The notes below the pieces were generated by a model. It did no database searches. It was not told where the DNA came from and saw nothing but the letters and a program-made list of their open reading frames with translations. A stretch of 64,000 nt of DNA, from the NCBI GenBank assembly GCA_008087055.1, contig VIEA01000001.1, positions 74,514 through 138,513 on the forward strand, given 5' to 3'. This document shows positions 1 through 64,000 of the stretch, in pieces (the stretch's first letter is position 1; each line of letters begins with the position of its first letter). The position numbers and the translations under genes were made by a program. This DNA is from Gammaproteobacteria bacterium LSUCC0096 (GTDB lineage: Bacteria; Pseudomonadota; Gammaproteobacteria; Pseudomonadales; Litorivicinaceae).

Positions 1-939
1 CGGCCAACGGCCACAAAGACCATTCTCGAAGCCCGCGCCAGTTTACTGTCCGGGCTTCGTTCGTTTTTCGAGGCAAGACAATCGCTCGAAGTCGATGTCC
101 CCGCGATTGCCAAAGCCCCAGCATCTGATCCGTGGCTTGATAGTTTTACGGTCAACGACCCAGCGGGATTGCACGTTGGCTATTTGCTCACCTCCCCAGA
201 GACTTATCTCAAACGTCTGCTATCGGAGTACCAATGCCCCATGCATGCGATTGGCAAAGCCTATCGCGCTAACGAAGAGGGATCTGAGCACGCGATTGAG
301 TTTACGATGCTCGAATGGTACCGGCCAACAGCCATTCGTCCCTTTCAGACGATGGTGTCTGAAATCCAAGATTTGATCGAAACACTGACAGAATGTGGTC
401 GGCCCGAGGTGATCTCTTATAGAGACGTTTTTGAGGCAACTTACGGGCTGAATCCGCACCAGGTCGAGGCAATGGATTTAGTTGGTTTCGCGAGTGATCT
501 GCTCGGCCCCAAGGCGGCCGCTTCACTCGACTTGGATAGTCTTCTCAATGTGCTTTTTGCAACTGAGATTGAGCCACATCTGGCCAACCATATTGTGATT
601 GATTTTCCCGCGATTCAATCAGCACTCGCTCGTATTGAATCGGATGGTGCAGACACAGTTGCAAAGCGTGCCGAGCTATATATTTCAGGCAGTGAGATCG
701 CTAATGGTTACCACGAGCTGACAGACCCGATTGAGCAATCAGCTCGATTTGACGAGGACAACCGACGCCGCGAGTTATTGCATCGACCGGCTGTGCCGAA
801 AGACGATGCCTTAATTGATGCATTGACGTCTGGTTTACCAGAGAGCTACGGTGTTGCCCTAGGTGTTGATCGACTTCTCAAGGTGATGACACAGTCAAAA
901 ACCCTCTCAGAGTGCATGACGTTTACAGGACATTTATGA
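1..939 (+). CDS. epmA: EF-P--(R)-beta-lysine ligase EpmA (5' partial)
   Basis: Class II lysyl-tRNA-synthetase-like enzyme that attaches (R)-beta-lysine to a conserved lysine of elongation factor P in the cytoplasm. The frame is open from the first base of the window and has 312 codons before the stop. EpmA is about 325 residues in E. coli, so only some ten N-terminal residues and the start codon lie outside. Visible marks are [11 protein letters not shown], the class II motif 2 region [19 protein letters not shown], and a C-terminal motif 3 segment with [10 protein letters not shown]. There is no anticodon-binding domain, which separates EpmA from LysS. The stop overlaps the start of orn (ATGA), so the two are probably cotranscribed. 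Neither efp nor epmB is in the window. Confidence 0.93.
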
Positions 940-1484
940 AAGACGCGTTGAATTTAATTTGGATTGATTTGGAAATGACAGGGCTCTCACCTGAAAACGA
1001 CCGAATCATCGAAATCGCGACCGTTGTCACCGATAAAGATTTGAATGTCCTTGGTGAGGGTCCTGTGTATGCAATCAGTCAGCCGCAAGCAATGCTCGAT
1101 GGCATGGATGAGTGGAATACGCGGCAGCATGGTAAGTCAGGGCTTACGGAGCGTGTACAGAAATCGAGCGTGACAGAAGAGGAGGCGGAGACAAAGACTA
1201 TTGAGTTTTTGAGTGAGTTTCTAGACCCACGGCAGTCTCCGATGTGTGGCAATTCAATCTGTCAGGACCGACGTTTTTTGGCGCGATACATGCCCACGCT
1301 CGAAGCGTTCTTTCACTACCGCAATCTCGATGTTTCGACGCTCAAAGAGCTCGCCCGACGGTGGAATCCAAAAGCATCCGAAGGCCTTGTGAAATCAGGA
1401 CAGCATCTGGCACTTGCTGATATCCATGAGTCGATTGATGAACTTAAGCATTACCGGACTCATTTTCTGAAGCTCGACTCATGA
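936..1484 (+). CDS. orn: Oligoribonuclease
   Basis: DEDDh-family 3'-5' exoribonuclease that degrades oligoribonucleotides of two to five residues, including pGpG. The start is ATG 936, which overlaps the epmA stop; an earlier in-frame start at 912 would lie deep inside epmA. The product has 182 residues, the usual length. It shows the ExoI motif IWIDLEMTG (D11, E13), the ExoII region [23 protein letters not shown], and the ExoIII motif HLALADI with the catalytic His and Asp. The last 41 bases overlap the 3' end of queG on the other strand. Confidence 0.96.
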
Positions 1485-2535
1485 GGCGAGATACGGCCCA
1501 ATCGATATGTTCGTCGAGTACTGCGCCCTGATTGCCACGTTTGAGCCTTAAAATCTCAATGGTTTGGGCGATATGACTCACGCTATTGCCAAGCCCAATG
1601 GCAATATTTTCGAGAAATTTTACATAGCCCGCACGCCGTAGCGGACTTCCCTCCGTTTTCGAGAGAAACTCTTTTTCGTCCCACTGAAACAAATCAATCA
1701 GCGGTTGGTTATCGAGAGCATGCCTTGGAGCGAACGCCGGATCTCCGACGGATGCGTACCGGTTCCATGGGCAAACCAACTGACAGTCATCGCACCCAAA
1801 GACCCGATTGCCCATCGGAGCTCTTAATTCTTCGGGGATGGGTCCTTTGTGCTCAATCGTTAGGTAGCTAATACACCGTGTTGCATCGAGCTGGTAAGGC
1901 TTAGGGAACGCATTTGTTGGGCATATATCGAGGCAGGCAGTACAGGATCCACACCGAGATTGCTCAATTTCTTGGGTGAGCGGTAATGGGCAGTCCGTGA
2001 GTAGCTCCCCTAAAAAAAACCAACTTCCTGCGCTGCGTGACAACAAAAGTGTGTGTTTTCCAATCCACCCGAGCCCAGCCTTTTCAGCTAAGTGCTTTTC
2101 GAGAATAGGTGCTGAATCTGAAAACACCCGAAAACCATGAGGCTGGATTTCATCAGCGAACCAGTCACCGAGGTGCTTTAAGCGTTTACGCATGAGTTTG
2201 TGGTAATCGCGACCTAACGCGTAGCGTGAAATGTACGCCTTATCTGGATCATTCAAAATATCGATGCAGTCAGTATTTTCAGGCAGATAGTCGAGTCTGA
2301 CGGAAATAATCCGCTGGGTCCCTTCAACCAGGCGTGTAGGGTCTTTTCTGAGATCCAAATGGCGTTCGAACCATTCCATGGATCCGTGAAATCCAGACTC
2401 TAGCCATGCCTCTAAAAAAGGGACGTGCTGGGAGACATCGGGATCAGTGATTCCGATAGCGGTGAAGCCAAGCTCGCGCGCTTTAGCCTCAAGCTTTGCG
2501 AGAACTTCATCAGATTGGTGCCAAGATCCGTCCAT
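1444..2535 (-). CDS. queG: Epoxyqueuosine reductase QueG
   Basis: Cobalamin-dependent iron-sulfur enzyme that performs the last step of queuosine synthesis, reducing epoxyqueuosine to queuosine at position 34 of tRNA. The 363-residue product carries two 4Fe-4S cluster motifs, [16 protein letters not shown] and [11 protein letters not shown], after an N-terminal QueG-specific domain (DUF1730 type). It is convergent with orn and divergent from tsaE, with 41 bases between the queG and tsaE starts. QueG next to tsaE and orn is a common gammaproteobacterial arrangement. No other queuosine gene is in the window. Confidence 0.95.
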
Positions 2536-2576
2536 GACCGGTACACTACCAGAGTAATCGCCAACCGGAATCCTCG

Positions 2577-3044
2577 ATGCGCATAGAATTAATCGATGAG
2601 TCGATGACTAGAAAGCTTGGCAAGGCTCTGGCTAAGAGTTGCCCAAAAGCTCCGTTTCTTGTCACCCTGACCGGAAACCTGGGAGCTGGCAAGAGTCATT
2701 TGGCGCGCGCTTTTCTTAAGAAGCTCGGTGTGACTGATGCGATTCCTTCACCGACCTATACCCTGTGTGAAACGTATCCAATCAGCAAAAAACTGATCGT
2801 TTCTCATATGGACTTGTATCGTTTGGAAGATCCTGAAGAACTCGAATTGATGGGTTTTCGCGATATGTTGGATGGTCAGGGATTACTCATTGAGTGGCCT
2901 GAACGAGCGGGTCCTTTGCTGCCAGTACCCGACTTAGATGTTCATTTAATATGGCATGAGGAAGGCAGAATGTGTGCTCTGTCGGCAAAATCCGAAAAAG
3001 GGGAGCAATGGTTGTCTGAGTTAAAGGTTCCTAAAGCCGAATGA
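2577..3044 (+). CDS. tsaE: tRNA threonylcarbamoyladenosine ATPase TsaE
   Basis: P-loop ATPase that works with TsaB and TsaD to make N6-threonylcarbamoyladenosine at A37 of ANN-decoding tRNAs. The 155-residue product has the Walker A motif GNLGAGKS (residues 33-40), the family segment SPTYTLCETY, and HMDLYRLEDPEELELMG followed by LIEWPERA. The gene begins the operon tsaE-amiB-HD phosphohydrolase-mutL. Its stop overlaps the amiB start by four bases (ATGA). Confidence 0.95.
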   Translation: MRIELIDESMTRKLGKALAKSCPKAPFLVTLTGNLGAGKSHLARAFLKKLGVTDAIPSPTYTLCETYPISKKLIVSHMDLYRLEDPEELELMGFRDMLDGQGLLIEWPERAGPLLPVPDLDVHLIWHEEGRMCALSAKSEKGEQWLSELKVPKAE

Positions 3045-4366
3045 TTCGATTATTGACCGCACTTTCTGCTTTTCTATTTGTTTTGTCAGCGCATGCGATT
3101 GATTTGAAATCTGTGCGGTCGTCAGCTGATCAGGACAGTTCTCGTGTAGTACTTGAGTTATCCGGTAAGCCGAAGTTCTCTCATTTCAATTTAAATAATC
3201 CGAGTCGCTTAGTTCTCGATATCAATAATTTGAGCACGAAAACCCTTCAGTCTTTGGATTCAATTGATGACTCTCGAATCAAGCGTGTACGTAGTTCGGC
3301 ACGCGGCAACGGTAGTCGTTTGGTGTTCGATTTAAGCGGAGACTATCGATCGAACGTTTTTGCATTGGACCCGAAAGGGCGTTATCCCGATCGCTTGGTG
3401 ATAGATGTTGTCGGCTACGTGGCTGGCGAAAAAGCATCAATTCGAACGGTGCCAGTCAGTGAAACTGCTGAGCCGCCGGTTGAGAAGCGTGACATCGTCG
3501 TTGCAATTGATCCAGGCCACGGGGGTAAAGATCCAGGCGCCTCGTCCTATGGGGTGGTTGAGAAGAAGGTTGTGTTACAAATTGCTAAGCGGCTCGCAAG
3601 ACGATTTCAGAGCGAGCCTGGGTATCGTGCGGTGCTCACACGTGACGATGATCGCTTTATCATGCTGAAAGACCGCCCTCGGATCGCACGTGAAGCTGGT
3701 GCTGACTTCTTCGTGTCCATTCATGCTGATAGTTTTCCTAAGAACCGCAATGTCCGTGGAACCGGGGTGTATGCATTGTCCTTAAGAGGTGCAAACTCAG
3801 AGCTGTCACGCTGGCTACAGAATACAGAAAATGCAGATGATCTTGCAGGTGGTGTCGATTTGGGCGACGTCGATAATGATACGCGGCAAGTCTTGTTGAA
3901 TATGTCGATGGAATCGGCAATCCGGATTTCAAAGCAAGCCGGTGAAGGTGTATTAAGCGATTTGAAAGATGCAGGGCGCGTGCATAAAAAGCATCTCGGG
4001 CTCGCTAATTTTGTCGTCCTTCGAAGTCCTGATATTCCTTCGCTGTTGATTGAGACCGGTTTCTTGTCGAATCGCTCGGATGCGAAACGACTATCGAGCT
4101 CACGTGAGCAAGAAAAAATTGCTGCTGCAATTTTTGAAGGCATTAAGCGATATTTCGAAAAGAGTCCGCCTGCGAATACCTTTGTTGCTTGGCGCAAGCA
4201 AAATGCGGGCAAACGCATGACCATCGAAGTGAAACGCGGCGATACGCTTTCGGAGATTGCCGCACGGTATGGACTGTCCCTTCAAGCTTTGAAAGAACTC
4301 AATGGACTTGAGACGAATGTAATTCATCTCGGTCAAAAGCTAGAGGTCCCGGTGTCCTCGCGGTAG
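3041..4366 (+). CDS. amiB: N-acetylmuramoyl-L-alanine amidase, AmiB type
   Basis: Periplasmic Zn amidase that cleaves the bond between MurNAc and the stem peptide and helps split septal murein. The 441-residue product has a signal peptide (residues 1-19, ending in SAHA), an AMIN domain (about 22-125), an Amidase_3 domain with AIDPGHGG, SIHADSF and LIETGFLSN carrying the Zn ligands and catalytic Glu, and a C-terminal LysM domain starting near MTIEVKRGDTLSEIAARYG. AMIN plus LysM, together with linkage to mutL, points to AmiB rather than AmiA or AmiC. Confidence 0.94.
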   Translation: MIRLLTALSAFLFVLSAHAIDLKSVRSSADQDSSRVVLELSGKPKFSHFNLNNPSRLVLDINNLSTKTLQSLDSIDDSRIKRVRSSARGNGSRLVFDLSGDYRSNVFALDPKGRYPDRLVIDVVGYVAGEKASIRTVPVSETAEPPVEKRDIVVAIDPGHGGKDPGASSYGVVEKKVVLQIAKRLARRFQSEPGYRAVLTRDDDRFIMLKDRPRIAREAGADFFVSIHADSFPKNRNVRGTGVYALSLRGANSELSRWLQNTENADDLAGGVDLGDVDNDTRQVLLNMSMESAIRISKQAGEGVLSDLKDAGRVHKKHLGLANFVVLRSPDIPSLLIETGFLSNRSDAKRLSSSREQEKIAAAIFEGIKRYFEKSPPANTFVAWRKQNAGKRMTIEVKRGDTLSEIAARYGLSLQALKELNGLETNVIHLGQKLEVPVSSR

Positions 4367-4375
4367 CATGTGATC

Positions 4376-4963
4376 ATGAAGTCCATGCAATTTGATATTC
4401 GTAATCTGCCGTTCGCTGGAACTGTCACGCGTTGGCACTCTGTCAATTGTCACCGGTATCCATCAGTCGCTGAGCACTCATGTTTGGTCGCATTGTATGC
4501 GCGTGAAATCGCCTCGCGGGTATATCCTGATCTCCCGGCAGAGGATCAGGTACTCCTCTATGAGCTTGCGTTGATGCATGATTTATCAGAGGTTGTCACC
4601 GGGGATATGCCGTCTCCAATTAAACGGCAATTAAAGAATGTCTTTCCGCCAGGTGAGTCACCGATTGATAAGCTTGAAGCGTCGATTTGTCCAGATGCTG
4701 CGTCTCGTGAGCATCGGGCAAAAACTGAGCGTCCTCACATTTATTTTTGCATGAAGCTATCAGACATCCTGGATGCGATGGTGGTGATTAAGCAGGAAGG
4801 GAAGGGGCCTGTCGCAAAGCTCATCGAAGAAGAGCGTACGGAGGCTTTTGAGGCGCTTCTTGAGAATGCGCAAGCTGAATGCCCCGAGGGGCAGTGGTCG
4901 CGCGCTCATGAAGTTCGAGAGGCAGTCATGAGTCTCACACACGTGCAAATTGATGAAATCTAA
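4376..4963 (+). CDS. HD-domain phosphohydrolase, YfbR-like
   Basis: Probable 5'-deoxynucleotidase of the YfbR/HD_3 group, which removes phosphate from deoxyribonucleoside 5'-monophosphates. The metal-binding pattern is visible: RWHSVNCHRYPSVAEHS (first His, then AEHS), MHDLSEVVTGDMPSPIK (the HD pair) and a later Asp in KLSDILDAM. An in-frame GTG at 4370 is also possible, but ATG 4376 is preferred. The gene sits between amiB and mutL, where many gammaproteobacteria have no extra gene; its 3' end overlaps the mutL start. The exact substrate is inferred from the family. Confidence 0.8.
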   Translation: MKSMQFDIRNLPFAGTVTRWHSVNCHRYPSVAEHSCLVALYAREIASRVYPDLPAEDQVLLYELALMHDLSEVVTGDMPSPIKRQLKNVFPPGESPIDKLEASICPDAASREHRAKTERPHIYFCMKLSDILDAMVVIKQEGKGPVAKLIEEERTEAFEALLENAQAECPEGQWSRAHEVREAVMSLTHVQIDEI

Positions 4964-6737
4964 TTCATCCATTCATATCCTCTCCCCGCGTCTTGCAAAC
5001 CAGATTGCTGCAGGTGAGGTTGTTGAGCGACCAGCCAGTGTTGTTAAAGAGTTGGTTGAGAATGCGCTGGATGCTGGGTCCACACAAATTGATATCGATT
5101 GTGAAGCGGGCGGTATCGGTAGGATAAGAATTCGAGATAACGGATCAGGCATTCGCTCCGGTGAACTACCACTCGCATTGTCACGACATGCAACCAGTAA
5201 GATCTTCGATCTTGATGATCTTGAGGCTGTCAGCACGCTTGGTTTTCGGGGTGAGGCGTTGGCTTCCATTGCGTCGGTTTCACGGTTAGATCTTATTTCG
5301 GCCGTCGAGGGTGAGACAGGCTCTAAGGTGTCTGTTGAGGGGCGAGATATGGCTCCCTCAATTGAAGCATCTGCCCATCCGAAGGGAACGACAGTCGATG
5401 TGCGCGATTTGTTTTTTAATACCCCTGCTCGTCGCAAATTCCTAAAGACCGAAAAAACAGAATTTGGCCATATCGATACCGTGGTGAGTCGGCAAGCGCT
5501 CAGCCGATTTGATGTTGGGTTTCGTCTTGTACACCAAGGCCGGGTGACGCGTCAGCTGCCGCCGGCACTGAGTGAAAGCGCACAATCCGAACGTGTGGCT
5601 AATTTATTGGGTCGCGGTTTCATGGATGCTGCATTACCTGTCGACGCCAGTGCCATTGGCTTGTCGCTCAAAGGGTGGGCGTGTCGAGCCACCTTCAATC
5701 GGGCTCAGGCTGATTGCCAGTATGTGTTTGTTAACGGTCGAATTGTTCGAGATAAACTTGTGTCGCATGCATTGAGACAGGCGTATCGAGATGTCTTATT
5801 TCACGGTCGGCACCCATGCTATTTACTCTATCTCGAACTTGACCCTGCGCAGGTGGATGTGAATGTCCATCCGACCAAGCATGAGGTGCGTTTCAGAGAT
5901 TCTCGTCTGATCTATGATTTTTTACTTCGCTCAGTTGCAAAAGTGTTGGCAGACGATCGACCTGATCAGGTACTTGACCAAGGGGCATCCTTGCAACCTG
6001 GTTCATCAGATCAATACTCTGACTCTGGGCAATATCAGGCGGGGATGCACTTCAGGGATCATGCGCCGCGCTCTGATGGGTTCGATGTGTTGTTACAGTT
6101 GGCTGGGTCGGCGGAGTCGATCATATCGAGTGAGCCAGTGGAAGAGCACGATATCCCACCGATGGGTTATGCAGTCGCACAATTACATGGTGTGTACATT
6201 CTGTCTCAGACCCGCGATGGGATGATTATTGTTGATATGCACGCTGCTCATGAGCGGATTACATATGAAGCATTGAAACAGGCGCTGGATGATCGTGGAT
6301 TGGTAAGTCAGCCATTACTCATCCCAGTGACCATGCATGTGAGTCAACGAGAGGCCTCGCTCGTAGAAGAGGCTCGTGATTTGTTTGAGCAGTTTGGCTT
6401 GGGCGTTCAACGTGTTGGTCCGGAAACTATTCGGATTGAATATGTTCCTGCAATTCTGAGGCGGGCAAGCCATGAAGATTTGGTACGCGATGTATTAAGT
6501 GATCTAGCAGAGGTTGGAACAAGCGACCGTATTGTTGAAGCGCGGGATAACCTTCTTGCCACAATGGCGTGCCATGGTTCTGTAAGAGCCAATCGACAAC
6601 TGACGTTATCTGAGATGAATGCGTTGTTAAGAGATATTGAGCGAACAGAGCGTTCAGGCCAGTGCAACCATGGCCGCCCTACATGGACGGCCTTGACGAT
6701 GCATGATTTAGATCGGTTGTTCTTGCGAGGGCGTTAG
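4953..6737 (+). CDS. mutL: DNA mismatch repair protein MutL (endonuclease type)
   Basis: Mismatch repair coordinator. The N-terminal GHKL ATPase shows LVENALDAGS, RDNGSGI and TLGFRGEALASIASVS. The C-terminal domain has the metal-site motifs of nicking MutL proteins: DMHAAHERITYE, ACHGSVRANRQL, QCNHGRPTW and a terminal FLRGR. These are absent from the E. coli (MutH-dependent) protein but present in Pseudomonas-type MutL. This suggests methyl-independent repair with intrinsic nicking, which is an inference. The start is ATG 4953, overlapping the previous stop; a TTG at 4950 is less likely. The 594-residue length is normal. The 3' end overlaps the convergent gene at 6734 by four bases. Confidence 0.96.
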   Translation: MKSNSSIHILSPRLANQIAAGEVVERPASVVKELVENALDAGSTQIDIDCEAGGIGRIRIRDNGSGIRSGELPLALSRHATSKIFDLDDLEAVSTLGFRGEALASIASVSRLDLISAVEGETGSKVSVEGRDMAPSIEASAHPKGTTVDVRDLFFNTPARRKFLKTEKTEFGHIDTVVSRQALSRFDVGFRLVHQGRVTRQLPPALSESAQSERVANLLGRGFMDAALPVDASAIGLSLKGWACRATFNRAQADCQYVFVNGRIVRDKLVSHALRQAYRDVLFHGRHPCYLLYLELDPAQVDVNVHPTKHEVRFRDSRLIYDFLLRSVAKVLADDRPDQVLDQGASLQPGSSDQYSDSGQYQAGMHFRDHAPRSDGFDVLLQLAGSAESIISSEPVEEHDIPPMGYAVAQLHGVYILSQTRDGMIIVDMHAAHERITYEALKQALDDRGLVSQPLLIPVTMHVSQREASLVEEARDLFEQFGLGVQRVGPETIRIEYVPAILRRASHEDLVRDVLSDLAEVGTSDRIVEARDNLLATMACHGSVRANRQLTLSEMNALLRDIERTERSGQCNHGRPTWTALTMHDLDRLFLRGR

Positions 6738-7963
6738 TTGCCTGTCGCAAGAATTCGAATCACACCCTTCGGCTTCGAGTTGACGTTTTGAACCAACGAA
6801 GTGGGCTGACTATACAGCGTCGTTTCAGACCCAAAGGTATCGACGACGACCGCACGAACCCTGATGAGGCTACCGACATGAGCTTGTGCAAGCGTCATGC
6901 TGTTACCGTAGACGTCCGGAATTGACACCCAAGAACGACCGTTATCTGACATCTCCCATGTCGAGCGAACGTTCGCGATACCGTCATCATCCGATAGGTT
7001 TGATGTGTCGATCTGTAAGCGCTGTCCTTTTCTGGATTGGCCTACAACCATGACTTCACCTTCAACTGGATCGTCGATGTTCTGAACCATGTTCGTTGCA
7101 GGGGTCACCAACGTCTCGTTCGTACCGAAACCGTCGACATATGAAACGATTGCACGATAAGCAAAGCCAACTTCTGGCTGGTTAAGGCGCAGCAGAGCTG
7201 GATTTGAAGAATTCGTCTGATATGGCGTCCAACGCGCTGCATCAGAAGAGCGCTCCCATTGATAAGTGAACTGACCAACGCCGTCTTCATCCGAGATGCC
7301 AGACACGTCGATCTTAATGGTGTTGTCTTCAACTGACGATCCACTGATGATTGGAAGGCCTTGTGGTAAATCGTTTGAGTTTTGAACAGCCCCAGTCGGT
7401 GCCGTTTCGATGACTTCAAGAGTTCCTTCACCATCGACATACTGAATTACGACACGCAATGAGCGACCGACGTGGTTCTGTCGGGGTGTAAAAGACTGCG
7501 ACGTCGCTCCATCAATTGTCTGCCAGCCTCCACTTGGAAGTTGTACTTGCCACTGCATAGTCAAATCACCGAGACCGTCTTCGTCATACAGATTCGATAC
7601 GTCAATGACCAGTGGTTGATCTTCCATTGGACCGTTGCCGCCTGCACTACTCTGCTGTGCATCGGTTTTTACAGAATCTGTTTGCGCAGTTTGTTCTGAT
7701 GTTGAAGACCTTGTGCTTGTTGAAGTCTGTGCACTCGGGTTGTTGCCAGCGGGAGCTACATTGGTTTCTGCGCCCTGCGATGACGTTGCGGGCTCGGCTA
7801 CGCGCGCAGCTTCGACTTGGTCGGCTGCAATCGCCGCAGCGGCAGCAGCCCGCTCAGCTTGTTCTTTTGCGCGCTGGGTATAGTTCGCATCGGCATAAAT
7901 AGCGGACGAAGCGCATCCAATCGCAATCGCTGTTACTTGAGCCGTCAGGCGCTTTAAATACAT
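6734..7963 (-). CDS. Secreted protein with three tandem Ig-like repeats
   Basis: No assigned function. The 409-residue product has a signal peptide (residues 1-23, ending SAIYA), an Ala/Glu-rich probable helix (about 30-57), a Ser/Thr/Gln-rich linker (58-111) and three related repeats of about 90 residues (112-199, 203-298, 303-398). Each repeat has I-D-x-S-x-(I/L)-x-D-(E/D)-DG, a central W, a V-D-G/T-x-G segment and ends with V-Q-N. This unit resembles the Ig/cadherin-like repeats of giant RTX and VCBS adhesins, but here it stands alone without an anchor or RTX tail. ATG 7963 is preferred over 8026 because it directly precedes the signal peptide and has AGGGA upstream. Confidence 0.75.
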   Translation of the reverse strand: MYLKRLTAQVTAIAIGCASSAIYADANYTQRAKEQAERAAAAAAIAADQVEAARVAEPATSSQGAETNVAPAGNNPSAQTSTSTRSSTSEQTAQTDSVKTDAQQSSAGGNGPMEDQPLVIDVSNLYDEDGLGDLTMQWQVQLPSGGWQTIDGATSQSFTPRQNHVGRSLRVVIQYVDGEGTLEVIETAPTGAVQNSNDLPQGLPIISGSSVEDNTIKIDVSGISDEDGVGQFTYQWERSSDAARWTPYQTNSSNPALLRLNQPEVGFAYRAIVSYVDGFGTNETLVTPATNMVQNIDDPVEGEVMVVGQSRKGQRLQIDTSNLSDDDGIANVRSTWEMSDNGRSWVSIPDVYGNSMTLAQAHVGSLIRVRAVVVDTFGSETTLYSQPTSLVQNVNSKPKGVIRILATGN

Positions 7964-8314
7964 CTGTGTCCCTATGGTATAGATGGTTTTTTGGAAGAAT
8001 GTACAGAACAGAGTCGGTTTGAGCAACGATTCCTGTAGTTTACAACTTGAAAACGCGAGTCTCCAACGATTTCAAATACCTGGCTAACAAACTCGGTATC
8101 TTTGTAAATTAAAAAGCATGATTGTGACGAAATGATGTCGCGGCTTGAATGTAGTTCCTGAAAACCTTTATACGGTGCGGGTTTCCGCATAGTCTGACAC
8201 AGTCACAAGGTTGGGCTCACGGTGATCTGGACCGTGTACTGTTACCAAAAATGATGAGGTTATGACTGCCTCACCCAGGTTTATTAAACTTTAGTCTAAT
8301 ATGGAGACTTGTTT
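7964..8314. other. 351-base intergenic region
   Basis: Divergent upstream region of the Ig-like repeat protein and the dehydrogenase gene, AT-rich in part. It contains a short open frame on the minus strand (up to 8190) with no family resemblance and no ribosome-binding site, which I do not call. A six-base perfect inverted repeat lies at 8218-8236. GGAGA at 8303-8307 serves the downstream start. I see no RNA gene. Confidence 0.6.
8218..8236. promoter_or_regulatory. Inverted repeat, possible operator
   Basis: CACGGT and ACCGTG form a perfect six-base inverted repeat separated by seven bases (8224-8230), about 80 bases upstream of the dehydrogenase start. This is compatible with a regulator site or a small hairpin. 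No regulator gene is adjacent, so the role is open. Confidence 0.3.
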
Positions 8315-9244
8315 GTGAATATCGCAGTTTTGGGATCCGGGACCATTGGCCAAAGTTGGTGTGCACTTTTTCTCGCTGCAGGTCATCAGGTGGTTGCCTA
8401 TGATCCGGATCCGGCTATGGAAGCGTCTATTATCAGGTTTGTTAATGCTTCGAAGTCAGCTTTGCAAAGCCTGGGCTATCAGTCTGCGGGCACTCTTGAA
8501 CGCTTTCGATTCAGTCCAAGTGCTTCGGATGCAGTACAGGGTGCCGAGTTGATTCAAGAAAACGCTCCTGAAAAGATAGATGTTAAGCATCAGTTATTTT
8601 CCGAGATCGAACCCCACCTGGATCCGCGGGCTGTAATTCTTTCTTCCACATCAGGTATTACCCTTGAGGAACTTCAGGCCGGCTTGAAAGACCCAAGTCG
8701 TATCGTGATCGCGCACCCGTTCAACCCACCGCATTTAATTCCTTTGGTTGAGCTTCTTGGAAATCATGAAACCGACCCTTTGGTCATGGGGCGTGTTCGA
8801 ACATTCTACGAGTCGCTTAGAAAGGTTCCGGTTGAGTTAAAGAAAAGTGTGGCCGGTCATATTGCGAATCGGATTCAGGCAGTGGTTTGGCAAGAGGCTT
8901 TGCATCTAGCCCGCGAGGGCGTCGCATCTCTAGCGGACATCGATAAAGCAATCGCTAACGGGCCAGGCATTCGGTGGTCGATTTATGGACCGAATCAGTT
9001 ATTTTCACTCGCGGCTGGCGATCGGGGGCTTGAGGGATTCATTGAGCACCTAGGACCTTCATTTCAAAGTTGGTGGTCAGAGGCGGGCCGAATTGAATTT
9101 GATTCAAGGACGCTAGAGATTGTTCGCGAACACGTGGAACAGTCCGCAGGCGATCTTGAGGCTATGAAAGCGTATCGTGACGAACTGCTCTTGAAGATTC
9201 TGGAAGCAAAGAACGCTGTCTCGAAAGGAGAACCTGAAAAATAA
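8315..9244 (+). CDS. 3-hydroxyacyl-CoA dehydrogenase family protein, carnitine/gulonate dehydrogenase-like
   Basis: NAD-dependent 2-domain dehydrogenase. The N-terminal Rossmann motif is GSGTIGQSW, the middle has AHPFNPPHLIPLVELL, and the C-terminal helical domain has GHIANRIQAVVWQEALHLA and GPGIRWSIYGP. The last segment is typical of the short L-carnitine 3-dehydrogenase and L-gulonate 3-dehydrogenase (lambda-crystallin) branch rather than fatty acid oxidation multienzymes. The product has 309 residues. GTG 8315 is preferred over TTG 8309 because GGAGA lies seven bases upstream. No thioesterase or betainyl-CoA thiolase gene is adjacent, so the substrate cannot be settled from context. Confidence 0.75.
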   Translation: MNIAVLGSGTIGQSWCALFLAAGHQVVAYDPDPAMEASIIRFVNASKSALQSLGYQSAGTLERFRFSPSASDAVQGAELIQENAPEKIDVKHQLFSEIEPHLDPRAVILSSTSGITLEELQAGLKDPSRIVIAHPFNPPHLIPLVELLGNHETDPLVMGRVRTFYESLRKVPVELKKSVAGHIANRIQAVVWQEALHLAREGVASLADIDKAIANGPGIRWSIYGPNQLFSLAAGDRGLEGFIEHLGPSFQSWWSEAGRIEFDSRTLEIVREHVEQSAGDLEAMKAYRDELLLKILEAKNAVSKGEPEK

Positions 9245-9257
9245 ACGAGAGTTGGCG

Positions 9258-9503
9258 CTAGTTTGTATGAATTCTCTTCCATACAACGCTAATCATCTCA
9301 ATGATATCTTCATCGTCTTCTTTGAGCCCGAGGTCATTGGCGATTTCGTAGATTGATGCATCGGAATCTGAACTCCAGCGATCGGTGCACTCATCAAAGA
9401 GTTCAATCGCCTTCATGATGTCGTCGTCATTGAGTTTGAGATCGTATTCGAGAGCAAACTCAGCTACGTACTGACCAAACAGTTCTTCTTGCTCTTCGTT
9501 CAT
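9258..9503 (-). CDS. Small acidic hypothetical protein
   Basis: Not recognised. The 81-residue product is strongly acidic with long Asp/Glu runs (LNDDDI, LKEDDEDIIEM) and looks helical and cytoplasmic, with no signal or membrane segment. ATG 9503 is preserved with GGA seven bases upstream; a TTG at 9515 is possible. It lies downstream of tRNA-Leu on the same strand and might be read from the same promoter. The balanced, non-repetitive composition and ribosome-binding site support a real gene. Confidence 0.6.
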   Translation of the reverse strand: MNEEQEELFGQYVAEFALEYDLKLNDDDIMKAIELFDECTDRWSSDSDASIYEIANDLGLKEDDEDIIEMISVVWKRIHTN

Positions 9504-9578
9504 CGTGATTTCCAAATGATAGATAAAGACCGCAGTGTGCTGAAATGCTTAGAAGGTGACAACAGTTCATTAGTTCAT

Positions 9579-9665
9579 TGGTGCCCAGGAGAGGACTTGA
9601 ACCTCCACGGGGTTTCCCCCACTAGCACCTGAAGCTAGCGCGTCTACCAATTTCGCCACCTGGGC
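9579..9665 (-). tRNA. tRNA-Leu (CAG)
   Basis: On the minus strand the sequence folds as a class II tRNA of 87 bases with encoded CCA. The acceptor arms GCCCAGG and CCTGGGC pair perfectly, the anticodon loop TTCAGGT is closed by CTAGC/GCTAG and gives anticodon CAG, there is a long variable arm (GTGGGGGAAACCCC), and the T arm contains GGTTCAAGTCC. It reads CUG leucine codons. It is divergent from miaA. Confidence 0.96.
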
Positions 9666-9685
9666 CGAGGTTTGCGAGGGTGCGG

Positions 9686-9714
9686 ATCATAGTGAGGACT
9701 CTACCGCAAGTCAA
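9686..9714 (-). promoter_or_regulatory. Sigma-70 promoter of tRNA-Leu
   Basis: On the minus strand TTGACT (-35, at 9709-9714) and TATGAT (-10, at 9686-9691) are separated by exactly 17 bases, each one mismatch from consensus. A GC-rich discriminator follows and the mature tRNA 5' end is about 20 bases downstream. A GC-rich discriminator is typical of stringently controlled stable-RNA promoters. Confidence 0.8.
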
Positions 9715-9728
9715 GGATCGGCTAGACT

Positions 9729-10700
9729 ATGCCAATGTCAGCGAATCCTAGACCACTCCTCGTTATTACAGGCCCAACAGGGATCGGAAAAACCGATCTC
9801 GCGATGGCGCTTGAAACTGAGTTACCTTTGCGGGTGATCAGTGCTGATTCAGTAATGGTCTACCAGCACTTGGACATAGGTTCTGCGAAACCAACGGCTG
9901 AGGAACTCGCCGAATGTCCGCATGATTTGATTGACCTCGTCCCACCCGAGCATCATTTTGATGCGGGTCAGTTTGTGGCACATGCCGAGAGTTCTATACA
10001 GAGCGCATGGGATCATGGCCAAGTGCCCTGTCTTGTTGGCGGGACGATTATGTATTTAAAGTCGTTACTAGACGGTCTAGATGCGTTACCGGCGGCAGAC
10101 ACAGTTATTCGAGAGCAAATTCGATCAAAAGCTGGTTCAGAAGGTTGGCCCGCGATGCACGCATGGCTTAAGGATCTTGATCCCGAGGCCGCCGCTCTGA
10201 TTCACCCCAATCATTCATCGCGTATTGAACGCGCGCTTGAGGTACGACTGATTACCGGGGAATCCATTTGTTCTTTTTGGTCAGGTGATCAGGCAGACAC
10301 CTCAATTGGCGGTCACGCGGTTGATTTATCCGTTCTAGCATTGGTGCCTTCTGATAGAGACCAATTGAAAGATCGCCTAAACCAGCGCTTTGACTCGATG
10401 CTAGCTCGTGGTTTTGAAGCAGAAGTATCGGCTTTGCGCCAAAGGCCCGAATTAACCCTGGAATGCCCATCGATGCGCAGCGTTGGATACCGCCAGATGT
10501 GGCACTACCTCGATGGCGATCTTTCAGAACTTGAAATGAAAGAACAGGCGAAAGCAGCGACCCGGCAGTTGGCAAAGCGACAACTTACATGGCTTCGGTC
10601 ATGGCGTACTGATACAAATACATTTATTGAGGTATCCAATTCGATACCCGTTGAAAAAGGAAAGACTTGGTTGTCTGGAGTACTTGATCGTGTTCTTTGA
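9729..10700 (+). CDS. miaA: tRNA dimethylallyltransferase MiaA
   Basis: Transfers the dimethylallyl group of DMAPP to A37 of tRNAs that read UNN codons, the first step to ms2i6A. The 323-residue product has the P-loop GPTGIGKT, the ISADSVMVYQHLDIGSAKPT segment, DLIDL, GGTIMYLKSLLDGL, and the C-terminal RQLAKRQLTWLRSW. ATG 9729 or 9735 could start it. In most gammaproteobacteria miaA follows mutL directly and is followed by hfq; here three genes and a tRNA separate it from mutL, and hflX follows with an 11-base overlap. Confidence 0.95.
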   Translation: MPMSANPRPLLVITGPTGIGKTDLAMALETELPLRVISADSVMVYQHLDIGSAKPTAEELAECPHDLIDLVPPEHHFDAGQFVAHAESSIQSAWDHGQVPCLVGGTIMYLKSLLDGLDALPAADTVIREQIRSKAGSEGWPAMHAWLKDLDPEAAALIHPNHSSRIERALEVRLITGESICSFWSGDQADTSIGGHAVDLSVLALVPSDRDQLKDRLNQRFDSMLARGFEAEVSALRQRPELTLECPSMRSVGYRQMWHYLDGDLSELEMKEQAKAATRQLAKRQLTWLRSWRTDTNTFIEVSNSIPVEKGKTWLSGVLDRVL

Positions 10701-11952
10701 GCGCGAAACTGGCGGTGAGCGAGCCATTATTTGCTCAGTGACTATCCGAGAGCCTTATTACATTCCCGATGTGGAGGAGTTTTTTTCGCTAGTGACTTCG
10801 GCTGGCGCTGAGGTGGTCGGCGAGCTTAATGCGCAGCGTCAAAGGCCGAGCCCAGCGAATTACATCGGCGTCGGCAAAGTTGAAGAATTGGCAGCACTTG
10901 TTGAGGCGACCGAAGCAGATTTGGTGATCTTCGATGGCCATCTGTCGCCGAGCCAGGAGCGAAACCTTGAGAAGCAACTTAAAGCCCGCGTTATCGATCG
11001 ATCGGGACTGATTCTCGATATCTTTGCGAGTCGTGCGAAAACCTTCGAGGGCAAGTTGCAGGTTGAGCTCGCCCAACTCGATCACATCAGAACCCGATTA
11101 ATCCGTGGCTGGACTCACCTCGAGCGGCAGAAAGGGGGTATTGGTCTACGAGGCCCCGGTGAAACGCAGCTTGAAACTGACCGACGTCTGATTGCGGTTC
11201 GCATGAATTCGCTTAAGGGTCGATTGGAAAAGGTTCGCAAAACACGAGATCAGGGCCGTCGAGCTCGGCGGAAAAATGCGATTCCAACTGTCGCCCTTGT
11301 TGGCTACACAAATGCCGGCAAGTCGACATTGTTCAATCGATTGACAGAGGCGCATATCTACGCGGCAGACCAGTTATTTGCGACACTTGATCCGACGCTT
11401 CGTAAGATTACCTTACCGGGTGGTGCGGTTACGATTTTGGCTGATACGGTCGGGTTCGTTCAGAATCTCCCCCACGCATTGGTCGATGCGTTTAGGGCGA
11501 CACTCGAAGAAGCAGCCGAAGCGGATGTTTTGATGTTCGTTCAGGATGGTGCGCATCCTGATCGATTGATGCAAGAACAGGCTGTTCTTGAAGTCTTGCA
11601 CGAAATCGGTGCGCATGAGGTTCCTCGAGTCGTCGTAATGAATAAAGTGGATATGCGTCCTGAGGTAACACCTGGTCGTGACGAAGCGGGTCGCGTTTGG
11701 ATTTCGGCAAATAGTGGTGTAGGTCTTGAAGACTTGGGTCTCGCACTTGCCGAGGCAATCGGTCAAACACCGGAAGAGCACGACTTAATTCTGCACCCCT
11801 CTGAAGGGAGGCTTCGCGCGAAGTTGTATCAAGAGGCCGATGTACTATCGGAATCAACAACTGAACTCGGTGAAACTCAACTCAAAGTCAGAATCTCTGA
11901 GGATCGACTCACAACTTTGATGAGAGAGGTTGGTCGAAGCCCTCTTCACTGA
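10690..11952 (+). CDS. hflX: Ribosome-associated GTPase HflX
   Basis: GTPase that binds the 50S subunit and splits stalled ribosomes, notably after heat stress. The 420-residue product has the N-terminal HflX domain, the middle GWTHLERQKGGIGLRGPGETQLETDRR signature region, and the G domain with GYTNAGKST (G1), DTVGF (G3) and NKVD (G4). GTG 10690 is chosen because GGAG at 10677-10680 is correctly spaced and longer forms would run further into miaA. Its start overlaps the miaA stop, leaving no room for hfq. Confidence 0.93.
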   Translation: MFFERETGGERAIICSVTIREPYYIPDVEEFFSLVTSAGAEVVGELNAQRQRPSPANYIGVGKVEELAALVEATEADLVIFDGHLSPSQERNLEKQLKARVIDRSGLILDIFASRAKTFEGKLQVELAQLDHIRTRLIRGWTHLERQKGGIGLRGPGETQLETDRRLIAVRMNSLKGRLEKVRKTRDQGRRARRKNAIPTVALVGYTNAGKSTLFNRLTEAHIYAADQLFATLDPTLRKITLPGGAVTILADTVGFVQNLPHALVDAFRATLEEAAEADVLMFVQDGAHPDRLMQEQAVLEVLHEIGAHEVPRVVVMNKVDMRPEVTPGRDEAGRVWISANSGVGLEDLGLALAEAIGQTPEEHDLILHPSEGRLRAKLYQEADVLSESTTELGETQLKVRISEDRLTTLMREVGRSPLH

Positions 11953-11981
11953 GTATGATGCAGGGCCTTCATGGAGAAAGT

Positions 11982-13361
11982 ATGGCAGCCGACGATACAG
12001 CACTAGAACAGTTAAAAACCCCGCCGCATTCGAGAGAGGCTGAGCAGTCTCTGCTTGGTGGTTTGTTGCTTGATGCGCAGACATGGGATCAAGTTGCTGG
12101 AATGGTAACCAAAGAAGATTTCTATCTCCCAGAACATCGGCTCATTTTTGAGGCAATGTTTAAAGTTGCCGAGCGAAATCGTCCATTGGATGTTCTCACG
12201 ATTTCAGAACAACTTGATGTGATGGATGAAGCGGACAATGCCGGAGGCATTGCCTATATATCAGAATTAGCAGCAAGCGCTTCAAGCGCAAGTAATGTCA
12301 CCGCCTACGCGGAAATTATTCGTGATCGCGCAGTCCTTCGGCAGTTGATCCGTGTCGCTGGTGAGATGTCTGAGAACGCAAGAAAGCCGGCGGGCCGGAG
12401 TGTTAGCGAAATTCTCGATGAAGCAGAATCGAAAGTTTTCAAAATCAGCGAAGAGCGCCCGTCTCGAGGCGGTCCTGAGGCGGTCAATCACTATTTGAAA
12501 GTTGCGCTGAAGAAGATAGATGAGCTCTATGCGTCAGACTCTGAGATTACAGGTGTTTCAACAGGATTCAAAAAACTTGATCAAATGACAGCAGGCTTGC
12601 AACAGTCTGACCTGGTCATCATCGCTGGCCGTCCTTCGATGGGTAAAACCACTTTTGCAATGTGCTTGGTTGAAGCCTGTGTAATTAAGTCAGAAAAACC
12701 AACATTGGTGTTTTCGATGGAAATGCCAGGCGAGTCGATCGTCATGCGAATGCTGTCATCACTCGGTCGGATTGATCAGACAAAGGTTCGTACGGGTAAG
12801 TTAAGTGATGAAGATTGGCCGCGGCTGACTTCAGCGTTTAGCCTGCTTAACGAGAAGCCATTGTATATCGATGACACGCCTGCACTTACGCCAACGGAGC
12901 TGAGATCTCGGGCTCGGCGTATCGCACGACAGCACCCTGAAGGTCTTGGCATGATCATGATCGATTATCTTCAGTTGATGCAGGTTGCAGGCAGCGGTGA
13001 AAACCGAGCGGGTGAAATTTCTGAAATCTCACGTTCCTTGAAAGCGCTTGCGAAAGAATTGAACTGTCCGGTGGTCGCACTGTCTCAGTTGAACCGCTCA
13101 TTAGAACAACGGCCAAATAAGCGCCCGGTGATGTCTGATCTTCGTGAATCAGGCGCGATCGAACAGGATGCAGACGTGATCTGCTTTATTTACCGAGACG
13201 AGGTGTATAACGAAAATACCGAAGAAAAAGGTATTGCTGAGATCATTATCGGTAAGCAGCGTAATGGTCCTATCGGCACAGCACGCCTTGCGTTCTTGGG
13301 TCAGTACACTCGGTTTGAGGATTTAGCTGAATCCTATTACGAGGATTATCCGCATGAGTAA
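11982..13361 (+). CDS. dnaB: Replicative DNA helicase DnaB
   Basis: Hexameric 5'-3' helicase of the replication fork. The 459-residue product has the N-terminal DnaB_N domain (HSREAEQSLLGGLLLD), a linker, and the RecA-like domain with Walker A GRPSMGKTT, Walker B IMIDYLQLM, and SDLRESGAIEQDADV. ATG 11982 is preferred over 11955 because GGAGAAAG (11973-11980) precedes it. No intein or insertion is present. dnaB usually follows rplI; here it follows hflX by a few bases, an unusual location. Confidence 0.96.
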   Translation: MAADDTALEQLKTPPHSREAEQSLLGGLLLDAQTWDQVAGMVTKEDFYLPEHRLIFEAMFKVAERNRPLDVLTISEQLDVMDEADNAGGIAYISELAASASSASNVTAYAEIIRDRAVLRQLIRVAGEMSENARKPAGRSVSEILDEAESKVFKISEERPSRGGPEAVNHYLKVALKKIDELYASDSEITGVSTGFKKLDQMTAGLQQSDLVIIAGRPSMGKTTFAMCLVEACVIKSEKPTLVFSMEMPGESIVMRMLSSLGRIDQTKVRTGKLSDEDWPRLTSAFSLLNEKPLYIDDTPALTPTELRSRARRIARQHPEGLGMIMIDYLQLMQVAGSGENRAGEISEISRSLKALAKELNCPVVALSQLNRSLEQRPNKRPVMSDLRESGAIEQDADVICFIYRDEVYNENTEEKGIAEIIIGKQRNGPIGTARLAFLGQYTRFEDLAESYYEDYPHE

Positions 13362-13884
13362 GTCATTGCAAGATCAGTTACTTGCTCTTGGCGTCGCTAA
13401 TAAAAAGAAGGCAAAGCAAGCCAAGCATCAGCAGCGCGTGGAGTCAAAAGAGCCTAAAGGACCGGGAATTCAGGAAAGTCTCCAGGAAGCTCAACAAAAA
13501 GCACGAGACGAGAAAAAAGCGCGTGATCAGGCGTTAGCTGTTGATCGTGAAGCGAAGCGTTTAAAGGCTGAAAAGCTTGCTCAAGTGCGTGACATGGTGA
13601 AATCGAATGTCATTGATCGTGGTGCTGAGGCAGAGCGCGTTGATTTTCGCTTTCCTTACGGGAAAAAGATTAGACCGTTTCCGGTCAGCACGGATGTGAG
13701 AGATCGATTGGCGCGCGGAATGATTGGTCTGATTGAATTGGATGGCGCAATTTGCATTGTCCCGAGAGATATCTTGGAGAAATGTATTGAGCGGCTCGAA
13801 GGCCAAGAAATTTTTTCTCATCTTGCCAAGCTTGAAGAGCAAGATGATGACTATCCCCCGATTCCTGACGATCTCGATTGGTAA
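13354..13884 (+). CDS. DUF2058 family protein, YaiL-like
   Basis: Cytoplasmic protein of unknown function, 176 residues. The N-terminal half is rich in Lys, Gln and Glu and probably coiled coil (MSKSLQDQLLALGVANKKKAK onwards), and the C-terminal half has the conserved segment DFRFPYGKKIRPFPV with ending KLEEQDDDYPPIPDDLDW. Both parts match the DUF2058/YaiL layout. The start overlaps the end of dnaB by eight bases, so translation is likely coupled. Confidence 0.85.
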   Translation: MSKSLQDQLLALGVANKKKAKQAKHQQRVESKEPKGPGIQESLQEAQQKARDEKKARDQALAVDREAKRLKAEKLAQVRDMVKSNVIDRGAEAERVDFRFPYGKKIRPFPVSTDVRDRLARGMIGLIELDGAICIVPRDILEKCIERLEGQEIFSHLAKLEEQDDDYPPIPDDLDW

Positions 13885-14784
13885 ATGCCAATTTATGAGC
13901 TAGCGGCGCTTGGCGCGTCGCTATGTTTTGCCATCGGCGGCATGCTTGCTGTCGAACCCTCTCGAGCACTTGGCGCGATCCGCTTTAATCGAATCCGTAT
14001 GTTGATCATGGCCGCCATTCTGTTTGCGGTCTCTTTAGTCACTGGCGGCATTAATAGTCTCTCGATTGAGGCTTTGCCAATTTTGCTGGTTTCAGGAATT
14101 GTTGGCATTTTCTTGGGTGATACTTTTTTATTTGCCGGGCTCCGCCGAGTGGGTCCGCGTCGCAATGCAGTGATGTTTGCGTTTAATGCACCGCTGACAG
14201 CAATTGCAGGCATTTTTTATCTTGATGAAGTTCTCTCTCTGCCGGTGTTTTTGGGATGCGTGCTTGTGACAACGGGAGTTGTGGTGGCGATTGTGTATGG
14301 GAAAACACAGTCGTCTTCGAACCACTGGGATGAGGTGCATGGATCGTTGCCGCTCGGTCTCTTTTTTGGCTTTTTGGCCGCAGTTGGTCAGGCCGGAGGC
14401 ATTCTACTGTCTCGGCCTCTCATGGAGCAGGGTGTCGACCCAATTGCGGGTTCGGCTGTTCGTGTCGCAATTGCGGCTATCGCCTTGGTTGTTGTGTATG
14501 AAGTATCCAATAGACAAATGACGAGAGATCATTCGGCATGGACATCTAAGGTAATCGCGCAGACTTTAGGTAGCGGCTTGATCGGGATGGGTGTTGGAAT
14601 GACGCTTGTGATGTTTGCTTTAAAAGGCGGCGAAGCAGGAATTGTTTCTACTCTTAGTTCAGCCGCGCCGGTTCTCATATTGCCGATTCTTTGGGTCACC
14701 TCGCATCATCGGCCAGCCTTGGGAGCATGGGTTGGTGCCAGCATTGTATTTTTTGGGACAGCGCTCATATTACTTAGAGGCTAA
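13885..14784 (+). CDS. EamA/DMT-family transporter
   Basis: Inner-membrane protein of 299 residues with about ten hydrophobic segments arranged as two EamA repeats, the drug/metabolite transporter fold. Marks include FLGDTFLFAGLRRVGPRRNAVMFAFNAPLTAI in the first repeat and GGEAGIVSTLSSAAPVLILPI in the second. Its ATG directly follows the previous stop. The substrate cannot be told. Its position just upstream of aapJ could suggest amino acid export, but that is speculation. The NtrC-like sites of the aap operon begin immediately after its stop codon. Confidence 0.85.
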   Translation: MPIYELAALGASLCFAIGGMLAVEPSRALGAIRFNRIRMLIMAAILFAVSLVTGGINSLSIEALPILLVSGIVGIFLGDTFLFAGLRRVGPRRNAVMFAFNAPLTAIAGIFYLDEVLSLPVFLGCVLVTTGVVVAIVYGKTQSSSNHWDEVHGSLPLGLFFGFLAAVGQAGGILLSRPLMEQGVDPIAGSAVRVAIAAIALVVVYEVSNRQMTRDHSAWTSKVIAQTLGSGLIGMGVGMTLVMFALKGGEAGIVSTLSSAAPVLILPILWVTSHHRPALGAWVGASIVFFGTALILLRG

Positions 14785-14823
14785 TGCACTACATTTGTGC
14801 AAATTATGCACAAAACTGGCGCA
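14785..14823 (+). promoter_or_regulatory. Two tandem NtrC-binding sites
   Basis: TGCACTACATTTGTGCA (14785-14801) and TGCACAAAACTGGCGCA (14807-14823) both fit the 17-base NtrC pattern TGCAC-N7-GTGCA, with one mismatch in the second. Their centres are 22 bases apart, two helical turns. They lie roughly 100-140 bases upstream of the start site predicted by the sigma-54 promoter at 14897, the arrangement known from glnA enhancers. Confidence 0.8.
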
Positions 14824-14896
14824 TTTGCGCTTGTTAATGCAATAGCCTAGTGCTAGTTTTTCTATGCATGGCGGCGGGCACACCGGATTTTCGTCA

Positions 14897-14912
14897 TGGC
14901 ACAACAGTTGCT
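14897..14912 (+). promoter_or_regulatory. Sigma-54 promoter of the aap operon
   Basis: TGGCAC-N5-TTGCT is a full match to the -24/-12 consensus. It is 82 bases upstream of the aapJ start and downstream of two NtrC-like sites, so the importer is predicted to be nitrogen-regulated through NtrC and RpoN. Confidence 0.85.
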
Positions 14913-14993
14913 GTGATTGATGAAGGTGCCTACAAAAATTTGATAAGGCCCGTATGAAGATTAAAACAAACCGCTTTATTCAGGAGTTATTCC

Positions 14994-16013
14994 ATGAAAT
15001 TGTCTGCAAAGATTGCAACTACTTTCGCAGCATCTGCTGTAGCAGTTGCTCAAGTCGCATCAGCCGGTACGCTGGATGATGTAAAAGCTCGCGGTGAGCT
15101 CAAGTGTGGCGTCAGTGGTGGCGTACCAGGATTCTCGGCACCAGATGATGCTGGTCGTATGCAAGGTATTGACGCCGCTGTCTGTGATGCGATTGCAGCA
15201 GCCGTCCTTGGCGATGCAAGCAAAGTGACGTTCATCCCGTTGACCGCAAAAGAGCGTTTTACGGCGCTTGCTTCAGGCGAAGTTGACGTGTTGTCACGTA
15301 ATACAACGCACACGTTGACTCGTGAAGCTTCATTGGGTCTGAATTTCACTTATTACAACTACATCGACGGTCAGGGCTTCATGGTCATGAAAGACTCTGG
15401 CATCAAGTCAGCTCTTGAACTGGATGGCGCAAGCATTTGTGTTCAGGCAGGCACAACAACTGAGCTGAACATGGCTGACTACTTCCGTAACAACAACATG
15501 TCATTTACACCTGTAGGTTATGAAACTTCAACGCAAACGCGTGAAGGTTTCGAAGGTGGTGCATGTGACGTTCTAACTTCAGATAAGTCTCAGTTGGCTG
15601 CACTTCGTACTGAAATGAAGGATCCATCGGCAGCGATGCTTCTTCCAGAAACAATTTCGAAGGAGCCTCTAGGTCCTGTTGTTCGCCAAGGCGATGATCA
15701 ATGGATGGACATTGTCGCGTTCACACTTTATGCGCTAATTAATGCTGAAGAAGCGGGTGTTACTTCAAAGAACATCGATGAACTCAAAGCAAATCCAGGT
15801 AATCCAGATATTGCTCGTATCGTTGGTACTGAAGGCAACATGGGTGAGCTTCTTGGTTTGAGCGCAGACTGGTCGTACAACGCGATCAAACAAGTTGGTA
15901 ACTATGGCGAGATTTATGCTCGTACAGTAGAGCCAATTGGTATCCCACGCGCTGGTTCAGTCAACGATTTGTGGACTCGCGGCGGTATTTTGTACGCACC
16001 ACCAATTCGTTAA
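14994..16013 (+). CDS. aapJ: L-amino acid ABC transporter, substrate-binding protein AapJ/BztA
   Basis: Periplasmic binding protein of a polar/general L-amino acid importer (Aap/Bzt type). The 339-residue product has a signal peptide (1-24, ending AQVASA) and an SBP_bac_3 fold with GVPGFSAPDDAGRMQGIDAAVC, ERFTALASGEVDVLSRNTT and GFMVMKDSG. CAGGAG precedes the ATG. It is the first gene of aapJQMP, and a strong hairpin follows it, which fits higher expression of the binding protein than of the membrane parts. Confidence 0.93.
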   Translation: MKLSAKIATTFAASAVAVAQVASAGTLDDVKARGELKCGVSGGVPGFSAPDDAGRMQGIDAAVCDAIAAAVLGDASKVTFIPLTAKERFTALASGEVDVLSRNTTHTLTREASLGLNFTYYNYIDGQGFMVMKDSGIKSALELDGASICVQAGTTTELNMADYFRNNNMSFTPVGYETSTQTREGFEGGACDVLTSDKSQLAALRTEMKDPSAAMLLPETISKEPLGPVVRQGDDQWMDIVAFTLYALINAEEAGVTSKNIDELKANPGNPDIARIVGTEGNMGELLGLSADWSYNAIKQVGNYGEIYARTVEPIGIPRAGSVNDLWTRGGILYAPPIR

Positions 16014-16025
16014 TTGAAGTGCTTA

Positions 16026-16050
16026 AAAGACCGGGCTTTGCCCGGTCTTT
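16026..16050 (+). terminator. Intercistronic hairpin after aapJ
   Basis: AAAGACCGGG and CCCGGTCTTT form a perfect ten-base stem with a five-base loop (CTTTG) between aapJ and aapQ. The U tract is short, so it probably terminates only part of the transcripts and protects the aapJ mRNA 3' end. Confidence 0.8.
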
Positions 16051-16075
16051 CTCTAACTAGAAGTCGGATAATCTC

Positions 16076-17257
16076 GTGACAGAACGTACACGTATTCCTT
16101 TGCATCGTGACCCGAAGGTACGCGCCATTGTTTTTCAGTTGGCGGCATTATTTTTCGTGGTTTACGGCATTTATTCTCTATTTGAAACGACAGTTGAAAA
16201 CTTGGTGTCTCGCGGTATACAGACTGGCACCGGCTTTTTTGATGAGGTTGCTCCATTTCAGATTGGATTCAGTCCATTTCTTGATTTTAATTTAGGGCAA
16301 TCAACGTACCTTGATGTGTTCTTTGTCGGTATTCAAAACACGATTTTAGTCGCCGTTCTTGGGATCGTTGCGGCAACAATTTTGGGTTTTATTGTCGGTG
16401 TGATTCGTTTGTCGCCTAACTGGTTGGCGTCGAAGGTCGCACTAGCTTATATCGAAATTTTCCGAAACGTTCCGCTGCTGCTGCAGATTATGTTTTGGAA
16501 TTTTGCGATTTTCTTACCGAGCCTTCCTGCCCCGAAAAACTCGATTGAGCTAGGCGTGTTTTATCTCAATGCTCGCGGGTTTCACACTCCGACACCGATC
16601 ATCGAAGACAGTACTGGTTTTACTATTTGGATGGCCCTCCTTGCAGTATTGGTTGCGGGGCTTGTGGTATTTGCACGCAGAGCAAAAACGCGATTTGAGG
16701 AAACTGGCCAGAGGCTTCCTGTCTTTTGGATTTCCGTCGGCGTTTTAGCGGCCGGTGGATATGTTCTGTATTTGATTGCTGGCTCTCCACTTGGTTTTGA
16801 TGTTCCTGTCCTTGGTCGATTTAACTTCAAAGGTGGTGGTCAACTCCCACTTCCTCTCTTTTCACTCTGGTTTGCGCTGACGATTTACACGGCCGCGTTT
16901 ATTGCCGAAAACGTGCGTGCGGGCATTCAATCAGTATCGCATGGGCAAACTGAGGCTTCACACGCACTTGGGCTGTCTCGTAAAGACACAGTTCGATTGG
17001 TTACGATTCCTCAGGCGCTTCGCGTGATCATCCCGCCGACGATTAGCCAGTATTTAAACCTAACTAAAAACTCATCACTCGCGGTTGCCGTGGGTTTCGA
17101 GGAGTTGGTTGCCGTTTGGGCGGGTATTACCCTCAATCAGACAGGTCAGGCGCTCGTCATCATTGGCATGACAGTGGCTGTCTATGAGTGTTTGAGCTTG
17201 CTCACATCGATGATTTTGAATTGGTATAACAAACGCATTCAGTTGACGGAGCGATAA
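16076..17257 (+). CDS. aapQ: L-amino acid ABC transporter, permease AapQ/BztB
   Basis: Inner-membrane permease of 393 residues, starting at GTG 16076. The long N-terminal extension and the large insert between transmembrane segments (GVFYLNARGFHTPTP and onwards) are typical of AapQ/BztB. The coupling loop that contacts the ATPase is visible as EASHALGLSRKDTVRLVTIPQALRVIIPPT. It forms a heterodimer with AapM. Confidence 0.92.
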   Translation: MTERTRIPLHRDPKVRAIVFQLAALFFVVYGIYSLFETTVENLVSRGIQTGTGFFDEVAPFQIGFSPFLDFNLGQSTYLDVFFVGIQNTILVAVLGIVAATILGFIVGVIRLSPNWLASKVALAYIEIFRNVPLLLQIMFWNFAIFLPSLPAPKNSIELGVFYLNARGFHTPTPIIEDSTGFTIWMALLAVLVAGLVVFARRAKTRFEETGQRLPVFWISVGVLAAGGYVLYLIAGSPLGFDVPVLGRFNFKGGGQLPLPLFSLWFALTIYTAAFIAENVRAGIQSVSHGQTEASHALGLSRKDTVRLVTIPQALRVIIPPTISQYLNLTKNSSLAVAVGFEELVAVWAGITLNQTGQALVIIGMTVAVYECLSLLTSMILNWYNKRIQLTER

Positions 17258-17258
17258 C

Positions 17259-18383
17259 ATGGCCGGTGAATTAAAAACATTCGTTCCTGCTCCAGACAGA
17301 GCTCCGCCGAATAATGCGCTAGGTCCTATTGTGTGGATTCGTCAGAATCTGTTCGGATCACTGAGTAGTTCGGCTGCGACGTTAATCTTTCTTTATCTAT
17401 TTGTAAGTTATGTTCCTCCATTTATCGAGTGGGCATTAATTAATGCAAATTGGACAGGGCTCGATCGATCGGTATGCGAAGCCAATAAGGCTGGTGCCTG
17501 CTGGACTTTTATCAATGTGCGGATGGAGCAGATCCTATTTGGTCTGTATTTCGCGTCCAATCCTGATGAGATCTGGCGTCCAACACTGATTTTCGTGTTG
17601 TTTTTCGCACTGCTATTGCCGCTCTTGTTCGAGAAGACGCCGGGCAAAAAATGGCTGACGATTGCACTCCTGGGAGTGTTCCCATTGGTGTTCTACTTCG
17701 TTGTGTATGGCGGCTATTTTGGAATTCCGCAGTCGAACACGACCCAGTGGGGCGGTTTCTTGCTCACATTTGCGCTGGCATTTGTCGGAATTTTGTTAGC
17801 TCTTCCAATTGGAATTTTGCTCGCATTAGGGCGTCGCTCTGAAATGCCAGTGATTCGCTCAATCTGTGTCGTGTACATTGAATTTTGGCGTGGCACTCCA
17901 TTGATTACGATTCTCTTCATGGCGTCGGTAATGCTTCCGCTGTTCTTCCCAGCAGGTGTTGAGTTCGACAAAGTCGTGCGAGCGATGATTGGTATTACGA
18001 TGTTCCAGTCAGCCTATACAGCAGAAGCTGTGCGCGGCGGTTTGTCAGCGATCCCTAAAGGCCAATATGAGGCTGCGATGGCTCTAGGTCTCGGCTATTG
18101 GAAGCGCACCATTTTCATCATTCTTCCGCAAGCATTGAAGATTTCGATCCCATCGATTGTGAATACCTTCATTGCCTTGTTCAAAGACACCTCACTGGTA
18201 TCCATCATCGGATTACTTGATCTCCTCAACATGGCTCAGACGGCCGCGCGGTCTGTGGAGTGGAAAGGCTACGATATTGAAGGGTACCTGTTTGCTGGAT
18301 TCATTTACTGGGCGTTCTGTTATGGCATGTCTCGATACAGTCAGAACCTAGAACGCAAACTCGATACGAATCGGAGAAATTAA
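17259..18383 (+). CDS. aapM: L-amino acid ABC transporter, permease AapM/BztC
   Basis: Second permease of the Aap system, 374 residues, starting one base after the aapQ stop. It has several transmembrane segments, a family-typical N-terminal region with an extracytoplasmic loop containing two Cys ([14 protein letters not shown]), the segment [15 protein letters not shown], and the EAA loop [28 protein letters not shown]. Confidence 0.92.
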
Positions 18384-18384
18384 T

Positions 18385-19158
18385 ATGACCACGGAAACGC
18401 ACATGGCGTCTGCCGAGCTCGGTGACACGATCATCAAAATTGACGGGCTGAATAAGTGGTACGGGCAATTTCATGTCTTAAAAGATATCGACTTAGACGT
18501 GAAACGTGGTGAGCGAATTGTGATTTGCGGACCATCAGGTTCTGGTAAGTCGACCTTAATTCGTTGCATCAACCGTTTGGAAACCCACCAAGAAGGGTCA
18601 ATTGTCGTTGACGGGATTGAGTTGACTGAAGATACCAAACACATCAATGACATCCGTCGCGAAGTCGGTATGGTGTTCCAGCATTTTAATTTGTTCCCCC
18701 ATCTCACGGTTCTCGAAAACTGCACGCTTGCGCCGATTTGGGTGCGAAAAACACCAAAGCGCGAAGCTGAAGAAATGGCAATGCGTTATCTAGAACGAGT
18801 TAAGATTCCCGAGCAGGCGAATAAATATCCTGGACAATTATCAGGTGGTCAGCAGCAGCGTGTAGCAATTGCGCGTTCGCTTTGCATGAACCCTCGCGTG
18901 ATGTTGTTTGATGAGCCGACATCAGCGCTCGACCCTGAAATGATTGCCGAAGTGCTTGATGTGATGGTTGGCCTCGCTGAAGACGGAATGACTATGCTGT
19001 GTGTGACCCATGAAATGGGGTTTGCACGCAAGGTGGCAAACCGTGTAATTTTTATGGACGGCGGTCAAATTGTTGAGCAGAACGAACCAGAAGAGTTCTT
19101 CAACAACCCTCAAAATGACAGGACTCAACTGTTCCTCTCACAAATCTTGCAACACTGA
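18385..19158 (+). CDS. aapP: L-amino acid ABC transporter, ATP-binding protein AapP
   Basis: Cytoplasmic ATPase, 257 residues, with Walker [11 protein letters not shown]-loop [17 protein letters not shown], signature [15 protein letters not shown], Walker [15 protein letters not shown] and the switch His in [13 protein letters not shown]. These are polar amino acid importer (GlnQ/HisP-type) sequences. It closes the operon and is followed by a terminator. Confidence 0.95.
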
Positions 19159-19180
19159 TCATTTAACGGTGGAAAAGCTG

Positions 19181-19209
19181 ATCACTGCCCCTATGATAGG
19201 TGCAGTGAT
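19181..19209 (+). terminator. Terminator of the aap operon
   Basis: ATCACTGC and GCAGTGAT form a perfect outer stem; after one mismatch CCTA and TAGG extend it around a TGA loop. TAATTAATTT follows. It lies in the 76 bases between aapP and hflK. Confidence 0.75.
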
Positions 19210-19234
19210 TAATTAATTTGGCTAAGGAGTCTCC

Positions 19235-20443
19235 ATGGCTTGGAATGAGCCCGGAAATAACGGTCGTGACCCTTGGGGTGGCGGAAACCGAAATGATCAG
19301 GGTCCGCCTGATCTCGATGAAGTAGTAAAGAAACTACAACAAGGCCTGAACGGATTATTTGGTAAGTCAGGCGGCGGATCGGGTGGTGGATCAGATTCAG
19401 GTGATGGTCCTGGGTTTGATTTTTCGGGAAAGGTTGTCGGTGTTTTCGCGCTGATCGCACTCATCGCCTATGGCGCGCTCGGTCTTTACAAGGTTGACGA
19501 ACAGGAACGAGCAGTCGTGCTTCGCTTCGGACAATTCTTGGAAACAAAGACACCAGGTCTCCGCTGGAATGCGCCGATTATCGATGAAGTGAACAAAGTG
19601 AACGTCACTCGAGTACGGACGCATACATCACAGGGTGTCATGTTGACTGAAGATGAAAATATTGTTGACGTGACTCTAGCCGTCCAATACGTCATTTCAA
19701 GCCCACAAGATTTCTTGCTTAATGTTCGCGAGCCTGAGGTTACGCTGACGCATGCAACGGATTCAGCTGTTCGTCATGTTGTGGGTTCTGCTGAAATGAC
19801 TGCAGTAATCTCCGAAGGTCGTGAAGCGCTCGGTGTAGACGTACAACAGCGCCTGCAAGACTATTTGGATAATTACGTTGCAGGGCTACGCATCGTGAAG
19901 GTCAACCTCGAAAACAGCCAGCCGCCAAGTCAGGTTCAGCCGGCTTTCGATGACGTGATTAAAGCCCGAGAAGACGAGCAACGCCTGAAGAACCAAGCTG
20001 AGGCATATTCTAACGGAGTTATCCCTGAGTCTCGGGGTCGCGCACAGCGTGTGCTCGAAGAAGCTAACGCGTATCGCGAGCAAGTGGTCGCGCAGGCCCA
20101 AGGTGAAGCGGATCGTTTCTTGAAGTTGCTTGCAGAATACCGCAAGGCGCCAGAGGTAACGCGTCAGCGTCTCTACATCGACGCGGTTCAAGAGGTTATG
20201 CAGCGTTCATCCAAGGTGATGGTCGATGTCGATTCTGGATCGAACATTATGTACCTCCCGCTGGATCGAATTGCGGGCCAAGTAGCACCTTCGATTGCAA
20301 ATCAAAACCGTGCTAGCGCATCCTCGGTTCAGCAATCAGCAGGGGCTTTGACGCCGGGTGACCTCCGCGGTTTGACTGATCAAGTCATTCAAGAGATCCG
20401 CTCGCGCCAGACCAATGATTCTCAAAGAGGGAGTATCCGATAA
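19235..20443 (+). CDS. hflK: FtsH modulator HflK
   Basis: Inner-membrane SPFH/band 7 protein that with HflC forms the large cage around the FtsH protease. The 402-residue product has a Gly-rich cytoplasmic N-terminus (GGGSGGGSDSGDGPGF), one transmembrane segment (about 65-85), and the band 7 domain beginning VDEQERAVVLRFGQF, followed by a long helix (KAREDEQRLKNQAEAYSNGVIPESRG). AAGGAG precedes the start. Its stop overlaps the hflC start by one base. In relatives hflKC usually follows hflX; here about 7.3 kb intervene. Confidence 0.95.
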   Translation: MAWNEPGNNGRDPWGGGNRNDQGPPDLDEVVKKLQQGLNGLFGKSGGGSGGGSDSGDGPGFDFSGKVVGVFALIALIAYGALGLYKVDEQERAVVLRFGQFLETKTPGLRWNAPIIDEVNKVNVTRVRTHTSQGVMLTEDENIVDVTLAVQYVISSPQDFLLNVREPEVTLTHATDSAVRHVVGSAEMTAVISEGREALGVDVQQRLQDYLDNYVAGLRIVKVNLENSQPPSQVQPAFDDVIKAREDEQRLKNQAEAYSNGVIPESRGRAQRVLEEANAYREQVVAQAQGEADRFLKLLAEYRKAPEVTRQRLYIDAVQEVMQRSSKVMVDVDSGSNIMYLPLDRIAGQVAPSIANQNRASASSVQQSAGALTPGDLRGLTDQVIQEIRSRQTNDSQRGSIR

Positions 20444-21315
20444 TGTCAGGACGTCAAATGAGCATTCTGATTGGATTGGTGGTCCTTTTGGCCATCGTCT
20501 CCAACTCAATTTATGTCGTGAACGAGCGTGAGCGCGCTGTATTGTTGAAATTCGGTGAAGTGGTTTCGACAGATATCCAGCCAGGGCTTCATTTTAAGAT
20601 CCCGGTTGTGAACGATGTTCGTCGGTTTGAGTCGCGTTTAATTACACTGGACTCGAGCCCTCAGCGCTACCTAACGGCTGAGAAGAAAGCATTGATTGTT
20701 GATTCATACGTTAAGTGGCGGGTTGCCGATGCCGGTAGGTTCTACACAGCCACCGGTGGTGATGAGTTTTCAGCAAATAGCCTGCTTGCTTCCCGTGTTG
20801 ATAACGGTCTACGTAATAAGTTCGGTGAGCGCACAGTCTATGAAGTTGTGTCAGGTGAGCGTGATGCCTTGATGGCGGAAATCACAAAAGAGCTCGACGA
20901 CATCGCGTTAAATGAGCTTGGCATCCATGTCTTGGATGTTCGTGTGAAAGGGATTGATCTTCCGCCAGAGGTCTCAAATGCGGTCTATTCGCGGATGAGT
21001 ACAGAGCGTGAGCGCGAAGCGCGTGATCACCGTTCGCGTGGTCGTGAACTTGCAGAAGGTATTGAGGCGGATGCCGATCGTCAAAAGACGGTCATTGAAG
21101 CGAATGCTTATCGAGAAGCAGAGCAGATCCGAGGTGAGGGTGATGCGATTGCCGCAGAAATTTATGCAAATGCGTACAATCAAGATCCTGAGTTTTATTC
21201 ATTCCACCGCTCGATCCAGGCTTACAAAAGTTCGTTCGCAGGAAAAGACGATCTTTTGGTCATCGATCCTGAGTCTGACTTCTTTAGATACTTAAAGAAT
21301 CCGGACGGCAAGTAA
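20443..21315 (+). CDS. hflC: FtsH modulator HflC
   Basis: Partner of HflK, 290 residues, with an N-terminal membrane anchor (ILIGLVVLLAIVSNSIYVV), a band 7 domain starting NERERAVLLKFGEV, and the long helical segment RSRGRELAEGIEADADRQK. The C-terminal part has DPEFYSFHRSIQAYKSSF, characteristic of HflC. A hairpin follows the gene and is shared with the convergent psd. Confidence 0.95.
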   Translation: MSGRQMSILIGLVVLLAIVSNSIYVVNERERAVLLKFGEVVSTDIQPGLHFKIPVVNDVRRFESRLITLDSSPQRYLTAEKKALIVDSYVKWRVADAGRFYTATGGDEFSANSLLASRVDNGLRNKFGERTVYEVVSGERDALMAEITKELDDIALNELGIHVLDVRVKGIDLPPEVSNAVYSRMSTEREREARDHRSRGRELAEGIEADADRQKTVIEANAYREAEQIRGEGDAIAAEIYANAYNQDPEFYSFHRSIQAYKSSFAGKDDLLVIDPESDFFRYLKNPDGK

Positions 21316-21320
21316 CAAAG

Positions 21321-21352
21321 TCACTCGGGTGATCTTAGGGTTGCCCGAGTGA
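21321..21352. terminator. Bidirectional hairpin between hflC and psd
   Basis: TCACTCGGG and CCCGAGTGA form a perfect nine-base stem with a 14-base loop, between the converging hflC and psd genes; the psd stop codon lies in the loop. T-rich flanks are weak, so efficiency is uncertain. Confidence 0.6.
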
Positions 21353-22183
21353 TTGTCCCATCTTCACAGATAGCCCATCTGTAATTTCTGAGTGAAATCC
21401 CTTCATCGACTTCGACATTACCATGATGACTGTCGAGCCATATTGAAAGCGACCCACTTCATCGCCTTGGGCAAATTTATGATGCGCACCTCGATGGTAG
21501 TTCCACTCAGTGATACCACGACCAGGTGGTGTGATCACTCCTGCGAACGGTGTCTCCACAGAAGCTACTAGCATTGCACCGACGAGCACCATCGAAAATG
21601 GTCCATGCTCACCTTTAAAATGCATAATCACACGCTCGTTCCGAGCAAAAACTGCGGGTATCGAAGTCGTTGTTGATTCATTCACCGAAAAGAGTCGACC
21701 AGGCACATGCACCATGTGCTTGAGTTCGGCATCCATTGGGCAGTGAACACGGTGGTAATCCTTTGGCGATAGATAAACAGTCAAATAATGACCGTTGTCG
21801 AAAGTTTTGTTGTACTCATCGTTTCCGAATAGTTCGGTCAGTGAGAAATGATGCCCTTTTGCGGTTAGGCGCGTGTCGTGCGATAGCTGCCCTCCACTAA
21901 ATACTGTGCCATCGACTGGAGATGCGATGTGATCTTTTCCCGCAAGTGGGCGGATGCCGTCTTTCAGAGCGCGTGTAAAAAATGCGTTGAAATTTGGATA
22001 GGCGTCGAGCGAAGGTTCGGCGACTTCTTCCATTTGAATATCGAAGCGCTTAATAAACTGCTGGATCAAAAAGTTTTTGACCTGTGCATTTTCGCAAAAT
22101 GCCAGTCGACCGACAGCCCTCGAAACAAGGTGCCCGGGTAGGCCGTATTGAATCAAGGTATTGATGTTTTGCATGAGGCTCAT
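21335..22183 (-). CDS. psd: Phosphatidylserine decarboxylase proenzyme
   Basis: Pyruvoyl-dependent inner-membrane enzyme that makes phosphatidylethanolamine. The 282-residue proenzyme has DGTVFSGGQL (active-site Asp region), the conserved His motifs YLSPKDYHRVHCP, and the self-cleavage motif GST in FQYGSTVIMV, where the Ser becomes the pyruvoyl group. Most relatives read LGST here. ATG 22183 overlaps the rsgA stop (ATGA) and has GGAGGAG upstream. Confidence 0.95.
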   Translation of the reverse strand: MSLMQNINTLIQYGLPGHLVSRAVGRLAFCENAQVKNFLIQQFIKRFDIQMEEVAEPSLDAYPNFNAFFTRALKDGIRPLAGKDHIASPVDGTVFSGGQLSHDTRLTAKGHHFSLTELFGNDEYNKTFDNGHYLTVYLSPKDYHRVHCPMDAELKHMVHVPGRLFSVNESTTTSIPAVFARNERVIMHFKGEHGPFSMVLVGAMLVASVETPFAGVITPPGRGITEWNYHRGAHHKFAQGDEVGRFQYGSTVIMVMSKSMKGFHSEITDGLSVKMGQSLGQP

Positions 22184-23220
22184 GCGTCTCCTCCAGTGAG
22201 GGTATCTAAAATTCGATGAAAGGATTCGAGCCTTCTTTTCGAGAGCTTGCCTTTTTGAACGGCATCCGCCACGGCACAACCAGGCTCTTGACGATGTCTG
22301 CAATCTCTAAATCGACAGTGGTCAGAGAATTCACGGATATCGATAAAACCGTATTCAACGTCCGTTCGCGATATTTGTTCAAGACCAAAATCTCGAATTC
22401 CTGGTGAGTCGATAATGGATCCACCTCCTGAATATGGATAAAGCCGAGCTGTTGAGGTGGTGTGCCGCCCAAGACGAGTTTGCTGGTGCAAGTGACCCAC
22501 GCGAATCTGTTCGTTGGGTAACAAAGCCTGAACTAAACTCGACTTCCCAACGCCTGACTGTCCGATAAAGACAGAGCTCTTATCAATCAAGTGTTTTGAT
22601 AGCTCGTCGAGACCACCGGGTTCTTTGGTAGTCGCCTCAACGACCGTGTATCCAATGACTTCGTACAGGTTTTTAATCGCCGCTAAGAAATTACGATTCA
22701 CCTCAGACTCTCGAAGCAGGTCTACTTTGTTAATCACAATTAAAGGGGGGATTCCGGCCACCTCGGTTGCAACCAGGTATCGATCCAACAGCTCAGGCTG
22801 AGGCGCGGGCTCGAGTGCCGTTACGATGACAAGCTGGTCAATATTTGCAGCCATCGCTTTAATTACGCCGCGCGAGTCTGGTCGTTCGAGTACGTTTCGT
22901 CTCGGCTCGCATGCCGTCACAATGCCCGCGTCATCAGTCGTTTGGAAAACAACTTGATCGCCGGTCACGAGTGTCGACAGATTTGCGCGAAGATGACAGC
23001 GTACGGGTTCAGCAATAGGTTGGGCGAGCTCGTCTACGGCAACGACTTCAACTTGTTTACCAAAGCGCGCGACGATACGGCCGGCCTGCTCTTGTCCGAG
23101 AGACCCTGCTTCCAGAAGTTCTTCGACCTGCACTTTATGGCGTGATGCGCGATCGAGACGCTCTTTCTGAATCTTTTCGATGCGCCACGCTTGCTGACGC
23201 GTAAGTTTACGTTTGCTCAT
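22180..23220 (-). CDS. rsgA: Ribosome biogenesis GTPase RsgA
   Basis: Circularly permuted GTPase that proofreads late 30S assembly. The 346-residue product has a basic N-terminus, an OB-fold domain, then the G motifs in permuted order: NKVDLL (G4), GQSGVGKSSL (G1), DSPGIRDFGL (G3). A C-terminal Zn site with CRFRDCRH and GCAV follows. It is divergent from rnr and translationally coupled to psd, a common pairing. Confidence 0.95.
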   Translation of the reverse strand: MSKRKLTRQQAWRIEKIQKERLDRASRHKVQVEELLEAGSLGQEQAGRIVARFGKQVEVVAVDELAQPIAEPVRCHLRANLSTLVTGDQVVFQTTDDAGIVTACEPRRNVLERPDSRGVIKAMAANIDQLVIVTALEPAPQPELLDRYLVATEVAGIPPLIVINKVDLLRESEVNRNFLAAIKNLYEVIGYTVVEATTKEPGGLDELSKHLIDKSSVFIGQSGVGKSSLVQALLPNEQIRVGHLHQQTRLGRHTTSTARLYPYSGGGSIIDSPGIRDFGLEQISRTDVEYGFIDIREFSDHCRFRDCRHRQEPGCAVADAVQKGKLSKRRLESFHRILDTLTGGDA

Positions 23221-23290
23221 GTTATTTCAAAGCGATGCGTGACTTCCGTTGGTTCGAACCTCATTATTACAGGCATTGAAAGGAGAAACT

Positions 23291-25633
23291 ATGTCTGATC
23301 CCTATGGAGATGCTGAAGCATCCCGTTATGACAACCCTGTGGCTTCACGGAAGTGGCTTTTGGAGTTGCTCGAAGAGGCCGGTCGACCGCTCGATTATGA
23401 AGAGCTTGCCTCGCTAACGAAGACTATTGAGTCGAATCGAGAGGGATTGTTAGCACGACTTTCTGCGATGTGTCGCGATGGTCAGGTGATTACTGATCGT
23501 ATTGGACGATATGTCCTGGTGGATCGCGCGGGACTGGTGTCCGGACGTGTGGTTGCGCATCGCGATGGCTTTGGGTTTTTTGAACCTGATGACGGTGGGG
23601 ATACGTTGTATCTGCATGATCGCCAGATGCGGAAGGTGTTTCATGGCGATCGCGTGCTTGTCGCCGTGATGCCGCCATCGAGACATTCGAAAAGTAAGCG
23701 CGAAGCACGCATCGTCGAAGTCTTGGAAAGAACCCATCAACGATTGATTGGGCGACTCAGAGAGCAGGCGGGGGTCAAATTTGTCACACCAGAAGATGAC
23801 CGATTCTTGCACGAGATCTTAATACCGGATGATCGACTGCATGGTGCTCAGTTTGGTCAATTTGTCGTGGTTCAACTTGATACGTATCCAGAATCCAACC
23901 GTCAGCCCGTCGGCCATGTGGTTGATATTGTGGGGGCTGCCTCTGACCCTGGAATCGAAGTGCAGGTTGCTGTGCGCACCCATGATTTGCCCTATGAGTT
24001 TTCAGATGAGGCCATTGCCCAAGCAGAAGCATTTGGCGATGCCATCGATCCAAAAACTGCTCAAACGCGGCTCGACCTCAGAGAATGTCCTTTTGTTACC
24101 ATTGATGGTGAAGATGCACGTGACTTCGATGATGCGGTGTATGCAGCGCCACGTGGCAAAAACGGGTGGACACTGTGGGTTGCGATCGCCGATGTTGCGA
24201 ATTATGTGACGGAGAACTCACCGCTTGATCAAACTGCGATTGAGCGAGGAACGTCTGTTTATTTTCCTAGTGAAGTGCTCCCGATGCTGCCTGAGACGCT
24301 GTCCAATGGGTTGTGCTCGCTCAACCCACATGTCGATCGTTTAGCGTTGGCGGTCTGTCTTGAGATTGCATCGACAGGCCGCGTGACGAGCTATCGATTC
24401 CATGAAATCGTTTTCCAGTCACAGCAGCGTTTAACCTATAACCAAGTGCAAGAAGCATTGGATGCAGTCGACGCTGATGAGAAGCCGCCAGCGGCTTTAA
24501 AAGCGGCCATCCTGAAGTCAGGTCGATTCAATACTGAAGCAGTTGCTGAAAATGTGGCTGATCTGTTTTCGCTCTATCAAGTGCTTCGGTCTGCACGCGA
24601 AGACCGAGGTGCATTGGATTTTGATTCGGTAGAGCCAAAATTTAGCTTTGATGAGAATGGCAAGATCAGTGGTGTTGTGCCTCGTGAGCGTTTGGAAGCG
24701 CATAAGCTGATTGAAGAATGTATGTTGGCAGCCAATGTTGCTGCGGCTCGTTGTTTGAAGAAGTTTAAGCTCCCGACCTTGTATCGTATCCACGAAGGTC
24801 CAAGTGATGAGCGATTGGCTGCACTTCGGCAGTTCTTGGGTTCAATGGCGCTTGGTTTGGGTGGCGGTGAGAAACCAGAGCCATCGGATTATCAAACGCT
24901 TCTTGAGCAAGCACATGCGCGACCAGATTTTCCTCTGATTCAAGCGATGATTCTGCGTTCCATGCAACAGGCGAAATACGCGCCTGATCCAGATATCGGA
25001 CATTTTGGTTTGTCCTATGATCACTATACGCATTTCACATCGCCGATTCGCCGTTACCCCGATTTAACAGTACACAGGTTACTGAAGCGTATCGTGCAGA
25101 CCGGAGCTCAGGACGATCCAGGCAAGCTTGTCAGAGATGGTCTTCCAGACATGCAGCGAATGGTTGGATTGGGTGAGCATTGCTCAATGACAGAGCGTCG
25201 CGCAGATGAGGCGAGTCGTGATGTTGGTCAGTGGCTAAAATGCCAATTCATGCGTGAAAAATTAGGCGAAGAGTATCAAGGGACAATCACGGGTGTTGCA
25301 GGCTTCGGTCTCTTTATTTTGCTTGATGAACTCTTTGTTGAAGGGATGGTTCATGTCACGCAGTTGCCACCGGATTACTGGGTGTTTAGTGAGCAGCAAC
25401 ATACGCTGACGGGTGAGCGAACGCATCAAGTCTTCCGGTTGGCAGACTCAGTTCGGGTCAAAGTAGCTCGTGTTGATTTGGATGCGCGCCGCATTGATTT
25501 TGCGTTAGCAGGAAATGGTCCCGTTGGTCGGCCGCGTAAATCAAGTGTTCGTTCACGCTTGAAGGAAGGCAATATTCCAGGGAAAGGTACTCCTAAAGAT
25601 CGTTCGAAGAAATCAGGAAAAAAACGTCGGTGA
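23291..25633 (+). CDS. rnr: Ribonuclease R
   Basis: Processive 3'-5' exoribonuclease that degrades structured RNA and assists trans-translation. The 780-residue product has an N-terminal winged-helix region, two cold-shock domains, the RNB catalytic domain with DGEDARDFDDAVY (metal-binding Asp cluster), a C-terminal S1 domain (GTITGVAGFGLFILLDELFVEGMVHV) and a basic Lys-rich tail. ATG 23291 is chosen over 23249 because AGGAG lies just upstream. Confidence 0.96.
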   Translation: MSDPYGDAEASRYDNPVASRKWLLELLEEAGRPLDYEELASLTKTIESNREGLLARLSAMCRDGQVITDRIGRYVLVDRAGLVSGRVVAHRDGFGFFEPDDGGDTLYLHDRQMRKVFHGDRVLVAVMPPSRHSKSKREARIVEVLERTHQRLIGRLREQAGVKFVTPEDDRFLHEILIPDDRLHGAQFGQFVVVQLDTYPESNRQPVGHVVDIVGAASDPGIEVQVAVRTHDLPYEFSDEAIAQAEAFGDAIDPKTAQTRLDLRECPFVTIDGEDARDFDDAVYAAPRGKNGWTLWVAIADVANYVTENSPLDQTAIERGTSVYFPSEVLPMLPETLSNGLCSLNPHVDRLALAVCLEIASTGRVTSYRFHEIVFQSQQRLTYNQVQEALDAVDADEKPPAALKAAILKSGRFNTEAVAENVADLFSLYQVLRSAREDRGALDFDSVEPKFSFDENGKISGVVPRERLEAHKLIEECMLAANVAAARCLKKFKLPTLYRIHEGPSDERLAALRQFLGSMALGLGGGEKPEPSDYQTLLEQAHARPDFPLIQAMILRSMQQAKYAPDPDIGHFGLSYDHYTHFTSPIRRYPDLTVHRLLKRIVQTGAQDDPGKLVRDGLPDMQRMVGLGEHCSMTERRADEASRDVGQWLKCQFMREKLGEEYQGTITGVAGFGLFILLDELFVEGMVHVTQLPPDYWVFSEQQHTLTGERTHQVFRLADSVRVKVARVDLDARRIDFALAGNGPVGRPRKSSVRSRLKEGNIPGKGTPKDRSKKSGKKRR

Positions 25634-26439
25634 GTCAACAAAGGCGCAAACAACCGAAAAAGCAAGAAGCTCCGAGTCAGGTTGCGATTGCTGGAGTTCA
25701 TCCGGTTCGTGTGGTGCTGGCCCAAGCCCGTGTGTCCGAAATTTGGATTCGAGATGGTGCGAATGAGCATCGATTAAAAGATCTCGTTGCGACCGCCAAA
25801 TCACAGGGTGTTCGTGTTGTCGACGTTGCATCGCGTGATTTTGATGATGCGGTTTCGAGTGATGCCAATCATCAAGGTGTGATGGCATTTACCAAACCGC
25901 GTGAGATGGAACCTGAAAATGCCTTACCGGTTGTTCTTGAGGGGTTAGAGAATCCCTTGGTGTTGGTTCTTGATGGCGTCACCGATCCTCACAATTTTGG
26001 CGCTTGTTTGCGGTCCGCTGAAGCCTTTGGTGCGGCCTGTGTCATTGTTCCTAAAGATAACGCAGCCCCTTTGAATCAAGTCGCGCGCAAAACATCATCT
26101 GGGGCCAGTGAGTTGATCCCTGTAGTCAAGGTCACGAATCTTGCTCGGTGTCTGCGCGGGCTTCAGCAAGATGGCTTTTGGGTTGTTGGTGCTGCTGGAG
26201 AATCCACAGTTGGCATGGATGAGGCATCACATAATGGCCCAATGGCGCTGGTGATGGGTTCAGAGGGTGGCGGTTTAAGGCGACTAACACGGGAAGTCTG
26301 TGATGCGTTGGTGGCGATCCCGATGCCTGGACATATTGAAAGTTTAAATGTGAGTGTGGCGACTGGAGTGTTGCTGTATGACTTGCAAAACCGACGCGGT
26401 GCACTTCAAGTATCGCGTGCCTATGAGGAGCGAGTGTAA
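25630..26439 (+). CDS. rlmB: 23S rRNA (guanosine-2'-O-)-methyltransferase RlmB
   Basis: SPOUT methyltransferase for G2251 in the ribosomal P loop. The 269-residue product has a basic N-terminal tail, an L30e-like substrate-binding domain ([17 protein letters not shown]), and the knot domain with [34 protein letters not shown] and [15 protein letters not shown]. The start is GTG 25630, overlapping the rnr stop, the usual rnr-rlmB pair. Confidence 0.94.
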
Positions 26440-26891
26440 TGCGCTGTCCCTTTTGCCAAGCCTTAGATACCAAGGTCATTGATTCAAGACTTCACGCCGA
26501 GGGTTCGCAAATTAGGCGCCGCCGAGTGTGTCCTGACTGTGATCAGAGATTCTCAACGTATGAGAGTGCAGAGCTTGTAATGCCTCGGATTGTGAAGAGT
26601 AACGGACAGCGCGAAAATTTTGATGAGGACAAGTTGCGTCGAGGTCTAACGCGAGCCCTTGAGAAGCGTCCAGTGAGCACAGTGCAAATTGATGCGTGTA
26701 TCCAGCGGATTAAACGCGCATTGCAGTCGGAATCGGATAAAGAGATTGAATCGCGTCGCATTGGTGATCATGTGATGCGCGAATTGAAAGCGCTTGATCA
26801 GGTCGCCTACGTTCGTTTTGCGTCGGTGTATCGAAGTTTTGGCGATGTCACTGAATTCATCGGTGAGATTGAGAAGTTATCGGATGACTAA
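26439..26891 (+). CDS. nrdR: Transcriptional repressor NrdR
   Basis: Zn-ribbon/ATP-cone repressor of ribonucleotide reductase genes. The 150-residue product has Cys pairs CPFC (C3, C6) and CPDC (C31, C34), then an ATP-cone starting [23 protein letters not shown]. It opens the riboflavin cluster: its stop overlaps the ribD start. It also overlaps the rlmB stop by one base. Confidence 0.96.
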
Positions 26892-28008
26892 GTTCTCAGA
26901 TCTCGAGCGTTTGGCTATGCGCCGAGCGTTGTTGATTGCGACACGGGGTCTTTATTCCACAGGCGAAAATCCGCGTGTTGGTGCGTGCTTTATCCGTGAT
27001 GGTGAGATTGTTTCTGAAGGGTTTCATCAGGCGCCAGGGTTCGCGCATGCTGAAATTGAAGCGATTCGGACTGCGGACTCGTCGAAACTTCAAGGATCGA
27101 CCTGTGTCGTGACTTTGGAGCCCTGTTCGCATGTCGGCAAGACAGGTCCATGCGCGGATGCACTGATAGAAGTGGGTGTTCGCCGCGTCGTCGTTGCGAT
27201 GACTGACCCCAATCCGATCGTGGCCGGGCAAGGAATTCGCAAGCTTCAAGATGCAGGGATTGATGTTGCGATTGGTCTTTATGCTCGAGAGGCTGAGCGA
27301 TTAAATCCAGGTTTCGTTTCTCGTATGACTCGATCGCTTCCATTTATTTGGTTGAAGTCGGCTGCGAGCCTCGATGGCAAGATTGCGATGGCTGATGGCG
27401 AGTCGCAATGGATCACAGGTCCTGAAGCACGGAAGGATGTCCAGCGTTTGCGTGGACGGTGCCAAGCCATTGTCACTGGCGTCGATACGGTTCTGGCTGA
27501 TAACCCGAGGTTAACGGTTCGTTACCAAGAAGCGGGGATCGAAGTTCCAGAAGGAATTCATGTTACTCAGCCTTTACGAGTCATTCTTGATACGCAAGGG
27601 CGCCTTCCTGAAACAGGGGCATTATTTGACGAAGAGGGCCCAATTTTATGGGTTACTGGACGTTCTATCGACCATCCGCAATTGCGTTCAGGTCGAGTCG
27701 AGCAATGGGTTGCGCCCCTAGCCGGTGAACGAATTGATCTACACGCTGTGATGTCTGAGCTCGCCAATCGATCCTTGAATGAAGTGTTGGTTGAGGCAGG
27801 TCCTCGATTGATTGGTCAGTGTATTTCTGACGGTCTTGTGGATCAGGGTGTGCTTTATCTTGCGCCAAAACTCCTTGGGCAGGCCGCGCGATCCCTGTAT
27901 GATGTCGCCCCCGCTCAACTGGCTGATGCGCCAGAGATTTTTATTCGGGAGATCCGAGAAGTGGGCGAGGATCTTCGACTGGATTGGACACTAAGGACGC
28001 GCGCTTAA
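26884..28008 (+). CDS. ribD: Riboflavin biosynthesis deaminase/reductase RibD
   Basis: Bifunctional enzyme of riboflavin synthesis that deaminates the pyrimidine ring and reduces the ribosyl side chain. The 374-residue product has the deaminase motifs HAEIEAI and [12 protein letters not shown] (Zn ligands), and the reductase domain from about residue 150 with [23 protein letters not shown] and [15 protein letters not shown] 26884 is chosen; earlier starts lie inside nrdR. The ribB gene follows after one base. Confidence 0.95.
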
Positions 28009-28009
28009 T

Positions 28010-29116
28010 ATGGCTTTGGCATCTGTCGAGACCTTAATTGCTGACATCCGTGCTGGAAAGATGGTCATCCTGATGGATGACGAAGATCGCGAAAATGAGG
28101 GTGATCTGGTTCTGGCTGGTGCGCATTGTACGCCTGAGCACATTAACTTCATGGCACGTCATGCGCGTGGTTTGATTTGTCTGACGCTGACAGAAGCGCG
28201 CTGTAAACAGCTTGGTCTCCCACCCATGGTGGTTGAGAATACTGAGCGACATAAAACAGCGTTTACTGTAAGCATTGAGGCGGCCGAAGGCGTCACGACC
28301 GGCATCAGTGCGGCAGATCGAGCGCGTACTGTGCAAGCAGCCGTTGCGGCAAATGCAAAGCCAACGGATCTTGTACAGCCAGGGCACATCTTCCCAGTGC
28401 AAGCGCGCCCGGGTGGGGTTTTGATGCGTGCCGGTCACACTGAGGCAGGTTGTGATCTAGCGCGCCTTGCAGGTCTTGAGCCTGCAGCTGTGATCTGCGA
28501 GATCATGAATGATGATGGCTCAATGGCTCGACGCCCAGAATTGGAAGCCTTTGCTCAACAACATGGGATATCAATTGGAACGATTGCTGATTTGATTCAG
28601 TATCGTGCAACGACAGAGACCACCATTGAAATGGTGCGTGAAGAGGCGATTGAGACTGAATTCGGGCCTTTCCGTTTACAGATGTTTCAGGATCAGATTT
28701 TAGGCGGGACGCATGTGTGTCTCATTAAAGGTGAGCCGACACCTGATCGTCCGTGTTTAGTCCGGGTCCATGTGCCGGATACGCTTCGTGACCTTGTTCA
28801 GGTTTCTTGGCAAGGACGCGGGAGTTGGCCTTTGCCCCAAGCGCTAAAAATGGTTGCTGAGGCTGGTGAAGGTGTTGTCGTGATTTTGGAGAATCGCGGT
28901 GATGAAGCTATTGAAGAACGGTTGGCTCAATATGTGGGCGATTCGTTACCGAAGCCTGGTACGCGGCTTGTACCATATCTGACTGTTGGGACGGGTTCGC
29001 AAATCTTAAAACATGCGAATGTTGGTAAAATGCGTCTGTTATCGACGCCAATGAAATTCAGCGCAATCTCAGGATTTGATCTCGAGGTTGTGGAATATGT
29101 GGAATACGAGGGGTAA
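28010..29116 (+). CDS. ribB: 3,4-dihydroxy-2-butanone-4-phosphate synthase with degenerate GTP cyclohydrolase II domain (RibBX type)
   Basis: The N-terminal domain (about 1-200) makes the four-carbon precursor of riboflavin from ribulose 5-phosphate: DDEDRENEGDL and RAGHTEAGCDLARLAG carry its acidic and catalytic residues. The C-terminal domain (about 205-368) is folded like GTP cyclohydrolase II, but the Zn motif with three Cys is absent and no Arg-rich GTP site is seen, so it should not be a cyclohydrolase. A complete ribA is nearby at 31444. Hybrid proteins of this layout have been described as RibBX. Confidence 0.9.
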   Translation: MALASVETLIADIRAGKMVILMDDEDRENEGDLVLAGAHCTPEHINFMARHARGLICLTLTEARCKQLGLPPMVVENTERHKTAFTVSIEAAEGVTTGISAADRARTVQAAVAANAKPTDLVQPGHIFPVQARPGGVLMRAGHTEAGCDLARLAGLEPAAVICEIMNDDGSMARRPELEAFAQQHGISIGTIADLIQYRATTETTIEMVREEAIETEFGPFRLQMFQDQILGGTHVCLIKGEPTPDRPCLVRVHVPDTLRDLVQVSWQGRGSWPLPQALKMVAEAGEGVVVILENRGDEAIEERLAQYVGDSLPKPGTRLVPYLTVGTGSQILKHANVGKMRLLSTPMKFSAISGFDLEVVEYVEYEG

Positions 29117-29119
29117 CCC

Positions 29120-29587
29120 ATGCAAATGATTGAAGGACAATACACAAACGCTGACGGCCGTTATGCCATCGTGGTTGGACGATTTAACCAGTTTGTTGTT
29201 GATTCACTGGTTGAGGGTGCAGTTGATGCGCTCGTTCGTCACGGAGTGGATGAAGACAATATCACTGTGGTGCGCGTTCCAGGCGCCTATGAGATCCCAT
29301 TGGCCGCCCAGGCAGTCGCTGAAAAAGGTGATGTGGATGCAATCATTGCACTGGGTGCTGTGATCCGCGGTTCAACTCCGCACTTTGATTACGTCGCTGG
29401 TGAATCAGCCAGTGGATTGAACAAAGTGCAAATGGATACAGGTGTTCCTTGTTCATTTGGTGTTTTGACTGTTGATACGATTGAGCAAGCGATTGAGCGT
29501 GCGGGTACGAAGGCGGGCAACAAAGGTGCTGAAGCGGCTTTGGTTGCAATCGAGATGGTGTCTGTTTTGAGACAAATCAGTGAGTGA
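29120..29587 (+). CDS. ribH: 6,7-dimethyl-8-ribityllumazine synthase RibH
   Basis: Icosahedral or decameric enzyme that condenses the two riboflavin precursors to lumazine. The 155-residue product has [46 protein letters not shown] with the active-site His, and [16 protein letters not shown]. It begins three bases after the ribB stop and overlaps nusB. Confidence 0.96.
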
Positions 29588-30050
29588 AGCCTCACCTGTT
29601 CAACCGACAGCATCGCAGCGCCATCGCGCGCGTGAAGCTGTCATTCAAGCGCTCTACCAATGGGAGTTGTCTGGGTATCCAATGACTCAGGTTACTGCCA
29701 TGTTTCGTGCAGATAATGATTTAAAGCGTGCCGATATCACGTTTTTCCATGATGCATTGACCGCGATCGATAACACGCACCAAGATTTAGTGGATTCGTT
29801 GAAACCGCATTTGTCTCGAGAGTTTTCTGAACTCACTCCAATCGAGCGTAATATTTTGTTGTTGGGTGCTTACGAGCTTTCTGCGCGGATCGATATCCCG
29901 TTTAAAGTTGTGATTTCTGAGGCTGTCGCATTAAGTAAAAAGTTTGGTGCCACAGACGGTCACAAGTTCGTGAACGGTGTACTCGATCAACTCGCTGCTA
30001 ACGCGCGTGCCATTGAGGTTCAGGCTCTCGGGTCTCGTGAACGAGTTTGA
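29580..30050 (+). CDS. nusB: Transcription antitermination factor NusB
   Basis: All-helical RNA-binding protein that with NusE binds boxA RNA in rRNA operons. The 156-residue product starts at GTG 29580, overlapping ribH. It has [35 protein letters not shown], and [27 protein letters not shown], all characteristic. The ribH-nusB-thiL order is standard. Confidence 0.95.
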
Positions 30051-30966
30051 GCTGATTCGAACCTACTTCCAGAGGGAACCATTAAATCCTTCTGTTGTTC
30101 TTGGTAATGGTGATGATGCAGCCGTCATCACTCAATACAGTGACAGCGAGACAGTGATCTCAGTCGATTCAGTGATCGCTGGTCGTCATGTTCCTCAAAT
30201 GTGCCCTCCTGATGGGTTTGCAGCACGGCTTTTGGGTCGAGGATTAAGTGATCTCGCCGCCATGGGTGCCGAGCCTCAATATGTGCTGTTATCGCTGACC
30301 TTGCCCAGCCTAGAGCCCGGTTGGGTTGATCACTTTGCCAATCGTTTCCATCAGTTATGTGTTCGCTTTGGTGTGGATTTAGTTGGTGGAGATACCACCA
30401 AAGGACCTCTGAGTGCGCACATTACAGCGATCGGTCAGATTCCTAAGGGGTCAGCGATAACACGATCTGGATTGAAAGCGGGCGATGATCTCTGGCTATT
30501 CGGACCTGACTTAGGTGGTGCTCGAGCTTATTTAGATGTTCTGGATGGCCAAGAATCGGATCATGAGCTCTGGGCAGAACGCTATTGGAGACCCGAACCA
30601 CAATTGGCTGCTGGCATGGCTTTGCGGGATACAGCGAGCGCGATGATCGACATTTCAGACGGGCTATGTCAGGACTTATCGCATTTATTGGATCAGGCGG
30701 TTGGTTCGGCCAGTGTGAAACTACAGTCAAAGTTTATTCCACTGTGTGACGACCTGGTTGATCGCTTTGGGCAAGAGACCGCTTTTGAATATGCACTGAC
30801 AGGCGGTGATGATTATTGTCTTCTTGCCTCCATTCCGGCAGGGCTCAAAGTTCCTGAAGGCGGCCGTCGTATTGGAATGGTTGTGAAAGGCGAACCCGAG
30901 CGTATCTTGTTGGATGGAAAACCACTTCCTGACTCATGGCAACTTGGGTGGGATCACAGCCGATGA
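30037..30966 (+). CDS. thiL: Thiamine-monophosphate kinase ThiL
   Basis: ATP-dependent kinase that turns thiamine phosphate into the cofactor thiamine diphosphate. The 309-residue product has GNGDDAAVI (metal-binding Asp pair), the AIRS-fold segments GRGLSDLAAMGAEP and GGDTTKGPLSAHITAIG, and IDISDGLCQDLSHL. GTG 30037 is chosen: it gives [10 protein letters not shown], the normal ThiL N-terminus. It overlaps nusB by 14 bases and pgpA by four. Confidence 0.94.
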   Translation: MNEFELIRTYFQREPLNPSVVLGNGDDAAVITQYSDSETVISVDSVIAGRHVPQMCPPDGFAARLLGRGLSDLAAMGAEPQYVLLSLTLPSLEPGWVDHFANRFHQLCVRFGVDLVGGDTTKGPLSAHITAIGQIPKGSAITRSGLKAGDDLWLFGPDLGGARAYLDVLDGQESDHELWAERYWRPEPQLAAGMALRDTASAMIDISDGLCQDLSHLLDQAVGSASVKLQSKFIPLCDDLVDRFGQETAFEYALTGGDDYCLLASIPAGLKVPEGGRRIGMVVKGEPERILLDGKPLPDSWQLGWDHSR

Positions 30967-31439
30967 ATCAACTCAAATTTTGGATTGCTGTGGGTCTCGG
31001 TAGTGGTCTGTCGCCGAAGGCACCGGGCACTACAGGCACATTGGGCGTTCTTCCATTACTTGTGTTGGTTTGGGATGCATCCTTTGCGGTGTGGGCTAGT
31101 GGATTTGTTGTTCTTTGTGCCCTATCGATTTGGAGTATTCCAGAAGCTGGACGCAGGCTTGGTGAGCCAGATCATGGGCAAATTGTGATCGATGAGTGGG
31201 CTGGCATGTGGTTGGCTGCTTATGGTCTCAACACCTTTACTGAATTCTCTGTGTGGATCGGTCTTTTGATCGGTTTTGCTGGGTTCCGGGTTTTTGATAT
31301 TGCCAAACCGTGGGCGGTGTCCTGGTGCGAACGAAAGATCCCAGGCGCTTGGGGTGTTTTGATGGATGATGTCGCGGCAGGCGGATATGTTCTAATTCTT
31401 GCTCTCGTCTTTGGTATGCTTAGCGTCTACTCAGGATAA
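30963..31439 (+). CDS. pgpA: Phosphatidylglycerophosphatase A
   Basis: Membrane phosphatase that makes phosphatidylglycerol. The 158-residue product begins at ATG 30963 within the thiL stop (ATGA). It has [31 protein letters not shown] with acidic metal ligands, and [33 protein letters not shown], plus four hydrophobic segments. Confidence 0.94.
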
Positions 31440-31443
31440 GACC

Positions 31444-32049
31444 ATGACCATCGAACACATCGACAATTGCCAGCTTCCGACCCAATGGGGAACATTTGAC
31501 ATGCACGGATTTCGGGAAGCTGAATCTGGAAAAGAGCATGTTGCATTGGTCATGGGTGATCCTGGTAATGAGCAGCCGGTTTTAATCCGTGTGCATTCGG
31601 AGTGTTTGACTGGCGATGCGTTATTTTCTCAACGCTGTGATTGTGGCGCCCAACTCGAGCATGCGATGGCAGCGATTGCTGCAAAAGGGTCAGGAATTAT
31701 TCTTTATTTGCGCCAAGAAGGTCGCGGAATCGGCTTATTGAATAAGATTCGCGCCTATCACCTTCAGGATGACGGTGCTGATACGGTAGATGCCAACGAA
31801 GCCTTGGGTTTTGCAGCGGATCAGCGTGATTACTCAATTGTTGGGCCAATGCTCTCGCATTTTGGTGTGAGTGAAGTGGAGCTATTGACCAACAATCCGA
31901 AAAAGGTCGAGGCACTTGAGGAACTTGGTATTTCTGTGGTGAAGCGTCATTCAATTGAAACAGGGCTGACGCCTCATAATCAGAACTATCTCAAGACAAA
32001 GCTCAATCGTTTGGGACACTTATTAAGTCAGCCTGAAAACTTCAGTTGA
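31444..32049 (+). CDS. ribA: GTP cyclohydrolase II RibA
   Basis: Opens the imidazole ring of GTP in the first step of riboflavin synthesis. The 201-residue stand-alone form has the Zn motif [16 protein letters not shown], and the GTP-binding and catalytic [20 protein letters not shown]. All active-site residues missing from the second domain of the RibB protein are present here. It overlaps the convergent dxs by eight bases. Confidence 0.95.
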
Positions 32050-33922
32050 GTCGTTTTTCGATCGCCGCCTGAATGCCAGTCGCGTCTAATCCAACACGCG
32101 ATAGCATGACATCCGGTTTGGCATGCGCTTCATATCGATCAGGTAAACCTAGGCTGAGTAAGTTGACGGTGAGTCCTTGGTCAACATAGTACTCACCGAC
32201 AGCTGAACCCGCTCCGCCCATGCGTTGATGTTCCTCAACTGTCACGATGAGTTTGGCATCGGCATATTGAGCCAAGATGGCCTCATCGAGTGGCTTGACC
32301 CAACGCATATCGATCACGGTCGCATCAAGTGGTTCTGCCGCTTCGAGTGCAGCAAAAACGCGTGATCCAAAACCGAAAATGACAATCCCAGACTGGCCTT
32401 CGCGGCGCGTGACGGCTCGACCCACATCAACGGTATTGAGGCTTGTATCTGGAAGCTCACCAGGACCCTGACCCCGAGGATATCTGACGGCGGCAGGACC
32501 TGGATGTTGATAACACGTTGAGAGCAATAGTCGGCATTCAGCTTCGCTTGATGGCGCCGCGATAATAATTTCAGGCAGCGTTCTCAAATACGCGTAATCA
32601 TAGACACCTGCATGGGTTGGGCCGTCTTCACCGACGAGTCCAGCGCGATCAATCGCAAAAGTGACATCAAGACCCTGTACACACACGTCATGGATGACTT
32701 GATCGTATGCGCGCTGCAAAAATGTTGAGTAGATTGCAACGACAGGTTTTGTGTTTTGTGTGGCAAACCCCGCACTGAGACAAACCGCATGTTGCTCTGC
32801 GATGGCAACGTCGTAATAACGATCTGGGAATCGTTTGGAGAATTCGATCAGATCAGATCCTTCTCGCATGGCTGGGGTAATCCCAACCAACCTTGAGTCG
32901 CTTTCTGCCATATCGCAGAGCCATTGCCCAAAGATATTTGAATAGGTTGGTTTGGGTGTCGCCTCTGAATCGGACTTTGCCTTGAGTTTGCCAATCGCGT
33001 GGTATTTGATCGGATCATCTTCAGCCGGAACAAAGCCACATCCTTTTTGGGTGACAACGTGTAAAAACTGCGGACCAGGGAGGTCTCTCATGTTTTGTAG
33101 TGTTGTTACAAGACCTGTCAGATCGTGTCCATCAATGGGTCCGATGTAGTTAAACCCGATCTCTTCAAAGAGTGTCGCTGGACTGACCATACCCTTTAAG
33201 TGTTCTTCGGTTTTTTTAGCAAATTGCGCAAGTGGCGGTAGAGGCTCAAGCAGTTTGCGCGCTTCATCGCGACTGCGGGTGTAGGCCTTTGACGAGAGTA
33301 ATTTGGCCAAGTAGTCACGGATACCACCGACATTTCTTGAAATCGACATGTCGTTGTCGTTCAAAATGACAAGCATGTTCGCTTTTTCGCTGGCCGCGTG
33401 GTTGAGTGCCTCAAAAGCAAGGCCGGCAGTCAGTGCGCCATCACCGATAACCGCGACATGGCGGCGGCTTGAGTGGTTAAGCTTGGCATCCAAAGCCATC
33501 CCGAGTGCCGCGCTAATTGACGTACTCGAATGTCCAACTCCGAAGGTATCGTATGGGCTTTCTTTTCGATCGGGGAATGCTGCTAAGCCACCTTCCTTAC
33601 GGATGGTCGGAAGTTGTTCACGTCGCCCCGTAAGAATCTTGTGCGGATAGGCTTGGTGTCCAACATCCCAGACCAACTGGTCAAAGGGAGTGTCCAAACA
33701 AAAGTGTAAGGCCACGGTCAGTTCGACAACACCGAGACCTGCGCCAAAATGTCCGCCTGAAATACCGACTGAGTACAGAAGGTATTCGCGCACTTCATCT
33801 GCGACTTGGCGCAGTTGCTCACGATTGAGGGTGCGTAAATCATGAGGCGAGTTGATTCCTTCCAGTAATGGAATGTTTGGGCGTTCACCCGGGATGGTGT
33901 GGAAGAGTTTCATGGAAGGCAT
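32042..33922 (-). CDS. dxs: 1-deoxy-D-xylulose-5-phosphate synthase
   Basis: Thiamine-diphosphate enzyme that starts the MEP isoprenoid route from pyruvate and glyceraldehyde 3-phosphate. The 626-residue product has [14 protein letters not shown], the TPP motif [17 protein letters not shown]...[17 protein letters not shown], and the transketolase-like C-terminal parts ([24 protein letters not shown]). The start ATG overlaps the ispA stop by one base. Confidence 0.96.
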
Positions 33923-34797
33923 TAATTGGTTCGCTCCACGCTCAATCGCGCCAGTTGTTCTAACATGGTGGTGTCTCCCGCGACACGCGCAAGGGCTTTG
34001 TGGGCAATTTCCACTAATGCATACGCTTCTTCTTCACTGGCTTTTAAGCCAAGAAGGCTAGGAAACGTCGATTTACCAAGCACTTGGTCTCGTCCTTGGG
34101 TTTTCCCAAGAGTCTCTGTTGGTACTGTTTCATCAAGGATGTCATCTTGGATTTGGAAAGCGAGCCCGATTGCTTGTCCCGCCTGCGTTAACGCATTCCA
34201 CTCGTCAACTGACGGGGTACCACAGGCTGCACCCATGAGGACGCTCGCGGTAATGAGTGCCCCGGTTTTTTTCGCGTGCATTGCTTTTAAAGAATCTAGA
34301 GAGAGTGCCTTGCCTTCAGATTCGAGATCAATCGCTTGGCCGAGTGCCATCCCTTGGAATCCAACCGCCTCACCAAGGAGTCTGAGTTGTTTAACCCGCA
34401 TGTAATCGGTTCTGGAATCGTCTTCACCAAGGATGGAGAACGCGAGAGCTTGTAGAGCATCTCCAGCGAGAATCGCCGTAGCCTCATCGAATGCAATGTG
34501 AGTCGTCGGTTGACCGCGTCTTAGGGCATCATCATCCATGGCTGGAAGGTCATCATGGATCAGCGAATAGGCATGCAGGAGTTCGACAGAAATCGCAGCG
34601 GCATCTGCTGCTTCTCGGCTTGCCCCAACAGCGTCTGCAGCAGCATACACCAAGGCCGGACGCAAACGCTTACCACCGCGAAGTACGCTGTAACGCGCGG
34701 CATCCAGAAGCCGTGAATCACCGAGGTGTTGCCCAAGGGCATTCTCAAGTGCTTGGTCAATCCGCGCGCGAATCTGTTCGAGCCAATCTTGATCCAA
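33922..34797 (-). CDS. ispA: Farnesyl/geranyl diphosphate synthase IspA
   Basis: Prenyl transferase that condenses IPP with DMAPP and GPP. The 291-residue product has LRGGKRLRPALVYA, the first Asp-rich motif DDLPAMDDD with RRGQPTTH, and the second motif FQIQDDILDET. A TTG at 34797 is taken as start: GGAGG lies ten bases upstream and the resulting length fits the family (about 299). Longer readings would overlap xseB extensively. Chain length (C10 or C15) is not decided by sequence alone. Confidence 0.92.
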   Translation of the reverse strand: MDQDWLEQIRARIDQALENALGQHLGDSRLLDAARYSVLRGGKRLRPALVYAAADAVGASREAADAAAISVELLHAYSLIHDDLPAMDDDALRRGQPTTHIAFDEATAILAGDALQALAFSILGEDDSRTDYMRVKQLRLLGEAVGFQGMALGQAIDLESEGKALSLDSLKAMHAKKTGALITASVLMGAACGTPSVDEWNALTQAGQAIGLAFQIQDDILDETVPTETLGKTQGRDQVLGKSTFPSLLGLKASEEEAYALVEIAHKALARVAGDTTMLEQLARLSVERTN

Positions 34798-34802
34798 TGC
34801 GC

Positions 34803-35030
34803 TTAGGCCTCCGGATCGAACGGCGCTTCTTCGCCAGACTGCTTGATTTCTGTAACCTTCTGCGAGGCCGTGTCTAGGATTGCATGGCACTCTTTCGCGA
34901 GCTGGACACCTTTTTCAAACGCTTCAAGCGAGGTATCTAAGGGCATCGAACCTTGTTCCATCTGCCGTACTAAGGCTTCGAGTTCGGCAAGTTTTGCCTC
35001 AAAAGATGGTGATGTATTTGCGTCAGACAT
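34803..35030 (-). CDS. xseB: Exodeoxyribonuclease VII small subunit
   Basis: Small helical subunit that binds XseA. The 75-residue product has the family core FEAKLAELEALVRQMEQGSMPLDTSLEAFEKG. ATG 35030 is preceded by GAGG. It heads the classical xseB-ispA-dxs set. xseA is not in the window. Confidence 0.94.
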   Translation of the reverse strand: MSDANTSPSFEAKLAELEALVRQMEQGSMPLDTSLEAFEKGVQLAKECHAILDTASQKVTEIKQSGEEAPFDPEA

Positions 35031-35032
35031 GA

Positions 35033-35269
35033 TTAACCTCCAATGAAGAAGGTGTGATAGACCAATCGGACAACGACGCCGACGATCATGAGCCCGAGAC
35101 CCACGCGATTGACAATGAATTCTTGGCGGGTCAATTGCAGGCGCTTTTGCCAAAAAAAGATGATTGCTTTCGCATCACCTGTCCGCTTGATGTAGAGCGC
35201 AAACGAAAAAAGGACAATCAAAGCGCCAATAGCAAGAGCGCCTTGTTCCAATTGGACAAGCCAATCCAT
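35033..35269 (-). CDS. Small two-TM membrane protein
   Basis: Not recognised. The 78-residue product has two hydrophobic segments (about 10-27 and 56-74) separated by a basic loop with two Lys/Arg clusters (YIKRTGDAK, FFWQKRLQLTRQ). It lies between slt (three bases after its stop) and xseB (two bases before its start) on the same strand, so it is part of one compact operon. Tight packing supports a genuine gene. Confidence 0.65.
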   Translation of the reverse strand: MDWLVQLEQGALAIGALIVLFSFALYIKRTGDAKAIIFFWQKRLQLTRQEFIVNRVGLGLMIVGVVVRLVYHTFFIGG

Positions 35270-35272
35270 GGG

Positions 35273-37153
35273 TTATTCCTTACTAATAATTTGAGGTGCA
35301 GCGACTTCATCGAGTCGCGTGATGGCTCCATTATAGCGCCACTCATAGATAACTTGCGCGGTTAGAACGCGCTGCACGTAGTTTCTGGTTTCGGTGAATG
35401 GTATTGAAGCAACCCAAACATCCATGGGCATGGATTGATCAGGCATCCATTGTTTCACACGATGGGGCCCCGCGTTGTACGCGGCGCTTGCGAGCGCTGG
35501 ATGACCGAACCGATTCAGTTGTTTAGCCAGGTAGTAGCTTCCAATTCGAATATTAGTCGATGGGTTAATGAGTGTCCGATTGCCTCGCCATTTCAGGTTC
35601 AGTTCTTTTGCTGTCTGACGACCAGTTCTTGGCATCACTTGCATTAACCCAAGAGCGCCTGCTGGGCTTCGAATATCATGCATAAACAAGCTTTCTGAGC
35701 GCATTAAGCCCGAAAGCCAAGAGAGCGATATGTCATGGCGTTTGGCAGCGTTCTTTAAGGGTGTTTCAAAGGCGAGTGGATAGCGAAGCTCGTAATCATC
35801 AGTGAGGCCTGATTGGTGGGCTGTCACTGCTGAGCGGGAATGCCAGTTCCAGCGGTTAGCAAGAATCGCTGCTGCTTTTTGCTGTTCTTCGTTGAGTCGC
35901 CCAATCACAAAATCCCATTGGCGTCTGGCCATCACAGTAAGGCCTTCCTCGAACAGTAAGCGAGCGACAGTCACATCAGTGCGTTTGTTGACGGCATCAA
36001 TCAAAGGTTCAGATGGACGCTGTGATTTAGGGCGTAGATCGTATGGGAGACCTAAGTAGTCTGCGGCTAAAAAACCGTACCAGGAGTTTGACTCGGCAAC
36101 TTTTCGAAATCCTTCAAACGCGAGATCGGAGCTTCCGGTCATTGCGAGTGCTCTGGAAGCCCAATAATTCCATTCAATCTCACCACGCTCCTCTGGTGAC
36201 AGTTTGGATATTGCGGTTAGTACGTCAGGCCATTCTTGGTAATGGATAAAATAGCGCACGCGCCAGTGATTCAAAATTGGGTGCGAGGGCAAATCCATCC
36301 GCAGTAAGGGTGCCGCGGCAGGGTCGAGATTGATCGCCATGGTGCGAGCTGCACCCGAGATCGCAAGCTGTCTGACACTATCTGGGATCTTTCGATCTTT
36401 GATAAGCGCTAACAATTTATCTGGGTTTCTGCTGGCCAAACGAGAAGCAGCCATATCGACCCATTCTGGAAATTTCGCCGCTTGCTTGGTCAAGAACTTC
36501 TCTGGCTGTCGTCGTGCCTGAGCCCATGCATTGATATGCTGTGTCGCTGATTTATCGAGTGGTTTAGCGAGCCAGCGCGCAAGCTGCAACTGTCTTTTTT
36601 CGAGTGCATTATCAATGCGACGGAGGCGCACTTCTTTGGTGATCAGCCCCTGCTTTTGAATCAATGAGAACAGAGTATCGCATTCTTTGGGTTGGCTTTT
36701 GCCATGGGTCCATAAGCGCAATGCTTCGCGACGGTCGTTTTCAGTATCTTGTTTGAGGCGGAATTTGGCTTCGAGTTTGTAGCAATTGAGTTTGACGTTA
36801 TCCGTCGGTCGATAGAGGAACAGAAAATCTTTATGCCAGTCTGCGCGGCCTAATCGGAACAATTTTTTCCAGCGAAGATTGGCGATTGCGGCACTATCAG
36901 GATATTGCTGTATTAATTTCTCGAGGTCTTGAGCAGAGATTGAACCTAATCGCTTTTCGGTCGATTCGGCGATTAATTCTGGATAGAGCGGTGAGTCTTT
37001 CCAAGTTTTCTTCATGGATTGACTGATTTTTCCTGTTCGCTCGACAGTGATCCATGCGCGACTAAACGAGTCAGCAAAGGCGCCCGTTATGCCACTGATC
37101 ATGAGACAGCTCGCAATCGCAATCGTTTTTATTGTGTAACTGATGCCTTGCAC
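35273..37153 (-). CDS. slt: Soluble lytic murein transglycosylase
   Basis: Periplasmic enzyme that cleaves the glycan between MurNAc and GlcNAc with formation of 1,6-anhydroMurNAc. The 626-residue product has a signal peptide ending GAFA, a long superhelical N-terminal domain, and the C-terminal SLT domain with SGLMRSESLFMHDIRS (catalytic Glu), GALGLMQVMP and SAAYNAGPHRV. GTG 37153, with AGAGG upstream, is a likelier start than ATG 37171, though both give similar exports. Confidence 0.93.
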   Translation of the reverse strand: MQGISYTIKTIAIASCLMISGITGAFADSFSRAWITVERTGKISQSMKKTWKDSPLYPELIAESTEKRLGSISAQDLEKLIQQYPDSAAIANLRWKKLFRLGRADWHKDFLFLYRPTDNVKLNCYKLEAKFRLKQDTENDRREALRLWTHGKSQPKECDTLFSLIQKQGLITKEVRLRRIDNALEKRQLQLARWLAKPLDKSATQHINAWAQARRQPEKFLTKQAAKFPEWVDMAASRLASRNPDKLLALIKDRKIPDSVRQLAISGAARTMAINLDPAAAPLLRMDLPSHPILNHWRVRYFIHYQEWPDVLTAISKLSPEERGEIEWNYWASRALAMTGSSDLAFEGFRKVAESNSWYGFLAADYLGLPYDLRPKSQRPSEPLIDAVNKRTDVTVARLLFEEGLTVMARRQWDFVIGRLNEEQQKAAAILANRWNWHSRSAVTAHQSGLTDDYELRYPLAFETPLKNAAKRHDISLSWLSGLMRSESLFMHDIRSPAGALGLMQVMPRTGRQTAKELNLKWRGNRTLINPSTNIRIGSYYLAKQLNRFGHPALASAAYNAGPHRVKQWMPDQSMPMDVWVASIPFTETRNYVQRVLTAQVIYEWRYNGAITRLDEVAAPQIISKE

Positions 37154-37221
37154 ATGCACCTCTTTGCCCAAACAGTGTCAGTGTGACGAAACCAATCGTC
37201 AGTCGCAATGGGAGATCGGTC

Positions 37222-38121
37222 ATGGCGCAAATTCTTTTAACAGGAGCCACTGGATTTGTAGGGGATGCACTCCTGCCTGCACTGGTGAATGATGGGCATT
37301 CATTGATGTGTTTGACCCGAAATCCAGCGAAAGCAGCGAAAAAGTTCCATGCTCTGTCGGAATCGATTCGCTGGATCAGCTCTTTCGAAGAACTGAAAGT
37401 GATGCCAAATGCAGTCATTAACTTGTCAGGTGAAGGTATTGCGGATTCACGTTGGACTGATAAACGTAAAAGGTTGCTTCGTGCCTCACGCATCGCTGTG
37501 ACTGAACAATTGGTGTCGCGACTCAACGCGCTGGCTGGTGAGCCGGATGTTGTGATTTCCGGGAGCGCGATCGGATATTACGGACCACACACTGATGAAG
37601 TAACTGAAGACAACCCATCGGGCTGGGATTTTGCGGCCAGACTATGCGCGGATTGGGAACAAGCGATCAACGGATTGGATTCGGAAGCAACGCAAATATA
37701 CACACTTCGAATCGGTGTCGTGCTCGGGCGCCCGGGCGGATTCCTCGGTCGGCTTGAAATGCCATTTCGACTGGGTCTTGGAGGCCCGCTAGGCAATGGT
37801 CAGCAGATGTTATCTTGGATCCATCGAGATGACTTGGTGGCGATGATTCGTTGGATGTTATCTGGTACCCCGGAGGCTGGCGCCTATAACGCAACCAGCC
37901 CTCGGCCTGTCAATAACGAAGAGTTCACCAAAACCTTTGGGAAAATATTGAAGCGCCCAACCATTTTTAGGGTGCCAGAAATGCCAATGCGTTTGGTTTT
38001 GGGTGAATTGGCTGACTTGTTATTTAAGGGTCAGCCAGTGACTCCCAAGCGCGCCCTCAATCAGGGTTTTCAGTTCGAATACCCTGACTTGAAAGACGCA
38101 TTGACACAGTTATTCAGGTGA
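37222..38121 (+). CDS. NAD-dependent epimerase/dehydratase, TIGR01777 (YfcH) family
   Basis: Short-chain dehydrogenase-like protein with the Rossmann motif LTGATGFVG near the N-terminus, VINLSGEGIADSRW, VISGSAIGYYG with the Tyr, LRIGVVLGRPGGFL and MLSWIHRDDLVAMI. The C-terminal part matches the DUF1731 domain (FRVPEMPMRLVLGELADLL). Function is unknown for most members. ATG 37222 is chosen because GGGAGA lies upstream; 299 residues. Its end overlaps the convergent lipoprotein gene by 12 bases. Confidence 0.88.
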   Translation: MAQILLTGATGFVGDALLPALVNDGHSLMCLTRNPAKAAKKFHALSESIRWISSFEELKVMPNAVINLSGEGIADSRWTDKRKRLLRASRIAVTEQLVSRLNALAGEPDVVISGSAIGYYGPHTDEVTEDNPSGWDFAARLCADWEQAINGLDSEATQIYTLRIGVVLGRPGGFLGRLEMPFRLGLGGPLGNGQQMLSWIHRDDLVAMIRWMLSGTPEAGAYNATSPRPVNNEEFTKTFGKILKRPTIFRVPEMPMRLVLGELADLLFKGQPVTPKRALNQGFQFEYPDLKDALTQLFR

Positions 38122-38577
38122 AACTCGGGCGAGTGCCCCTTGAGTCAGTACCCGGACACGCTGCCCTTCGCTGAAGGCGTTGACTGAGTCCACCTCTTGG
38201 ACGATGGACAATGTTTTTCCTGAATCCATTTTGATCGTGAGTTCGAGACCTTGCGCTCGGGTCGCTTGTTCTTCGATCATGCTACCAACCACGGCTCCAC
38301 CAACGGCTCCTAAAATAGTGAAGATCTCCTGACCTTTTCCTTCGCCAACGGATGAGCCTGCAACTCCACCAATGATCGCCCCAGGTAACTGACCGACACC
38401 CGATTGTTTGCCTTCGATGACAACGGGGTTGGTGCTTAAGACAGTACCAAACTCAACTTCTTGCACTTGCCGTGCCTCGGAGCGTGAGTAGGTGCTCCCT
38501 TGGAGACCTGATACGCAACCCGTAAGGCCAAGCGTGAGTAGGCTAATTCCAGCAATTGTGATGATTGATCGCTTCAT
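38110..38577 (-). CDS. Glycine-zipper outer membrane lipoprotein, SlyB-like
   Basis: Probable outer-membrane lipoprotein of 155 residues. The lipobox LTGC (Cys 21) ends the signal peptide. The centre has glycine-zipper segments (PGAIIGGVAGSSVGEGKG and LGAVGGAVVGSM), as in SlyB/PcP-type proteins. A C-terminal beta-rich part (SGKTLSIVQEVD) is also typical. The family stabilises the outer membrane; the specific role here is inferred. Confidence 0.88.
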   Translation of the reverse strand: MKRSIITIAGISLLTLGLTGCVSGLQGSTYSRSEARQVQEVEFGTVLSTNPVVIEGKQSGVGQLPGAIIGGVAGSSVGEGKGQEIFTILGAVGGAVVGSMIEEQATRAQGLELTIKMDSGKTLSIVQEVDSVNAFSEGQRVRVLTQGALARVSPE

Positions 38578-38697
38578 TTTTTGACTCCGTAGTCATAGCG
38601 TTCTGTTTGAATGTCATATAGTGTCATTGTATTGCCATTTAAACGTGACACTCTCGATTGTACTACTTTGAACGACTTGCCTGAGGCCCGCCATTTT

Positions 38698-40086
38698 ATG
38701 AGCAAAAAAACCTTCGTACTCGATACCAATGTTCTTCTGCATGACCCTATGAGTGTATTCAACTTTCATGAACATGCAGTGGTCATTCCGATGACTGTTC
38801 TTGAAGAACTTGATGACATTAAAGATCGTAAGAAAAACGTAGCTGCTGAAGCGCGATCTGCGATCCGCATGGTGGACGAAGTGTTAGGGCAATCGACTCC
38901 GGAGGCGATTGCACAAGGAGTAGAAATTCCGGTCGCGTTGAAGGGTGATAGCGGGAAGCTCCTCGGCACTCTTGCGATCCATCGCTCACCACTTGCTGAT
39001 GAATCCAAAGGTCGTCTTGATGATATCGAATCCAATGACAATCGAATCATTAACTGTGCATTAGAAATTCAAAACCAAGATCCGACTCGTGAAGTCATCT
39101 TGGTGACTAAAGACATTAATATGCGCCTCAAGGCATTAGGTGCAGGACTGAACCGCGTTGAAGACTATCGTCGTGATCAGTTAGTCAGTGATGTTGAGTT
39201 ATTGCCATCGGGGCATTTGGAGCTCGAGACAGAATTCTGGAAACTCGTCACGGATGTTGATACGTGGAGCGAAGGGTCAAAAACTTATCATCGCGTTCCT
39301 CGCTCAGTATTCACTGAAGAAATTTACGCCAATCAATATGTCATCGACTCGACTGATGAGTTTGCGGCCCGGATTAGTCAGATCGAAGACGAGTCTGTGG
39401 TGTTACTCGATGTTGGGCGCCACCGCTTGGAAGATATGGAAGCCTGGGGTATTCGTCCGCTGAATGTGTATCAGGGGATGGCGATGCATGCGCTCTTGGA
39501 TACGGGTCTTGATTTAAATTTACTGATTGGCGCGGCAGGGTCAGGTAAGACACTGTTGTCTCTGGCTTGTGCGTTGGAACTTGTGGTTGAGCAGAAGCGG
39601 TATTCAAAGATTGTCGTGACGCGATCGACACCGCCGGTGGCTGAAGATATTGGATTCTTACCAGGGACCGAAGAAGAAAAGATGATGCCATGGCTTGCCG
39701 CGATTCATGACAATCTCGAGGCGCTTCATGAGCATGATGACAACCCAGAGGCATCGATGCGATTTGCACTTGAGAAAGGCAACATCCAATTTAAGTCGTT
39801 GAACTTTATTCGTGGTCGGTCGATTCAGGATGCGATCATTTTGCTCGATGAGTCGCAAAACCTCACACCGCAGCAGTTGAAAACGATCATCACCCGATGC
39901 GGTAAGGGGTCGAAGATTGTGTGCCTAGGGAACCTTGCGCAGATCGACAGCAACTACCTAACCGCGTTAACCTCAGGCCTGACCTATGTGGTTGAACGGT
40001 TTAAGGGATGGACCGGCGCGTCGACACAGCATCTTGAAGGGGTTGTGCGTTCGCGACTCGCGTCCTATGCGGAGCAAAATCTGTAA
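38698..40086 (+). CDS. PIN domain/PhoH-type ATPase
   Basis: 462-residue fusion of an N-terminal PIN ribonuclease-like domain (LDTNVLLHDP, acidic residues to about 180) and a C-terminal PhoH P-loop domain (GAAGSGKTLLSLA, LLDESQNLTPQQLKTIITRCGKGSKIVCLGN). This PhoH2-like layout is common in bacteria and is reported to link RNA unwinding with cleavage in some members. ATG 38698 is used, since it starts the PIN domain directly. The GT gene follows without a gap. Confidence 0.92.
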   Translation: MSKKTFVLDTNVLLHDPMSVFNFHEHAVVIPMTVLEELDDIKDRKKNVAAEARSAIRMVDEVLGQSTPEAIAQGVEIPVALKGDSGKLLGTLAIHRSPLADESKGRLDDIESNDNRIINCALEIQNQDPTREVILVTKDINMRLKALGAGLNRVEDYRRDQLVSDVELLPSGHLELETEFWKLVTDVDTWSEGSKTYHRVPRSVFTEEIYANQYVIDSTDEFAARISQIEDESVVLLDVGRHRLEDMEAWGIRPLNVYQGMAMHALLDTGLDLNLLIGAAGSGKTLLSLACALELVVEQKRYSKIVVTRSTPPVAEDIGFLPGTEEEKMMPWLAAIHDNLEALHEHDDNPEASMRFALEKGNIQFKSLNFIRGRSIQDAIILLDESQNLTPQQLKTIITRCGKGSKIVCLGNLAQIDSNYLTALTSGLTYVVERFKGWTGASTQHLEGVVRSRLASYAEQNL

Positions 40087-41547
40087 GTGCGCATTTGGAT
40101 ACTTTGTCTTGGTTTCATAGGCCTTGTGGCCTTGAGCATGGTTGCTGTTCCTGTTCATTTTGATGAGGCGCAGTACACCACTTGGCTTGCCCACCAAGAT
40201 TTAAGCTATCAAACAAAGGGTCCACTTGTAACGGCTACTCAATCGGTCACCCACGGCCTTGAGTTTTTACCCCAAATTGTTCAAGTGCGTTTACCCGCTT
40301 GGGTTGCCTGGTTCTTCTCTGGACTATTACTCGTCTGGCTTGGTCGTCTGGCTGGATTTGATCAAGAGGCTTCGCGACGTCTACTGATTCTTTTTGTGAC
40401 GAGTCCGATGCTATTTGCTTTGGGCATGGTGCACACCACAGATATTTGGTTGTTGTTCTTCATGCTTTTAGCTCTCTGTGCATTCGCTTCAATCCTGCAT
40501 TGTCGTCCGAACGAACAGACAGAATTGTGGTGGTTGTTGATGGGCGCTGCACTTGGGTTTGGCGCGCTTGCTAAGTTATCGATTGCCTTGGTTCCGTTGT
40601 CGATTATCCCGTGGGTCATCGTGAGAACGCCGCGGTTGATTTTCACCCCCGGGCCATATTTGGGCGCCCTTTTATGCGGTTTTGTGATGACGCCGTGGAT
40701 CCTTTGGAACATGGATCACGACTTCGCACACCTTGCCCATGAGTTCGGGCATGTGGATTCGGATAACGACAGTATTTTGCATGCGATCGATTGGATGCCT
40801 GTCCTTCTGATTGCTGCGATTCCAGTGATGCTGCTTTCATTATTTGGTGGGTTGCGAGCGCGTTTTGATGATTTTGTAAGCGAGCGTGAAGAAGCAGTCC
40901 AGGACATGCTGCGATTCAGTTTCGGTGTGTTGATTGTTCTATTCATCATCAAGGGCTTGATGGGTGAAGTGTTGATTAATTGGACTCTACCGCTGGTCCC
41001 CGTGCTTCTGATGATTTTTGCCATGCGCATGCGTTGGTCGACCGCGAGTACCCTCATTGCTGGCGGCATTCAGATCACGATATTGGTTGTGCTGATTAAC
41101 CCCTATGCGGTTGGTCTCAGCATGAAGCAGGATCCATTTCAAAAAATTCGGGGCTGGGATCGTGTTGTTGAGGAGGCTGCTCGAATGGCGGGACCAACAG
41201 ATATCGTGACGACCGATCATTACTCAACTCAAGCGTGGGCGCTCTATTTTTGGCCATCTGATCGAGAAGGGGTTGATCGGTATGGATTGCCGCAAGGGCA
41301 GGTCGTTCCCTCAACAACGCGTCGCCGGAATCAATACGATAACTGGAATGTCCTTTCTAAGCCTGCGGCGTCTCTGGTGCACGTCGGCCAATATTCTGAA
41401 GACTTGGCGAGGCGGTGCTTGGAGTTCAATGAGCTCGGGAGCGTGTCTCAAGTGATGCCTGACGGAATGATCCGCTCGACATTGAATGTGTATCGCTGTG
41501 TGGGCTTTAGTCCTGAACCTGCTTGGCCTTCAATCAATCAGTATTAA
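40087..41547 (+). CDS. Membrane glycosyltransferase, GT39/ArnT-like
   Basis: Integral membrane protein of 486 residues with about ten to twelve hydrophobic segments. The first external loop holds the acidic motif HFDEAQYTTW, typical of the PMT_2/ArnT group that moves sugars from polyprenyl carriers, and LAKLSIALVPL follows. Its GTG is immediately after the PhoH-type gene's stop. The sugar and acceptor are unknown; lipid A or surface glycan modification are options. Confidence 0.8.
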   Translation: MRIWILCLGFIGLVALSMVAVPVHFDEAQYTTWLAHQDLSYQTKGPLVTATQSVTHGLEFLPQIVQVRLPAWVAWFFSGLLLVWLGRLAGFDQEASRRLLILFVTSPMLFALGMVHTTDIWLLFFMLLALCAFASILHCRPNEQTELWWLLMGAALGFGALAKLSIALVPLSIIPWVIVRTPRLIFTPGPYLGALLCGFVMTPWILWNMDHDFAHLAHEFGHVDSDNDSILHAIDWMPVLLIAAIPVMLLSLFGGLRARFDDFVSEREEAVQDMLRFSFGVLIVLFIIKGLMGEVLINWTLPLVPVLLMIFAMRMRWSTASTLIAGGIQITILVVLINPYAVGLSMKQDPFQKIRGWDRVVEEAARMAGPTDIVTTDHYSTQAWALYFWPSDREGVDRYGLPQGQVVPSTTRRRNQYDNWNVLSKPAASLVHVGQYSEDLARRCLEFNELGSVSQVMPDGMIRSTLNVYRCVGFSPEPAWPSINQY

Positions 41548-41969
41548 TGCGTCATTAAACACAGTGTTTGTGTATTGATGTCGCGTTGCGGATATCTGGT
41601 GAATTCAATACAAGGCGCATGTGTTCGGGTGCGTGATGTGATCCCATACAGCGGATTACGAACAACGATTTGTTTGACAATATCAACCATCAGAAAGTCC
41701 CTGTGATCTGGCCTGAAAAGACTCGGCTTCGGGGGGAGTATGGGCATCAAGCGCTCGACGAGCGGTTGCAGCGTATTCGGGTGTCCAGTCCGTTCATACG
41801 CACGGATGAGTGCCATGATGGTCTCATTTCCTAGAAAAACCGCTTCAGTCAGCGTATTTAGCTCGAAAGGTCCGGTCTTTATACGGCGATTGCAGATTCG
41901 GCAAAGCAGATGTTTGGTTGGGTTCTGGCAGATTAGACAGTCTCGCTCGTAAAGTATTTTGACTTTCAT
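41544..41969 (-). CDS. ComF-like Zn protein, apparently lacking the phosphoribosyltransferase core
   Basis: A 141-residue product. The N-terminus has two Cys pairs, CLIC (C11, C14) and CRIC (C23, C26), as in the Zn-ribbon of ComF/GntX. The segment IMALIRAYERTGH resembles ComF's LIHQLKF region, and TRTHAPCIEFTRYPQRDIN resembles the T-x-Q-x-x-L-x-x-x-x-R-x-x-N region. The PRPP loop of the phosphoribosyltransferase is absent, as the frame stops at the GT gene's end. It is either a reduced ComF or a gene remnant. comF often neighbours biotin genes, and bioY is divergent here. Confidence 0.5.
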   Translation of the reverse strand: MKVKILYERDCLICQNPTKHLLCRICNRRIKTGPFELNTLTEAVFLGNETIMALIRAYERTGHPNTLQPLVERLMPILPPKPSLFRPDHRDFLMVDIVKQIVVRNPLYGITSRTRTHAPCIEFTRYPQRDINTQTLCLMTH

Positions 41970-42035
41970 TTAATTGACGGGCCCTCCAATTTACTCTTCA
42001 ATGCGATCACAGAATTTGTTTTAGAAGGTATGAGT

Positions 42036-42623
42036 ATGTTGCAAGCAAACCGTTTGGTATTGATTGATGCACTTTTGGACAAGGGCAGCAGTCAGTTCCG
42101 CACACTGTTTTTGGTTTTAGCGGGCTCTCTGTTATTAACAGTGTCAGCGAAGGTTCAGGTCCCTTTTTACCCAGTGCCGATGACTCTTCAAACATTGGTT
42201 GTGTTGCTGATTGGTGTTGCGTTTGGTTGGCGCATGGGTTTTGCGACAGTGCTTGCCTATCTTGCGCAAGGTGCAATGGGTCTGCCTGTATTTGCAGGAA
42301 CTCCTGAAAAAGGATTGGGTCTTTTGTACATGACAGGGCCTACCGGCGGTTATTTGGTTGGTTTTGCACTGGCGGCGGCAACAACAGGTTGGTTGGCTGA
42401 GCGTGGTTTCGATCGCACTGCGATCGGTACAGCGATTGCGATGGTCGCGGGTAACGTTGTGATCTATGCGTGCGGTCTCGTTTGGTTGTCGAACTTCGTC
42501 GGCATGGAGAAGGCAGCAACTTTCGGCATGGCGCCATTTGTGTTTGGTGATCTTGTGAAGATTGCGTTGGCGACAGTCACACTTCCAATGATTTGGAAGT
42601 TTTTAAACCGTCACCAGCTGTGA
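42036..42623 (+). CDS. bioY: Biotin transporter BioY
   Basis: S component of biotin uptake, 195 residues with six hydrophobic segments. Conserved parts are KVQVPFYPVPMTLQTLVVLLIG, AYLAQGAMGLPVFAG and GPTGGYLVGF. ATG 42036 is preferred to 42030 because AGAAGG at 42023-42028 is then spaced correctly. No bioMN energy module or biotin synthesis genes are in the window, so it may act alone or with shared ECF units. A hairpin follows. Confidence 0.94.
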   Translation: MLQANRLVLIDALLDKGSSQFRTLFLVLAGSLLLTVSAKVQVPFYPVPMTLQTLVVLLIGVAFGWRMGFATVLAYLAQGAMGLPVFAGTPEKGLGLLYMTGPTGGYLVGFALAAATTGWLAERGFDRTAIGTAIAMVAGNVVIYACGLVWLSNFVGMEKAATFGMAPFVFGDLVKIALATVTLPMIWKFLNRHQL

Positions 42624-42628
42624 TCGGC

Positions 42629-42653
42629 TGAGGCGACTTATTGAGTCGCCTCA
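42629..42653. terminator. Hairpin between bioY and the PfkB kinase
   Basis: TGAGGCGACT and AGTCGCCTCA form a perfect ten-base stem with a five-base loop, between the convergent bioY and kinase genes; the kinase stop codon is in the hairpin. No clear U tract on either side, so it may act in both directions with modest strength. Confidence 0.6.
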
Positions 42654-43642
42654 AACTCCTCAAGTAATACAGCATGGCTCGCAAGACCAAGACGCGGGCC
42701 ATATTGAGTGATCAAATAGCCTGACGCATGCACGCCGAAGCGAGCTGATTTCTCAAAATCCCAACCGCTCGAGAGCCCATATAAGAAAGCACCTGCAAAC
42801 ATATCGCCAGCACCATTTGTATCGACCGGTGTAACCACACGACCTGGGACATCAATGCGCTGTGTTCCATCAAATACAGACGCGCCATCTTTACCGCGAG
42901 TACAGACCCACTGGGTTGCTGTTGTTGATAATGCGTCTAATGCGTCTTCGATAGCGTTTTTACCCGTCCAAGTCATGGCCTCTTGCTCATTACAGAACAA
43001 CAAATCAACGCCGTTACCAACCATTTCAGAAACCTGGTCTTTGAAATAAGTGACCATGGCAGGATCTGAGAATGTGAGAGCCACTTGAATCCCAGCTTCT
43101 TTTGCAATTTGATGCGCTCGGACAGCTGCATCGCGCGCCTTATCTGAGCTTGCCAGGTAGCCTTCGATGTAGAGCATGTTCGATGCTTTTAAGGCTGCTT
43201 CATCAATCTCATGGGCGCCTAAATCGCCTGTGATGCCGAGGAATGTATTCATGGTCCGTTCGGCATCGTCTGTGACCATGACCAAGCAGCGTCCTGTGGT
43301 ACCAGGCTCACGGATCTGATCGAGGTTAGTCGCAACGCCTGAGTCGACGAGATCTTGGTGATAGAACGCACCAAGTTCGTCGTCAGCGACTTTGCAGCTA
43401 TAAAACACTTTGGAACCAAAGTTAGCCGCAGCGATTAATGAGTTAGCCGCTGACCCACCAGAGGCCTGTTTCTTTAATTCACCGCGGTCACGAAGCTCTT
43501 CTTCGAGTGCGGCCAATTGCGCATCATCGATTAAGGTCATCATGCCTTTCTCGACACCAAGTGCGGTGAGCAGGTCGTCTGAGACGTGATACTCGGTATC
43601 GACAAGTGCGTTACCGAGTCCATAGAGATCAAATTGGGCCAT
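42638..43642 (-). CDS. PfkB-family sugar kinase, adenosine kinase-like
   Basis: Ribokinase-fold kinase of 334 residues. The N-terminus reads GLGNALVDTEY, the substrate-site segment is SGGSAANSLIAAANFG, and the C-terminal PfkB signature is DTNGAGDMFAGAFLYG with the catalytic Asp. This branch is usually annotated as adenosine kinase-like; a nucleoside or sugar substrate is inferred. ATG 43642 overlaps the aminotransferase stop by one base. Confidence 0.85.
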   Translation of the reverse strand: MAQFDLYGLGNALVDTEYHVSDDLLTALGVEKGMMTLIDDAQLAALEEELRDRGELKKQASGGSAANSLIAAANFGSKVFYSCKVADDELGAFYHQDLVDSGVATNLDQIREPGTTGRCLVMVTDDAERTMNTFLGITGDLGAHEIDEAALKASNMLYIEGYLASSDKARDAAVRAHQIAKEAGIQVALTFSDPAMVTYFKDQVSEMVGNGVDLLFCNEQEAMTWTGKNAIEDALDALSTTATQWVCTRGKDGASVFDGTQRIDVPGRVVTPVDTNGAGDMFAGAFLYGLSSGWDFEKSARFGVHASGYLITQYGPRLGLASHAVLLEEFEATQ

Positions 43643-44829
43643 TAAAGAACCTTGGCGATTGCGTCGCACAGTGGATCGATGTTGGCAGGGGTGATGCCTG
43701 CGACATTAATCCGACCTGAGCCGACGATGTAAATGTGATTATCAGCACGGAGTTTTAAGACCTGTTCTTGAGTCAGGCCAGAGAAACTGAACATTCCCTT
43801 TTGATGATTAATAAAATCAAAATCTACAGCCTGCTGGCGATCAGCCATGCCTTGTACGAATGCGTGGCGCATTTCTTTAATACGAGCGCGCATGTCGGCA
43901 AGCTCTTGGATCCATAGAGCCTTAAGAGTTGCATCGCCGAGAATCGTCGCTACGATCTTTCCACCATGTGCTGGTGGGCTTGAGTAGATTGCTCGGATCG
44001 CGGCCTGAACGTGACTGAATGCGTTGACTGCTTCGTTCGCTGTGTCTTCAACAACTGTGATCGCTCCGATCCGTTCGTTATACAGACCAAAATTCTTTGA
44101 GTAGGAGCTTGCGACCAGGACGGCTAGGCCTGCATCTAACAACACATGCAGGCCTGCGCGATCTTCTTCTAAGCCTTCGCCAAACCCTTGGTATGCGAAG
44201 TCGACGAGGCAGATCAAATTCTTGGCTTTTGCTTGAGTGGCGATCGCTTCCCATGCAGCCTGATCAAGATCGATACCTGAGGGGTTATGGCAACATCCAT
44301 GCAGGATGACAACATCGCCTTCAGAAACTCCCTCAAGATCCGCCATAAAGCCTTCACCATCGAGGCCTTGAGAGGCCTTGTCATAGTAGCGATAGTCTTT
44401 GACAGGGAATCCAGCGGCTTCAAAAATCGCCTGATGGTTTGCCCAGCTTGGGTTTGAGATCCAGACAGTTGCTTTGGGCGCCGCACGCAATAGGAAGTCA
44501 GCGGCGACACGTAATGCGCCGGTTCCACCCGGTGTTTGAGCTGTCTTCGCGCGACCATCTTTAATAATTGAGTGGCCTGCTCCGAACAGGAGTTCTTGAG
44601 TGTAGGTTGCCACTTCTGGAACACCTGGAATCGACAGGTAGCTTTTACTTGTTTCTGTTTCCAATAGACGCGTTTCTGCCTGAGTGACTGCCTTCAGAAT
44701 CGGTGTTTTTCCTGTCGCATCCTGATACACGCCGACACCTAAGTTAATTTTGTCGGGATGGGTATCTGCTTTAAATGTTTCAGTTAAGCCAAGAATTGGA
44801 TCGGCAGGTGCCAAGTCGAGTTGGAACAT
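43642..44829 (-). CDS. Aspartate/aromatic amino acid aminotransferase
   Basis: Class I PLP aminotransferase of the AspC/TyrB group, 395 residues. Features are the N-terminus MFQLDLAPADPILGL, GVGVYQDATGKTPIL, CCHNPSGIDL, VDFAYQGFG and the PLP Lys in SSYSKNFGLYNERIG. AspC and TyrB cannot be separated with certainty. GGAG precedes ATG 44829; a GTG at 44838 is too close to it. Confidence 0.93.
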   Translation of the reverse strand: MFQLDLAPADPILGLTETFKADTHPDKINLGVGVYQDATGKTPILKAVTQAETRLLETETSKSYLSIPGVPEVATYTQELLFGAGHSIIKDGRAKTAQTPGGTGALRVAADFLLRAAPKATVWISNPSWANHQAIFEAAGFPVKDYRYYDKASQGLDGEGFMADLEGVSEGDVVILHGCCHNPSGIDLDQAAWEAIATQAKAKNLICLVDFAYQGFGEGLEEDRAGLHVLLDAGLAVLVASSYSKNFGLYNERIGAITVVEDTANEAVNAFSHVQAAIRAIYSSPPAHGGKIVATILGDATLKALWIQELADMRARIKEMRHAFVQGMADRQQAVDFDFINHQKGMFSFSGLTQEQVLKLRADNHIYIVGSGRINVAGITPANIDPLCDAIAKVL

Positions 44830-44903
44830 TGAAGTCACTCCAGAGACGTCATTCAGGAAAGGCGGGATTGTCGCACAGTTTGGTTTTAAAACGCGAGATC
44901 GAC

Positions 44904-45860
44904 TCAGGTCTGAGGAAGCTCTGCACGGAGTGCTGCTCGTGTCGGACGCTGTAATCCTTCAATGGTGAGTACGTCATTGTTTGGATCGATGGCATGTTCA
45001 AATGACTCAAACTGCATCCAGTCCGTTTTGCGCTGTTCTTCAGTCGTTGTGACTGACACATCGAGACACTCGATTGAGACAAAACCGACGCGTTGGAGCC
45101 AGCGCGATAAAGCGGCAACCGAAGGAAGGAACCACACATTATTCATCCGGGCGTAACGATCCGGTGGAACCAAGCACGTGGTTTCATCGCCATCAACAAC
45201 CAAGGTTTCTAAAATCAGCTGGCCGCCCGGTTTGATCCATCGTTTGAGTTGCTCAAGATGATTGATTGGATCTTTTCTGTGATACAGAACGCCCATCGAG
45301 AACACGGTGTCGAAATCGAGAATGCCTGCATCAAACTCTTCGAGTGTCACCGGAAGAGAGGCTGCTTTGGGGTGTCCGAGTAAACTTTTGATCGCTGCAA
45401 ACTGACAATGGAATAGGACGCTTGGATCGATCCCAAGTACTTCGAGGGCTCCCGCTTCAAGCATGCGCCAGAGGTGATAGCCAGACCCGGATCCCACATC
45501 GAGGACGCGATGATGAGCGAGATTGATTTTTGTGTGCAAACGATCCCATTTCAAATCACTGCGCCATTCTGTATCGACTTCGATTGGGCCAAATTTGAAA
45601 GGACCTTTGCGCCAAGGCATCAAGCCTCGAAGCGCGTGTTCAAGTTGCTGCTCTGAATCGTCTGGAATGCGATCAAGACCGACGGCACGGCCGAGTGTTG
45701 CAGAGTCTGCGTTAATTTTTGGGATGCTTTGTAGAGCCTCTGACCATCGCTTTAAGTCACCGTGGCTGAGTCGCCGGTCAATGATGGATTGGTGTTGTGC
45801 GACGAGATCGGATAGCCAAGGGAGATCTGGATGAGTCCAAGCATCGTTGATACTGATCAT
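44904..45860 (-). CDS. cmoB: tRNA U34 carboxymethyltransferase CmoB
   Basis: Transfers the carboxymethyl group of carboxy-SAM to 5-hydroxyuridine at position 34 of tRNA to make cmo5U. The 318-residue product has LMPWRKGPFKFGPIEVDTEW, the SAM-binding LDVGSGSGYHLWRML, IDPSVLFHCQF and DTVFSMGVLYHRKDP. Its start overlaps the cmoA stop (ATGA). Confidence 0.96.
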   Translation of the reverse strand: MISINDAWTHPDLPWLSDLVAQHQSIIDRRLSHGDLKRWSEALQSIPKINADSATLGRAVGLDRIPDDSEQQLEHALRGLMPWRKGPFKFGPIEVDTEWRSDLKWDRLHTKINLAHHRVLDVGSGSGYHLWRMLEAGALEVLGIDPSVLFHCQFAAIKSLLGHPKAASLPVTLEEFDAGILDFDTVFSMGVLYHRKDPINHLEQLKRWIKPGGQLILETLVVDGDETTCLVPPDRYARMNNVWFLPSVAALSRWLQRVGFVSIECLDVSVTTTEEQRKTDWMQFESFEHAIDPNNDVLTIEGLQRPTRAALRAELPQT

Positions 45861-46594
45861 GCGATGGCGATCCAGGCTTTGAAATTCAAACAGTGGAAGA
45901 ATTCGGTGACCTCTTGGAATCCAACGCGAGTGAGTCTGTCGATGTGGGCCTTGGCTGTTTCGGGGACAAGTACGTTTTCAATAGCTTGGCGTTTTCCAGA
46001 GATTTCTAATTCCGAGTACCCGTTGGCGCGTTTGAAATCTAAATGCAGTTCGTTCAGCGTCTCTTGCGACTGAGCATCTTCCTGGATGATTTTTTCCGCC
46101 AGAATGAGGGCTCCACCTGGGCAAAGCGCATGGTGGATATCACTCAATAATTTTTCGCGTTGATCTTGTTGGATGAACTGCAGTGTGAAGTTGAGTGCGA
46201 CAACAGAGCATGGCTCGAATTCCATTTGAGCGATATCACTCAAGACCCAATCGATTGGCAATGGATCTACTAAACGATCTGATAATGTCGATCGTGCTTG
46301 AGCTAGCATGGCCTCAGAGTTGTCGACGGCGATGATGCGACACCCCGCTGCCGTTACTTGGTTTGCAATCGCAAGTGTGGTCGCGCCGAGCGAACATCCC
46401 AAATCGTAAATGACTGTATTGGGTTGCGCATAGCGTTTAGCGATGAGTCCGCTTGAGCCAATAACGTGCCCATAGCCAGGGACACTTCGGCGAATCATGT
46501 CGGGGAAGACTTGTGCAACCTTTTCATCAAAACGAAACCCGCCCACCCCTGAAAATGGTGTTTGGAATAAGTTGTCTTCACGGTCTGACATCAA
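45857..46594 (-). CDS. cmoA: Carboxy-S-adenosylmethionine synthase CmoA
   Basis: Makes carboxy-SAM from SAM and prephenate for CmoB. The 245-residue product has the class I methyltransferase motif VIYDLGCSLGATTLA, IIAVDNSEAMLAQA, SVVALNFTLQFI and an N-terminus with FRFDEKVAQVFPDMIRRSVPGY. Start may be the first or second Met (46594 or 46591). Confidence 0.96.
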   Translation of the reverse strand: MMSDREDNLFQTPFSGVGGFRFDEKVAQVFPDMIRRSVPGYGHVIGSSGLIAKRYAQPNTVIYDLGCSLGATTLAIANQVTAAGCRIIAVDNSEAMLAQARSTLSDRLVDPLPIDWVLSDIAQMEFEPCSVVALNFTLQFIQQDQREKLLSDIHHALCPGGALILAEKIIQEDAQSQETLNELHLDFKRANGYSELEISGKRQAIENVLVPETAKAHIDRLTRVGFQEVTEFFHCLNFKAWIAIA

Positions 46595-46656
46595 GACTCC
46601 GGTGGTGAGGTCGGTTACGGGATGTCATCATACCGGAGGTGGAGGAGATCTGAGAC

Positions 46657-47814
46657 ATGGAAATCACTTGGGTATTGGCGATTATTGCGATTGTGGCTGC
46701 TGTATTGGCTGCTTACTTTGCAAAACTTTGGTTGGCAGCAAAAGCTGACTTAGCTGAACTTCATGCGCGTTCTGAGGCGAATACAGATCTCGATCAGAAA
46801 ACTGCTTTGATGAAAGCTGAGTTCGAAGCGCTGTCTCAAAAGCTGTTAAACGAGCGTTCCAAAGAATTGACCTCACAGCACAGCGATTCTCTCACACAAC
46901 TTTTAAAGCCTTTAACAACAGAGCTTGATGCGTTTAAAAAGCGCGTGAACGAAGTCTATGAGAATGAGACTCGGGATCGGGTTTCCCTTCGCCAGGAAAT
47001 CGTATCGCTGAAAGCCTTGAACCAAAAGATGTCTGAGGATGCAATCAATCTCACTCGGGCTCTTAAAGGCGAAAATAAAACAGCCGGCAACTGGGGCGAA
47101 TTGGTGCTCGATCAGGTCTTGAATGCCTCGGGTCTTCGTGAGGGGTATGAGTATTCGCGGCAGCAGAGCTTTACCGGTGAGGGAGGTTCGCGACTCCAGC
47201 CCGATGTGGTGATTTCTCTTCCTGATGAGAAGTGTTTAATTGTTGATGCGAAGTTATCGCTAAAAGATTACGAGCGTGCGGTGTCTGCTGTCGATGATGC
47301 TGAGCGATTGGATGCACTGAAAGCGCATGCGAATTCACTGAAAACTCATGTCCGTGGGTTGTCGGGTAAAAACTATTCTGGGCTTCCTGGAATTACGACG
47401 GTCGATTTTGTGATCATGTTTGTTCCTGTTGAACCGGCGTTTTCTGCAGCCTTCGAGACCCAGCCGCAACTCTTTACGGACGCACTCGCTCAGGGCGTTG
47501 TGATTGCTTCTCCGTCCACACTACTTGCTTTATTGAGGACGGTTGAGCATGTATGGAGGATTGAGCATCAAAACCGAAACACGCGACAAATTGCAGATTT
47601 GGGCGGCAAGCTCTATGACCAATTTGTCCTGTTTGCAGAAAGCTTCCAAGATGTCGGCGATAAGATCCGGCGGTCACAAGAAGCATTTGAAAAAGCAGGT
47701 CAACGACTATCGACAGGTCGCGGTAACTTGGTTCGACGTGCTGAACAATTGAAAACCCTAGGCGTGTCGTCGACCAAGCAAATGCCTGGTGAGCTTCAAG
47801 ATCTGGATGATTGA
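46657..47814 (+). CDS. rmuC: DNA recombination protein RmuC
   Basis: 385-residue protein with one N-terminal membrane segment (VLAIIAIVAAVLAAYFA), a coiled coil (about 30-130), and the RmuC nuclease-like domain with NWGELVLDQVLNASGL, QPDVVISLPDEKCLIVDAKLSLKDYE and PSTLLALLRTVEHVWR. In E. coli rmuC affects recombination at inverted repeats; the exact activity is not settled. It overlaps the next convergent gene by 19 bases. Confidence 0.95.
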   Translation: MEITWVLAIIAIVAAVLAAYFAKLWLAAKADLAELHARSEANTDLDQKTALMKAEFEALSQKLLNERSKELTSQHSDSLTQLLKPLTTELDAFKKRVNEVYENETRDRVSLRQEIVSLKALNQKMSEDAINLTRALKGENKTAGNWGELVLDQVLNASGLREGYEYSRQQSFTGEGGSRLQPDVVISLPDEKCLIVDAKLSLKDYERAVSAVDDAERLDALKAHANSLKTHVRGLSGKNYSGLPGITTVDFVIMFVPVEPAFSAAFETQPQLFTDALAQGVVIASPSTLLALLRTVEHVWRIEHQNRNTRQIADLGGKLYDQFVLFAESFQDVGDKIRRSQEAFEKAGQRLSTGRGNLVRRAEQLKTLGVSSTKQMPGELQDLDD

Positions 47815-48986
47815 AGTAGGCTAAACAAAGAGCCTGCCTCGATTGCCGACCCAAGGCTGATCGGCCCTTGTTCAAATAATCGCCGGGCTGCCATGAACTC
47901 TTTGGCTGCATTGACTGCCTCGACAGCCGTAATGCGATCACCTTGGTGGCGCATTACAACGCATTCTGTTTCCGTGTTGATTAAAACCGTTTCTTCATCG
48001 GTGCGCGCACAAAGCCCAGCAATCTGCAATTTCAGTTCGCCCTGATCAGACCAGAACCATGGTGTTGCATTAAAGGGCTCGGGCTGTCCCAGCAGGCGCT
48101 TCGCAAGCGTCGTTGCCGTGTCATTGGCTTCAGAGATCGATTCGACTCTCATTTTTTGTTTCATGTGCGGTTGATCATGCAGACTCACTTCGCCGATCGC
48201 TGAGACGCATGGATGCGGTGTTTGCATGTAAGAGTCCGTCGGGATGCCTTTATCTGTTCCGAGACCGCATGCTTCTGCAAGTTCCGTATTGGCTTGAGCG
48301 CCGATAGCGATAATCACGAGATCTGCCGGTATGGATCCATGATTGGTAATGAGAGCTGCACTATCTTCGTCATACCGTTCGACTGTCACATCAACGCGGA
48401 TGGATGCGGGTGTGGCATCGAGTAGTCGGTCGGCCGCTTTGACAGAAACTTGTGGAAGTGCGCGGATGCCTTTGGCTAAAACTCGTATCGTACGCGTCGG
48501 TTGATCGAGACTTGAAGCGAGCTCAAATGCCAAGAAGCCTGCACCCAAGATTGCTATGTTTTGTACACCATCGAGTGCGCTGTGCAGGGTAATTGCGTCA
48601 TCGAGTGTTCGAATGACATGTGTTTTCTCTGACGGTAGTCCATCGATGGCCAGTTTTTTGGCTCGAGTTCCAGTCGCCAAGACAATCTGGTCGACTGAAT
48701 AGCGATCTCTTTCGGTTACGATAAGTCCGTCATCGGGCTCGATCCCTGTGACCCGTTGTTGGATCCATTGAACTGATGGGTGATTTTCAATCGGGTCTGG
48801 TAAGAGTCGAAGTGATTCTGTTTCAGTTGGATGTGTTAACCATGTCTTCGAGAGTGGTGGGCGTTGGTAAGGCCTGTGAGACTCGCCATTAAAGACGAGC
48901 ATCTCGCCATCAAACTGGCCACGAATGAGCTCTGCGATCAGAGTGCATGCGGCCTGACCTGCGCCAATAATCCCGATTTTCATCAA
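47796..48986 (-). CDS. FAD-dependent ferredoxin reductase
   Basis: 396-residue flavoprotein of the rhodocoxin/putidaredoxin reductase type. It has the N-terminal FAD motif GIIGAGQAACTLIAEL, RPPLSK, the NAD-binding ILGAGFLAFELAS, and the C-terminal reductase domain with TPWFWSDQGELKLQIAG. The second FAD motif reads IGEVS where GD is usual. It is directly downstream of a 2Fe-2S ferredoxin gene (overlap of four bases), so the pair is likely an electron chain from NADH. No P450 or dioxygenase is adjacent. Confidence 0.9.
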   Translation of the reverse strand: MMKIGIIGAGQAACTLIAELIRGQFDGEMLVFNGESHRPYQRPPLSKTWLTHPTETESLRLLPDPIENHPSVQWIQQRVTGIEPDDGLIVTERDRYSVDQIVLATGTRAKKLAIDGLPSEKTHVIRTLDDAITLHSALDGVQNIAILGAGFLAFELASSLDQPTRTIRVLAKGIRALPQVSVKAADRLLDATPASIRVDVTVERYDEDSAALITNHGSIPADLVIIAIGAQANTELAEACGLGTDKGIPTDSYMQTPHPCVSAIGEVSLHDQPHMKQKMRVESISEANDTATTLAKRLLGQPEPFNATPWFWSDQGELKLQIAGLCARTDEETVLINTETECVVMRHQGDRITAVEAVNAAKEFMAARRLFEQGPISLGSAIEAGSLFSLLQSSRS

Positions 48987-49303
48987 TACTGACGTTTCGC
49001 GACAGATAGTGTGAGTCCGTCATGTTTGTCGTTCAGTTCGACCTGGCAGGCGAGGCGGGAATGTGGTGTTGGATCGATTGCAAAAGACAGCATATCGGCT
49101 TCTTGCACACTGGGGCCCTCAACAGTGCCATCCCAGGTCGCATCGAGGATCACATGGCATGTCGCACATGAACAGCCGCCGCCGCATTCTGCGAGAATCC
49201 CATCAACACCTGCGCGGTATGTGGCCTGCAGGATGGTTTCTCCTGGCTCAAATGTCACATCAATCTCTTGTTCATTTGGGTCAATACAGGTCAGTTGTGG
49301 CAT
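48983..49303 (-). CDS. 2Fe-2S ferredoxin
   Basis: 106-residue plant-/adrenodoxin-type ferredoxin. The cluster ligands are visible as CGGGCSCATC (three Cys) and a fourth Cys in SRLACQVEL. It has the ISC/putidaredoxin-like layout with the sequence DMLSFAIDPTPHSRLACQ. It is the upstream partner of the reductase gene. Confidence 0.92.
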   Translation of the reverse strand: MPQLTCIDPNEQEIDVTFEPGETILQATYRAGVDGILAECGGGCSCATCHVILDATWDGTVEGPSVQEADMLSFAIDPTPHSRLACQVELNDKHDGLTLSVAKRQY

Positions 49304-49414
49304 CAGTGTTCCTCAGTATTCGTGCCAATACGGATCGAAATTAATATCCGCAATGCACTTTGAAAGATGAATTTAGGCACTAGAGTATGGGCAAACAGGA
49401 AAAAGGAAAGAGTC

Positions 49415-50263
49415 ATGCGTTCAATTGCACGAGTGATTAATGGTCGGCGAGTCTCCGATGGGGCAGGTGTCGATATCCGTCGAGTGATCGGTTTGGCGGG
49501 TGCTGACTACATTGATCCATTTTTGATGTTTGATGATTTTCGAAATGATGATCCGTCTGGTTATGTTGCTGGGTTCCCGCCGCATCCGCACCGTGGGTTT
49601 GAAACGGTGACTTACATGCTCAAGGGTAAGATGCGACATCGTGATTCCAACGGCAACGCAGGCCTTTTGGAAGATGGGGCGGTGCAGTGGATGACTGCAG
49701 GTCGAGGGATTTTGCATTCTGAGATGCCTGAGCAAACCGATGGCAGTTTGTGGGGATTCCAGATTTGGTTGAACCTACCGCAACACCTTCAGATGGCGGA
49801 GCCTGGCTATCAAGATATTCCGGCATCAGATATCACGGAATTCGAACAAGATGGCATTGCCTATCGATTGGTGGCGGGTGAACTATTTGGGCATCAGGGA
49901 CCTGCTCAGACTCATCTGCCAGTGTTGATGGTTGATATCGCACCACATGGGGGCGAGACGACAATCCCATTAACTGACGGTGAGACAGCAATCATGTTTT
50001 GTTTTGAAGGCGAGTTATCGATTGCCGGGCAAACGATTGGTGATGGCGATCTGGTTGTTTTAGAAGGAGATGGCGGAGTCGCGATTCAGGGCCTTGGGCG
50101 AGGGCTTCTCCTGTCTTCTCCGCCCTTGAATGAGCCGATCGCGCGCCATGGGCCTTTTGTATTATCAACAGAAGGCGAGCTCAAAAAGGCGTTTATCGAT
50201 TACCAGTTGGGTCAGCTAGCTCCGAATCAGGAAGCGTTTCTTGCGTCAGGTGGCCGCGGGTAA
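49415..50263 (+). CDS. Pirin family protein
   Basis: Two-domain cupin of 282 residues. The N-terminal cupin has the metal pattern PHPHRGFETVTYMLKG and MTAGRGILHSE with conserved His and Glu; the C-terminal pirin domain follows. Some members are quercetin dioxygenases; most have no assigned role. ATG 49415 has AAAGGA upstream. Its last 71 bases are antisense to the 3' end of the MarR gene. Confidence 0.92.
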   Translation: MRSIARVINGRRVSDGAGVDIRRVIGLAGADYIDPFLMFDDFRNDDPSGYVAGFPPHPHRGFETVTYMLKGKMRHRDSNGNAGLLEDGAVQWMTAGRGILHSEMPEQTDGSLWGFQIWLNLPQHLQMAEPGYQDIPASDITEFEQDGIAYRLVAGELFGHQGPAQTHLPVLMVDIAPHGGETTIPLTDGETAIMFCFEGELSIAGQTIGDGDLVVLEGDGGVAIQGLGRGLLLSSPPLNEPIARHGPFVLSTEGELKKAFIDYQLGQLAPNQEAFLASGGRG

Positions 50264-50732
50264 CCTCGCCCGTGTCTAAAAGAGGGGCGGCGTCGATATG
50301 ACGAGCCCCCATCATTTCAGCGACCTGCTTTAAAACAAACACCAGTTGGTGTTGCTCCCATTCGCGGAGTCGCTCGAAGCGGTGCAAGAAGTTTTCTTGT
50401 AACGGCTTGGGCGCTTTCATAAGAAGCTCTTTGCCAGCATCGGTGATCACTAAAAATACTTTCCTGCGGTCAGTCCCTGATCGCTGTCTCTCCAGAAGTC
50501 CGCGTCTTTCCAGACGGTCAACGATTGAGGTGACCGTCGCTTGAGACAGATTAACCTCGGCACTGATGGCTCTGATCGGTTGTTCCTTTGTGTTGGCGAC
50601 CGTCTGCAAAACCAGCAGTTGCGGCGTTGTGAGTCCGAACTCTTTACCGAGCCGACTGGAGTGCTGATCGATCGCCTGCACGATACGGCGTAAAGCAACC
50701 AATACTTCTGTTTCAAGATTATGTGTTTGCAC
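50193..50732 (-). CDS. MarR-family transcriptional regulator
   Basis: 179-residue winged-helix regulator. The DNA-binding part is ISAEVNLSQATVTSIVDRLERRGLLERQ, with the wing RSGTDRRKVFLVITDAGKELL. It lies divergent from the betaine-like ABC operon, with a 256-base AT-rich region between that holds two palindromes, so it probably controls that operon. Its C-terminal 20 or so residues extend into the antisense overlap with pirin. Confidence 0.9.
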   Translation of the reverse strand: MQTHNLETEVLVALRRIVQAIDQHSSRLGKEFGLTTPQLLVLQTVANTKEQPIRAISAEVNLSQATVTSIVDRLERRGLLERQRSGTDRRKVFLVITDAGKELLMKAPKPLQENFLHRFERLREWEQHQLVFVLKQVAEMMGARHIDAAPLLDTGEVTRGHLTQETLPDSELADPTGNR

Positions 50733-50860
50733 TCTGTCTATAAGCCCTTTGAGTTGATCAATCGCATTGTGGATTCAGTTCGAAAACTAGTGCAATTATT
50801 TTTCACGACTTAAATTTTGACGTCAAAGTAATTTTTTTACGTGCAAGTCCGTAGATTCTC

Positions 50861-50875
50861 TTAAATATAATTTAA
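50861..50875. promoter_or_regulatory. Palindrome, possible MarR operator
   Basis: TTAAAT and ATTTAA form a perfect inverted repeat separated by ATA, in the divergent region between the MarR gene and the importer. AT-rich palindromes of this size are typical for MarR sites. AT-rich regions also give chance palindromes, so the role is tentative. Confidence 0.4.
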
Positions 50876-50931
50876 ACTATTGATTTATATATTATTTGAA
50901 GAAAGAGCCTCGATTCGGTAGACTTACAAAA

Positions 50932-50949
50932 TGTTTCGTGGATGAAACA
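50932..50949. promoter_or_regulatory. Inverted repeat upstream of betaine-like importer
   Basis: TGTTTC and GAAACA are a perfect six-base inverted repeat with a six-base spacer (50938-50943), 40 bases upstream of the solute-binding protein gene. It may be an operator or a 5' leader hairpin. Confidence 0.4.
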
Positions 50950-50988
50950 ATATTTAGATTTTAATCGATAAAAACCTTTGGGGGTTAT

Positions 50989-51990
50989 ATGAAACAACTG
51001 ATTGGTGCAGCACTAACGGCGGGTGCGTTACTGTCAGGTGCGCAAGCGTTCGCAGCTGATTGCGGTAAAGTCGTGATTGGCGAAATGAACTGGGCAAGTG
51101 GAGAGTTTTTGGCTCGGTTGGACGGATTCATATTGTCGGAAGGCTATGGATGTGAAGTTGAATACCTAACAGCCGGAACAGTTCCGCAGATTACCTCGAT
51201 GAACGAAAAAGGTACGCCCGATTTTGCATCGGAATTATGGGCAAATAGCGCGGTGGATTTGCTAAAGCAGGCCTCCAAAGAAGGACGCCTGACTAAACTC
51301 AATAAGAAGCCTTTCGAAGGGGCTGGTGAAACATGGTTCGTCAACGGGAATTTTGCGAAAAATCACCCTGAATTAAAGACTATTCAAGACATTATCGAGC
51401 GTCCTGACCTGTTCCCACATCCAGAAGATCCCTCTAAAGGCGGTCTACATACCTGTCCTCCAGGATGGGCATGTGAGCTATCAACGAACAATCTTTTCCG
51501 AGCATTTGATATGGAAGCCAAAGGATGGAAGTTAGTTCAGACAGGCTCTGGGGCCGGCCTTGATGGATCAATCGCAAAATCGAGTGAACGCGGTGAGAAT
51601 TGGATTGGCTACTACTGGGCACCGACAACGATGGTTGGTAAATATAATTTGCAGCCGATTGATTGGAATACAGGATTCGATGCTGACAACTGGAATAACT
51701 GTATCGTGAAGCCAGAAGAAGAATGTGAGGATCCAAAGCCAAGTTCGTATACGTTCTCAGAGGTTGTCTCTCTAGCGCAAAACACATTTGTTGAGAAAAA
51801 TCCTGAGCCAGCGAAATACATTGAGCAACGGGTATTTGATTTGCCACTGATTGGTAAATACTTGTCATACATGGATGCGAACCAAGCAACTGGCGAAGAT
51901 GCTGCGATTGAATTTCTTCTCAATGAAGAATCGACGTGGACACAGTGGGTCACTGCTGATGTTGCTGCAAAAGTTAAAAACGCACTATAA
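50989..51990 (+). CDS. Betaine-type ABC transporter, substrate-binding protein (OpuAC family)
   Basis: Periplasmic binding protein of 333 residues with signal peptide (1-22, ending AQAFA). It has the OpuAC/ProX-type fold with KVVIGEMNWASGEFLARL, the segment GTPDFASELWANSAVD and AWKLVQTGSGAGL-like GWKLVQTGSGAGLDGSI, and WIGYYWAPTTMVGKYNL. Several Cys (ADCG, YGCE, CPPGWAC, NNCIV, EEC) could form disulfides. Aromatic residues suggest a quaternary amine ligand (betaine, choline, carnitine or similar). A GGGGG stretch precedes the ATG. Confidence 0.85.
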   Translation: MKQLIGAALTAGALLSGAQAFAADCGKVVIGEMNWASGEFLARLDGFILSEGYGCEVEYLTAGTVPQITSMNEKGTPDFASELWANSAVDLLKQASKEGRLTKLNKKPFEGAGETWFVNGNFAKNHPELKTIQDIIERPDLFPHPEDPSKGGLHTCPPGWACELSTNNLFRAFDMEAKGWKLVQTGSGAGLDGSIAKSSERGENWIGYYWAPTTMVGKYNLQPIDWNTGFDADNWNNCIVKPEEECEDPKPSSYTFSEVVSLAQNTFVEKNPEPAKYIEQRVFDLPLIGKYLSYMDANQATGEDAAIEFLLNEESTWTQWVTADVAAKVKNAL

Positions 51991-52001
51991 AAATAACTCA
52001 G

Positions 52002-52036
52002 ACGGCCGGCGCTTTTGATAAGGTGTCGGTCGTTTT
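52002..52036 (+). terminator. Intercistronic hairpin after the binding protein gene
   Basis: ACGGCCGGCGC and GTGTCGGTCGT form an 11-base stem with three G-U pairs, a loop of ten bases, and TTTT follows. It lies between the binding protein and permease genes and probably terminates part of the transcripts, as in the aap operon. Confidence 0.7.
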
Positions 52037-52053
52037 GATGTATAGAGGACTAT

Positions 52054-52941
52054 ATGGATTGGTTAATTGAGTTTCCCGAGCTAGGACGAAGGGATCTCAG
52101 GGATCTCCGTAAAGGTATTGACGAAAGCTTTAAAAGTTTTAGTCGCGAATACGGCGACTCCATCGAAACGTTTTTTGATCCCCTGCTGTATTTTTTAATT
52201 TGGCTTGAGAAGCTCCTTCTCTCAACTCCTTGGCCATTATTTATCGGAATCGTTTGCCTGATCGGATGGTTTGCGAGTCGCAGTATTAAAATTGTTATCG
52301 GCTCAGCGATCAGTCTCTTTCTGATTGGTTATCTCGGCATGTGGGAAGACACGATGAGCACTGTCAGTATCATCTTGGTTTGCACCATGCTCTGTATCGG
52401 AATTGGTCTCCCAATCGGGATTCTGATGTCTCGGTCTGACCGTGCCCAAAATATCGTGACACCGATCCTTGATGTGATGCAGACCATACCAAGCTTTGTG
52501 TATCTGATTCCGGTCGTGATGCTACTTGGTATCGGAAAAGTTCCGGGGCTCTTATCTGTCGTGATCTATGCGATTCCGCCGATGATTCGGCTAACGAATT
52601 TAGGCATCCGATTGGTTGATAAGGAGGTGTTGGAAGCTGCTGATGCTTTTGGGGCAAGCCATTGGCAAAAGCTAACGCAAGTTCAAATTCCACTCGCACT
52701 TCCCAATATTTTTGCAGGCGTGAATCAAACCATCATGATGTCTCTGGCAATGGTCGTGATTGCGTCGATGATCGGAGTGACCGGGCTCGGGCAACCCGTA
52801 CTTAAGGCGATTTCAAATCAGTATCTTGCGATGGGTCTGTTGAATGGTTTGGCGATTGTTGCCTTGGCAATCATTTTCGACCGCATCAGTCAGAGCTACG
52901 GTAAACGACTGCAAAGCTATCGTGGGGGCCATGGTGAATAA
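52054..52941 (+). CDS. Betaine-type ABC transporter, permease (ProW/OpuAB family)
   Basis: 295-residue inner-membrane permease with about six segments. The family signatures are QTIPSFVYLIPVVMLLGIG and the coupling loop EVLEAADAFGASHWQKLTQVQIPLALPNIFAGVNQTIM. An N-terminal cytoplasmic tail of about 45 residues resembles ProW. It overlaps or abuts the ATPase gene. Confidence 0.9.
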   Translation: MDWLIEFPELGRRDLRDLRKGIDESFKSFSREYGDSIETFFDPLLYFLIWLEKLLLSTPWPLFIGIVCLIGWFASRSIKIVIGSAISLFLIGYLGMWEDTMSTVSIILVCTMLCIGIGLPIGILMSRSDRAQNIVTPILDVMQTIPSFVYLIPVVMLLGIGKVPGLLSVVIYAIPPMIRLTNLGIRLVDKEVLEAADAFGASHWQKLTQVQIPLALPNIFAGVNQTIMMSLAMVVIASMIGVTGLGQPVLKAISNQYLAMGLLNGLAIVALAIIFDRISQSYGKRLQSYRGGHGE

Positions 52942-52942
52942 A

Positions 52943-53983
52943 ATGGAAACCAAGATTGAGATTAAGAATCTGTACAAAATTTTTGGTGATGATCCAGAAA
53001 CGATGCTTCAAAAAGTTCGCGATGGTGTCACTAAGGAAGAGTTGAACGATCAATTCAACCATGTACTGGGTTTGAGTGATATCAACCTGAAAATGCCTGC
53101 TAAAGGTATTCAGGTTGTGATGGGACTCTCGGGCTCTGGGAAATCCACTCTCATTCGTCACATCAATCGATTAATTGAGCCGACTGCCGGCGAGGTTTGG
53201 ATTGACGGCGAAAATGTTCTCGAGATGGATGAAAAGACATTGCGAGACTTCCGTCGAAACCGTGCCTCGATGGTGTTTCAAAAGTTCGCACTATTACCTC
53301 ATCGCACCGTTATGGAAAACACCATTTATGGTCTTGAGATCCAAGGCATGGGTGAGAAAAAGGCTGAAAAACAGGCTGCACACTGGATCGAGCGTGTGGG
53401 TTTGGCAGGTTATGAAGAGAACTACCCAGGCCAATTATCCGGTGGTATGCAGCAGCGTGTCGGTCTCGCTCGAGCACTCGCGACAGATGCAGACATTCTG
53501 CTGATGGACGAAGCGTTCAGTGCATTGGATCCACTGATTCGGACTGATATGCAGAACATTCTTCTCGATCTTCAGCAAGAGCTTCATAAGACCATCGTGT
53601 TCATTACGCATGATCTTGAGGAGGCACTGCGCATTGGTGACCAAATTGCGATTCTACGCGACGGTCAAGTGATTCAGCAGGGAACCCCTCAGCAAATTGT
53701 GCTGAAACCGAAAGACGACTATATTGCCGACTTCACCAGAGACATTAACCGCGGCCGAGTGATCCAATTAAAAACGATCATGAAAACGCCAAATGATAAG
53801 CCTGGTCCTGAGTTATCCGGTGAGATGCTCGTCGAGGATGCGGCGCAATTGGTGACTGAATCGCCATCATCACAAGCGCGTGTCACCAATGACGCGGGCG
53901 ATGTGATTGGTGTTGTTGGTATTAATGATTTGATCCGTGCCATGGCGCGGCCTGATATCGAATCTAGACTCGAAGAACTGTAA
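52943..53983 (+). CDS. Betaine-type ABC transporter, ATP-binding protein (ProV/OpuAA family)
   Basis: 346-residue ATPase with Walker A GLSGSGKST, the Q-loop MVFQKFALLPHRTVMEN, signature LSGGMQQRVGLARAL, Walker B ILLMDEAFSALDP, and a C-terminal CBS-like region ending DVIGVVGINDLIRAM. The long ProV-type N-terminus is present (KIFGDDPETMLQKVRDG). ATG 52943 is used; ATG 52931 or GTG 52934 overlapping the permease stop are also possible. Confidence 0.9.
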   Translation: METKIEIKNLYKIFGDDPETMLQKVRDGVTKEELNDQFNHVLGLSDINLKMPAKGIQVVMGLSGSGKSTLIRHINRLIEPTAGEVWIDGENVLEMDEKTLRDFRRNRASMVFQKFALLPHRTVMENTIYGLEIQGMGEKKAEKQAAHWIERVGLAGYEENYPGQLSGGMQQRVGLARALATDADILLMDEAFSALDPLIRTDMQNILLDLQQELHKTIVFITHDLEEALRIGDQIAILRDGQVIQQGTPQQIVLKPKDDYIADFTRDINRGRVIQLKTIMKTPNDKPGPELSGEMLVEDAAQLVTESPSSQARVTNDAGDVIGVVGINDLIRAMARPDIESRLEEL

Positions 53984-54310
53984 ATGCCCAAAGAGACTCG
54001 GCTCGTGTATTCAACCGAGTCGGGTCGTATCCGATCTGACTCAGACGTCACTCATGCGGTGAATCCGGATGACTCAGTATGTCGTGTGCGCAGAGAGACC
54101 AAAGGTCGTGGCGGCAAGGAAGCGACGGTCATTTGGGATGTCCCAGGTGGAGAGGTTGAGTTGAAATCCTTAGGCAAAGCCATCAAACAACGTCTCGGTA
54201 CCGGTGGTTCGGTAAAAGATGGTCAGATTGTGATTCAAGGCGATCATGTTGAGACTATTCTTTCTTTTCTCAAAGACAAAGGGTTTCAGGCCAAAAAGGC
54301 AGGCGGATGA
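53984..54310 (+). CDS. SUI1/YciH family translation factor homolog
   Basis: 108-residue homolog of eukaryotic eIF1. The N-terminus has RLVYSTESGRI, as in E. coli YciH, and the core is RETKGRGGKEATVIWDV...KKRLGTGG-type sequence with GTGGSVKDGQIVIQGDH. It starts directly after the ATPase stop. In E. coli YciH can affect start-codon selection in vitro and the stress response; the role here is inferred. Confidence 0.9.
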   Translation: MPKETRLVYSTESGRIRSDSDVTHAVNPDDSVCRVRRETKGRGGKEATVIWDVPGGEVELKSLGKAIKQRLGTGGSVKDGQIVIQGDHVETILSFLKDKGFQAKKAGG

Positions 54311-54798
54311 CAGTTTCTAAAGATCTTTTTAAGCAGACCATGGGATCATTCCCGACCGGTGTGACGGTTACCACTGCCTATACAGCGGATGGGCAAGTGA
54401 TTGGCATGACAGCCAGTGCCTTCAGTTCTGTCTCTCTTGATCCCTTGTTGGTTCTGATGTGTCCAGCCAAAAATGCCGAATGCTATTCAGCGCTCACAGA
54501 GGCTGCATATTTCAGTATTCATCTGTTAGCGGGCGATCAAGGCCCGCTCGCGTGGCAATTTGCAAAATCTGACATGGATAAAACCGAAGGCCTGACGATT
54601 TCAAAAAGCCCTAATGGAGCTCCAAAAATCCAAGGATGTCTTGCCTATTTAGAGTGTCGCCACCATGCACTCTATGATGGAGGTGATCATGGCATTCTCG
54701 TTGGTGAAGTTACGCACATCGAACTCCCTGATACAGACAGGGAGCCCCTGGTGTACTGCAAAAGCGCGTTGGGCCCTCTGCCTTCTATTAACGCTTAG
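54307..54798 (+). CDS. Flavin reductase-like FMN-binding protein
   Basis: 163-residue split-barrel flavin protein of the HpaC/DIM6-NTAB group. It has the N-terminal FKQTMGSFPTGVTVTTAY, GMTASAFSSVSLDPLLVLMCP and a C-terminal GDHGILVGEVTHIEL with His. Such proteins supply reduced FMN to monooxygenases, but no oxygenase is adjacent. The last 110 bases overlap the next gene in another frame. Confidence 0.88.
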   Translation: MTVSKDLFKQTMGSFPTGVTVTTAYTADGQVIGMTASAFSSVSLDPLLVLMCPAKNAECYSALTEAAYFSIHLLAGDQGPLAWQFAKSDMDKTEGLTISKSPNGAPKIQGCLAYLECRHHALYDGGDHGILVGEVTHIELPDTDREPLVYCKSALGPLPSINA

Positions 54799-55294
54799 TA
54801 CAGTCCTTGTGCCACGCGAGGCGATCGCCTCGGGCGCTGAGTGCGACCGACTGGCTTCAATTGCTGCGGATCCTGACCATCAATCAGCGCCAGTCGATTA
54901 CAACGGAATCGATGGACCCAAAGTGATTGATGCCTGTCGTGAAGCTGTCATGCAATTTCCAGACAATGGACGTTATTGGGTCCAACTAGGTCGCGGATAT
55001 CTCAAAATCGAGCAAGGCAATGCGATGCTGGATGCTTTCCAGAAAGCCAAGTCATTGGGATATCCGGTTGCATGGTTTGCACTAGCTGTCGTCTACCACA
55101 CAGGCAATGGTATTGATGAGGCTGATCTTAGTCGGGCAGAAATCCTATACAAAGAAGCGTATCAACGCGGAGTAGGTTACGCCGCACTCGGTCTCGCGCG
55201 CTTGTATGATGAGCCCGGGTCCCCATTTTTTGACTTAGAGAAAGCCGGTGTATGGCAGTCGCGCTTTGACGCATTGAACGATCGTTTGGGGTGA
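54689..55294 (+). CDS. Secreted Sel1/TPR-like repeat protein
   Basis: 201-residue product. The hydrophobic signal segment (LCLLLTLSTVLVPREAIA, about 31-48) comes late, after a long basic n-region, and the mature part has helical repeats including the Sel1-like AEILYKEAYQRGVGYAALGLA. ATG 54689 has GGAGGTGA upstream. The first 110 bases lie inside the flavin reductase gene in another frame. Alternative starts at TTG 54701 or GTG 54704 exist. Function unknown, probably protein interaction in the periplasm. Confidence 0.7.
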   Translation: MAFSLVKLRTSNSLIQTGSPWCTAKARWALCLLLTLSTVLVPREAIASGAECDRLASIAADPDHQSAPVDYNGIDGPKVIDACREAVMQFPDNGRYWVQLGRGYLKIEQGNAMLDAFQKAKSLGYPVAWFALAVVYHTGNGIDEADLSRAEILYKEAYQRGVGYAALGLARLYDEPGSPFFDLEKAGVWQSRFDALNDRLG

Positions 55295-55298
55295 CAGG

Positions 55299-56072
55299 AT
55301 GAAGAAAAACGTCTGGTTTTTGATACTAGCTTTGAGTTCATCGAGTTTTGCATTTGATGGGCAACCACTTCAATACGAAATTGATTGGGGTCCAGTGACA
55401 CTTGCGGATGCCACTGTTGAATTGCTGGATTCGGGAGAGGTGCGTTCAGTCTCTGCTGATATTGCATCGCGAGGTGTCGGCGCCTGGTTTTCTGATTTCC
55501 AATCGTCTCTCGAGATCATGCGTACAGGTGATGGGATGCAATTACTGAATGGTAAGAGCACCTGGGGGGACGCGCTCAGCAATCTAACTGTGACTTGGCT
55601 GCCTGGCGATGAGAAGCCCCTCGTCGATTATTACCGATCGAAGCCTCGCGACTACGAAATCACGCCTGTTCCGGAAGACTCTGTTGCCAACACAGTGGAT
55701 CCATTCACCCCGATCTTTGAGATAGGGCGCGACTTAAATCAAACCAAACGATGCGAAGGAAGTTATCGAATCTTTGACGGTATTCGTCGTTACGATTTAA
55801 CGATAACGGATGGAGGTGTTTCTGAACTGACGTCAGACGATGCTGCTGACTTTCGGGGTCTTGCGCACCGTTGTGACATCACACTGACTCGCATTGGTGG
55901 TTTTTCGACCAAAAAGGGCCTGTTTAAGTTTGGTGAATCTGAAATCTCAAGAACACTCTATCTTGGTGAAATCCGAGGACATTGGGTGCCGGTTCGCTTT
56001 GAGATCTCTGCACCACTTGGAACCGCTGTCGCGCGACTGATCAATCTCAATCGCGCAGTTGCGGCTCAATGA
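55299..56072 (+). CDS. DUF3108 domain protein, exported
   Basis: 257-residue product with a signal peptide (MKKNVWFLILALSSSSFA). The mature part has LQYEIDWGPVTLADATVEL and VDPFTPIFEIGRDL, matching the DUF3108 layout, a beta-rich family of unknown function. It overlaps the convergent toxin gene by seven bases. Confidence 0.8.
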   Translation: MKKNVWFLILALSSSSFAFDGQPLQYEIDWGPVTLADATVELLDSGEVRSVSADIASRGVGAWFSDFQSSLEIMRTGDGMQLLNGKSTWGDALSNLTVTWLPGDEKPLVDYYRSKPRDYEITPVPEDSVANTVDPFTPIFEIGRDLNQTKRCEGSYRIFDGIRRYDLTITDGGVSELTSDDAADFRGLAHRCDITLTRIGGFSTKKGLFKFGESEISRTLYLGEIRGHWVPVRFEISAPLGTAVARLINLNRAVAAQ

Positions 56073-56464
56073 GTTGTCAGTAGTTTCACGCCCGGCAGTT
56101 GACTGAACTTGCGATCAAATGTGACCACTGGATAGGCGCTTTGGCGCTCTGCGTATTCTTGGATCATTAAATCGGAAAAGCCTTGGTTGCCGTGTTCGTA
56201 ACGATCGACGCATTTTGCGAGACTTTTAGGTGCCTCAAGTCTGAGTTTTGATATTCCCAGCAGAGACCAAAGAACGGATGCTATTTGTCTCCGAGTCATC
56301 TTTTTGACTGTTTCCATCACCCAGACACATTCTTGTACAACTTCTCGAGAAATATGAGCAGGATTTTCGACTGTCATCGAGCTTAAAAGCTCTCGCGCTA
56401 AGGCGTGCTGCGTTGGTTGATCATCGAAGAGTATGCGGATAACAACATTGGTGTCCAAAGTCAT
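56066..56464 (-). CDS. PIN-domain toxin, VapC-like
   Basis: 132-residue PIN nuclease. The acidic residues are visible: MTLDTNVVIRIL (first Asp), ECVWVMETV (Glu), and GFSDLMIQEYA followed by VVTFDRKFSQL (later Asp residues). Such toxins cut RNA, in several cases tRNA. It is translationally coupled (ATGA) to an AbrB-type antitoxin gene. Confidence 0.85.
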   Translation of the reverse strand: MTLDTNVVIRILFDDQPTQHALARELLSSMTVENPAHISREVVQECVWVMETVKKMTRRQIASVLWSLLGISKLRLEAPKSLAKCVDRYEHGNQGFSDLMIQEYAERQSAYPVVTFDRKFSQLPGVKLLTTH

Positions 56465-56757
56465 TTCGTATCCTCGCCATCAGGGTTTAATCCATCCGAC
56501 CAGGCTGTCTTTCTCGCTTCCTGTATGTCCTCGTCTGTCATAGTGATACCTGTATGAGAAAGGCAGCCGAGTAGCTTGATTGGTTCTTTGACTTTCACCA
56601 TGCGCACATACCCGTCGAGAGGAAAAAAGCGAATTTGATCACCGGGCTTCAGGTCGAGATGATCCCTGATCATTTTTGGGATTGTCGTTTGTCCTTTTTC
56701 TGTGAGCGTTGAGTCTTTTGGTAGCTCGTCATCATCGATCATCATGAGTGCCTGCAT
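56461..56757 (-). CDS. AbrB/SpoVT-type antitoxin
   Basis: About 98 residues. The swapped-hairpin DNA-binding segment is STLTEKGQTTIPKMIRDHLDLKPGDQIRF. The C-terminal tail (DEDIQEARKTAWSDG) probably blocks the toxin. Start is ATG 56757 or 56760, both after AAGGA. The usual gene order antitoxin-toxin fits a VapBC-like module. This pair is self-contained, with no mobile element nearby. Confidence 0.82.
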   Translation of the reverse strand: MQALMMIDDDELPKDSTLTEKGQTTIPKMIRDHLDLKPGDQIRFFPLDGYVRMVKVKEPIKLLGCLSHTGITMTDEDIQEARKTAWSDGLNPDGEDTK

Positions 56758-56881
56758 CATTAAGTCCTTAATAAATGGTAAAAGGTAAGGAATCAGGTTG
56801 TCCATCACAGGATAATTACTATTAAAGATCTCGAGTGAGAATAGGCCTTTGGGTATTGTCTGAAATAGCTGTAATGATTGG

Positions 56882-56908
56882 TAAAGCTGTTGTTTGATTT
56901 GCCGATAA
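56882..56908 (+). promoter_or_regulatory. Flagellar sigma-28 promoter upstream of small secreted protein
   Basis: TAAAGCTG (56882-56889), then 11 bases, then GCCGATAA (56901-56908). The -10 matches the FliA consensus at all eight positions and the -35 at six of eight. Transcription would begin near 56914-56917, at the start codon. Confidence 0.7.
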
Positions 56909-56916
56909 AAGGGGGT

Positions 56917-57297
56917 ATGAAGAATCTAAAACAAACTGTAGTCATGGTTGTGCTCGGATTGAGCGGTGCTGTTGCCTGGAGTCCACAGGTGCATGCCACT
57001 TGTTTTGGTAGTCAGAGCCAATTGACTTGTCATGACAACCTGACGGGCAACATCTATAACAGTCGGACCTATCGGCCACCTGCGGCTTCAAGACCGCAGG
57101 TCAAACAGCGATTTGGTTGGATGCCAATGCAGTCTCAAAGAAAGCTCGGGAATACGACGATTATTACCGGCCATACTGCAGGTCAAAAGCAGTGGAAGAC
57201 CTACGGAAAGACCTACAGTAATGGTGATTACCGAATCATTGGGTCAGACAGTCGCGGCCCAGTTCAGCGCACTTGCATTAATGGCAAGTGCTTCTGA
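56917..57297 (+). CDS. Small secreted Cys-containing protein, candidate flagellar regulon member
   Basis: Not recognised. The 126-residue product has a signal peptide (1-27, ending PQVHA) and a mature part with four Cys in two pairs (C29/C38 and C120/C125), rich in Gly, Ser, Thr, Tyr and Arg (pI likely basic). A sequence GNTTIITGHTAGQKQWKTY appears near the middle. A near-consensus sigma-28 promoter ends nine bases before ATG 56917, so the mRNA would have almost no leader. Next in-frame ATG is 56944. Confidence 0.7.
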   Translation: MKNLKQTVVMVVLGLSGAVAWSPQVHATCFGSQSQLTCHDNLTGNIYNSRTYRPPAASRPQVKQRFGWMPMQSQRKLGNTTIITGHTAGQKQWKTYGKTYSNGDYRIIGSDSRGPVQRTCINGKCF

Positions 57298-57299
57298 GT

Positions 57300-58175
57300 T
57301 TAGGTCGCAACCGGCCGGATGTGATTCTGGATCTTATCGAGAATGATGTCTGGTCTTAGTTCTGAGACTTCAACAAATTCTGCTTTGGGTAGGATTTTCT
57401 TCAGCGCTAATCCGATCGAAGGTCGGCTTCCAATCCAGTACACATTCGAAAAGTTCACCGCTTGGCGCTTGAGTCCTTGAGCTACAGGTAAGACAGAGTC
57501 TGAATCGTTCAAAACAACCCACCACTTTTGCACGTCGGTCGGTGGGAGCACGGCCAAATTTTGCGGACGGTATTTGTAAAAGCCCATGCGAATCACGCGC
57601 TGACCGTTTGCGACCAATTTTTTCGCAAGAAATCCGCTGGTTTCTGCTGGTTCAAATACAAGGCATAGCTCTTTTTCTTCTTCTCTTCTAGCAACCAGAT
57701 CAGCCAGCTCTTGGATGCTGCCAGGAACTTTCGGTGTCATGACGCTTGAAAAGTGGAATTTAGAAATATCTTTGATGTGACACACCTCAGATAAGGCAAT
57801 CGCGGTTTCTTGATCGATGGCCGCAAACTTCAGGCGATCTGTACGAATTTTGAGTGCTTCACAGAGTTCATCAAATTGCTCTAGAGCATCAGGTGCATCG
57901 GGTGTCGCACACACGATTGTCAGTGCGCGATCGTCTTTCGCATCATCCCACTCTTCAAGCTCACGGATAACAGCACGTCGGACGGCATCATTGACAAGCT
58001 CAACCTGAGTAATGGGAGACTGAACTATCCGGACTAGATATTTTTCTGCCATGTGGGCTAGCGAAGCGCCCAGAGCACTTGAATGTCCTTCCCAGGCTGG
58101 GGTTGCAACAATTACCGTACCGTTTTTATCGGATGCCATAGTCTTGCTCGTTTCTCGTGTCATTGTTTGAGGCAT
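57300..58175 (-). CDS. Hypothetical protein, 291 residues
   Basis: Not recognised. Cytoplasmic, without signal or membrane segments. It has alternating hydrophobic strands and acidic helices (TVIVATPAWEGHSSALG, KWWVVLNDSDSVLPVAQG), suggesting a Rossmann-like or two-domain alpha/beta fold such as that of universal stress proteins, but no motif decides it. The start is uncertain: ATG 58175, 58163 or 58139, none with a good ribosome-binding site. It is convergent with the small secreted gene, ending two bases after it. Confidence 0.65.
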   Translation of the reverse strand: MPQTMTRETSKTMASDKNGTVIVATPAWEGHSSALGASLAHMAEKYLVRIVQSPITQVELVNDAVRRAVIRELEEWDDAKDDRALTIVCATPDAPDALEQFDELCEALKIRTDRLKFAAIDQETAIALSEVCHIKDISKFHFSSVMTPKVPGSIQELADLVARREEEKELCLVFEPAETSGFLAKKLVANGQRVIRMGFYKYRPQNLAVLPPTDVQKWWVVLNDSDSVLPVAQGLKRQAVNFSNVYWIGSRPSIGLALKKILPKAEFVEVSELRPDIILDKIQNHIRPVAT

Positions 58176-58261
58176 AGAATCGCGGTTGGACAGCTATCCA
58201 ATTGGAGGTCCGCGTCGATATAATGCTTGAACTATAAGGGCACCGTCGGTCTAGCTCAAGT

Positions 58262-59029
58262 TTAGGGCTTTTGTGTCAGTCGATAGGCCAACAGACCGAT
58301 CCATTCATGCAGAAGGATATTTAACTGCTCGGAGCCCGTGCCCAGATCCCACCGAAATTCTGTTGATGGAGTCCGTGATCTGAAGTCCACAGGATACGGA
58401 ATGACATGAATCCCGCGATCTTTAAAGATTTCAAATGCGCGTGGCATGTGGAACGCTGATGTCACCAAAAGCCAGGGTTTATCGCCTGCAAACCCGATTA
58501 AATCTTTGGTGTAGAGTGCATTTTCGAATGTATTCCGCGATTGGTTTTCCAAAATAATCCGCTCGGTTGATCCAGCAGTTTCATTGAAAAACCGAAGCGC
58601 GACGTCGCTCTCAGACAATGCTCCACGAACGAAACGTCCTGAGAAGCCACTAAACACAACCGGCACATCTGGGTAGCGCCTCATTAATGTCAGGGCTTCA
58701 GTCATTCGTTCGCCGGCGCCGTTCATGCTGACTTGATCATGGGCCTCTGTGACCAGCTCATTAAAAGCGCCTCCTAATACGATGATGCCCTCGATTTGGG
58801 TTGGCTTGCTGGATTGGTGTGCCAATTCATGACTGTGTAAGAGGGTGTTCCAAATCGGTGTTGCGCCAAGCAAAAGAGTCCAAAGGACGGTGACAATGGA
58901 AAGAAGGGCTGTGAAGCGACTCTTGATCCATAGGGCCAGTCCCCACGTTAAAACCAGTAACGCAAGGAGGTGCAGTGGCTGAATAAAAAACCAGACGAAT
59001 TTTGAAGTGATGAAATAAAGATCTTGCAT
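58262..59029 (-). CDS. YdcF/ElyC-like DUF218 membrane protein
   Basis: 255-residue protein with two N-terminal membrane segments and a DUF218 domain. It has IIVLGGAFNELV, VVFSGFSGR, SRNTFENALYTKDLIG and LLVTSAFHMPRAFEIFKDRG, typical of ElyC/SanA/YdcF. In E. coli ElyC affects use of the lipid carrier in envelope synthesis. The role here is inferred. Confidence 0.87.
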   Translation of the reverse strand: MQDLYFITSKFVWFFIQPLHLLALLVLTWGLALWIKSRFTALLSIVTVLWTLLLGATPIWNTLLHSHELAHQSSKPTQIEGIIVLGGAFNELVTEAHDQVSMNGAGERMTEALTLMRRYPDVPVVFSGFSGRFVRGALSESDVALRFFNETAGSTERIILENQSRNTFENALYTKDLIGFAGDKPWLLVTSAFHMPRAFEIFKDRGIHVIPYPVDFRSRTPSTEFRWDLGTGSEQLNILLHEWIGLLAYRLTQKP

Positions 59030-59155
59030 AGACGAATCATAGCCTGATTCCGCATTTCTGTTGCGGAGTTATAATTACGAATGTTTTTAAAGATAGAAAA
59101 CAAGATCACATGTTCCTTGTCGGGTACACTGAGAGCTCGGTGAATGGAGGTTAAA

Positions 59156-59383
59156 GTGTTCCAATTCGGTGGTCCTAACTGCAAAGTCTGTCGATTAATC
59201 CGGGTCTATTTATTAGTAGCCGTGCCGGTTTTGATGATGATGTGGATTAAACCGGATTTTCAGATTCCTGCTGGGGTTGATGGTCGAGCAGTTGTTGGCT
59301 ATGCATTTGGCATTGGCGTCGTGGCAATGTTCGCTTACAAGTACTACACCGATATTTATCGAAAAAAGCGCAAGAATGACTGA
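59156..59383 (+). CDS. Small two-TM protein with Cys pair
   Basis: Not recognised. A 75-residue product starting at GTG 59156 with GGAGG five bases upstream (an in-frame ATG at 59144 has none). N-terminal CKVC is followed by two hydrophobic segments (about 15-32 and 47-62) and a basic tail (YRKKRKND). It overlaps the next small gene by eight bases, so they are likely cotranscribed. Confidence 0.65.
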   Translation: MFQFGGPNCKVCRLIRVYLLVAVPVLMMMWIKPDFQIPAGVDGRAVVGYAFGIGVVAMFAYKYYTDIYRKKRKND

Positions 59384-59618
59384 CTCCCCCAACTGCTGGA
59401 AATGTCGATTTTTTAAGATCAGCTGGGATCCTAAATTTCCCTATGAGTGCGAGGCAATGAACTTTAAAAGCCAAGCTCTTCCCTGTATTCAGGTGATGAG
59501 TATCGATGGCCGGCATTGCCAATGGTTTCGCCCCAAACCAGAGGGTGCTTCAGCAACCGGTGAAACCCAGACTGCAAAGGGTGGCATCAAAGGTAACCAG
59601 GTCGATCACTCTGCCTAG
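59376..59618 (+). CDS. Small four-Cys protein
   Basis: 80-residue cytoplasmic protein. The N-terminal half carries four or five Cys in CWKCRFFKISWD, YECEAMNFKSQALPCI and HCQWF. This pattern (C-x2-C-x2-F-x-I-x-WD ... FKS ... P ... C-x-x-F) occurs in a family of short proteins sometimes listed, without support, as uracil-DNA glycosylase. It may bind a metal or FeS cluster. Start ATG 59376, in the end of the previous gene. Confidence 0.7.
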   Translation: MTDSPNCWKCRFFKISWDPKFPYECEAMNFKSQALPCIQVMSIDGRHCQWFRPKPEGASATGETQTAKGGIKGNQVDHSA

Positions 59619-59619
59619 C

Positions 59620-60129
59620 TTAGTCGCGCACCATCAAGATCGGCTGATGCAATTGGACCGCTTGTCGACAGGATGTAGATCCTTGGAATAGGAAAATCGA
59701 GCACCCAAATCGCTCGCCATGCCACGAGTTGTCACTTAGCCAGAAATTCTTAACCGCCACTCCTGGGAATACATTTGGATTGAGCGGGGGACTGTCGCAA
59801 GTTGTTTCGAGGATCTCCTCAAATTCGTCTTGGGTTGGCAGACGCCACTTCTCACCTGATTTGTTAGAAAAGTCGCGAAGATAGGATTCAGCCTCAATCT
59901 TGGTGAGCTCCAGAGGCTCACCCAAACATTTTTTGCCGCGAAATGATTGACCGGCCATGCAGCGATACCAGACAGAACCTGAGACATGTTGAGCGAGCCC
60001 CGTGGTTGGATTCACGATGAACTTGCCATAATCCTTCGGTGATTTTACATCAACACAGTCCGGAAGATCGCGAGATCGTTCGCAACCAGCCAGCAGAAGA
60101 AGTGTGATGCAAGCTACTAAAATACGCAT
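59620..60129 (-). CDS. DUF1566-domain lipoprotein
   Basis: 169-residue predicted lipoprotein: signal peptide with lipobox LLAGC (Cys 16), then a domain with TTGLAQHVSGSVWYRC and the DUF1566 motif WRLPTQDEFEEILE, FWLSDNSW. Such domains resemble C-type lectin/formylglycine-generating folds and occur in surface proteins. Function unknown. It ends one base after the four-Cys gene on the opposite strand. Confidence 0.82.
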   Translation of the reverse strand: MRILVACITLLLLAGCERSRDLPDCVDVKSPKDYGKFIVNPTTGLAQHVSGSVWYRCMAGQSFRGKKCLGEPLELTKIEAESYLRDFSNKSGEKWRLPTQDEFEEILETTCDSPPLNPNVFPGVAVKNFWLSDNSWHGERFGCSIFLFQGSTSCRQAVQLHQPILMVRD

Positions 60130-60215
60130 TAATCACCTTTTATTGATCGAGGGTCTGTACTCTCTCAGTCAGTTCCATACTATATCGGAACAAAACGGAA
60201 AAACGTTGAGAGGTG

Positions 60216-60242
60216 TAAATATTTCAATGTTTTTGCCGATAC
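60216..60242 (+). promoter_or_regulatory. Sigma-28 promoter of the stator genes
   Basis: TAAATATT (60216-60223), 11 bases, GCCGATAC (60235-60242). The -10 matches FliA consensus at seven of eight positions, the -35 at five or six. It is 50 bases upstream of the pomA start. Class IV (late) control of motAB is known from many polar-flagellated bacteria. Confidence 0.8.
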
Positions 60243-60291
60243 ACTGTCCGTGGCGGTGATTTTGCCTGAATCAATGTAATGGGAGAGTTAA

Positions 60292-61053
60292 ATGGATATC
60301 GCTAGTGTCGTTGGCCTGATTGGTGCGCTCGCTCTGATTGTGATGGCGATGGGTGACCCAGGTCCCTTCGTTGACACTCCTTCACTGTTGATCGTATTGG
60401 GTGGCTCGATTATGGCCACCATGTATCGTTCCACACTTCCTGAATTCTTGGGCTTTGCCGGAGTAATGGGTAAAGCCTTTGGTGGATATCCAGATAAGCC
60501 TGATGAACTGATTGTTCAGCTCGGTGAGCTTGCAACCATTGCACGGAAAGACGGCATGATTGCGCTTGAGGGCCAAGAGATTAAAAACAAGTTCATGGCC
60601 AAAGGTATTTCAATGCTTGTGGACGGTACCGATGGCAAGTTGATCAAGACCTCTCTCGAGCGCGAGAACGACCAGATGAAATCCCGACATGCAGCTGGAG
60701 CAAGCTTCTTTGAGGCTTGGGCGGAAATCGCACCTGCGATGGGGATGATCGGGACACTCGTTGGTCTCGTATTGATGCTTGGTAACATGTCCGACCCGAA
60801 AGCGATTGGTCCTGCGATGGCGGTTGCCCTCTTGACGACGTTGTATGGAGCACTTCTTGCGAACGTGATTTTGATTCCATGTGCGATGAAATTGAAAACA
60901 AAATCCAGTATGGAAGCTCTGAATAACGAGTTGATCATTGAAGGTGTGATGTTCATCAATGATGGTGGTAACCCTCGCGTGATGGGTGACATGCTCGGAT
61001 CATTCCTTGATTCGAAAGCGCGTGAAAAAGCCATGGCGGCAATGGGTAACTGA
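60292..61053 (+). CDS. pomA: Flagellar stator protein, MotA/PomA (Na+ type)
   Basis: Inner-membrane stator unit, 253 residues with four transmembrane segments. It closely follows PomA: MDIASVVGLIGALALIVMA, SLLIVLGGSIMATM, APAMGMIGTLVGLVLMLGNMSDPKAIGPAMAVALLTTLYGALLAN. The length and the DPKAIGPAMAVALLTT segment are typical of PomA rather than E. coli MotA (295). GGGAGAG precedes ATG. Na+ coupling is inferred from the resemblance. pomB follows after nine bases. Confidence 0.92.
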   Translation: MDIASVVGLIGALALIVMAMGDPGPFVDTPSLLIVLGGSIMATMYRSTLPEFLGFAGVMGKAFGGYPDKPDELIVQLGELATIARKDGMIALEGQEIKNKFMAKGISMLVDGTDGKLIKTSLERENDQMKSRHAAGASFFEAWAEIAPAMGMIGTLVGLVLMLGNMSDPKAIGPAMAVALLTTLYGALLANVILIPCAMKLKTKSSMEALNNELIIEGVMFINDGGNPRVMGDMLGSFLDSKAREKAMAAMGN

Positions 61054-61062
61054 GGCTGATTC

Positions 61063-62292
61063 ATGGCTGACGACGACAAGGATCTTCTGGAGGAAGGCCA
61101 AGAAGCTGAAGAAGAGCTTCTTGAGGAGCCTGCCGAGCCCGAAGAGGAAGAGAAAAAATGTGAGGAGTGTGCCCCCTGTAAGGGCGGTGCCCCTGCTTGG
61201 ATGGCAACGTTCGCCGACATGGCGACACTGCTCATGGCGTTCTTCGTATTGATTCTTTCTTTCGCGGAAATGAACGTTCCGAAATACAAACAGATTACTG
61301 GTTCACTGAAGGCAGCCTTCGGTGTGCAGCGTTTGGTGCCTGTCGTTGAACCACCCAAGGCGCAGAGTCTGATAGCCCGCGACTTCTCTCCTGCGGTTGC
61401 CCAACCCACTCCTCAGCAGGTTGTCAAACAGGATACAACCGATCAAATGAAGAAAGAGGTTGAGCCGCAAACTGATACGAAATCGGCAGATTTTGAAAAC
61501 AATGAAGATTTCAAAACAGTACAGCAGGTTCTCGCACAAGAGATTGCTGAAGGCCAAGTCGAAGTCAAAATCGAAGATGAAAAGATCGTCGTTGAGCTCA
61601 CTTCACCTGCGAGTTCCGGCGGTGAAGGTGAGTCTGATAATGGCACATTAAGCGCCGGTATCATCGATCAAAAAACAGTTGAGATGTTTGCCAAAGTCGC
61701 TGACGCACAAGCGCAGATCGAATCTGAAGTGGTTGTGAAAGATGCGCAATCAGCAGATCAGGCAATGCAAGGTCAAAATCAGGGCGATAACGCAACTGCT
61801 GGCACGCAAGGCGACAGTCAGGGTGGACCGAGTGATAGTCAGTCTGTTGATGATTCGCTTGAGAAACTCAGAATGGAATTGTCGAACGAGATTCAGCAAG
61901 GGTTGGCCGAAGTTGAGCGCGAAGGTGACAAGATCATTGTTCGCCTCGCTGAACAGGGATCATTCCGTTCTGGCTATGCTGATCTTCAGCCTGGATTTCT
62001 ACCGTTACTGAACAAAGTGGGTGACGCGATTTCTAATACAAGTGGCACGGTCACTGTTGAAGGCCATACCGATAACGTGCCGATTGCCTTTAGTGAGCGC
62101 TTCCAGTCGAACTGGGATTTGTCAGCTGCACGGTCTGCCGCAGTTGCTGATTACCTCTTGGGTAATACGAATTTGCAGCAAGGTCGTGTGACGGTCGTTG
62201 GATATGCGGATAGTAAGCCAATCGCGTCGAATGATACCCGTGAAGGTCGCGCGAAGAATCGCCGAATCGAGGTTGTTGTTGATGGTGGTTAA
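61063..62292 (+). CDS. pomB: Flagellar stator protein, MotB/PomB (long linker)
   Basis: 409-residue protein. A very acidic N-terminus (1-32) precedes a CEECAPC motif (C33, C36, C39), the transmembrane segment with the ion-binding Asp (D52 in AWMATFADMATLLMAFF), a plug region, a linker of about 180 residues and an OmpA-like peptidoglycan-binding domain (VEGHTDNVPIAF, NWDLSAARSAAVADYL). Linker residues 152-198 look like a degenerate copy of residues 266-310 (EIAEGQVEVKIEDEKIVVEL versus NEIQQGLAEVEREGDKIIVR). Most MotB/PomB are 300-320 residues. Its end overlaps the Sel1 gene. Confidence 0.92.
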   Translation: MADDDKDLLEEGQEAEEELLEEPAEPEEEEKKCEECAPCKGGAPAWMATFADMATLLMAFFVLILSFAEMNVPKYKQITGSLKAAFGVQRLVPVVEPPKAQSLIARDFSPAVAQPTPQQVVKQDTTDQMKKEVEPQTDTKSADFENNEDFKTVQQVLAQEIAEGQVEVKIEDEKIVVELTSPASSGGEGESDNGTLSAGIIDQKTVEMFAKVADAQAQIESEVVVKDAQSADQAMQGQNQGDNATAGTQGDSQGGPSDSQSVDDSLEKLRMELSNEIQQGLAEVEREGDKIIVRLAEQGSFRSGYADLQPGFLPLLNKVGDAISNTSGTVTVEGHTDNVPIAFSERFQSNWDLSAARSAAVADYLLGNTNLQQGRVTVVGYADSKPIASNDTREGRAKNRRIEVVVDGG

Positions 62293-62992
62293 GCTCTGTA
62301 AGTCTGCTGTTGTCACTTTGGCATGTCTGGGAGCAGTGATTCCTGCCGTCGCGAATGTTGAGCCTGGAGTGAAGGCATTTGAGCGCGGCCATCCATCATC
62401 GGCACTCAGGAACTGGTTACCTTTGGCCCGTGAAGGGAATCCAAAAGCGCAGAATAATGTCGGGTTAATGTATGAACGAGGCCTTGGTGTCTCGCAGAGT
62501 TACCCAGAGGCGATGCGATGGTACCGGTTAGCTGCTGATCAAGGGTTACCTGAAGCCAATCACAATTTGGGTCTTCTGTATTACTCAGGCTATGGCACTG
62601 AAGTGAATGATCGCGAAGCGTTCAAGCGATTCCGAGCTGCCGCTGAAAAAGAGCTACCTGAATCACTCTATATGCTGGGTCTGATGGTGTATTTCGGGAA
62701 GGCAACGAGCCCAAATCCAGAAACGGCGATGCAATTGTTTGAGTCCGCAGCGACCATGGGCTACGCAGAAGCGCAGTACATGGTTGGCTATCTGATGCAG
62801 TCAGGTGATCTAGGAAAACCTCGCCCTGATGCGGCCTTTGTCTGGTCAAAATTGGCAGCGGAAAAAGGGATCGAACTGGCAACGGATCTCAATTACATGA
62901 CCACTTTGGTGCTTGATGAAGCAGAGCAGGCGCGCGCTCAGCAATTGACTGATCTGTGTCGTTCGTCAAACTTCACAGATTGTCCGAAATAA
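62282..62992 (+). CDS. Sel1-repeat periplasmic protein
   Basis: 236-residue product with a signal peptide (ending AVIPAVA) and four Sel1 repeats: AQNNVGLMYERGLGVSQSYPEAMRWYRLAADQG and relatives. The last residues contain two Cys (CRSSNFTDC). The start ATG 62282 overlaps the pomB stop, so it should be read with the stator genes; similar MotX-like Sel1 proteins associate with Na+ stators in vibrios. MotX-like function is a suggestion only, as clear MotX identity was not established. Confidence 0.8.
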   Translation: MVVKLCKSAVVTLACLGAVIPAVANVEPGVKAFERGHPSSALRNWLPLAREGNPKAQNNVGLMYERGLGVSQSYPEAMRWYRLAADQGLPEANHNLGLLYYSGYGTEVNDREAFKRFRAAAEKELPESLYMLGLMVYFGKATSPNPETAMQLFESAATMGYAEAQYMVGYLMQSGDLGKPRPDAAFVWSKLAAEKGIELATDLNYMTTLVLDEAEQARAQQLTDLCRSSNFTDCPK

Positions 62993-63004
62993 TCGAAAAA
63001 ATCC

Positions 63005-63031
63005 TAAAGACTTCCTGACTTCTCCCGATTC
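63005..63031 (+). promoter_or_regulatory. Sigma-28 promoter of fliS
   Basis: TAAAGACT (63005-63012), 11 bases, CCCGATTC (63024-63031), 42 bases upstream of fliS. The spacing is exact; the -10 departs from GCCGATAA at three positions, so it is weaker than the other two sites. Confidence 0.6.
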
Positions 63032-63072
63032 TATAAGTAACTCAAGAACATATAGACAACGAGGATGAGTTC

Positions 63073-63489
63073 ATGGCGTTTCGTAAAAAAGGTCTGGCTA
63101 GTTACGGCGAAGTAAGTGTTCAAGCAGGAACAGCTTATGCCGATTCGGTTCAACTGATTCAGATGTTATTTGACGGGTTGATTGACTCACTGTCAGCTGC
63201 TGAAGGTCAGATTGAGCGTAAAGAAATCCAGGCCAAAGGCGAATCACTGAGCCGTGCGACTCGCATTGTGCTGGGCCTTCAAGGATCTTTGGATCTTGAG
63301 AAAGGTGGTGAAATCGCAGCCAACCTTGCAGATCTCTACGATTATTGCACGCGTCGCTTGATGCATGCCAACCTCAAAAACGATGTTGAGGCAGTACAGG
63401 AAGTAAAGCGCTTGATCAGTGAAATCCGCGACGCATGGTCGCAAGTTCCTGAGCTTCTTCAGCAGCAACAAGTCGCGAGTGTCGGTTAA
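63073..63489 (+). CDS. fliS: Flagellar export chaperone FliS
   Basis: Small helical chaperone that binds the C-terminus of flagellin and prevents early polymerisation. The 138-residue product has QLIQMLFDGLIDSLSAAEGQIERKE, SRATRIVLGLQGSLDLEKGGEIAANLADLYDYC and LMHANLKNDVEAVQEVKRL. The fliS-unknown-fleQ order is widespread in Pseudomonas-like genomes. fliC and fliD must lie elsewhere. Confidence 0.95.
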   Translation: MAFRKKGLASYGEVSVQAGTAYADSVQLIQMLFDGLIDSLSAAEGQIERKEIQAKGESLSRATRIVLGLQGSLDLEKGGEIAANLADLYDYCTRRLMHANLKNDVEAVQEVKRLISEIRDAWSQVPELLQQQQVASVG

Positions 63490-63493
63490 TTCG

Positions 63494-63790
63494 ATGTTGG
63501 GGGCTATTGATTCAATCAATACACTAGATGGTGCGGCTGAGTCCCAAGAGGCTCGCCAGCCGATCTCTCCTGGCCCCTTGTTCAAAGAAATCTATGCCGG
63601 CTTGATTGATGTCGAAGATCCATCAGCATGGCGTCCCGTGTTAGACAGGGAAACGCGTTCTTTCCTAGCGCATACCACGGATATTCAGACACTTGATCAG
63701 TTTAAAACGATCCATCAAACACCAGAAAAGTGGGGTACTGCTTTTCATCATCGCACCTATGTTGCAACTCTTGAGTCACTTCAAGGCTAG
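63494..63790 (+). CDS. Small hypothetical protein downstream of fliS
   Basis: Not recognised. A 98-residue product, cytoplasmic, with PLFKEIYAGLIDVEDPSAW and RTYVATLESLQG; mixed helix prediction. Its position, four bases after the fliS stop, is that of fliT-like chaperone genes in other gammaproteobacteria, but I see no FliT signature. Start ATG 63494; no clear ribosome-binding site, which suggests coupling to fliS. Confidence 0.6.
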   Translation: MLGAIDSINTLDGAAESQEARQPISPGPLFKEIYAGLIDVEDPSAWRPVLDRETRSFLAHTTDIQTLDQFKTIHQTPEKWGTAFHHRTYVATLESLQG

Positions 63791-63876
63791 AAGATTGCAC
63801 TAAAATTTTGAGGTCGAGGCCTCCTCCTCTATACTCCTGAAGTTATAACGATTAACTCTCTAGGAATTTGCCGCCT

Positions 63877-64000
63877 ATGGCGCTTGATTTGATCATCGGT
63901 AAGAGCCGGGCGGTCAGTGAACTACGTGGTCTGATACGCCAAGCGGCAACATCAGATGCAAGCGTTTTAATCCTTGGAGAAAGTGGCACCGGTAAAGAGC
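63877..64000 (+). CDS. Sigma-54-dependent activator, FleQ/FlrA-like (3' partial)
   Basis: Only the first 41 codons are inside the window. The sequence runs into the AAA+ domain directly: LIIGKSRAVSELRGLIRQAA and then Walker A GESGTGKE (residues 34-41). This matches the start of the central domain of FleQ/FlrA. A stop codon at 63853-63855 in the same frame excludes a longer N-terminus, so the usual regulatory domain of about 130 residues is absent. Weak AGGA at 63862-63865 may serve the start. Location next to fliS suggests the flagellar master regulator. Confidence 0.8.
   Translation, partial: MALDLIIGKSRAVSELRGLIRQAATSDASVLILGESGTGKE

Follow-up and report, generated by a model that had tools for sequence, protein, structure and literature searches.

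Genomic context of the small gene

The window analysed here is a 64,000-nt stretch of the genome of Gammaproteobacteria bacterium LSUCC0096, and the gene under study is a small open reading frame on its + strand (56917..57297) that encodes a predicted exported protein of 126 amino acids. Residues 1-27 resemble a signal peptide, with a basic n-region, a hydrophobic core and an AxA ending (alignment judged by eye), and cysteines are located at positions 29, 38, 120 and 125. There is no lipobox: the residue preceding Cys29 is T, S or N. This predicted product agrees with an earlier, sequence-only reading of the DNA, which had described an exported 126-residue protein with four cysteines. Searches with the protein and its orthologs (see below) returned no Pfam family at E values up to 1 for any of the six sequences, no NCBIfam family over the cut-off (one match, E 0.21, in one of the six), a best match of only E 0.12 in the PDB sequence profile search and no match in a tblastn search of plasmids with the small protein. 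The AlphaFold models are poor (mean pLDDT 53 and 55); weak as they are, they suggest a leader helix followed by beta strands and thus perhaps a beta-rich protein. A PDB fold search (best E 0.03, TM 0.27) was set aside because of the poor models.

The gene lies in a variable slot. Its upstream border is a DUF3108 gene (55299..56072, + strand), and the other border is a DUF218 (YdcF-like) gene (58262..59029, - strand), which has this position in the window genome and in G001, G003, G008, G009 and G020. In the window genome, the DUF3108 gene and the small gene are separated by a pair of genes for a PIN-domain toxin and a PrlF/MazE-type antitoxin (56066-56748, - strand), for which no match was found at that place in the loci of five relatives. 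Directly after the small gene a HEM4-like protein (PF02602 with E 1.5e-4, below the cut-off) is encoded at 57300-58175 on the - strand, and the stator genes motA-motB (60292..62292, + strand) are located about 3.0 kb downstream.

All five relatives that carry the gene show the same order: DUF3108, the small gene, two HEM4-like genes (the first on the strand of the small gene, the second on the opposite one), orf79, Lcl_C, motA and motB, with motAB about 3.7-3.8 kb downstream of the small gene. The extra, 38-40% identical HEM4-like copy, which follows the small gene immediately and on its strand, is possibly transcribed together with it in these relatives. The window genome lacks this first copy and has the YdcF-like gene.

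Genomes without the small gene were found as well. In G001, G003, G008, G009 and G020 the DUF3108 gene is directly followed by the YdcF-like gene; in G014, a short gap and then orf79 come after it. Six genus genomes have an intact interval without the gene, and four of them (G003, G008, G014 and G020) are FliA-positive with motAB present. A core flagellar component would be expected in flagellated relatives; because these four FliA-positive genomes with an intact interval are without a copy, the small gene has to be regarded as accessory. Its absence from G013 is uninformative, since the contig ends inside the neighbouring gene; G013 is otherwise near-identical in this region (MotA 98%). In G009 and G001, motAB has been kept with a sigma-28-like box before motA (L113 2471-2497 and L114 5582-5608, respectively), although these genomes, 98% and 96% complete, gave no FliA match above the cut-off.

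A sigma-28 box next to the start codon

Direct reading of the sequence upstream of the small gene revealed a predicted sigma-28 promoter, TAAAGCTG-N11-GCCGATAA, at 56882-56908 on the + strand. It consists of the -35 octamer TAAAGCTG (56882..56889), an 11-nt spacer (56890..56900) and the -10 octamer GCCGATAA (56901..56908), and it ends 8 nt (AAGGGGGT) before the ATG at 56917. The same arrangement had been noted in the sequence-only reading, where the distance of nine bases was counted to the A of the ATG. The E. coli consensus for sigma-28 is TAAAGTTT-N11-GCCGATAA in the part of PMC2859248 that describes it; the box matches this consensus at 14 of 16 positions, and its -10 octamer is identical to it. 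The window contains a single instance of the combination TAAA-N13-17-GCCGATAA, and 100 shuffled versions contain none.

A 16-position matrix was trained on seven flagellar sites of the window genome, the box of the small gene not being among them. With this matrix the box obtained rank 4 of the 127,948 positions in the window; only the training sites of motA and fliS and a site at 39800 within a 491-aa open reading frame scored higher. Judged by the own-genome matrix alone, the box is strong, but it is neither unique nor beyond chance. Its placement does stand out: among 164 ATG-started open reading frames of at least 100 aa in the window and in the loci of the five relatives, the small-protein gene accounts for all of the four best boxes located 4-12 nt before an ATG. 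The orthologs in L002 and L005 are missing from this top list, as they were scored from in-frame ATGs 57 and 114 nt upstream. The site at 39800-39826 has the sigma-28-like sequence TGAACTTT-N11-GTCGATTC and lies inside its reading frame (38611-40086), with the start of the next long open reading frame 260 nt behind it.

The window genome encodes FliA (FliA_WhiG over the cut-off), and boxes of this type precede several of its flagellar genes. Eight exact matches to a loose sigma-28 pattern are present in the whole genome (1.94 Mb), six of them in the 131-188 kb part of contig C1, a stretch that also contains motA, fliA and the flagellin gene. If one mismatch is allowed, 112 matches are obtained compared to 56 for a reversed-pattern control, which is only a twofold enrichment; among 30 of these 112 loci that were read, seven preceded flagellar-looking genes. 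Six of the box-led genes were assigned with Pfam: flagellin (E 8e-46), FlaG (2e-19), FlgM (3e-11), ChapFlgA (3e-35), MotA (1e-28) and FliS (7e-38); the seventh, LPP20, was just under the Pfam cut-off. The sequence-only reading had mentioned sigma-28 boxes before the stator genes and fliS, and both were recovered, one at 60216..60242 (+ strand), 49 nt before the motA ATG at 60292, and the other at 63005..63031 (+ strand), 41 nt before the fliS ATG at 63073. With 34 nt for flaG, 39 nt for flgM and 55 nt for flagellin, the five late flagellar genes have box-to-ATG gaps of 34-55 nt. The motA box is near-invariant across the loci of the five relatives, including part of its T-rich spacer, and this conservation goes beyond the requirements of the sigma-28 consensus itself.

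Conservation of the box in the genus

Orthologs of the small protein were found in six of the 22 genus genomes searched, the window genome included; a profile search of 25 genomes of the family and 390 of the order yielded no further ones. Their identity is 60-72% within the matched part and 60-67% when the full length is considered; all have 126 amino acids, and the four cysteines are invariant. Weak matches in G073, G009 and G383 were rejected, having stops inside (the sequences of G383 and G009 were read), as were matches at E 0.1-0.4 in G001, G016 and G022 and at second places in G000 and G004 (of these, only the G001 sequence was read). FliA was found over the cut-off in 17 of the 22 genus genomes, among them all six that hold the gene. 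The gene is present in six of the 17 FliA-positive and in none of the five FliA-negative genomes; this difference, considered as a possible co-loss of the small gene with fliA, is not significant (P = 0.17).

The sequence-only reading had named beforehand the lack of a conserved box in relatives as the result that would speak against it, and all six orthologs found keep a sigma-28 box 7-8 nt before the start codon. The common form is T[ACT]AAG-N14-G[CT]CGAT, with an 11-nt spacer between the octamers in all six and an end 7 nt (in the window 8 nt) before the ATG, which is at the aligned position in every ortholog. The box pair of the window, TAAAGCTG/GCCGATAA, corresponds to TAAAGGAT/GCCGATTC, TTAAGGAT/GTCGATTC (found twice), TCAAGGAA/GTCGATTT and TCAAGGAT/GTCGATTC in the relatives. 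Mean pairwise identity among the six is 74% in the -35 box and 82% in the -10 box, compared to 24% in the far flank, 41% in the near flank, 53% in the spacer and 33% in the leader. Comparing the window with the other five only, the values are 0.53 (-35) and 0.65 (-10) for the boxes and 0.22-0.30 for the remaining segments. L003-L006 are alike in the spacer too (0.82), and the six orthologs therefore represent about three independent lineages, namely the window, L002 and L003-L006. Synonymous divergence (dS) is at least 0.86 or beyond the range of the method in 14 of the 15 pairs, and all nine pairs involving the window or L002 exceed 2.7 or gave no computable value. A result to the contrary is that the box of L005 reaches only 6.8 bits with the own-genome matrix and is outside the best five sites of its locus.

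The pattern THAAG-N14-GYCGATTY, which was drawn to fit the relatives' own boxes, has 18 matches in the whole genomes of the five relatives compared to four in a reversed control. Five of these matches precede the small-protein gene and four flgM, one belongs to flagellin, one is inside fliS and seven are inside or near other reading frames; the names flgM, flagellin and fliS in the relatives rest on similarity to those genes of the window genome that were tested with Pfam.

Predicted transcript start and leader

At E. coli aer, the sigma-28 start is 6 bp past the -10 octamer (PMC2859248, in the part concerned with aer), and in C. jejuni the sigma-28 motif CGATwt is located 6-8 nt before the transcription start site (PMC3847290, likewise in part). 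By analogy, transcription of the small gene is predicted to start at 56914..56917 on the + strand, that is 6-8 nt past the -10 box with a leader of 3-1 nt, or one base further at the A of the ATG. In the relatives, the predicted start falls between 2 nt before the AUG and its A, and for L002-L004 the sole purine in the range of 6-8 nt past the box is the A of the ATG. Judged from the position of the box, the predicted leader of the six orthologs is 0-3 nt long. The sequence-only reading had likewise expected a start at or next to the start codon, and the conserved spacing in all six orthologs is consistent with this expectation.

Alternative translation starts further upstream were rejected. 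In-frame TTG, GTG or ATG codons are present upstream in four of the six (window, L002, L005 and L006), mostly at differing places, and the ATGs in L002 and L005 belong to these. Upstream of the ATG next to the box, the frames of L003 and L004 reach a stop without a further ATG, GTG or TTG, and all six proteins can be aligned over their whole length when read from this ATG, which further disfavours such starts. For the five relatives, predicted Shine-Dalgarno pairing amounts to -1.7 to -2.4 kcal/mol, and for the window copy, which has a G-run before its ATG, to -4.2 kcal/mol. In 44 yardstick open reading frames, for which the first ATG was used as the start, possibly wrongly, values range from -9.3 to 0 kcal/mol; 20 pair more strongly than -4.2 and 30 more strongly than -2.4, and 10-14 are no stronger than the five relatives. 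Shine-Dalgarno pairing therefore does not single out the small gene, and the window copy is near the middle of the yardsticks.

Discussion

The interpretation we prefer, at a probability of roughly 0.7, is that the small gene belongs, as a conserved but accessory member, to the late regulon of sigma-28 (FliA) and has an almost or fully leaderless mRNA. Comparison of the orthologous upstream regions gives good support to the promoter part of this proposal, a conserved predicted sigma-28 promoter at leaderless distance before the gene of an accessory exported protein. Sigma-28 RNA polymerase would bind TAAAG-N14-GCCGAT and initiate 6-8 nt past the -10 box, at the AUG or at most three bases from it, and ribosomes would load on this 5'-proximal AUG without a Shine-Dalgarno site. 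The protein would be exported by the Sec system, cleaved after Ala27 and stabilised by two disulfides, resulting in a small periplasmic or surface protein that is made as filament and stators near completion. The box with its spacing and conservation, the boxes of the same type before flagellar genes, the signal-like N-terminus and the invariant cysteines are observed, and the start site, the leaderless translation, the dependence on fliA, the disulfides, the location of the protein and its motility-linked role are inferred. Expression together with the late flagellar genes, as put forward in the sequence-only reading, is favoured by the boxes of the same type; the flagellum-linked role that it added is hypothetical and would be that of an accessory gene, without a copy in four FliA-positive relatives.

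The sigma-28 promoter could be real and the translated mRNA nevertheless be a longer one from an upstream promoter, with the leaderless transcript being minor or silent. The mid-range pairing of the G-run in the window copy would suit such an mRNA, in the five relatives the same-strand DUF3108 gene in front makes read-through possible, and L002 and L005 offer in-frame ATGs further upstream. However, these upstream starts are not conserved and two orthologs have none at all, and in the window genome the opposite-strand toxin-antitoxin pair parts the small gene from DUF3108 and the box is still kept. Conservation is moreover found in the boxes, not in the leader and, between lineages, not in the spacer, and we regard the longer mRNA as unlikely. 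A chance resemblance, or the binding site of another regulator, would be in line with the higher matrix score of the site at 39800 inside a reading frame and with the merely twofold excess of the loose pattern over its control. It would have to explain why the position is fixed in six of six orthologs despite diverged flanks and why the box has the same form as those of flagellin and flgM, and is very improbable.

A further explanation concerns the function of the protein and does not conflict with the promoter part of our proposal. The small gene could be co-regulated but functionally unrelated cargo, encoding a clade-specific exported protein for colonisation, competition or adhesion that is timed with swimming and acts outside the flagellum. 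The variable slot, with six genus genomes having the interval intact and no gene, argues for this, as do the toxin-antitoxin pair in the same slot of the window genome and the missing box in distant relatives of other genera (see below). The vicinity of motAB in all six holders points the other way, but this proximity is weak evidence in either direction because non-holders share the neighbours without having the gene. We give the cargo explanation an even chance.

If the preferred interpretation, that of an accessory late gene with an almost or fully leaderless mRNA, is correct, a sigma-28 promoter fixed at leaderless distance throughout the clade might define a translational sub-class within the flagellar regulon, which we propose only tentatively and hold to be somewhat less probable than its opposite. 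One late exported protein would then escape Shine-Dalgarno competition and leader-binding regulators, and the other late genes would use normal leaders. In addition, an unnamed exported protein joins the predicted flagellar regulon of a probably marine bacterial group. The locus also provides a natural case for asking why a sigma-28 promoter is held at leaderless distance when five late genes keep 34-55 nt.

Small exported proteins with four cysteines are encoded in other genera of the order, too. A profile search revealed a distant relative, L072, in another family of the order (E 3e-5), which in turn has related proteins in four large genomes (L075-L078); together with its own genome these are five of 193. 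Comparison of the profiles of the small protein and the distant group with hhalign gave E 3.9e-5 and a probability of 70%. The proteins (L072/L074 and L075-L078) share the arrangement A-x-C...C-x-D..GN.Y...W...G...W...C-x(3-4)-C, as seen in the three of the five that were aligned, but are 21-24% identical to the small protein. None of the five distant relatives has a sigma-28 site with at least 10 of 12 core positions in the 500 nt before the match start, and the link to sigma-28 is thus seen in this genus only.

Bacterial leaderless mRNAs are a known class, lambda cI being an example, and with its AUG start and a predicted leader of 0-3 nt the small gene would resemble them. In S. Typhimurium 33 leaderless genes with leaders of 0-6 nt have been reported (PMC3293720), and leaderless mRNAs are common in Leptospira (PMC5243855), where sigma-28 examples may exist; both statements come from parts of these papers. 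A leaderless sigma-28 gene is not named in the portions covered of the literature on FliA/sigma-28 and leaderless mRNA. The leaderless genes of C. jejuni are tied to sigma-70 -10 boxes in the part of PMC3847290 that deals with them, whereas the box of the small gene is of the sigma-28 type. With both octamers and the N11 spacer it has the form of class III/IV flagellar promoters and of the boxes before flagellin, flaG, flgM, motA and fliS in this genome. It differs from these in being located 7-8 nt from the ATG rather than 34-55 nt, and would therefore leave no room for a Shine-Dalgarno leader.
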